IMG/VR virus record: IMGVR_UViG_3300009149_000185
Span: 1-29,813 of that record
DNA from: a virus
Direction: 5' to 3' (one strand)
Length of the DNA stretch: 29,813 nucleotides
The notes beneath the pieces were generated by a model that saw only the letters and a list, made by a program, of their open reading frames with translations, had not been told where the DNA came from and made no database searches. Below are positions 1-29,813 of this stretch, piece after piece (position 1 is the stretch's first letter; each line of letters starts with the position of its first letter). A program made the position numbers and the translations under genes.

Positions 1-999
1 GATGCGGTTAACAACCATGAGTGGGTCCGCGAAAACACTGACATTAATACCTTGCATCAGGAAGTTATGGGTTGCTTTGACAATATCAATGATAACTCTA
101 TCTGAAAATGTCTCATTACCACTTCTATTTTGAAGATGAATACCACCCTTAAACCATTTGTCTCCTTCTTCCCACTCGATGACTGGTATTTCTGCCACAC
201 CTAGACCACCTGCAGAGAAGATATAGTTTGTATTGTCTGCTGAGTTTTGGGTATCACCAAACGCTACATTAATAATCTCACCCTCAACAGATGCTGCATC
301 CGGATAATCTACATGTCTGGTCCATATACCAGTATTAATAACCCATATTCCATGCTCTGAAGCATCCACCTGATCCTTAACCAATACAGTATCACCAGCA
401 GTTGCTGCGAATCCATCAATAGTTTGAGTACCAATCAATGAGATTGCTTCTGTTGTTGCAACTGTCACAGACACGTCAGCATAGATTGCTTTGTACATAC
501 CATACCAAGCACAACCACTAATACTGAAAACTAGGTTATGTGAGTTGAATGACAATAGATCTGTATTACCGCTAAACTGAACATCTAATTCAATGAAATC
601 ATCTTCATAGATTACAGTTGTACAGTCAATACTATATTGTTTTTGGTTATGATCTTCATCTTCAGGAATCTCTATGATTTCTAGTTGTGAACCGTTGATC
701 TTAACACTGACTCTATAACTAATTCCCTCTAGTAAGAATACTGGAAGTTTAACAGCGATGCCTGAGAGTTGAAAATCCAATGGTGCATAGAAACTATCAT
801 ATACTGTATTGTAATTACCGTCACTTGCAATCTCTCTGATCTGTGGCGATACGTCATCTGTTGCATATGGATCATATTCAGAAAGTCTAATTGTCTCTGC
901 TGGCGTAGGTATTCCAGACCAATGACCATGTGTGGTAATGGTGAACCGGTTCGCCTGTCTCCAAGGTTGGATTGTGTTTTCGTCTTCTTGTGCTGACAT
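1..999 (-). CDS. Phage tail fibre-like protein, C-terminus beyond the window edge
   Basis: The frame is open from an ATG at 999 to the window edge, giving 333 codons with no stop, so the C-terminus is missing. The start has a Shine-Dalgarno AAGGAAT close upstream. Around residues 199-225 there is the motif GDTVLVKDQVDASEHGIWV followed by a TRHVDYPDA stretch. This matches a small beta-rich module common in phage tail fibres and host-specificity proteins (consensus GDRVLVKDQ-x-NGIYV, then W-T-R). The N-terminal 190 residues are not recognised. The gene is the last visible one of a run of probable fibre genes downstream of the baseplate genes, 11 nt after its neighbour. I infer a role in the distal tail or fibre, possibly receptor contact. 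The start and frame are clear; the specific role is not. Confidence 0.75.
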   Translation of the reverse strand, partial: MSAQEDENTIQPWRQANRFTITTHGHWSGIPTPAETIRLSEYDPYATDDVSPQIREIASDGNYNTVYDSFYAPLDFQLSGIAVKLPVFLLEGISYRVSVKINGSQLEIIEIPEDEDHNQKQYSIDCTTVIYEDDFIELDVQFSGNTDLLSFNSHNLVFSISGCAWYGMYKAIYADVSVTVATTEAISLIGTQTIDGFAATAGDTVLVKDQVDASEHGIWVINTGIWTRHVDYPDAASVEGEIINVAFGDTQNSADNTNYIFSAGGLGVAEIPVIEWEEGDKWFKGGIHLQNRSGNETFSDRVIIDIVKATHNFLMQGINVSVFADPLMVVNRI

Positions 1000-1010
1000 G
1001 TTATTCCTTT

Positions 1011-1637
1011 TTATTGAGTAGTGTCACACTCCAACGCCCAACCAACGACAAATACTTTCAACCCATACGCGTTGCCTTCGGCATATTGTATGCCCATGCG
1101 AATAATAGAATTCGCCTGGATGGTATAATCGAATGGATCTAGTTCGCATGATTGACCAGTGTTAACCATGTATAGATCTGTATTCGCCAAAGCGTTGCTT
1201 ATCAATTTCTCACCCGAAATAACTGTCACTGGGCAATTCAAACTTGATGGTTGACTCGTATCGACGTTGCATATGTTTGTAGGATCATTCTCAAGACTAT
1301 CTCCGAAGTCCCACACGTTTACCTTCACACAACCATAAGTAGATGGTTGATGCAAACAAATCTTAATCTTTTCTACCCATAGATCATATGCTGGTGATTT
1401 CATTTGATAGAAACATAGATCAGACTTGTGGTCTAGATTTGTACTATTGGGTTTAGGATAAACTACCCAATCATACGTTCTCATATCTGCTCTAGGAATC
1501 AATGCCTTTTGTTCCTGAGTGAAGTCGAGTTTAGTATCATTCGGTGTTGCACCTTGTAATATATACTTGCGCCAGTTATCTGTAAGAGTATCTGGTATAT
1601 TTACATACTGTGCTGTTACATTTGGGTTACTTGACAT
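1011..1637 (-). CDS. Hypothetical virion-associated protein (208 aa)
   Basis: I do not recognise this 208-residue protein. It has no signal peptide or membrane segment. It contains six cysteines spread through its C-terminal two thirds (for example LCFYQM, KICLHQ, YGCVKV, ICNVD, LNCPV and SCELD) and is rich in Asn, Thr and aromatic residues, as is usual for beta-structured phage fibre proteins. It lies 8 nt downstream of the LamG-like fibre gene and 11 nt upstream of the partial fibre gene, in the same direction, so the three are probably co-transcribed. Upstream of its ATG is TAGGATAAAAT, a plausible ribosome binding site. Its position suggests a fibre component or fibre-associated factor. 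That is context inference only. Confidence 0.6.
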   Translation of the reverse strand: MSSNPNVTAQYVNIPDTLTDNWRKYILQGATPNDTKLDFTQEQKALIPRADMRTYDWVVYPKPNSTNLDHKSDLCFYQMKSPAYDLWVEKIKICLHQPSTYGCVKVNVWDFGDSLENDPTNICNVDTSQPSSLNCPVTVISGEKLISNALANTDLYMVNTGQSCELDPFDYTIQANSIIRMGIQYAEGNAYGLKVFVVGWALECDTTQ

Positions 1638-1645
1638 ATTTTATC

Positions 1646-2974
1646 CTATGGAATATAGAAATCACCTAGACCATTGTTCCAGATTGAGGTCAATGCACTA
1701 TCACTAAAGACTTCTTTACTGATTCCAGTTTCAGCAATGAATCCAAATGGTTTAGGTTGCTCTCTATAAGAGTCTCTACCACTCGCAATCTTGTAGTGTT
1801 CATTACCTACATAGAATGTAGTATCGTTGATTGGAGTTAAACCTCTATTCGGAAGATTAACTTCACCAACCTTGCTATTATTGAAGAACATCTCAACGTT
1901 TTTAGTATCGTAACTGAGTCTCAATACAACTAAGTTCCATGACTCTGCCAAACCCGCTGTACTTTCTCTGTCTACATCTATTGCAACATTGGAAGTAAGA
2001 TCAATAATACTTCCATTGTCGTTAATTTGAAATACAAGGTAGGTCTGCCAACTAATCTTCTCTAATTTCAATCGGTAAGATCTATCAGATGTACCACCAA
2101 CTGCCGCCCACTTAGACAATAGAGTCCAGTAATTCAAAGATGGATCAATCGCATCACTGTCAATGATATTAAACCACTGCCAGATCGTAAACTGACCTTC
2201 TCTCAAGTCCAAATTACCATCCTGATCTCTCTCATGTATAAACCCAATGTTCTTATTATATAGTGTTGGTAATGAGTTATCAGGATGCAATGCAGTTTGA
2301 TCTACATGTGCATCACCTATGGCATCTCTTGAAAGCAAAACACCAGTGGATCTTCTATTAGAGAGATCATTCTTCCCAGCGTAGTCTTCAATCTTCTCAT
2401 CCACAATAGAATTCATACCCCATAGTGCAGCAATTTCATATTGATTGAGATAGAAGTCACTATAACCACCGGCGCAATTACCAAATATGATTGTCCATTC
2501 ACCCACTATGGTCATCCAACTCTGAAATACAAAGTCGGTCTCCAAAGCAACACGCGAGAACATTACGCTATTGAAAAACAAACCCCACTCTAGTATGTTC
2601 TTACCTAACATAGTAGAAAGATTGTTTCTATCAAATTCAAATGTGAACTTGATTGATCTTGATGCAGGATAGGAATGTCCAGTAACATTGATTGCTGCTT
2701 GGGTATGGTTACCATCAATTGCATGAGAACTCTCAAGTGATTCAAACTTAGTCCAATTGTATCCAGTTTGAGCAGGTGTCTCTACGAAGTTATCTCCCCA
2801 TGAAGACATGCGGACTTCTGTTTGATTTATATCACCACCTAAACCTAAAACAGCGATGTGTGAAGAATTCTTAACAACAAGATTCTTATGTCCAACTTCT
2901 TGACCAGTGGTCTTCTCGTATAGACGCAATCTACCTTTGGCAAAGACTTCGCAATTTTCCACAATTCTCGACAT
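1646..2974 (-). CDS. Fibre or appendage protein with a C-terminal LamG/ConA-like lectin domain
   Basis: This is a 442-residue protein. Its C-terminal half (about residues 215-440) has the pattern of a laminin-G/concanavalin-A-like jelly roll: FTIWQWFN, WTLLSKWAA, RSYRLKLEK, YLVFQINDNG, WNLVVLRLSYD, VEMFFNNSKVGE, TFYVGNEH, FGFIAETGISKEVFSD, and a closing SIWNNGLGDF. In phages such domains bind glycans or serve as trimeric fibre tips. The N-terminal 210 residues (starting RIVENCEVFAKGRLRLYEKT) are not recognised and may attach the protein to the baseplate. A late-promoter-like AT motif overlaps the end of the preceding gene 19 nt upstream of the start, so this gene probably heads its own fibre transcript. 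A role in host recognition is inferred. Confidence 0.75.
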   Translation of the reverse strand: MSRIVENCEVFAKGRLRLYEKTTGQEVGHKNLVVKNSSHIAVLGLGGDINQTEVRMSSWGDNFVETPAQTGYNWTKFESLESSHAIDGNHTQAAINVTGHSYPASRSIKFTFEFDRNNLSTMLGKNILEWGLFFNSVMFSRVALETDFVFQSWMTIVGEWTIIFGNCAGGYSDFYLNQYEIAALWGMNSIVDEKIEDYAGKNDLSNRRSTGVLLSRDAIGDAHVDQTALHPDNSLPTLYNKNIGFIHERDQDGNLDLREGQFTIWQWFNIIDSDAIDPSLNYWTLLSKWAAVGGTSDRSYRLKLEKISWQTYLVFQINDNGSIIDLTSNVAIDVDRESTAGLAESWNLVVLRLSYDTKNVEMFFNNSKVGEVNLPNRGLTPINDTTFYVGNEHYKIASGRDSYREQPKPFGFIAETGISKEVFSDSALTSIWNNGLGDFYIP

Positions 2975-2992
2975 ACTATCCCCTATCTTTCT

Positions 2993-3004
2993 TATTTATT
3001 TATG
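2993..3004 (-). promoter_or_regulatory. Late-promoter-like motif upstream of the fibre operon
   Basis: On the minus strand the bases read CATAAATAAATA, two overlapping copies of the NNTAAATA motif, ending 18 nt before the fibre-gene ATG at 2974. It overlaps the stop codon of the 1051-residue wedge gene. It resembles the T4 late promoter TATAAATA. AT-rich DNA makes single hits weak; the support comes from the same motif recurring at other operon heads. Confidence 0.5.
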
Positions 3005-6000
3005 TAAGACTAATCTTTGCTGCAGGAACATCATAAACTTCCCAAGGTTCCTTAGATTCTGCCGGAACTAACGTTGGTACGGTTGAACCGTCATCGACAA
3101 TAACCATTGGGAATGTTGAACCGTCATCGATCAAGTCTGTTGTATAGAATTGACCAATAGGGTTACATTCGTCATACTCAACCACCTGCTTATAAACTTC
3201 TTCATCAATAGCATCAACCCAATTAGATATAGTTGATTCAATATCATCTTGTAGATACTGAACGTGAAAATGAATGCCCCAGTTATATCTAAGAATCCCA
3301 TTAGATCCCCAAGGAACGAACTGTTGGAATCTATCATATAAGTTTATACGAATCTTGGTACGAACGCGCATTGGTATAGTATTACCTTCATCGTAGTAAT
3401 ACTCGAACCAGTCACAATTCCATCGACATACATCTTGGTATCCCGAGAACCTGTCTCTAGTTCTCTCTACATTATTCACAGCAACTTTAGTTGGCACGCC
3501 AATAAGATTCGGATCTGGAATACGATTAACAACATCATAGAAGATTGTCATTGCTTCGAAGTCATAGACATAGAGAATATCTCGTTGTCTGTTACAATCA
3601 CAATTGACATCTCCTGGAGAACCATCAATGCGCATGAAGAGGTTATCTTGCATCTTCAGAATCGATTGTTCTTTGAGTGTCTTCTCGGCACCTGTGACTG
3701 GGAACTCTACTGTCAATACATCTGGTTCTGATCCCGCTTCGATCTTTTGATTTGTATATCCCATATCAATTTTGGCGGCGAGATTATCTGAGTTAGTATT
3801 GATTGGAGTGTATCTCTCAAGAGTTGCTTTGAAAGCAGACACTTCTTCATCTATAATCTCAACACCATCATCGTCATTGATACGGTAGTATGGTTGATAC
3901 TCTCTCGTCACATTCCGGAGATCAACATCGTACTGAATATTCATATCATTGGTACGGATACCGAGAGGTAGATTGTATCCGGTATTTTCCATGATAATTG
4001 CCATGGATCCGATTCCACTATTCTTAGAATCAGATGCATATACAATGATGTGTTTATCTGTGAAGTCTACTGAGCGTACCACGATCTTAGAATTTTGATA
4101 AGGATAACTTCTCAGAATGCGACTCAAGTCTGCAATATCCGTCTCTGGAGTAAACTCATCCATTTTAACAGACATGATCTTGATTCGATTATCTATATTA
4201 CTCTTGAATGTGTATAGAACAACTGGATCACTTCCGAAGGTCTCGATAGAGTTACTATCCACAGAGTACACGTCAGTGAATGCGTTTATATCCAAAACAA
4301 TATTGCTTAGTTTGAATTGAAACATCCCGCCAGATTTCTCATAAGGTGTAATCATTGAGTTGTCATCTGCATCTACGTAATCGAACTCTGGAGTATTCAT
4401 GATTAACATCGTACGATCAATGTAGTAATGATTACTAGATGTGTTTGTTAGACTAGGAATCTCGTTATTCTTTTCCCAGTAGTTGAAGTTTCCGTTCCAT
4501 ACCAACACATCATCGACGGTCCAGATTGAAACACCATTTAGTGGTGTGGTTCCAGCAACAGAGACCTTCCAATAATCACCATGGTTGTAACCTTGAGGTG
4601 CTGCAGGTTCTGAACCCCCGCTTGCATCCCAATACCCCTTGAATGTGTAATAGTTGTCTTCCCATATTGTTGACTTCTCAAGACTCATAATATCAAAGAC
4701 AGTCTTAACGTCGCCCCAATCTGCAGAGACGCTTTTATTCATCTCTTCTTTTTGTAGAGATGTCAAGACTCTTTCTTGTAATACATACTTGTCGTAATTG
4801 TTATTAGTCAGTTTCTCAATAATGTTGTAATAGAATCCATTAGTTTCTGGTTCGTAGTTATAACCATCTCTCGCTACAATCAATACCTTATTTATTGGAT
4901 AGACGAATCCTCCCAGACCATCAGGTTGCTTGGTTTGGTAGTCTACAACATATGAGTAAACGAGTTTAGTATCTTCTTTATCGAAGTTATATGTCGTAGC
5001 ATCTTCTGCATATAGATCAATCCATATATAATCTAGACTGACATACTTATCAATGCGAGGATATGCCGTTCTTGAATTATATGATAGTTCATCATAAGAA
5101 ATACCCATTCCACGACGGATGGTTTGGAAGATCGTTCTATCTCTCGATACATCATGTTGGAATCGAATAAGATTATACTCGAAATCGGCGAAGGTGTCTG
5201 GATTCTCAATCTTCTCAACGAAGTAGAGATTGTGGTTATGATACTCGTCCAGAGGGTCTCTGACATTTATGACCTTTGGGATGAACTTTACATCCTCATA
5301 TGTAGTCTCAGGTGTAGGTGTCACGTACTCATAGTTCGCATTATAAAGGTCTGTGGCGTCTTTATAAAATGATAAGACAGTATCTTGTCTAAGTGCATAA
5401 TAGTTGTCATCAATCTTATGGATTGACGTAACGTTACTATCGATAAGATACCAATCATCTCTATCTTTGCGCGAGATAAATACGTATTTCCCTGCCTGTG
5501 TAATCTTATGTGTATCTAGTTCGAAGTAATCCTTGATTGTCTTATTACTAAGTGCGTCATAATTATTAAGAAGAACCTCTTCGCTGATACCAACACGATA
5601 AGAAGAGAACCGTTCAAGTCTTCTACCTTCTGAATCAGAGGTGTCATACTCTAGAACACCATCAAACATCTTTTCGTATGTGGATGCTGGACTATAGAAT
5701 TCAAAGATGCGTTCAATAAGACTCTTAACACCTTTGGACTTATGAAGATCGCCGGCATTCATGGTGAAGAACTTATAAGATGGAATGATCTCATCTCTGA
5801 TAAACTCTTCAACGTTAGGAATCTCTGTGCCTAGTTCTCTTTCTCTAAACTGACGAATGAGAAGTGCGATTGTATCCTTGAAGTGATCCGTATCCAGATA
5901 TAGTGCAGATTGCTCTAGAAGGAAATCAATATCTACTGCACCATCATTAGTGTTTAGATAATCTTGGAAACTAGAATCACCATCGATATCATAAGTGTTT

Positions 6001-6155
6001 GTAACTTTGATCTCTTGTACTCTAAGATAAATTTTATCAAACATATCGGCCAATGCTCTAAGAACATCGTCGTACTGTGGATTGTCTTGCAGGAATACCA
6101 AAGATTGATTTGTGGCATCCTTTAAGAATTCATAGAAGTTGTATGATTGAACCAT
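3000..6155 (-). CDS. Large baseplate wedge protein (gp7/gpI-like position) with an inserted fibre-type domain
   Basis: This 1051-residue protein is encoded directly downstream of the gp6-like gene, where T4-type phages carry wedge protein gp7 (1032 residues in T4) and simpler myoviruses carry gpI. The N-terminal 160 residues are helical. They end in KSKGVKSLIERIFEFYSPAS (about 139-158), which resembles the GT-x-KG-x-x-x-L-x-x-LF helix of gpI-type tail proteins. Residues about 503-562 (FKGYWDASGGSEPAAP, then GDYWKVSVAGT, then WTVDDVLVWNGNFNYWEK) match a module usually found in phage fibres, so they look like a surface insertion. Near the C-terminus there is a DDGSTFP/DDGSTVP duplication, and a CDCNR motif lies near residue 850. 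The probable role is outer wedge assembly or a fibre socket. Assignment to gp7 rests on order and size. Confidence 0.75.
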   Translation of the reverse strand: MVQSYNFYEFLKDATNQSLVFLQDNPQYDDVLRALADMFDKIYLRVQEIKVTNTYDIDGDSSFQDYLNTNDGAVDIDFLLEQSALYLDTDHFKDTIALLIRQFRERELGTEIPNVEEFIRDEIIPSYKFFTMNAGDLHKSKGVKSLIERIFEFYSPASTYEKMFDGVLEYDTSDSEGRRLERFSSYRVGISEEVLLNNYDALSNKTIKDYFELDTHKITQAGKYVFISRKDRDDWYLIDSNVTSIHKIDDNYYALRQDTVLSFYKDATDLYNANYEYVTPTPETTYEDVKFIPKVINVRDPLDEYHNHNLYFVEKIENPDTFADFEYNLIRFQHDVSRDRTIFQTIRRGMGISYDELSYNSRTAYPRIDKYVSLDYIWIDLYAEDATTYNFDKEDTKLVYSYVVDYQTKQPDGLGGFVYPINKVLIVARDGYNYEPETNGFYYNIIEKLTNNNYDKYVLQERVLTSLQKEEMNKSVSADWGDVKTVFDIMSLEKSTIWEDNYYTFKGYWDASGGSEPAAPQGYNHGDYWKVSVAGTTPLNGVSIWTVDDVLVWNGNFNYWEKNNEIPSLTNTSSNHYYIDRTMLIMNTPEFDYVDADDNSMITPYEKSGGMFQFKLSNIVLDINAFTDVYSVDSNSIETFGSDPVVLYTFKSNIDNRIKIMSVKMDEFTPETDIADLSRILRSYPYQNSKIVVRSVDFTDKHIIVYASDSKNSGIGSMAIIMENTGYNLPLGIRTNDMNIQYDVDLRNVTREYQPYYRINDDDGVEIIDEEVSAFKATLERYTPINTNSDNLAAKIDMGYTNQKIEAGSEPDVLTVEFPVTGAEKTLKEQSILKMQDNLFMRIDGSPGDVNCDCNRQRDILYVYDFEAMTIFYDVVNRIPDPNLIGVPTKVAVNNVERTRDRFSGYQDVCRWNCDWFEYYYDEGNTIPMRVRTKIRINLYDRFQQFVPWGSNGILRYNWGIHFHVQYLQDDIESTISNWVDAIDEEVYKQVVEYDECNPIGQFYTTDLIDDGSTFPMVIVDDGSTVPTLVPAESKEPWEVYDVPAAKISLT

Positions 6156-6177
6156 AGTTTATCCCAATAATAGAAAA

Positions 6178-6185
6178 TATTTAAA
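6178..6185 (-). promoter_or_regulatory. Late-promoter-like motif upstream of the large wedge gene
   Basis: Minus-strand TTTAAATA ends 22 nt before the ATG at 6155, within the 78-nt gap after the gp6-like gene. It is the same NNTAAATA pattern as at other operon heads. The gap contains no convincing terminator hairpin. Confidence 0.4.
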
Positions 6186-6233
6186 TTGTTCTTTTGTGTT
6201 ATTAATATCAAATCTTTCTTCTGGAAACAGGTA

Positions 6234-8444
6234 TTAGAGTTGGATTTTTCCTAAAATAGGGAACTCTGAGTCAAGAAGTTGATAATCACCCAACTCATCA
6301 ATACGTGCGGCAACTTCAGGACTACGTGGTGTCAAAACTACTCTTGCTCTGTCGACCCCAGGTACATCGTTTATTATATTGTTGAAGTCTACGGTGTTGA
6401 GTCTGCCACCCAATTCATTCTCACTTGGTAGGAATGCATTTACAATCTCAGTTCTGATTGAGTTGGTGACTTCTTCTGTAGAGATGATACTTGTTTCGTC
6501 CTTCTTAAATACAACACGAACATCGAATGTTTGATAAATTGGTGCTACAATGTGGTTACGTACTGTGACCATCTTGATTACATCCATATCCTCAAGGATC
6601 TGTTCTTTAGTCTCGACGTTCAAGTAACCACCATTCTCAGGCACCGGTACTACAAACACATCATTAGAGTTGAAACAGTTATCCGGATACACTCTAACGT
6701 CACCAATAATAAGTTGTGAATTAGGTTGAACAAACACAGTTGCTAGAATATCAGCAATACCATTAGATGCATCAAGTTCCGTATCGTCTAGAAGGAAGAC
6801 ACCCTTCACAACGTACCAACCTTTGACATCACCTTGACGATCACAGCAACAAGTCTCTGCAAGATAACCTTCTGTGTTGAATATGAATGAATCATATCGA
6901 GTGAAACACTTTTGTCCATTGATATAAAGATCTAGATTATCTTTAGTTACTGCAGGATATTGACCTGTTGATGGATCTTGATTAGGATTAAGAACTTCAA
7001 CTTCGAAATGAACTACTGTACAGCATTCAGTGTTACCTAGGATTGAAACAGTTTGGTTGAGCAAGGAATCTCTATTATCATCACATGCTCTCGACGTATC
7101 AACATAAAGACCTGATGTTGTACCAAAGTTAAGCAAACTACCAACTACAACATCAGCGCCATCTAAATCTGGTGTTGGAAGAACATCATCTTCCTCTACA
7201 GTATATAGTTCGTAGAATCCACGGTAATCCCAGTCGGTAGGAATCTTCTTTTGATCGTCATAACCAGCAATAGATGTTAAGACGTAATCTGCCCACACTG
7301 GATTTGTAATAACATTTTGACATGGTGACGGTAGAAGACCGGCAGTAACCGCTTCTTCATAATTGAATGCTGCAGCATCAACAACGAATGGATACTCACC
7401 TAGTACGAACCACTTGTAATCGAAATTATTGACTAAGCGATTCTGCATACCGAAGTATAGAGGAGCAAATTTCTTGATGCGTGATAGAGTCTCGGTATTA
7501 ATACCTTCAGAACTAGCATTCGATTGAGTGATTGAGAATTGACCTTGGATAGTATCGAGTGGATCTTCTGGATTTACAAAATAGATTGAATCTGAAAGTT
7601 CATCAATTGAATTCGCATCAATCTGCCCAGACGATCCTAATGTCGCAAGATACTCAACTCTGATCTTACGTCCCGCTGCAGGGACTGCACCGAAGTTACC
7701 TTCAGCAAACATGATTTCTAAAAGACCTTTAGGGTTGATATAAGGTACATAAATCTTAGATTCAGGACCACCATAAAACCAAGTGAGAACACTCTCCCAC
7801 TTCTCTTCTGATGATTGATCATTAAGAACATAGACATCAACACTTTTAGTATCAACAAATGGATTCGGAATCTCAAAACTCTGAAGTTCTGTACCATCAC
7901 TTGTAAACTCAATAGATAGTGGCACACCCTGCGCCAACTCTAAAGATACCACATTTGGATCTGATCCATCATCCGTAGCAGGATCTTTGATTGTCATAAC
8001 ACTATCTGTGGTATTAGTGAATACCAAAGACTTATTACGATCATTTGACTTACGTGTAGAGAATCGAACATTCTTAGGAATTACAGCAGTCCAACCAAAG
8101 TATGGATCGATATTTTCATCAATTCCCATACCATCAAAATCTGGTGTAACTGTTATAGATACCCGCGAACCTTGGAATCCATGTGCTTTATAACCAACAA
8201 GGTTACCCAACATGTTACCAGTTTCATACAGACTACATGTGTTGATATACTGCTCATTAGTCATAGAGTTAATATAGTTACCGAAGATCGCTCCGGTGTA
8301 TGAAAACATATTAACCATTTGACTAAGGAATGATCCCTCAAAGTTTGCATCTTTGAAGGTCTCAGTAGATCGAAGAAACTCAATGAGTCCCTCTTTCAAA
8401 CCTCTGTAGTCGATATCTTTGAAATTAAGTTTTTGCTCTGACAT
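6234..8444 (-). CDS. gp6: Baseplate wedge protein, T4 gp6 / gpJ family
   Basis: This 736-residue protein forms the inner ring of the baseplate wedge. The N-terminus matches T4 gp6 in pattern: LNFKDIDYRGLKEGLIEFLR, then TFKDANFEGSFLSQMVNMF, then NYINSMTNEQYINTCSLYET. In T4 this reads as FDxIDFDTLKxxLKEYLKS and YDFEGSNxSxLVDLL. The C-terminus carries the gpJ-like module, with VRVVFKKDE, then RTEIVNAFL, GGRLNTVDFNNIINDVPGV and DRARVVL. It is longer than T4 gp6 (660 residues). The extra length lies partly in a Cys-rich region near residues 470-535 with ECC and CCCDR clusters. Its ATG has AGGAAA just upstream and follows the gp25 gene by 8 nt. It acts in the phage particle, joining neighbouring wedges around the hub. 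Confidence 0.92.
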   Translation of the reverse strand: MSEQKLNFKDIDYRGLKEGLIEFLRSTETFKDANFEGSFLSQMVNMFSYTGAIFGNYINSMTNEQYINTCSLYETGNMLGNLVGYKAHGFQGSRVSITVTPDFDGMGIDENIDPYFGWTAVIPKNVRFSTRKSNDRNKSLVFTNTTDSVMTIKDPATDDGSDPNVVSLELAQGVPLSIEFTSDGTELQSFEIPNPFVDTKSVDVYVLNDQSSEEKWESVLTWFYGGPESKIYVPYINPKGLLEIMFAEGNFGAVPAAGRKIRVEYLATLGSSGQIDANSIDELSDSIYFVNPEDPLDTIQGQFSITQSNASSEGINTETLSRIKKFAPLYFGMQNRLVNNFDYKWFVLGEYPFVVDAAAFNYEEAVTAGLLPSPCQNVITNPVWADYVLTSIAGYDDQKKIPTDWDYRGFYELYTVEEDDVLPTPDLDGADVVVGSLLNFGTTSGLYVDTSRACDDNRDSLLNQTVSILGNTECCTVVHFEVEVLNPNQDPSTGQYPAVTKDNLDLYINGQKCFTRYDSFIFNTEGYLAETCCCDRQGDVKGWYVVKGVFLLDDTELDASNGIADILATVFVQPNSQLIIGDVRVYPDNCFNSNDVFVVPVPENGGYLNVETKEQILEDMDVIKMVTVRNHIVAPIYQTFDVRVVFKKDETSIISTEEVTNSIRTEIVNAFLPSENELGGRLNTVDFNNIINDVPGVDRARVVLTPRSPEVAARIDELGDYQLLDSEFPILGKIQL

Positions 8445-8452
8445 TCTATTTC

Positions 8453-8869
8453 CTATCTACTAAGATCCTCGAAGGACAATGTCTCATCGAACACTCCTTG
8501 GGTTAATCCATCGTCTAATAGGTATGCTATGGTGACGGTTACTCTGTAGTTATTTATTTGACTCAGATCAATATCGATGGAATTAATAAGTAATTGTGAC
8601 TCAATATCTTTAATTGAGTTCTTAATGCGACTTTCGATCTCATATGAGAGCACTGGAGCAGGAAAAGCGTGCTCAAATACTACACTTTCCATATCCGATC
8701 CAAAATACGGTTCAAAATTCTTATCACCGAAATTAGACATAAGAATAGCATAGATTGACTGGTTAACAGCATCTATATCTTCTTTCATCTTCAAATCGCC
8801 CGTGTCGTCCAACGAGAAATCCCATGGAATATCGCGACGAAATGCGTATGGAACCTTTTTAGAGGTCAT
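8453..8869 (-). CDS. gp25: Baseplate wedge protein gp25 (lysozyme-like fold, inactive)
   Basis: This 138-residue protein matches the gp25 family in length (T4 gp25 is 132) and pattern. The start is AFRRDIPWDFSLDDTGDLKM (the family reads D-ind-FxxxxxTGDI), followed by a helix DIDAVNQSIYAILMSNFGD. Next comes the family pattern R-x2-x-P-x-FGSD here as KNFEPYFGSDMESVVFEHAF. It ends with SIDIDLSQINNYRVTVTIAY. Proteins of this family belong to the T4/P2/T6SS wedge core and bind the sheath initiator and gp6. It lies between the spike gene (13 nt away) and the gp6-like gene (8 nt away), the expected order for a wedge operon. Confidence 0.9.
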   Translation of the reverse strand: MTSKKVPYAFRRDIPWDFSLDDTGDLKMKEDIDAVNQSIYAILMSNFGDKNFEPYFGSDMESVVFEHAFPAPVLSYEIESRIKNSIKDIESQLLINSIDIDLSQINNYRVTVTIAYLLDDGLTQGVFDETLSFEDLSR

Positions 8870-8882
8870 TTTCTATTCCTTT

Positions 8883-11063
8883 TTAACCAAATCCAGGACA
8901 ATTGGTACTTAATACATTACCATCCGATGGATCACTAACCGCTGCAGTGCCTGCAGGTGGAACCACAGGTGGTTGTAGTGCACCGGCAATTGCTGCTTGT
9001 GCCACAACCATGTTAGCAGAACCAGGACTATCGATCACACCACACTTAACATTACCGTCAATCTGCAAATCTCCTGTAATTCTTACGTCTCCATCAAGTA
9101 CAATGGTTGGTGATGCAATTCTTGCCCATTCACCGGCGCGGAATTCCCAATGTGCATCAGTTTGTTCAACGCACGACTTAGAGTAATAAGTATATCGGAA
9201 ACCGTTGACCCAACGTTGCATATCACCGTCACATAGTTCGAAACGTTGATCACCTTCATTAAGTAGATAATATTGATTACCTTCGCGAAGATGGAAACCT
9301 TGATCACCCTTATTTAACTGAAATGTTTGGTTACCTTCAACTAAATGAAATAATTGTTGACCTTTACGTAGTCTAAACGTTTGATTTGCATCACCCCCTG
9401 TTTTGGATGGGTGAAGCAAAAAGAACTGAGATCCGCGCTGCGTTTCGTTATAGTCAATAAAGTTAAAGTAATCTATTCCAGATACAATCTCAGACTTAGC
9501 ATCAGCAACACCCATATCAGCAACAGTTTCTTCTGTGTGCTGCGCGTTTTGGTAATCTAAACTACCATCCATCTTATTCGGGGATTCGTGTGATCCACTA
9601 GTCTCGAATGGACGTGAACCATTTAGTTCGACCATGTGGTGTCCATCATCAATATGCATGTGGGTCCAACCCTTATTATTGGTTCTGTTAAAGTTACCAA
9701 TATCAAGGTGTTGATTATGACTACCTCTATGTTGACGATAGTTACGATCCCCGTGCTCAATTTCCATACTGTCGTTACCAGTGTAGAATCTGGTGTTTCT
9801 GTCTACATTGAATGTTTCATTGACCTTGTTAGCAAAATATCGATAGACAAAGTCTTCAATAATTGTTTTTTCACGACCTGGATTATGTTTTCTTTCTTCA
9901 AATCTACCAAGCACTTGTTCACGAGTTGAACCTTCAATGTCATCATATGTGATATTGTTATTCTTCCGACCAACATATGGTTTTGGTATAACCTTAATCG
10001 GAGCAGCAAGATTAGCGATAACATTCGTTGGTGGATTAAATGGCGCTGAAATCGCACCCTCTGGACTATTACCCTTACCACGTTGACGCTCATAAACCTT
10101 CTTAATAGATCTCTCATTAAGAAAATCTGTTTTCTGTCTTGTGCTATCTAGTTGTATAAGTTCTATAAAATATTTAGCAGGATGAATATAAGTATTTCGC
10201 TCACGAAGTATGTCACGGTCTATAATTTCACCTTGTGCGTTTCTCTCGGTACTACACATAGGGTATTCAGGTTTCCAATCTGCTCCACCCTCATAATCGT
10301 GTTGATGTTGCTTATCGTCATCGTTATGACCCCACTTGCGTTCATTCCATAAATCTAACTCTTGTTTTGTTTGTAGATTGTTCAATGTGCTACTTGGTGT
10401 AATGGTATGGATACCACTATATCCAGGAGCATCTAAATTTGCTTTACCATCAAACGCAATACGAATATCCGTCTGAAAGAAATCAGATGGGAAGATTGGT
10501 TGTGCATCATCCTCATCCTTCTTAGGTGGAGGAATCATTTCCGAACCACCATCACTAAACGTATTCTTACGAGTCTGTGGAGCATAATCTTGAACCGGAT
10601 GCTGGATGTTATCGTCGTTTACTGTCTCGTAGGAATCCTTCTCAGCATCGTAATTGGTTTGATCATCATACTGACTCTTCTTTTCATATTGATACTCATC
10701 ATCCTTAAACTTACCTTCCTTCTCCTGGTAGTCTTGAACATCTTCAATAGCGGGTGCGCCAGCAAAATATACTGGGAAGTTATGATCACCTGCTTCAAAG
10801 AATACAAATACGTGACTACCAATATCAGGAATCTTATACGATCCGATGTTACGCAATCCACCACCCTGAGTCAAATCTGTTGCTGGAATTGCCCATGGTA
10901 AATGTTTAGTCTCTACATATTTTGGATTATCACTATGAATCCCCATCACACGAATGCGGATACGACCTGCTTTCTCAGGATCGTCAACATCCTCTACAAC
11001 ACCTCTATAGTTTAAAGGTAGTTGTTCAACTTCGTCTCCAAATAGATCATTTTCAACACCCAT
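8883..11063 (-). CDS. Central spike, T4 gp5/VgrG-like, without a recognisable lysozyme domain
   Basis: This 726-residue protein has an N-terminal OB-fold (about residues 17-104): YRGVVEDVDDPEKAGRIRIR, VMGIHSDNP, LPWAIPATD, IPDIGSHVFVFFEAGDHNFP, VYFAGAP. This is the hallmark of gp5/gpV-type spikes that cap the hub trimer. A long polar, His-rich middle follows. From about residue 430 there is a beta-helix-like region, including six 9-residue repeats (about 558-611). A Gly/Pro/Ala-rich tail ends the protein (AGALQPPVVPPAGTAAVSDP), and VLDGDVRITGDLQIDGNVKCG near 670-690 is also spike-like. Unlike T4 gp5 I see no T4-lysozyme E-x8-D-x5-T signature, so cell-wall hydrolysis must be done by another protein. 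It sits between the hub gene and gp25. It is a structural protein at the tip of the tail tube. Confidence 0.85.
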   Translation of the reverse strand: MGVENDLFGDEVEQLPLNYRGVVEDVDDPEKAGRIRIRVMGIHSDNPKYVETKHLPWAIPATDLTQGGGLRNIGSYKIPDIGSHVFVFFEAGDHNFPVYFAGAPAIEDVQDYQEKEGKFKDDEYQYEKKSQYDDQTNYDAEKDSYETVNDDNIQHPVQDYAPQTRKNTFSDGGSEMIPPPKKDEDDAQPIFPSDFFQTDIRIAFDGKANLDAPGYSGIHTITPSSTLNNLQTKQELDLWNERKWGHNDDDKQHQHDYEGGADWKPEYPMCSTERNAQGEIIDRDILRERNTYIHPAKYFIELIQLDSTRQKTDFLNERSIKKVYERQRGKGNSPEGAISAPFNPPTNVIANLAAPIKVIPKPYVGRKNNNITYDDIEGSTREQVLGRFEERKHNPGREKTIIEDFVYRYFANKVNETFNVDRNTRFYTGNDSMEIEHGDRNYRQHRGSHNQHLDIGNFNRTNNKGWTHMHIDDGHHMVELNGSRPFETSGSHESPNKMDGSLDYQNAQHTEETVADMGVADAKSEIVSGIDYFNFIDYNETQRGSQFFLLHPSKTGGDANQTFRLRKGQQLFHLVEGNQTFQLNKGDQGFHLREGNQYYLLNEGDQRFELCDGDMQRWVNGFRYTYYSKSCVEQTDAHWEFRAGEWARIASPTIVLDGDVRITGDLQIDGNVKCGVIDSPGSANMVVAQAAIAGALQPPVVPPAGTAAVSDPSDGNVLSTNCPGFG
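9231..9392 (-). repeat. Six tandem 9-residue repeats in the spike beta-helix
   Basis: Six consecutive 27-nt units encode 9-residue repeats of the form [DEK]G-x-Q-x-F/Y-x-L-x, for example KGQQLFHLV, EGNQTFQLN, KGDQGFHLR, EGNQYYLLN and EGDQRFELC. A first degenerate copy is DANQTFRLR. The DNA copies have diverged at third positions, so the repeat is maintained at protein level. T4 gp5 uses an 8-residue VxGxxxxx repeat in its triple-stranded beta-helix; here the period is nine. Confidence 0.8.
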
Positions 11064-11072
11064 ACAAACTCC

Positions 11073-12368
11073 CTAGTGCTTAAAGTTACCCTGACGCGAT
11101 AGTGCTAGAACTTGACGATAAGGTATACCCTTGGTATTCCATGTGTGGGAAACTGTTCTGACAAACCATTCCCCCTCCAACTCCTCTACGTTTTCATTAA
11201 CCCCACGAACCTTATTCAATACTTTGATATGGTCACCTGCCTTCATCAATTTCTCACCTGTGATACCATTGATAAGAACATGTGTTTGAACTTGTGCCGC
11301 GACTGCAGTTAGTAGTTGGTTATAAACAAGCGCTTTGCATGTTGGTGTATCAAATTCACCGCGATAACCTGTAGGCATGTGATAACCAAACATATTATTG
11401 ATGTCCTTTGGTTCTTCATATAGATTGTTCATCTCAGGAACGGGACGTTTTAGATAACCATTTTTGAGCGTATACTGCTTCTTCTTGAACCAATTGAATC
11501 TTTCAGCACTCGCTCCAGATAATCCAATCTTATAGTACTCTTTATGTCCAAATTCTGGATAGTAATCGTTAATGACTTTCTGCGTATCTTTCTGAGCATC
11601 AGCAATACTTGTAACAACAATATCCTGAAGGTTTAGTTCGTGTTCATCACCATTTGACATGATGTGTTCAATAGACCTGAAATGAAATTGGTTCTTAAGA
11701 TCAAACCAACTATGGAATCCTCCAACGTCTCCCGTCGCCAAAGCATACTTCTTAAGATAATTAATAGTCTTGTGTGGACTCCAAAACGGAATGCAAAAAC
11801 TGTCTAACTTCCCCTTAGTATTCTCGACAGTCGTTCCATTCTCCAACTTACCAATTTGATAATCGTCTGGGGATTTGTTAAGGAATAGTTTGAATATATC
11901 TTTAACAACATCACTGATTGGTATATCTGCATACCCCTTAGACACTTTCCAAGTCAATAGATTTCTATAGGCGGGAAATTGTGCAATTGTTATTGTGAAT
12001 TGATCATAAGCAGATCCAACAATATGCCCCTCTTCATAACCAATCATATTGAGAATTTCGAACTTGAGAGTACGACCAGTACCTTCACCGTATGCGCCAC
12101 CGTCTTCACGGTTAGATCTGAGAATCATTTGAATATAATCGTAACCCTCACGAAGCAAGACACCCATCTTAAACTTACCACGGTCTGTGAACTTGATGGT
12201 ACCAAATACCACATACTGACTAATAGATTCCTGCAACTTAACTTCAACAATGTCCTGAGGTTCAAACGCTGGGGCATATGGAGAAGGTTCCCCATCTTTG
12301 TTAATAGGAATCATTGTTGGGATTTCGTTATTGAACGTTCCCCAAGTTAGTTCGCTAGGTCTAGGCAT
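11073..12368 (-). CDS. Baseplate hub protein, T4 gp27 / gpD-like
   Basis: This 431-residue protein lies immediately upstream of the gp5-like spike gene, the standard gp27-gp5 pairing. Features seen: an N-terminal beta barrel (QDIVEVKLQESISQYVVFGT, then FTDRGKFKM), LKFEILNMIGYEEG, and the helix-strand stretch FCIPFWSPHKTINYLKKYAL followed by GGFHSWFDLKNQFHFRSIEH (about 192-240). The latter is characteristic of the tube-like hub domain, where a fragment of the hub places the next domain. The C-terminus (AGDHIKVLNKVRG, EGEWFVRTVSHTW, YRQVLALSR) resembles the closing barrel of gpD-type hubs. Size and context fit T4 gp27 (391 residues). It forms the trimeric adaptor between tube and spike. Its ATG overlaps the end of the 49-residue gene upstream by 8 nt, suggesting translational coupling. 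Confidence 0.82.
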   Translation of the reverse strand: MPRPSELTWGTFNNEIPTMIPINKDGEPSPYAPAFEPQDIVEVKLQESISQYVVFGTIKFTDRGKFKMGVLLREGYDYIQMILRSNREDGGAYGEGTGRTLKFEILNMIGYEEGHIVGSAYDQFTITIAQFPAYRNLLTWKVSKGYADIPISDVVKDIFKLFLNKSPDDYQIGKLENGTTVENTKGKLDSFCIPFWSPHKTINYLKKYALATGDVGGFHSWFDLKNQFHFRSIEHIMSNGDEHELNLQDIVVTSIADAQKDTQKVINDYYPEFGHKEYYKIGLSGASAERFNWFKKKQYTLKNGYLKRPVPEMNNLYEEPKDINNMFGYHMPTGYRGEFDTPTCKALVYNQLLTAVAAQVQTHVLINGITGEKLMKAGDHIKVLNKVRGVNENVEELEGEWFVRTVSHTWNTKGIPYRQVLALSRQGNFKH

Positions 12369-12510
12369 TTTGTTCCTGTTCTTGTGTTCGTATATGCTGC
12401 TCGTAGAGACAAATTATAAGATCAAATTCATCCATCATGAGTTTATTAGATTCTTCAATACCTAATTTTGTAGTTAGTAAAAGACTAAACTGTGAAGAGA
12501 GCACAGACAT
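12361..12510 (-). CDS. Small protein (49 aa), possible hub assembly factor
   Basis: This ORF runs from an ATG at 12510 to a TAG at 12361-12363. It fills the gap between the gp26-like gene and the hub gene, overlapping the hub start by 8 nt. A GGAAG lies a few bases before the ATG. The protein begins MSVLSSQFSLLLTTKLGIEE and continues as an acidic, probably helical segment ending in a Gln/Glu-rich tail. In T4-type phages a small gene (gp51, hub assembly catalyst) lies between gene 26 and gene 27. The position fits, but I cannot show homology. The tight packing and ribosome binding site make it likely to be translated. Confidence 0.55.
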   Translation of the reverse strand: MSVLSSQFSLLLTTKLGIEESNKLMMDEFDLIICLYEQHIRTQEQEQNA

Positions 12511-12524
12511 ATAGTCTTCCGATC

Positions 12525-13706
12525 CTAAAAATCGTAGAAGAATAGTATAAAATCCGACAGATTAAATCCCTCCGCATCTTTATTGTATGTTCTTACGTAG
12601 TCGTTAACAACTTCAAAGAACACTTCGCTATTCTCTTTATAGGCAGAAGTAATCTCTTGAAGATGATCATACGACAGACAACTCAGAAGTTTCACCCGTT
12701 GATCTGCAGACATGATATTAGCGACACCGTCTCTAACATATGCTTTCACACACATAGCAAGAGTGAGTATATTTGCAGATGCTTCTGGATCCGATTTACA
12801 ATAATTCTGAATATAAATCATATCGCCTCGCGTTGGAATCATAAGATAAAGACCAAGAGTATCATCTACATTAATATAACTCATAGGATTTTTCATGAAT
12901 TGTTCTCTACGGTCTTTGATCCAATCCAACATTTCACTAATGTTAATATCGATATAACTTACCTTTGGAGTAGACTTGTCCTTAGTTCTAGAAGTTATTT
13001 TGAACTTCGCTTCCTCACCTCTAGAAATCAATCGAAGATAGACTAGAAGATATACCCAATCATATAGAGTTAAGTTTTCAACTGGATATTGATTTGTAAT
13101 ACAGCGCTTAAGAATAACATCCAATGATGAAGTTAAAGCGAACTCCAATTGCTGAACATCATACTCATAAGAATCCAAGGATTTATCTAGCATTGAATTT
13201 CGAGACTCAAATAACTCCAACTGCTTTGTTAAAAACTTGTATTCCTCAACAGTCATACTCTTAAGTTGTACAACAGTCTCTCCATCCAGAAGAGTTACTT
13301 CATCTGTATACAACTCAGAACTCAAGTGATTCAAGAAATCGTCAAACTCTGCACCATCAACATTCCTTGATGTCTTAATCTTGCCAACTGTTGGAAGATT
13401 CTCAACAACCTTCTTAACTGCTTTCTTGGTTGTTTTCTTTTTCTTCCTAGGTTTAGATTTAGGTTTAGGTTCTTCCATCACCTCTTCCTCGTTTGTGTCA
13501 ATGTTGACATCTGGAAAGAGTCTTTCCTTCAATGCTTTGGCATTTGCAACCACATCGGCATGTTCATTTGGATTGTTTATCATTGCATTCAAATGATCTA
13601 TATTGATCTCTGATGTGTTTTGTTGGAATGCTGCTGGTGCGCCAGTTCCTGGTATGTTTGGTGCAATGAATTTGTTCTGGTCAATGAACCCTTGATTCTC
13701 TTCCAT
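12525..13706 (-). CDS. Putative baseplate hub subunit, T4 gp26-like, with a basic low-complexity N-terminus
   Basis: This 393-residue protein is encoded upstream of the small gene and the gp27-like hub gene, the T4 26-51-27 order. The C-terminal 270 residues are mostly helical. They include LYDWVYLLVYLRLISRGEEA near residues 212-231, a pattern I associate with T4_baseplate (gp26) proteins, then ISEMLDWIKDRREQF and LGLYLMIPTRGDM. The N-terminal 110 residues are different: Pro/Asn-rich, then an acidic patch and a strongly basic run (KPKSKPRKKKKTTKKAVKKV, about 82-101). That segment is unusual for a hub factor and could be a nucleic-acid or anion-binding tail. A GGGAG precedes the ATG by 6 nt. 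Homology is by pattern and synteny only. Confidence 0.7.
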   Translation of the reverse strand: MEENQGFIDQNKFIAPNIPGTGAPAAFQQNTSEINIDHLNAMINNPNEHADVVANAKALKERLFPDVNIDTNEEEVMEEPKPKSKPRKKKKTTKKAVKKVVENLPTVGKIKTSRNVDGAEFDDFLNHLSSELYTDEVTLLDGETVVQLKSMTVEEYKFLTKQLELFESRNSMLDKSLDSYEYDVQQLEFALTSSLDVILKRCITNQYPVENLTLYDWVYLLVYLRLISRGEEAKFKITSRTKDKSTPKVSYIDINISEMLDWIKDRREQFMKNPMSYINVDDTLGLYLMIPTRGDMIYIQNYCKSDPEASANILTLAMCVKAYVRDGVANIMSADQRVKLLSCLSYDHLQEITSAYKENSEVFFEVVNDYVRTYNKDAEGFNLSDFILFFYDF

Positions 13707-13744
13707 GGTTTTCTCCCTTATGTTATAGTAATGCTTACCTATTC

Positions 13745-13752
13745 TATTTAGT
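13745..13752 (-). promoter_or_regulatory. Late-promoter-like motif upstream of the hub and baseplate operon
   Basis: Minus-strand ACTAAATA ends 38 nt before the ATG at 13706. A second copy, CCTAAATA, lies at 13865-13858. Both are in the 235-nt gap after the tube-gene terminator, where a new transcript for the baseplate operon must begin. Confidence 0.45.
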
Positions 13753-13884
13753 GGTATGGATGTGTTTTACAGAATTATATGGTAGGAAAGGATTAGGTGT
13801 GAAATACCCCTATAAAAATACATAGAGGTGCTTATAATAAATCCTAATATCTAAAGGTATTTAGGGTCGCTCTGGTAATATATT

Positions 13885-13914
13885 AAAGAAAAACCCCTAA
13901 TTTCTTAGGGGTTT
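13885..13914 (-). terminator. Rho-independent terminator after the sheath-tube operon
   Basis: A perfect 10-bp stem (AAACCCCTAA paired with TTAGGGGTTT, 4-nt loop) is followed on the minus strand by TTTTTCTTT. It lies 27 nt after the stop of the tube gene. Orientation and the U-tract show that it ends leftward transcription and insulates the tube operon from the hub operon. Confidence 0.88.
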
Positions 13915-13941
13915 CTCAGAATTCTTATTGAATGGTTGTGA

Positions 13942-14460
13942 CTACACTTTATTATGGTAACTGTAAGTGATAGTCGCATCAAAAGTCAAAGGAGTATCCT
14001 TTGTCTCATGACCATATTGGATCGCAGAGATCGCAGATAGGAACGAAAGACTCAACTTATAAACAGATGCAGGTGCTCTCTGAGTGTTAAGTTGGAATAA
14101 AGTCATTGAACCCATGTAGACGGTCGGTGCGCCCCAGACTGGACCAGAACCTTCGTCATAACGATATACTTGATCGAGAACCTTCTTCCAAGATGACAAT
14201 ATCTCATAATCTGCATCAATAATGAACTGAGCAGTTAGAGGTTCATAGGTAGGAGTACCACCTAGTTTATATGTCATACCGAAATAAGAGATTGGAACTT
14301 CATTAACAGTTAGACCTGGAAGTGCCGATGTTCTCATAGACGCTACCACTCGCTGCGGGTCGCCCAGTTGTCCGAAGCAACCACCTTCAAAGAAACAACG
14401 GAAGTGATATGGTCTAGCAATATCATTAATTTTTTCTCTAAGATTATTTAGACTATACAT
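13942..14460 (-). CDS. gp19: Tail tube protein, T4 gp19 family
   Basis: This 172-residue protein directly follows the sheath gene, as in T4 (gp18-gp19; gp19 is 163 residues). The family pattern is present: ARPYHFRCFFE near the start, VASMRTSALPGLTVNEVPIS, YKLGGTPTYEPLTAQFIIDA, DYEILSSWKKVLDQVYR, and a C-terminal beta strand set including GSMTLFQLN and the final FDATITYSYHNKV. It polymerises into hexameric rings to make the inner tube that carries the DNA. AAAGGATAG before the ATG is a good ribosome binding site. A terminator follows at once. Confidence 0.9.
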   Translation of the reverse strand: MYSLNNLREKINDIARPYHFRCFFEGGCFGQLGDPQRVVASMRTSALPGLTVNEVPISYFGMTYKLGGTPTYEPLTAQFIIDADYEILSSWKKVLDQVYRYDEGSGPVWGAPTVYMGSMTLFQLNTQRAPASVYKLSLSFLSAISAIQYGHETKDTPLTFDATITYSYHNKV

Positions 14461-14487
14461 ATTGCTATCCTTTTCCTTTATCTAAAA

Positions 14488-16899
14488 TTAGGCACCAGTC
14501 GATGGGACTGTGTTTGAAACGCCTGGAACTATTCTAGTAGCAAGTTCTTGTAGATTCACACCTGATCTTGTGATAAAGAATCGCAGATAGACAAACTCAG
14601 CAACAGGAGTTGGTTTCACGTAGATGTCTACGTAAAGTTCATTGTTGTCAAGAACAATTGGAGTATTGTTAGTCTCGTCACAAACTACCAAGAACTCCTG
14701 CAAACCTCTATTGTTTTGAACCCATTGTAGGAACTCATTGAAGATACCAGTTAGTTCCGAACGGGTGAATTCATCATTGAACTCGAAGACGAATTGCTCT
14801 GCGAGTCTACGACATCTTCTCTTAAGGAATGCAAGAAGTCTACGAACATTGACTCTGTTGAGATAACTCTCACGGTCTAGCAAAGTCTTCTGCCCGTAAA
14901 TGGTGATAGCACTCCTAATAACAGCAATTGGATTGACTCTGTTAGCGTAAAGGGCATCGCGCTGTGGCAGACGGAAGGTTTCGCGAAGATCTAAGACCTC
15001 AGAGAGAACACCACGTCTGCTACCAGCAGGAGCATACCAAGGATAGAAATTCTTATCCACATCAGCGTAGACGCCAGCAACGGTACCAGAAGGAGACACC
15101 CAACGATATACACCATTATACTTATCGTAGATCTTGAGACGGTTATGATAAAGCGCAGCATAACTACCAGTCTCGCCACCCAAAAGAAGATTCTCTTGAG
15201 TCCATCCAACAATCTGATCTACAATCTTATGCTCAGACGGAACATCCAAAACAGCAATTGCTTCACCATTAAGATCTTCAGCAAGAGCAGCAAGGTTCTT
15301 CTTAGCAATAAGCGGAAGATCACCTTCAATGAGAACATCTACATCTACATCAGACTCACGATAAAGATCTAGAGCAGTCAAGTACTCACCAACGAGTGTT
15401 ACGGATTGACCCTCACGTTCTACAGTCTCATAGAAGTTTTGAAGTTCACCAGAGTATCCACCACGCAATGCAATAGGAAGAGTGGTTGTCATAACACATT
15501 CAAGAGCGAGATCCGAGAACTTAGTACGGATCAATGAAGAATTGTTATTAACAACGTCCTCAACAAACATCTTATTACCATTACCATCGAATGCGTTCTT
15601 ATCTGTTGAAACTCTGTGATATTCAACTTCACCCCAAGAGTTAGATACAGTATCGCGACTTAGAACGAAGATACCAAATTCCTTCTCACTTGCTGGAAGG
15701 TTGTTCGGAATCTGACCCAAGAAGTCAAATTCGTTGACAAGTTCTTGATATGTAACTTTAGAAAGCAAACGCTTGACACTTGGTGCAGCAGCAGTACCCC
15801 AGTTGGCAAACTCTTCTGGTACGAACGAATCCGACTTAAGAGTTTCGCGAGGAATACTTAAACTATAAGGGAACTTCTTCAACTTCTCTGCATCAGCATA
15901 ACCAAGCAAGAAGATGTAGTAGTCATTATAATCAGCACCTGGACCTACAGCAGAAATAACAAGATCTTCTGCCTTTGCTTCACTGTTAATTTCAACGTTG
16001 AAATCAAAAGTATCTGTATCATCTGGATCATAATATTCTGGATCAGAAGTTGTACCGTGCTTGAAGCGGATGCCACCAACCCATGTATTCTCAACCCAAG
16101 CAACTCTTTCCCAAACAACTTCACCATCTGTGGTAGTATCACCAACGTCTACATCCCATGCAACAACGTCATCACTAACACTACCCTTGTCTGCACGTTC
16201 TGCAGATGTGTTCCATGCCTGACTAGTAAGTCCAGCAACGGTACAACGATAAACATAACCATTTGGATAATCACCACTAGGTACGCCAGCGGCAGTTTCG
16301 TCTGAGAAATGTTCTACTTGTCCTAGCGCAGTACTCTCGTACCAACCATCATGGATAAGATCACCCAACTCATACTCAACATTACGTTCACGTGGAAACG
16401 CACGATTAAGAGTATGACGAGTGTGGAACGCCTGAACACACTTGTATTCAGAATTGTAATATTCCTCAACATCCGCTTGTGTAGCAAAGGTTTGATCCGT
16501 TGCCTCAATGTACTCACTTACATCGTTATTGTAAATGTAAGGGTCTAGGTTTGCGATAAGCGGAAGAGAACCATCAGGTTCACTATCCGAGTTACAATCG
16601 AAACCAATGGCAGATACAATAGCAGTAGGACGATCAACAACTCTTGTGAAGAGAAGTTGTGCGCCTCTGGTAAAGTATCCACTTGCCGCGAAGAATGTTT
16701 TTAAAGTATCTTCGCTTGGTTCACCGTAAGTTTCTACGAACTCCCGCTCGGTGTTCACGATATCGATTTTACTCGCTGGACCACGATCTGCATTACCAAT
16801 CAACACCGCAACGGTATTGACTTGATTGCTAACGTGATCAGAGATGTCGATCTCTTGAACTCTAACCGCAGGGGAAAGACCACTTCTAATAGTCACCAT
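14488..16899 (-). CDS. gp18: Contractile tail sheath protein, T4 gp18 family, with an inserted domain
   Basis: This 803-residue protein has the standard sheath start, SGLSPAVRVQEIDIS followed by VAVLIGNADRGPA, TEREFVETYGEP and FTRGAQLLFTRVVD. It also has the conserved C-terminal polymerisation domain: GQKTLLDRESYLNRVNVRRL, LLAFLKRRCRRLAEQFVFEF, NNRGLQEFLVVCDETNN, VYLRFFITRSGV. It is about 140 residues longer than T4 gp18 (659). Part of the excess lies at about residues 212-266. There the pattern NGYVYRCTVAG, then W, then GDTTTDGEVVWERV matches a module common in phage fibres and decoration proteins. It is probably displayed on the outer tail surface. The gene is followed 27 nt later by the tube gene. 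Confidence 0.93.
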   Translation of the reverse strand: MVTIRSGLSPAVRVQEIDISDHVSNQVNTVAVLIGNADRGPASKIDIVNTEREFVETYGEPSEDTLKTFFAASGYFTRGAQLLFTRVVDRPTAIVSAIGFDCNSDSEPDGSLPLIANLDPYIYNNDVSEYIEATDQTFATQADVEEYYNSEYKCVQAFHTRHTLNRAFPRERNVEYELGDLIHDGWYESTALGQVEHFSDETAAGVPSGDYPNGYVYRCTVAGLTSQAWNTSAERADKGSVSDDVVAWDVDVGDTTTDGEVVWERVAWVENTWVGGIRFKHGTTSDPEYYDPDDTDTFDFNVEINSEAKAEDLVISAVGPGADYNDYYIFLLGYADAEKLKKFPYSLSIPRETLKSDSFVPEEFANWGTAAAPSVKRLLSKVTYQELVNEFDFLGQIPNNLPASEKEFGIFVLSRDTVSNSWGEVEYHRVSTDKNAFDGNGNKMFVEDVVNNNSSLIRTKFSDLALECVMTTTLPIALRGGYSGELQNFYETVEREGQSVTLVGEYLTALDLYRESDVDVDVLIEGDLPLIAKKNLAALAEDLNGEAIAVLDVPSEHKIVDQIVGWTQENLLLGGETGSYAALYHNRLKIYDKYNGVYRWVSPSGTVAGVYADVDKNFYPWYAPAGSRRGVLSEVLDLRETFRLPQRDALYANRVNPIAVIRSAITIYGQKTLLDRESYLNRVNVRRLLAFLKRRCRRLAEQFVFEFNDEFTRSELTGIFNEFLQWVQNNRGLQEFLVVCDETNNTPIVLDNNELYVDIYVKPTPVAEFVYLRFFITRSGVNLQELATRIVPGVSNTVPSTGA

Positions 16900-16957
16900 G
16901 TCCTTTTCCTCTTTCTGTAAAGAAATGAGTTTACACTCTACATCTATATTCTAATCA

Positions 16958-16965
16958 TATTTATG
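16958..16965 (-). promoter_or_regulatory. Late-promoter-like motif upstream of the sheath gene
   Basis: Minus-strand CATAAATA, one base from the T4 late consensus TATAAATA, ends 58 nt before the sheath ATG. It lies in the 110-nt gap after the gp15-like gene. The spacing is the longest of the set. Confidence 0.5.
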
Positions 16966-17009
16966 GTGAACTCATAAGAAATCATTAATATTTTTTAGAA
17001 AACTATATA

Positions 17010-17759
17010 TTAACCTTCCCAATTCGGTCCACTCACCTCGGTAGATCCCAACAACCCCTTATCAAGATCAAAATCGGCAGACTTGAAGAATCGAATAGGG
17101 ATATGTAAAATGGGACCAGGTTGATCGGTTAGAGGTTTGTATATCCATCCTCTAATAACGAAATTCAACTCACCACGCACGGTTCTACGGTCTGTATCTA
17201 ACCATTCAAGTGGAATGTCCTTGTTGATGTTTCCATCGAAGTCAATCTTCAATTCCCGAGGGACTTCATTTAATGTACATACGTTCTCTTTAATTTTAAC
17301 AACAACGTAAGGTGTGATGAATGGAACGATATTTTCTGAGATTTGATGGATATGTGATTCATATTTGGCGACAATAGACAATGTCATGCCAATATTGTAT
17401 GGGATGGGCATTCTATCATTATATTGCTTTGAGTTTTGCTTAATGCGGCGTCTGCGATAGAAATTCAGCGCTCTTGTCGAATCATACACAATAGAATTAA
17501 TAGATACACCAAAGATAGGAACCTTCATGTCATATTGTGAGTCAGGATTAAGTTTCTCGTATTCTTCTTCCAACTTCTTGCGTTCTTGTGGTGTATATAT
17601 AATATCAATAGGTGTTTCGTATTGATCGCGCATGGTGTCTTCGCAATCCAACTCCTCATCAACAACCTTCATACCTTTGAATAACGACATGAACACAATC
17701 ACTTGCTGTCTAACTGAATTATAGTAATAGTATTCATCATTAGGTTTACGCATTGCCAT
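17010..17759 (-). CDS. gp15: Tail completion and sheath stabiliser protein, T4 gp15-like
   Basis: I place the start at the ATG at 17759 (249 residues, MAMRKPNDEYYYY). The frame extends further to 17837, but that upstream ATG lies inside a terminator hairpin and has no ribosome binding site. The chosen start has CGGAG 10 nt upstream and a late-type promoter just before it. The T4 gp15-like pattern is VPIFGVSINSIVYDSTRALN, then RMPIPYNIGMTLSIVAKYES, then HIHQISENIVPFITPYVVVK, and a C-terminal RGELNFVIRGWIYKPL. Family members cap the sheath and tube end and join the tail to the head. Context agrees: the next genes are sheath and tube. T4 gp15 is 272 residues, close to this length. Confidence 0.8.
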   Translation of the reverse strand: MAMRKPNDEYYYYNSVRQQVIVFMSLFKGMKVVDEELDCEDTMRDQYETPIDIIYTPQERKKLEEEYEKLNPDSQYDMKVPIFGVSINSIVYDSTRALNFYRRRRIKQNSKQYNDRMPIPYNIGMTLSIVAKYESHIHQISENIVPFITPYVVVKIKENVCTLNEVPRELKIDFDGNINKDIPLEWLDTDRRTVRGELNFVIRGWIYKPLTDQPGPILHIPIRFFKSADFDLDKGLLGSTEVSGPNWEG

Positions 17760-17788
17760 AGTGTAGACTCCGTTAACATTTCCCACTA

Positions 17789-17796
17789 TATTTATT
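17789..17796 (-). promoter_or_regulatory. Late-promoter-like motif between the terminator and the gp15-like gene
   Basis: Minus-strand AATAAATA (extended AATAAATATAG) ends 29 nt before the ATG at 17759 and directly follows the U-tract of a strong terminator. This terminator-then-promoter arrangement makes it one of the best placed members of the motif set. Confidence 0.6.
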
Positions 17797-17801
17797 ATCA
17801 T

Positions 17802-17834
17802 AAAAAAATATCCCCGACGATAATCATCGGGGAT
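17802..17834 (-). terminator. Rho-independent terminator of the dCMP deaminase operon
   Basis: The stem ATCCCCGA pairs with TCGGGGAT (17810-17817 with 17827-17834), with partial extra pairing in the loop. On the minus strand it is followed by TATTTTTTTA. It lies 71 nt after the stop of the CxxC protein gene. It ends leftward transcripts from the sigma70-like promoter near 20500. Confidence 0.9.
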
Positions 17835-17905
17835 CAAGAAAATAGTTTCGGAGAGGGAATCTTTTATTGTGCGTTTTAAATCCTATGAAGATAGCATCTA
17901 TTGAT

Positions 17906-18238
17906 TTATTCCCCATCCTCAATATTATTTAGGGTCTCAGACACATCTTTTTGAGGCGTTTCTTCATTTTCTACATCTTTTTCTAAATCATTTGCAATCT
18001 GTATAAGTTGCTCTGTTGGGACAGGTACACAGTCTAATTCATATGCCTTAGATGCTTCTCTAGTCATCTGTGCGAGAATTGGATATTCGCATGATATCTC
18101 TTTTGCTGCAGCGTTTAATTCTCCAATTGCAAACCACTTGTGGATAGGATAAGCAAATCCAATGTTTGCTTCGTCCTCAAACACCATTGCAGTTGCAACA
18201 TGTTTACGATAACAATTAAGACATGCAATCTGTGCCAT
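17906..18238 (-). CDS. Conserved-looking small CxxC protein (110 aa), function unknown
   Basis: I do not recognise a function. The protein starts MAQIACLNCYRKHVATAMVF, with a CxxC and nearby KH that could bind a metal or be redox-active. The segment YPIHKWFAIGELNAAAKEIS (30-49) is helical and followed by a Cys (C50). The last 30 residues are acidic and probably disordered (NDLEKDVENEETPQKDVSET). Its ATG overlaps the stop of the 447-residue gene as TAATG and has GAGGAAAG upstream, so the two are translationally coupled. It is the last gene of the operon, ahead of the terminator. Confidence 0.7.
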   Translation of the reverse strand: MAQIACLNCYRKHVATAMVFEDEANIGFAYPIHKWFAIGELNAAAKEISCEYPILAQMTREASKAYELDCVPVPTEQLIQIANDLEKDVENEETPQKDVSETLNNIEDGE

Positions 18239-19581
18239 TATCTACTTTCCTCTAAACTCTTGAGTGCATCCTCTAAACCTCTCACCTTAGTGTCTCTAGA
18301 TACAGCACCCGCCCATGTAGCACAATGCTTTCCTCTCATTGATCCAATACTACCTCTTATCTCATCTTCTGTCATTGTGGCAATCAACTTTCCATTTACG
18401 TCTAAAAAGTCTTTAATAAGAAAAGAATCAGATACTGACTCAAAAACAAACGTTCGACCATTGCCTAATATCTTCGAGTAGTTATCAGCAATCTTATTAG
18501 CATTGAACTTACCTATAGGAAAATGATCTTCATCAACAACTCGATCCCCGTCCTTTTCATTCTTATATTGATAAAGCATTACTGGAGATTCTGGTTCTGG
18601 ATCATTCTTATACACAGATGCATCTTGATCATACTTCTGAGTCATATCTATCATGAATCTCAAGAAATCATTTCCATCAGTACCCTTGGGTGCAGCAACA
18701 AAGAGAGATCTCTCACCTATGTCTTGTTTGTTACCACCTTCATCTGTTTCAACCCAACGTCCGTCCAGTTCCCAGAATCCGTAACCTTGTTTTCTAATAT
18801 CTCTTTTTAGTTTCCTATTGATTGCCTCGTTCGTCTTCTCGTCATTCTCTCCACGATATCCAGTAATGATTCCCCAAACAAATCCTTTTTGATTTGCCAT
18901 CTGCCAAACACGTGACAACTTTTCTTCGTTGAGCGCACGTTTATTCTTCTCAATTGAATAATTGACAGATGTATCTTCAAACAGATTTTGAATATCTACA
19001 TCTTTATAATACCCATGTTTTCTGAGTTTATCTTGAACTTTGATTGTTAATTCGTCATTGAATGATATATCATAGATTGGGCGATTGGAACCATCCCAAT
19101 TCTCATCCTCTAGGAATCCCTCATCAGCGTAACTCTTTAGATATTCATCGGGATCAATTGACTGACTCGACTTAGTTGCGAGGTTATCAACTTTAAGAGT
19201 CCATGATGTGGCAAGTAGTTTTGCAAGACTCTTAGTATCTGGAGTGAGTTTGTTAAATGTTTTACCCTTATCCTTGAATGCTTGGATAAGGTCAGCGATA
19301 GCACCAAGTGCTTCCTGAAGTTTTCTCTTTCGTGCTGATAGTTGAATCGTTACGAAGTTTTGCCAATCGCGAATTCGGACTTGCCCAGATTCAACAGCAA
19401 GTCTTTTTATCTCTTCTTCATTCTTAGCATTCACTGGAAGATCTTCGAGCGCTTCTTGTGCTGCCCAATGTAGATCTAATGCTTCTTGTATCTTTGGTAT
19501 CTTAATGTCATGCTCATGTCGATTGATCTCAACGCCGACATTATTATCTGGGTTATACCAATATCCTGCACCTTGTGCCAT
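18238..19581 (-). CDS. Phage protein with a DUF3293-like C-terminal domain
   Basis: This is a 447-residue soluble protein. Residues about 218-395 look like a DUF3293-type domain as found in phage and bacterial proteins. The pattern is GFVWGIITGYRGEN, then INRKLKRDIRKQGYGFWELD, GRWVE, then ERSLFVAAPKG, then FLRFMIDMTQKYDQDASVYK and GRTFVFESV. The biochemical role of that domain is not known to me. The N-terminus (GYWYNPDNNVGVEINRHEHD, then SGQVRIRDWQNFVTIQL) resembles a small recurrent phage module beginning W-Y-P and including a V-R-I/L-R strand. The middle (100-215) is helical. It lies 3 nt after dCMP deaminase and overlaps the next gene by one base, within the operon driven by a host-like promoter, so it is probably an early or middle protein rather than a virion protein. 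Confidence 0.72.
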   Translation of the reverse strand: MAQGAGYWYNPDNNVGVEINRHEHDIKIPKIQEALDLHWAAQEALEDLPVNAKNEEEIKRLAVESGQVRIRDWQNFVTIQLSARKRKLQEALGAIADLIQAFKDKGKTFNKLTPDTKSLAKLLATSWTLKVDNLATKSSQSIDPDEYLKSYADEGFLEDENWDGSNRPIYDISFNDELTIKVQDKLRKHGYYKDVDIQNLFEDTSVNYSIEKNKRALNEEKLSRVWQMANQKGFVWGIITGYRGENDEKTNEAINRKLKRDIRKQGYGFWELDGRWVETDEGGNKQDIGERSLFVAAPKGTDGNDFLRFMIDMTQKYDQDASVYKNDPEPESPVMLYQYKNEKDGDRVVDEDHFPIGKFNANKIADNYSKILGNGRTFVFESVSDSFLIKDFLDVNGKLIATMTEDEIRGSIGSMRGKHCATWAGAVSRDTKVRGLEDALKSLEESR

Positions 19582-19584
19582 GTC

Positions 19585-20097
19585 CTATTCCTTATAGTAT
19601 AATAAATTCACTTTTGCCTCCATCATCATTTTTTGAGAAATAACCATATCATCATACCAACGTTCGTTCCAATATCTTTCTTTCTCTTCTTGATCTCTAG
19701 CATCGATAATAACTTCTATGATACCAGATTGGATGATTGCTCTTGTACATCTTGCACACGGGATCCAATCGACAAATATGCGAGACTCATCCAATGCAAC
19801 TCCGTGTCGTGCCGCATTATATATTGCATTCCGCTCCGCATGCTCAGTCCACATATATTTATCAGGGCGAGAATGTCTTTTGTTTATTTCTTTTATCATA
19901 TTTTTCTTAACATGTCGGTGAGATGTACCATTAATGTCTGATAGTGATTCATAAACACCTCTCGGAAACCCATTATATCCGGTCGAGAGGATGTTATGAT
20001 GTTTACCAACGATGACTGCTCCAACTTTAGTCGCACGATCCTTTGATTTTCCACTAATAACACACAACATGTTGATAAAGTATGCGTTCCAGTTCAT
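19585..20097 (-). CDS. Deoxycytidylate (dCMP) deaminase
   Basis: This 170-residue enzyme of the cytidine/dCMP deaminase fold converts dCMP to dUMP and so feeds phage dTTP synthesis. The zinc site is complete: H86-A-E88 in TEHAERNAIYNAARHG, with E88 the proton shuttle, and C114-x-x-C117 in WIPCARCTRAIIQSGI. The start (SKDRATKVGAVIVGKHH, then STGYNGFPRGV) is the usual dCMP deaminase substrate-loop region. Between the YNGFPRGV region and the zinc site there is a basic segment (HRHVKKNMIKEINKRHSRPD). It is shorter than T4 Cd (193 residues). Its ATG overlaps the upstream stop as TAATG. It is cytoplasmic and expressed with nucleotide-metabolism-era genes. Confidence 0.92.
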   Translation of the reverse strand: MNWNAYFINMLCVISGKSKDRATKVGAVIVGKHHNILSTGYNGFPRGVYESLSDINGTSHRHVKKNMIKEINKRHSRPDKYMWTEHAERNAIYNAARHGVALDESRIFVDWIPCARCTRAIIQSGIIEVIIDARDQEEKERYWNERWYDDMVISQKMMMEAKVNLLYYKE

Positions 20098-20285
20098 TAT
20101 TTATCCTCAATCAATGCACTTGCAGCAGATAATGCTGCGTCAATAGTTTCACCATACGATATTGGATCAAGCGACCCGTCTGCATACATGCGTCCGACAC
20201 AATATTCAATATTACCAGAATATGGATTCTTGTGTCTGGTTATAATCAATTTGTTATTCTCAATCATGCTTCTGTAGTTATCCAT
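20097..20285 (-). CDS. Small hypothetical protein (62 aa)
   Basis: The start is taken at the ATG at 20285 (MDNYRSMIENNKLIITRHKN), which has AAGGATA 6 nt upstream. A longer reading of the same frame to 20435 would overlap the preceding gene almost completely and is not credible. The protein is predicted to be two or three beta strands followed by a C-terminal helix (GETIDAALSAASALIEDK). The pattern of strands around NPYSGNIEYCVGRMYADGSL resembles small phage proteins of unknown role. It overlaps the previous gene by 8 nt and the deaminase start by one base, so it is translated as part of the operon. Confidence 0.65.
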   Translation of the reverse strand: MDNYRSMIENNKLIITRHKNPYSGNIEYCVGRMYADGSLDPISYGETIDAALSAASALIEDK

Positions 20286-20448
20286 CGACATTATCCTTAA
20301 AAATGAGCGCAATGTTAACAATTTCGCTATATACGTCCTGAGTTGGTTGAATAATTTTGAGAGCGTCCATGGCGGCATCAGCGAGTTCTGTAGCGCTAGA
20401 ATAGTGTTCCTGATACATTTCCATCCAATTCTCAATAGTTCTGTGCAT
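20278..20448 (-). CDS. Small hypothetical protein (56 aa), first gene of the deaminase operon
   Basis: The start at 20448 (MHRTIENWMEMYQEHYSSAT) has AAAGGTC 7 nt upstream. The frame continues upstream to 20664, but that part runs through the promoter and into the opposite-strand gene. The protein is 56 residues, acidic and probably helical throughout (ELADAAMDALKIIQPTQDVY, then NIALIFKDN). No membrane segment or motif is visible. With a leader of about 34 nt behind the sigma70-like promoter, it would be the most strongly expressed early product here. Small leading genes like this in phages often encode host-takeover factors, but nothing in the sequence shows that. Confidence 0.62.
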   Translation of the reverse strand: MHRTIENWMEMYQEHYSSATELADAAMDALKIIQPTQDVYSEIVNIALIFKDNVDG

Positions 20449-20488
20449 TAATAGACCTTTCAGTAGGTAAATTGTTAATCTTATGTAT

Positions 20489-20516
20489 ATTATACCATCT
20501 AAATACGTATAGTCAA
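20489..20516 (-). promoter_or_regulatory. Strong sigma70-like promoter for the leftward deaminase operon
   Basis: On the minus strand: -35 TTGACT (20516-20511), 16-nt spacer, -10 TATAAT (20494-20489) preceded by TGG, which makes an extended -10. The predicted start of transcription is near 20482, about 34 nt before the first gene. It is the only near-consensus sigma70 promoter I noticed in the window and it lacks the late motif on this strand, so I infer early expression by host polymerase. Confidence 0.8.
20498..20505 (+). promoter_or_regulatory. Late-promoter-like motif for the rightward cassette, inside the leftward promoter
   Basis: Plus-strand TCTAAATA ends 54 nt before the ATG at 20560. 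It lies between the -35 and -10 of the opposite sigma70-like promoter, so rightward late initiation would occlude leftward early initiation. No better promoter for the plus-strand pair is visible in the 111-nt divergent region. The call is tentative. Confidence 0.35.
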
Positions 20517-20559
20517 TAGATAATTCATTATTTTTTACGTCCGATAATAAGGAGAGAAT

Positions 20560-21180
20560 ATGGTTGTATCTAGGGTATTGAATGAAGAATTTGTTATTGA
20601 ACGGAACGCAGGATGGGAAGAAATCCTGGAAACGCTTGTACGTAAGATTACGGGGGCGCAGCAAGGTAATGTCCTAGCAGGCGTTAATTTTGAGAATGAT
20701 CTATTCAAAATGAAGATGCATGTCTTTGGGCAATGTGGATGCGTCTATGGTGAATCTTACAAAGAATTCTCTAAATCACACACACATTCAATAGAATGCT
20801 TCCACACTAACTGGCAAGAGATCCAGGACGCATTTAAATCGCATCCCAAATATCACACTTCACTAATTCTTAAAACAGAGCGGATGAATATGGAAAGACA
20901 ACTCTGTCAGAAATATCGTATACCTTATAAGGGTGGTGGCGAATACATTGAAAATATGTGTACATGTAGTTTTCAAAAACAATGGAAAGAATTAGATATT
21001 GAACATGAAGAATCATGCGACAAGACATCTCCAAACTTTATACACAAACCAACAGATTATAAAATTTGGTGGCATAAAAAGTTTTTTAGGAATGCACATT
21101 CCAATTATCGCATAGAATCTGGCGAATTTAAGAAAATAATCAAGGAATGTACAAAAAGTCTGAACCCTCGAACATTTTAG
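20560..21180 (+). CDS. Conserved-looking Cys/His-rich phage protein, function unknown
   Basis: This 206-residue protein has a good ribosome binding site (AAGGAGAG, 5 nt from the ATG). It contains two similar putative metal-binding motifs: C-G-C, then 14 residues, then HSIEC, and C-T-C, then 12 residues, then HEESC. Both read C-x-C-x(12-14)-H-x3-C. The C-terminus, PNFIHKPTDYKIWWHKKFFR followed by a helix EFKKIIKECTKSL, resembles a family of hypothetical proteins I associate with many tailed phages (PNF-x-H-x-PTG-x-x-I-x-WYK). A zinc-binding, possibly nucleic-acid-related role is inferred. It is the first gene of the plus-strand pair, 40 nt before the membrane repeat protein, and transcribed divergently from the deaminase operon. 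Confidence 0.72.
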   Translation: MVVSRVLNEEFVIERNAGWEEILETLVRKITGAQQGNVLAGVNFENDLFKMKMHVFGQCGCVYGESYKEFSKSHTHSIECFHTNWQEIQDAFKSHPKYHTSLILKTERMNMERQLCQKYRIPYKGGGEYIENMCTCSFQKQWKELDIEHEESCDKTSPNFIHKPTDYKIWWHKKFFRNAHSNYRIESGEFKKIIKECTKSLNPRTF

Positions 21181-21220
21181 ACATTAGTATAGTTAAACGC
21201 CTATTTTGGAAGGAAATTTT

Positions 21221-22720
21221 ATGGACGAGTACGATTGTGGTGATCAAGAGGAAATGGAAGAGGTTACGCTTACTGCTGCGTTATCTGCACAATGGAATGC
21301 AACTTCGTGGTATGTTGGTTCTGTAGGAGTTCACTCAATATTATTCCTACTCTTATTACTATTACCAGTGCCATCAAGACAACCACAAGAACGTCGTATT
21401 GTTATCGTAACAGACATTGTAGAGCAAATTATCGAAGAAAAGGTTGAGGATGAACCAGAAATTGAAAAGATAGTCAACCCTATCCAAGAAGTAGACCCAA
21501 CCATCACAACCGATGAGGTTGTTATAAACACAACAGACATAGAGATATCCGACACATTTGAAACTGTAGATGATATGGATGACAAGTCTGCACTTGGTGA
21601 CCCCAATAACATCTCTGACGTTGATTCTGAGTTCGTTGGAGTGCCTGCTCTTATGGGAGTCGGGGCGACTGGGGGTAATGGTGGTGGTGGTCGCTTTGGG
21701 ACTCGCACTGGTGGTGGGAAGTCTGGTCGTACTCGCCAGGGTGGTGGAGGTAAAGATACTCAAAATAGTGTCACTAGTGCCCTAAGGTGGTTAGCAGCAC
21801 ATCAGGAGTACGATGGGCGTTGGGACTGTAAAAAATATGGTGGTGGTAATCATGGTGGTGATGATTGCGTCGTAACGTCTCTTGCGCTCCTTGCATTCCT
21901 TGGCGACGGAAATTCGTCTAGATTCGGCAAATATCGATCTAATGTGAAAAAAGCGACTGAATGGTTGGTTTCTCAACAAAAGGGTGGTCACATTGGTCCA
22001 CACCGCTATGTCTCTGCTCTAACCACCATGGCACTAGTTGAGTCGTATGGTATGAGTAATGACCGAAAAATGCGTGAAATTGCCCAAATGTGCACAAATT
22101 GGGTCGTAAGTTCACAAAACACCACTGGTGCTTGGGATTACAGTCCAAAGTCAAAAAGAAGCGACACATCAGTCTCTGGATGGTGGATCATGGCAATGAA
22201 GTCTGCCAAGACAGTTGGTCTAAAAATGCCTCCTGAGACTAATTATAAGGCGTTGGAGTACATTCGCAAGGCAACAACCGAAACGTCCGGTAGGACTTCT
22301 TATTCGTCCACTGGTGACGCAATTAAGCAGGGTGGTGGGTCGAATAGAATGTCTGCAGTTGCCCTCACCTGTCTCCAATTTCTGGGTCAACCGAAGAATG
22401 ATAAGCAAGTTGTCGGATGTGCCAAGACGACACTTAAATACCTCCCAGAACCAGACAAGTTTGATTTTTATCTCTGGTACTACGAAGCACTTGGGTTCTT
22501 TCAAATGGGTGTAAAATCACCATATTGGAAAACTTTTAACCCTAAAATGAAAGAATCCCTACTATCCACACAAGTGAACGTAGGGACATATGAAGAGAAT
22601 AAAGGTTCATGGAATCCTGACACAGACAAATACGGACCATCGTGGGGAAGAGTCGGTCAAACTGCCCTCGGAGCGCTAATGTTGGAAATTTACTATCGTT
22701 ATGAAGAAGTTAAACGTTAA
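21221..22720 (+). CDS. Membrane-anchored prenyltransferase/squalene-cyclase-repeat protein of PVC-bacterial type
   Basis: The start is the ATG at 21221, with GGAAGGA upstream; a TTG at 21206 would put the ribosome binding site inside the gene. The 499-residue protein has a short acidic cytoplasmic N-terminus and a membrane helix at about 29-50 (HSILFLLLLLLPVP). An acidic, Thr/Ile-rich stalk (52-145) and a Gly/Arg-rich hinge (147-177) follow. An alpha-alpha toroid begins near 182: SALRWLAAHQEYDGRWDC, VTSLALLAFLGDG, SALTTMALVESYGM, TNWVVSSQNTTGAWDY, SDTSVSGWWIMAMKSAKTVG, LWYYEALGFFQMG, GSWNPDTDKYG, GRVGQTALGALMLEIYYRY. This matches a membrane-anchored family known mainly from Planctomycetota and relatives. 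The cyclase DXDD acid motif is absent, so binding rather than catalysis is likely. The toroid should face the periplasm. It is probably host-derived cargo. Confidence 0.85.
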   Translation: MDEYDCGDQEEMEEVTLTAALSAQWNATSWYVGSVGVHSILFLLLLLLPVPSRQPQERRIVIVTDIVEQIIEEKVEDEPEIEKIVNPIQEVDPTITTDEVVINTTDIEISDTFETVDDMDDKSALGDPNNISDVDSEFVGVPALMGVGATGGNGGGGRFGTRTGGGKSGRTRQGGGGKDTQNSVTSALRWLAAHQEYDGRWDCKKYGGGNHGGDDCVVTSLALLAFLGDGNSSRFGKYRSNVKKATEWLVSQQKGGHIGPHRYVSALTTMALVESYGMSNDRKMREIAQMCTNWVVSSQNTTGAWDYSPKSKRSDTSVSGWWIMAMKSAKTVGLKMPPETNYKALEYIRKATTETSGRTSYSSTGDAIKQGGGSNRMSAVALTCLQFLGQPKNDKQVVGCAKTTLKYLPEPDKFDFYLWYYEALGFFQMGVKSPYWKTFNPKMKESLLSTQVNVGTYEENKGSWNPDTDKYGPSWGRVGQTALGALMLEIYYRYEEVKR

Positions 22721-24248
22721 AGGTTAAAATGTCTTGCATGTAGACAGTATCAGCAAGAAAACATACCCAACCAACCGAAACAACACAGTCATCGTTAGAT
22801 CCATCCTCTGCTTGCCAGCGGCAATTGCCAGCAGAGGACTTTTTTTCTACATAGGTTAAGCATTCATTAATGGTAGTTTGATCACTCAAATGTAATCTAA
22901 ACGTTTCTGCATAATCTTTGATAGCATTCACCATCTTGTTCTTAGTACTTCTGTTTGAGTTGACACCCGCTGCGATTGACCCACCAGATGCATCCGGATG
23001 ATAGTACGTATTCTCCCAATAATATTCTTGAGTCATCTTATCGGCAAACGATTGTCCAATACCATTGTTCTCTAAGATCAGATGTGGTTCACCCCAAGTA
23101 GGTAGAACCTCAAACGTATAATCTACAAAGTTTGGAATATTGATTAAGTTTGATCTAAATATTGCTGCTTGCCATAAATCTGTAATAATGGCATCTGGCA
23201 CGTCTTCTGCCTTCCGTTCGTAAATTTTATGATCATCCAGGTTAGGTTCCCGCCAGTCCATCTCAAACAGGTTTAAAACCGAATAGTCATTACCACTCCC
23301 AGTTGCAACATCAACAGACGCAATGTATGTTTTCAGCGGATTATATTCTCTATAGACACGATAGAATCCATTATGAATAGAAACCTCTTGGAGGATTGGT
23401 TTTGCGACCATCTCTTTCAATGCATCAGCGCCAATGATTGTTGTTTGTGATCCAATGAAGTTATTACCATACTCTGAGTTGAAAGCGATGAGACCGATAT
23501 CGGAGATCATTGCTTCTTTCCACTCAGGTGTACTATATTCAGGAACTTCCCAATAGTCTACCCTACATGGTACATAGGTGTTTGTTTTATCTATAGCACC
23601 CTTCCATAATGAATGGAATAGGTTCCCAACACCTCTTGCCGTAGAAGTCACAACAAGTTTCTCACCCTTAGAAATTGTAGGATAGTTTGCTCTATAGAAC
23701 TCACGTGCCAAGTTCTCTGCAATAAGAGCACATTCATCAATATACAGGAACGAAACAGATTCACCAGCGATAGCATCTTTAGATGTCGCAGCAGAGAATA
23801 TTTTAGAACCGTTCTCAAATTTGATTGTGTGGGCATTGTATTCCGTCACACCCAATTTCATCCAATCTGGTAAGTGCTCAAACGCCGTCTTAACGTCGCT
23901 CAAAATACTCATTGATTTGGAATCTTTGTTAGCGAGAATAGCACAGCATTTGTATGGTGTAAACATTGCGTAGTGAAGGATAATAAGAGCAATTGCAGTC
24001 GTTTTTCCGCACTGTCTTGGGGCGAGGATAATCGACTGCCTATTGTTAATAACAGTATCAATGATTCTATTTTGGAAATTATATAGACTTGCTTTGATCT
24101 TACCATGTGTTGGATGAACGACATAGCAGTAATTATCACAAAAGTATTTAACATCCGTCTTACACTTATACATTTCATCAAGCATATCTCTAGTAAACTC
24201 AATTTGTCTACCAGGATCGGGAATGAGACTATTCTGTTTCTTCGCCAT
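22710..24248 (-). CDS. terL: Terminase large subunit, T4 gp17-like ATPase-nuclease
   Basis: This is a 512-residue DNA-packaging motor. The start at 24248 (MAKKQNSLIPDPG) has TAGGAG 6 nt upstream; an ATG two codons earlier is too close to it. The ATPase has Walker A LAPRQCGKTT (about 75-84), Walker B FLYIDECA (167-174) and coupling motif STARG (202-206). The RNase-H-like nuclease has SVDVATGSGNDYS (first Asp about 313), LILENNGIG (Glu about 392) and NDDCVVSVGW (Asp 486/487), matching the gp17 D-E-D triad. It is shorter than T4 gp17 (610). It overlaps the upstream gene by 20 nt. Its last codons overlap the convergent plus-strand gene by 11 bp, and the codons for about 470-485 also form the plus-strand terminator. 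Confidence 0.96.
   Translation of the reverse strand: MAKKQNSLIPDPGRQIEFTRDMLDEMYKCKTDVKYFCDNYCYVVHPTHGKIKASLYNFQNRIIDTVINNRQSIILAPRQCGKTTAIALIILHYAMFTPYKCCAILANKDSKSMSILSDVKTAFEHLPDWMKLGVTEYNAHTIKFENGSKIFSAATSKDAIAGESVSFLYIDECALIAENLAREFYRANYPTISKGEKLVVTSTARGVGNLFHSLWKGAIDKTNTYVPCRVDYWEVPEYSTPEWKEAMISDIGLIAFNSEYGNNFIGSQTTIIGADALKEMVAKPILQEVSIHNGFYRVYREYNPLKTYIASVDVATGSGNDYSVLNLFEMDWREPNLDDHKIYERKAEDVPDAIITDLWQAAIFRSNLINIPNFVDYTFEVLPTWGEPHLILENNGIGQSFADKMTQEYYWENTYYHPDASGGSIAAGVNSNRSTKNKMVNAIKDYAETFRLHLSDQTTINECLTYVEKKSSAGNCRWQAEDGSNDDCVVSVGWVCFLADTVYMQDILTFNV
22805..22847 (+). terminator. Plus-strand terminator embedded in the terminase coding sequence
   Basis: CCTCTGCT (22805-22812) pairs with AGCAGAGG (22830-22837). 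The loop contains a further short hairpin (TGCC-AGC-GGCA), and ACTTTTTTTC follows. This is a standard rho-independent terminator reading rightward, 85 nt past the stop of the membrane repeat protein. The same bases encode KKSSAGNCRW in the terminase on the other strand. Confidence 0.72.
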
Positions 24249-24915
24249 CGTCATCTCCTATTACGTGTGCCTCTTGGATATTTTCAATACCTTTGCTACC
24301 ATTGATGATTTCCAATATATCATTAGCACTACCAACAGCAATGACATTAGTATTGGACGGACCAGTCTCTGCGATCTTTTCTTTGATATCAATCTCACGT
24401 TTCTTGAGGTCTGCTTTGTATTTCTGAATTTCAAGATGAGTTCTCTCGTTATCGAGTTTTGCTTTTCTATATTGAATCTCTCCAATATCGCGAAGCATCT
24501 CAGCAACCTTACCCATAGTGTCGTTAATAGATGTAACAACTTTATCGTGGTAACCTGCTTGGGCGAGACAATTCTCTAGATGGTCTAGTAGATTGATGCC
24601 TCGCTCAGCGAGTAAAGCAAAGATCATCTTTGCCTTCTCTTCTTCATTGTGAAGAGGTTCAAACGTGATGTTTCCAACATCGTCTACACGCTTGACTTTC
24701 TCGCCAAGTTTTTCTTGGATTTGTTTGAGTGCGTTGATAGGTATGTGTACTGGTTCATCTTGTTCAATAGTCGATGGAACATATCCATCGCCAAGAACAC
24801 CCAAGACATCAATGATACTACATCCATTCTGTGCTTGCGCATCTTCCATCAACTTCTTGGCATCTTTGATACCATCATCCACTTTTTTCTTATCTTCGTT
24901 ACGAGGTCTGCCCAT
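24229..24915 (-). CDS. Putative terminase small subunit (gp16-like position)
   Basis: I place the start at the ATG at 24915 (MGRPRNEDKKKVDDGIKDAK), which has GGAG 6 nt upstream. The frame runs on to 24945, but those codons lie in a probable untranslated hairpin region. The 228-residue protein is strongly helical. A charged coiled coil runs over about residues 155-195 (LDNERTHLEIQKYKADLKKR, EIDIKEKIAE). The tail is acidic (DDDGEETE). A G-R-P-R start and a central coiled coil are typical of small terminase subunits, and the gene overlaps terL by 20 nt in the normal order. No helix-turn-helix is obvious. T4 gp16 is 164 residues. Function rests on position and helical character. Confidence 0.65.
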   Translation of the reverse strand: MGRPRNEDKKKVDDGIKDAKKLMEDAQAQNGCSIIDVLGVLGDGYVPSTIEQDEPVHIPINALKQIQEKLGEKVKRVDDVGNITFEPLHNEEEKAKMIFALLAERGINLLDHLENCLAQAGYHDKVVTSINDTMGKVAEMLRDIGEIQYRKAKLDNERTHLEIQKYKADLKKREIDIKEKIAETGPSNTNVIAVGSANDILEIINGSKGIENIQEAHVIGDDDGEETE

Positions 24916-25001
24916 AATATACTCCAAATAAAAACACCCCACCACAATCGTCGGGAGAGAAAAACGACCATAGCAGGGTGCTAAGATTTATCAGAATATT
25001 T

Positions 25002-25739
25002 TTACTTATTGAATCTTGCTTTGCGCGTAACATCTTTGATTAATGCGCTCTTATCATGCTCACGAAGAGGTTGCTTAACATATTTATCAAGCAGCTCAGT
25101 TGGCATGTCTGAAAGAATCTCAGTCAACTCTTCCAAAACAAAATTCGTATTCTTATTCTCTCCCAAGAGATTTTTCTTTTTGTTCTCCACATATATGTAG
25201 TATGCAGCAGCAACCAATCCAACACCAATAACGATTAAAACTACCCATGGATATTGGTTGATCATAATACCACAGGCGATAAGAGACGCACCACCTGCGG
25301 ATACACCCATACCTAACCACCACATACCGAAGAACATTAGTACAACACCTACTGCTACCATAATCCCACCAAAGACAAATAACTGGACAGGTGCTAAGTT
25401 TAGTTTCCAAGTCGAAGTCATCGAAGTAAATGAATCTGTAGAAGTCTTACCAGATGCTGATAGTTTAAACTTACCCTTGGATCCAACTGGGACTTCTGTG
25501 TCTACACCATCAATACGAATTCTGTAAGGAGGATAAGGTTTTCCAGCAGTGTCAAGAAGGAGGTCTTCGGGTAGTTCAATCTCACCCTCAATATCCCCAA
25601 TGATTCGATTACGTATTGTATCTGTTTGTGAAGCGTTGCCTTCGTTTCCAGTAGGAATACGACCAGGATTATTGGTCTTAATACAACCCATTGAAATTGT
25701 AAATGCAATACATATAAGTAGTAGTGTTTTCTTAAACAT
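25002..25739 (-). CDS. Lipoprotein with three membrane segments, possible lysis or envelope protein
   Basis: This 245-residue protein begins with a lipoprotein signal peptide (KKTLLLICIAFTISMGC), with lipobox Cys at residue 19. A short periplasmic domain follows (20-112), including DLLLDTAGKPYPPYRIRIDG. Three hydrophobic segments lie at about 116-137, 141-160 and 163-183 (YPWVVLIVIGVGLVAAAYYI), then a charged tail (184-245) that should be cytoplasmic. A lipid-anchored N-terminus joined to inner-membrane helices is the general layout of unimolecular spanins, which fuse inner and outer membranes at lysis. Those normally have one membrane helix, so this is only a possibility. GAGAGAGG lies 6 nt before the ATG. 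It sits upstream of the terminase genes with its own late-type motif. No holin or endolysin is nearby. Confidence 0.72.
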   Translation of the reverse strand: MFKKTLLLICIAFTISMGCIKTNNPGRIPTGNEGNASQTDTIRNRIIGDIEGEIELPEDLLLDTAGKPYPPYRIRIDGVDTEVPVGSKGKFKLSASGKTSTDSFTSMTSTWKLNLAPVQLFVFGGIMVAVGVVLMFFGMWWLGMGVSAGGASLIACGIMINQYPWVVLIVIGVGLVAAAYYIYVENKKKNLLGENKNTNFVLEELTEILSDMPTELLDKYVKQPLREHDKSALIKDVTRKARFNK

Positions 25740-25756
25740 ATCTAACCTCTCTCATG

Positions 25757-25764
25757 TATTTAGA
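25757..25764 (-). promoter_or_regulatory. Late-promoter-like motif upstream of the lipoprotein gene
   Basis: Minus-strand TCTAAATA ends 17 nt before the ATG at 25739. If transcription starts about 6-10 nt downstream, the leader would contain just the GAGAGAGG ribosome binding site. Confidence 0.45.
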
Positions 25765-25815
25765 CTAAAGATAGAGATAATCTGTAGTTAAATGTAAAGA
25801 TGTATGAAATTATAC

Positions 25816-26109
25816 TTAGGCGTTAGGGAACGGATTTGAATCTGATGCATATGGTTCCCAACTAATAGTGACCCCATCTGAGAGGGTTACAAATCCTGTC
25901 AAAGAATTTGAACCAATATTGGCACCTGGTTGTATTTCACTAGCAAAAGGATCCCATGAAGATACATTCAGGGAAGTTCCCGTCCTAGAATATGTGTATC
26001 CTGTTGTATAAACTTGTTTTTGTACCGATATAGCACCATGTCCATATGGAAGCGCAGTATATGATCGATTGAATATCACTGCTCCATTGAATTCACCACC
26101 ACTAGTCAT
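25816..26109 (-). CDS. Small paralogue of the C-terminal domain of the Ser-rich protein
   Basis: This 97-residue protein clearly resembles the last 90 residues of the protein encoded just upstream. WDPFASEIQPGANIGSNSLT here matches LDPLAAELQRGGPLSTNALS there, and VTLSDGVTISWEPYASD matches ATFNDGVVVIWEPYSGD. Predicted to be all beta. Its ATG overlaps the stop of the larger gene as ATGA, so translation is coupled. It probably arose by duplication of the domain. It may assemble with, or substitute for, the C-terminal domain of the large protein in the virion (inference). No known family is recognised. Confidence 0.72.
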   Translation of the reverse strand: MTSGGEFNGAVIFNRSYTALPYGHGAISVQKQVYTTGYTYSRTGTSLNVSSWDPFASEIQPGANIGSNSLTGFVTLSDGVTISWEPYASDSNPFPNA

Positions 26110-28154
26110 TCATTTGGATAACATTCTCCAAATTCTTGATCATCTCCACTATAAGGTTCCCATATAACAACTACACCGTCATTAAATGTGGCAGATCCTG
26201 ATAGTGCGTTTGTCGAAAGCGGACCACCCCGCTGGAGTTCTGCAGCCAAAGGATCTAGTGAATTAGCATAGAGTAAACTATCTAAAACAGTTCCTTGCGA
26301 ATTAAGAGCATAAGCAAGTCCATCCTCACCACCTGTAGTTTGTCTAGCGATTTTTACAAATTCATTTGACTGTGTGCCTCCACCTAAGTATTGCGCAGAT
26401 AATTGAATACGACTCTTAGTGCCATATGCGAACGCCCAAGACTCCAAATTGTTAGATATTGATGATACACAATCATATGTTTTTGGGCAGATTAATTTAG
26501 TCTCACCATTGTTCCAAGTAACACCAAGAAAATCTCTTGTAGATGTATCAATTGTTTCATCACTCGGCCACATCAAAGTAACTGATAACATCGGATCATC
26601 ACAATCTACAGGTCCACCACCACCAGGGAAATTCGTACTAGAACTCGATGATGAACTTGAAGACGAACTTGAAGACGAACTTGAAGATGAACTTGATGAT
26701 TCTGACGATGATGAACTTGATGATTCTGACGATGATGATGAAATATTTTGTTCACCACAACACGGTCCTAAAGTTGGTGTAAATATAGGAAAGGTCGTCC
26801 CCGTACAAAAAGATGTTGCCCATGTTGGCACCACACACCTCCCGCCCAAATCACACTTACGAAGATATAAAACACCAGGTCTTGAAGCATTACAGAATTG
26901 ACTACCATTATTGATTATACTAAGACATTGATTATACGTTACACATGTTGAGAATGATGTCTGTGCGTATGGTGCACCACCTGGGCATGTGAAATAAGAT
27001 ATTGCTGCCCGAGCGGGATATAGACCAGTACATATATCTCCACCAGATGCAGAACTTGCACTAGAATCACTTGACCCACTACTGATAGAACTATTGGAAC
27101 TATCAGAACTTACAACATCTTCACAGCAGCAATTGAGGCAATCACCATCCCCTGCTGGAGGACATGGGTTGGTTGAGTATTCGTAACGTTTGGGATAAAT
27201 TTTACCTATACTTTCGCAATATGAATAACACTCACTTGCGATAAGTGGTGGGTTGTTGATGTATGTGTCATCTGGAACTGCAATATTATCGCCGCGAATA
27301 TATCCAAGATCAATACAACTACTTACACCAATACCTTCATCCCCAGAACTAGAAGACGAACTATTAACACTCGACGCACTAGAGGCAGATGATTGACTTG
27401 ATAAAGATGATACACTACTATGACTAGATGAGATACTCAGACTAGAATCACTAGACTCTGATGATTGACTTGAACTACTTTCCGAACTTAATGATGATTG
27501 TGAACTAGTACTTGAGATACTAGATTGACTAGAATCACTAGACTCTGATGATTGACTACTTGGACTTGATTCACTTGAACTGCTTTTTGAACTTAATGAT
27601 GATTGTGAACTAGTACTTGAGATGCTGGATTGACTAGAATCACTAGACTCTGATGATTGCGAACTAGTACTTGAGATGATGGATACACTTGACTCGCTTG
27701 ATGTGCTACTAATACTTGATACACTACTTGTAGAACTACTATTACTAGACGTGGATGATATGCTAGATTGACTAGAACTACTTAAACTACTTAAACTACT
27801 TATGCTGCTAGATTCACTACTCAAACTTGAAGCACTGCTTGCGCTACTATCACTACTAGCACTAGATTTAAGAGCACTACTTGAAGATGAAGATGAAGAT
27901 GAAGAATCCGAGGGTAGATCTACAGACGATAGACCCAAGTCTGTGAGATCATCTAGCGTATCATTCAAACACATATCACAGCAAGGAAACGTTTTTTCGA
28001 TTTCAAACCCTATAGGAAGGACTGTTATGTTTCCTACATCACCATCAAACCCTGCCAATTTCCAACACCGACCATCAGAGTCTCTAAAACTCTGTGCGCC
28101 GAATGCACTGGATAATTTTAACTCACTAGGAAAGTGTCCTTGTTTATCTGCCAT
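26106..28154 (-). CDS. Ser-rich, Cys-rich modular surface protein (682 aa)
   Basis: The layout is modular. An N-terminal domain (1-80, with CCDMC) is followed by a Ser-rich tract of about 190 residues (82-270) built from SSxSS units. A Cys-rich domain follows (280-347, with CLNCCCED), then a short Ser tract (349-370). A second Cys-rich domain (374-468, ending in PCCGE) is followed by a near-pure Ser run (471-506) and a C-terminal beta domain (515-682) shared with the next gene. Ser tracts of this kind are usually flexible, often glycosylated linkers, and the many cysteines suggest disulfide-stabilised domains outside the cell. No signal peptide is present, so a virion appendage is more likely than a secreted protein. 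The start overlaps the sulfotransferase stop as TAATG. Confidence 0.78.
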   Translation of the reverse strand: MADKQGHFPSELKLSSAFGAQSFRDSDGRCWKLAGFDGDVGNITVLPIGFEIEKTFPCCDMCLNDTLDDLTDLGLSSVDLPSDSSSSSSSSSSALKSSASSDSSASSASSLSSESSSISSLSSLSSSSQSSISSTSSNSSSTSSVSSISSTSSESSVSIISSTSSQSSESSDSSQSSISSTSSQSSLSSKSSSSESSPSSQSSESSDSSQSSISSTSSQSSLSSESSSSQSSESSDSSLSISSSHSSVSSLSSQSSASSASSVNSSSSSSGDEGIGVSSCIDLGYIRGDNIAVPDDTYINNPPLIASECYSYCESIGKIYPKRYEYSTNPCPPAGDGDCLNCCCEDVVSSDSSNSSISSGSSDSSASSASGGDICTGLYPARAAISYFTCPGGAPYAQTSFSTCVTYNQCLSIINNGSQFCNASRPGVLYLRKCDLGGRCVVPTWATSFCTGTTFPIFTPTLGPCCGEQNISSSSSESSSSSSSESSSSSSSSSSSSSSSSSSSSSTNFPGGGGPVDCDDPMLSVTLMWPSDETIDTSTRDFLGVTWNNGETKLICPKTYDCVSSISNNLESWAFAYGTKSRIQLSAQYLGGGTQSNEFVKIARQTTGGEDGLAYALNSQGTVLDSLLYANSLDPLAAELQRGGPLSTNALSGSATFNDGVVVIWEPYSGDDQEFGECYPNE
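26641..26745 (-). repeat. Short-period Ser-codon repeat
   Basis: This stretch encodes the near-pure Ser run of the surface protein. At DNA level it is a tandem of related 12-nt units such as TTCAAGTTCGTC and TTCATCATCGTC on the minus strand. It alternates AGT with TCA, TCG and TCT codons rather than using one codon. Confidence 0.75.
27440..27683 (-). repeat. Long-period (105-nt) tandem repeat in the Ser-rich tract
   Basis: A 71-nt segment at 27484-27554 recurs almost exactly at 27589-27659, giving a 105-nt (35-residue) period. Partial copies flank it from about 27440 and to about 27683. The encoded unit contains QSSESSDSSQSSISSTSSQ. High DNA identity implies a recent duplication and a tract likely to vary in length. 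Confidence 0.82.
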
Positions 28155-28537
28155 TATAGTACGACTAGGATATATCCACCCTTTCCGTTAGGTGCCGGTG
28201 TAGCGCTCTTAATTTGTTTACCTTGATTCTTGAGTTTCTTAAGAAACGCTTCTACGTCTTGGATTGAATCAAATTCTTTTACAACAGGATCTTGAATAGG
28301 TCCAGCGAAATACATAGACACTTCTTTACCCATTAATTTTGAGAATATGCTATTGGTTTTATCGATGTCTCTCTTGAATCCATCGATAATCTTTTTGGTG
28401 CAAGAACATCCACCCTTCTTCGCAACGAAATTATCCCAATCCCTCTTCCGAACATCTGGATATTCGTACTTGAAGATGTCTAGATTATCCAACACAATCT
28501 TAATTTCAGATTGTCTAAATACAGTATCTTCTGCCAT
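28154..28537 (-). CDS. Possible in-frame internal gene: C-terminal 127 residues of the sulfotransferase ORF
   Basis: Inside the sulfotransferase frame an ATG at 28537 has a near-perfect ribosome binding site (AAGGAGAG, 6-8 nt spacing) and a late-promoter-like GATAAATA 38 nt upstream. The 127-residue product (MAEDTVFRQSEIKIVLDNLD onward) contains GGCSCTKKIIDGFKRDID and a C-terminal ferredoxin-like-looking segment (DVEAFLKKLKNQGKQIK, then GGYILVVL). It could be a standalone virion protein whose upstream stop was lost, or a second product by internal initiation. Confidence 0.4.
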   Translation of the reverse strand: MAEDTVFRQSEIKIVLDNLDIFKYEYPDVRKRDWDNFVAKKGGCSCTKKIIDGFKRDIDKTNSIFSKLMGKEVSMYFAGPIQDPVVKEFDSIQDVEAFLKKLKNQGKQIKSATPAPNGKGGYILVVL

Positions 28538-29665
28538 GGTCTTCTCTCCTTGTTCTACAACCACTTCTTCTGCTATATTTATCGGTTCGATGCCATCTTT
28601 CCAGAAATTATTATCAATGCTTTCATTTACTGACAATTTTTTATAACCATGTATATAAGCACACTCATACATGCATGGTTCATCTTCCCACTTGATTTTC
28701 TTACTTTCTGCCTGATTTCTCTGCTTCTGGATAATTTTAGGTTCATTTTTGCGACACATCTTGCAGAATTGCGGCCGCACACCGTTCCCACTGCGAAAGC
28801 AGAAGAAATTAAGATTATTATTGAACGTTGCTGTGTCTTGTCTCTTACTGAAGTCTACAATAGACTTATAGTCTTTTTTAACAAATTGTTTGTAAATAAA
28901 CTCAGCATCACCCCAGAGGTCATTTTCTACTTCTTCTGGATAACTTCGACGCAATTTCTTATTGATTTGCTTTGCTGCATCTTTGTTATTCCCATCTTCA
29001 CCCAAGAAGTCACTAATCCCCGACAAAACCTTCTCTGGGTTCTCTAGTAAATCATCGTAAATAACATAGTGTACGGGCACTGTGTTGAATCTTAATAACC
29101 AATGGGATACTGTGGAGGTCACATTAATAAACATCTCTGGAGTGTGAATTTTTATTTGCTCTCCATCGATCTTCATTTTGCTTAAATCGCCCAATGGGGA
29201 GGGTCTAACGAGTTTTTCTTGTGATTTAGCAACCGATCTTGGATGCCTGATCATAAAAATAACTTTGTCGATATATTGGGGATCGGATTGAACTAAACCT
29301 TGAGATACGATCTTACAGAATGATTTAGTCTTTTCTTCTTTTAATTTATCTAGACGATCTAAATCAAAGAAACGATAATGACATCCCTGAACAGTATATA
29401 GCATTTCCCAGAAACCATTAGGATTCATATCTTTAGAATGATTTAGTGCTTTATCTAGATCACGCTTTTCAGACATACGATTAAATGTATACATACGCAT
29501 CTCATATTGGAGATCCGTTTCATTTTCGTGTTTCTTTTGCGCGTTTTCAATATGTTCTTCTTGTGGGAATTTCTTACCCACGATACGATCTTCACCATAT
29601 GCTACGCGCATAAGGTCCATCATAAGACTTGTCCCACTACGTGGGCATCCTGATACTACATACAT
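28154..29665 (-). CDS. Sulfotransferase-like protein with a Cys-rich middle and an extra C-terminal domain
   Basis: This is a 503-residue protein. The first ~290 residues have the PAPS-dependent sulfotransferase signatures: a 5'-phosphosulfate loop at the N-terminus (VVSGCPRSGTSLMMDLMR, about 3-20) and a 3'-phosphate motif VIFMIRHPRSVAKSQ (about 135-149). A late YDDLLENPEKVLSGISDFLG segment (203-222) is also standard. Such enzymes transfer sulfate from PAPS to a hydroxyl or amine. Next comes a Cys-rich part (C289, FCKMCRKN at 300-307, PCMYECAYIH at 330-339) that could bind zinc. The last 127 residues (from M377) are unlike sulfotransferases and may be a separate product. The acceptor is unknown: host surface glycan, or the Ser-rich protein encoded next, are possibilities. 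GGGAGAG lies 6 nt before the ATG. Confidence 0.8.
   Translation of the reverse strand: MYVVSGCPRSGTSLMMDLMRVAYGEDRIVGKKFPQEEHIENAQKKHENETDLQYEMRMYTFNRMSEKRDLDKALNHSKDMNPNGFWEMLYTVQGCHYRFFDLDRLDKLKEEKTKSFCKIVSQGLVQSDPQYIDKVIFMIRHPRSVAKSQEKLVRPSPLGDLSKMKIDGEQIKIHTPEMFINVTSTVSHWLLRFNTVPVHYVIYDDLLENPEKVLSGISDFLGEDGNNKDAAKQINKKLRRSYPEEVENDLWGDAEFIYKQFVKKDYKSIVDFSKRQDTATFNNNLNFFCFRSGNGVRPQFCKMCRKNEPKIIQKQRNQAESKKIKWEDEPCMYECAYIHGYKKLSVNESIDNNFWKDGIEPINIAEEVVVEQGEKTMAEDTVFRQSEIKIVLDNLDIFKYEYPDVRKRDWDNFVAKKGGCSCTKKIIDGFKRDIDKTNSIFSKLMGKEVSMYFAGPIQDPVVKEFDSIQDVEAFLKKLKNQGKQIKSATPAPNGKGGYILVVL
28576..28583 (-). promoter_or_regulatory. Late-promoter-like motif inside the sulfotransferase gene
   Basis: Minus-strand GATAAATA (extended GATAAATATAG, like the copy before the gp15-like gene) ends 38 nt before the internal ATG at 28537. 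Inside a coding region it could be chance. Its combination with a strong ribosome binding site makes it worth listing. Confidence 0.35.
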
Positions 29666-29695
29666 ATTCTCTCTCCCGTTTGTTGATACTACATG

Positions 29696-29703
29696 TATTT
29701 ATC
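29696..29703 (-). promoter_or_regulatory. Late-promoter-like motif upstream of the sulfotransferase gene
   Basis: Minus-strand GATAAATA ends 30 nt before the ATG at 29665. The remaining 110 bases to the window edge contain a short dyad (ATTGAT-AA-ATCAAT, 29731-29744) and nothing else I can support. Confidence 0.5.
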
Positions 29704-29813
29704 ATGATGTTATTTTTTATATAAATGTTTATTGATAAATCAATGTCTATTCGTCTAGAGATACTAACTATAGGGACCAATAGGTATAGTGAAAGAATCC
29801 GTCAACCCCACTA

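Follow-up and report, generated by a model that had tools for sequence, protein, structure and literature searches.

A T4-like phage was found to carry a gene for a membrane-anchored toroid protein, P0001, whose N-terminus resembles that of TonB and TolA. With a probability of about 0.55, we regard P0001 as a captured PMF-motor-coupled transducer with a toroid head, which would occupy or redirect the host ExbBD/TolQR motor. The window, the whole stretch of DNA analysed here (29,813 nucleotides), is an IMG/VR virus contig. A sequence-only reading of this DNA had pointed to a vague role of the protein in altering the host envelope; the SHLS motif and the D-box-like strand, both missed by that reading, sharpen it into a specific hypothesis.

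Genes for a T4-type baseplate, tube, sheath, gp15 and terminase lie on the minus strand of the window, indicating that the contig comes from a real T4-like phage, as the sequence-only reading had assigned it. The possibility of a misbinned bacterial contig was ruled out by these flanking tail and terminase genes and by synteny in other phages. Even the best sequenced phages have terminases that share no more than 33% identity with that of the window, and no DNA sequence close to the window was detected in the phage records searched. The coordinates and translation of the P0001 reading frame, from the ATG at 21221 to the stop at 22720, were exact.

Table 1. Features of the toroid gene and its surroundings (positions in the window; aa, residues of P0001)
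Feature	Position	Strand	Basis or remark
Cys/His-rich gene, 206 aa	20560..21180	+	Upstream of toroid gene; CxC, CTC and HxxxC patterns
Shine-Dalgarno-like GGAAGGAA	21208..21215	+	Sequence, upstream of ATG
Toroid gene (P0001, 499 aa)	21221..22720	+	ORF translation, AlphaFold2, relatives
TM helix, aa 30-50	21308..21370	+	Carries S34 (21320-21322) and H38 (21332-21334)
Acidic disordered periplasmic stalk, aa 52-145	21374..21655	+	pLDDT <50 at aa 59-116 and 125-156
D-box/motor-box-like beta-prone RIVIVTDI, aa 59-66	21395..21418	+	Position, alternating hydrophobics
Gly/Arg-rich hinge, aa 146-177	21656..21751	+	Sequence; conserved G157, G160, R162
Alpha-alpha toroid domain, aa 178-495	21752..22705	+	Profile, Pfam, AlphaFold2, structural matches
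T4-type terminase large subunit	22710..24254	-	Convergent with toroid gene, 11-bp overlap
Hairpin plus run of seven T, terminator-like	22804..22846	+	Inside 3' end of convergent terminase gene

The domain order proposed from the sequence, a TM helix followed by an acidic stalk, a Gly/Arg hinge and a toroid ending in GALMLEIYYRY, agreed with the translation and with the AlphaFold2 model. In this model, built on 48 sequences, the mean pLDDT was 80, with a helix at residues 30-46 and values above 90 across most of residues 170-498. P0001 by itself gave weak family matches only. When the alignment of 48 relatives (A2) was compared with PDB profiles, squalene-hopene cyclase was matched at E 3.7e-15, and the SQHop_cyclase_C Pfam match was present in 45 of the 48 members. 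The same enzyme stood first in the VIA-align structure ranking (Z 26.6, 281 residues, rmsd 2.8), above sugar epimerases and other toroids. Both the profile and the structure scores place the toroid match far above chance, and the predicted alpha-alpha toroid was thus borne out. Comparison with complement C3d-type toroids, also proposed in that reading, gave a far weaker likeness than squalene-hopene cyclase, the best solved match; TED_complement was weakly matched in nine of the 48 members.

The key observation concerns the N-terminal helix. Within it, S34 is kept in 46 and H38 in all 47 of 47 relatives, and these two columns are the most strongly conserved of residues 1-145, which precede the Gly/Arg hinge. 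In cryo-EM structures, TonB and TolA contact ExbB and TolQ through the Ser and His of their SHLS motif (PMC12215075). Three positions of this motif, S34, H38 and L45, are present in P0001 and the fourth is P49 in place of Ser; the Leu and Ser are the less conserved positions in TonB itself (PMC12215075). About 20 residues past S-x3-H begins the RIVIVTDI segment, in which position 62 is Ile or Val in 40 of 47 rows. Its spacing and alternating hydrophobic residues are D-box-like, yet the segment is disordered in the AlphaFold2 model; the TonB D-box ISVTMVT pairs with ExbD (PMC10907165). All six phage copies of the protein have S-x3-H, a hydrophobic residue at H+7 and a beta-prone strand afterwards, and [S/A/T]-x3-H lies within the TM helix in 90 of the 122 TM-bearing toroid proteins collected. 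From these sequence features, S34-x3-H38 is predicted to be the motor-docking pair of the TonB/TolA SHLS motif, and the N-terminus of P0001 to be TonB/TolA-like.

The genomic surroundings of related proteins also point to a motor. For 20 toroid proteins of other subfamilies, ExbB/ExbD genes were located on the same strand and no more than 2.5 kb upstream, several of them separated from the toroid gene by 10 bp or less; among the toroid loci examined, no motor genes were found on the opposite strand. The fuller operons follow the order TPR - ExbB - ExbD - (ExbD) - toroid, which is the plan of the PVC operon of vWA force transducers, namely TPR, tolQ-like, two tolR-like and transducer genes (PMC12204202). 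Some operon-linked toroid proteins are without a detectable S-x3-H (L005, the first gene of L014, L016 and L082). Together with the S-x3-H motif and the D-box-like strand, this linkage supports the earlier hint at a TonB/Exb-like process. Motor genes were not found beside host toroid genes of the phage's own subfamily, and docking of the phage protein is for this reason argued from its sequence motifs. The host order has both ExbB and ExbD, with several ExbB/ExbD pairs in hosts of this subfamily. A phage-encoded motor as the partner was rejected, as none was found in the phages searched. On these grounds, the phage protein probably uses a host motor of the ExbB/ExbD type as its docking site, in the manner of TonB. 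Two further observations were made in this survey. In genome G001, only two ExbB genes were found against 27 toroid-family matches, that is, many transducer-like proteins and few motors; at L166:6798-9986, ExbB-ExbD is followed by a 1063-aa protein with S-x3-H in its TM helix, perhaps a vWA-type or other transducer.

The family to which P0001 belongs is, as the sequence-only reading had proposed, a PVC family. Nearly all of the 80 named genome loci are from Planctomycetota, Verrucomicrobiota, Kiritimatiellota or Lentisphaerota, two records bearing Proteobacteria and Clostridiales MAG labels, and the homology extends over the full length, including the TM helix, stalk, Gly hinge and toroid. The seed A1, made of the window domain plus a hand-written consensus, guided the search patterns only, and matches were then verified in tblastn searches that used the window sequence; the wide alignment varied too much to support a pattern scan. 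Among 392 Planctomycetota genomes, the best full-length relatives were found in G339, with three copies at 57-59% identity over residues 4-498 and a fourth at 46%, followed by those in G114 and G080 of the same order. As judged by open reading frames, the G339 copies are flanked by chromosomal genes such as topoisomerase I-like and ribosomal protein S4-like genes. In the tree, whose phage copies fall inside one Planctomycetota order, the phage protein was placed among sequences of that order only, with 100% support. This nesting, the outcome of the profile search and tree that the sequence-only reading had proposed, agrees with the acquisition from the host that it had suspected, and identifies the toroid gene, by phylogenetic placement, as derived from that order. 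The family is greatly expanded in some hosts, with 27, 26 and 16 matches at E <= 1e-10 in G001, G002 and G003. Among the papers covered, a literature search retrieved no description of the toroid family or of a phage TonB-like transducer, and in the essential-gene studies of P. limnophila and V. spinosum the main text makes no mention of the family.

Nothing was returned when single proteins were scanned against IMG/VR, when phage and plasmid records were searched by tblastn, or when DNA was scanned with a degenerate motif. These negatives reflect a limit of sensitivity, because phage relatives were revealed by alignments of close sequences alone. Syntenic copies were then identified in L168, L169, L170 (a 191,782-bp contig) and L172, with 65%, 51%, 54% and 50% identity, respectively, to the window protein. 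In all four the order is dCMP deaminase, the 206-aa gene, the toroid gene and the convergent terminase; the L169 contig begins within the 206-aa gene, and a small additional ORF precedes the terminase in L172. In the related phages L132 and L178, with terminase identities of 76% and 74%, the 206-aa gene directly abuts the terminase gene and the toroid gene is absent; no match to it was found elsewhere in the L132 record, a fragment. The 206-aa gene, whose product gave no family match, is conserved in all phages of the group, whether or not the toroid gene is present.

Between the phage copies, synonymous sites are saturated (pS 0.71-0.81) at pN 0.16-0.34, indicating that the toroid gene is under purifying selection in phages. 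GC3 is 0.36-0.41 in the phage copies (0.37 in the window) against 0.59-0.68 in the host copies, by which a very recent transfer was rejected. The common locus in five phages, the purifying selection and the phage-like GC3 together indicate a long-resident gene. Toroid and terminase identities were 65 and 69% for window-L168, 54 and 52% for window-L170, and 78 and 69% for L169-L170. The toroid divergence thus roughly tracks that of the terminase, which fits old residence with loss in some relatives; repeated gain is also possible. When four of the five syntenic copies were constrained to one clade, the AU test did not reject it (p 0.32).

A sixth copy, 31% identical, was found on the 44.9-kb contig L174, and it groups with proteins of a different planctomycete genome (100% SH-aLRT), which points to capture from another planctomycete lineage. 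This contig has RNR, dUTPase, dNMP kinase, homing and HNH endonuclease genes and a virion structural protein match, and no terminase was found on it; it is therefore likely, not proven, to be a phage.

The sequence-only reading had further described the gene as a moron-like cassette with its own terminator. This description needs revision. An equivalent hairpin is located at the terminase 3' end of the sister phage L132, from which the toroid gene is absent, so that the hairpin is not the toroid gene's own terminator; it probably ends the plus-strand unit in general. The consensus terminator scan, with a shorter loop limit, did not list this hairpin. As to absence from relatives, by which a moron is judged, the gene is missing in L132 and L178 and present at one locus in five related phages.

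Other genes of this region are recorded here for their own sake. The 447-aa protein of 18238-19581 (minus strand) has an S-adenosylmethionine lyase-family match at residues 238-376 (PF23780, E 2.9e-8) and could be an anti-restriction protein; homologues are present in L168, L170, L176 and L178. Adjoining the terminase gene, 25002-25739 (minus) encodes a lipoprotein-like product with several membrane segments, a possible lysis or envelope protein, kept in all these phages. Very long poly-Ser stretches and Cys-rich modules characterize the product of 26106-28154 (minus), which has Ser-rich relatives in L132 and L170. In the product of 28154-29665 (minus), an N-terminal sulfotransferase domain (PF13469, E 1.7e-8) is fused to a C-terminal part that forms a separate small ORF in the same two phages. 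The terminase large subunit of L132 (L132:6747-9293) looks split by an intein-like insert at Walker A (CGK...HNTTA), an insert that the window terminase is without. Endonuclease-like ORFs lie beside the terminase at L168:12952-14502 and L172:7564-8166, one of them between the toroid gene and the terminase.

Based on these findings, we propose the following model. P0001 would be a phage copy from a large planctomycetal (PVC) family of envelope proteins that resemble TonB/TolA. Its N-terminal helix would be anchored in the host inner membrane, with S34 and H38 docking on the outside of the host ExbB/TolQ pentamer and the strand of residues 59-66 pairing with ExbD/TolR in its periplasmic domain. 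A disordered, acidic and Gly-rich stretch of about 110 residues would then cross the periplasm, and the toroid, without the conserved cyclase acid motif, would be the head, which may hold on to a putative ligand at either the cell wall or the outer membrane. In the infected cell, the phage copy would sit on the proton-driven motor beside the host transducers or supplant them by competition, altering what the motor pulls. We favour a use in which an outer-membrane process that depends on the motor, such as the uptake routes of competing phages, is blocked or given a new target, or in which outer-membrane stability is affected near lysis. That competition with or re-targeting of host transducers changes an outer-membrane process for the benefit of the phage is suggested tentatively.

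The main rival to the motor reading is a motor-independent protein for ligand binding or scaffolding, in which the helix would be a mere anchor for a toroid that recognizes a periplasmic polysaccharide, lipid or peptide, the envelope being masked or modified. The occurrence of sugar epimerases, GH76 mannanases and TED/C3d-type toroids among the structural matches is in its favour, as is the separation of the own-subfamily host genes from motor genes, and the large family size, with as many as 27 matches in one genome, would be compatible with diversified binding. A bare anchor, however, needs no invariant His in the bilayer four residues past a Ser, and sister subfamilies occupy the position of TonB in ExbB-ExbD operons; we consider this rival rather unlikely. 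The high rank of squalene-hopene cyclase, the top match in both sequence and structure, raises instead the possibility of an enzyme that modifies host membrane lipids, whether as a cyclase of terpenoids or lipids or as a toroid enzyme of another kind. No DxDD motif is conserved in the toroid of the aligned relatives, and for this reason P0001, with its cyclase-like fold, probably does not perform squalene-cyclase-type catalysis. The fixed motif of the toroid is xxxDTSVxGW, with D315 as its sole strongly conserved Asp and the two preceding acids absent; we infer that this segment corresponds to the DxDD motif of the cyclase, the profile alignment not spanning the segment. Since P0001 has, in addition, a single toroid of about 320 aa in the AlphaFold2 model against two in squalene-hopene cyclase, an enzyme is improbable.

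Least probable of all is passive cargo, a captured host gene giving no advantage to the phage. Its absence from the two close relatives L132 and L178 would be expected of such cargo, whereas five phages share the locus without disruption, pN stays low while synonymous sites are saturated, and the divergent copy on the sixth contig retains the motifs.

If the motor-coupled transducer reading is true, P0001 is the first phage-encoded TonB/TolA-like force transducer known to us, and phages carry part of the energy-transduction machinery of their hosts. The toroid would then be a third head type of motor-driven envelope transducers, after TonB/TolA and vWA, and a protein family that ranks among the most expanded in Planctomycetota would gain a testable role. 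On a wider view, to which we give even odds, Planctomycetota phages captured SHLS-toroid transducers at least twice to commandeer the proton-driven envelope motor of the host, and the toroid proteins form a huge undescribed class of motor-driven PVC transducers. The tree of the captured gene also assigns a host order to a group of T4-like phages that are uncultured.

Among known systems, squalene-hopene cyclase and the class II terpene cyclases (SQHop_cyclase Pfam) share with P0001 the toroid fold and QW-like repeats, but P0001 joins one toroid, without conserved DxDD, to a TonB-like membrane arm. With the C3d/TED alpha-alpha toroids it has the general fold in common. P0001 and TonB or TolA alike have Ser-x3-His-x6-Leu in the N-terminal helix, a beta-prone segment resembling a D-box/motor box close outside the membrane, and about 100 disordered residues leading to a globular C-terminal domain; in P0001 this domain is an alpha-alpha toroid in place of the TonB/TolA CTD, Pro stands at the fourth SHLS position, and the gene is phage-borne. 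A further parallel is to the vWA force transducers that PMC12204202 describes in PVC and other bacteria, which, as P0001, have an SHLS helix, a linker of about 100 residues and a C-terminal domain other than that of TonB, and whose motor box has a candidate counterpart in P0001. Phage-borne vWA transducers were not reported in that study; in contrast, the toroid family has a terpene-cyclase-like head, includes many scattered orphan copies, and is carried by phages.
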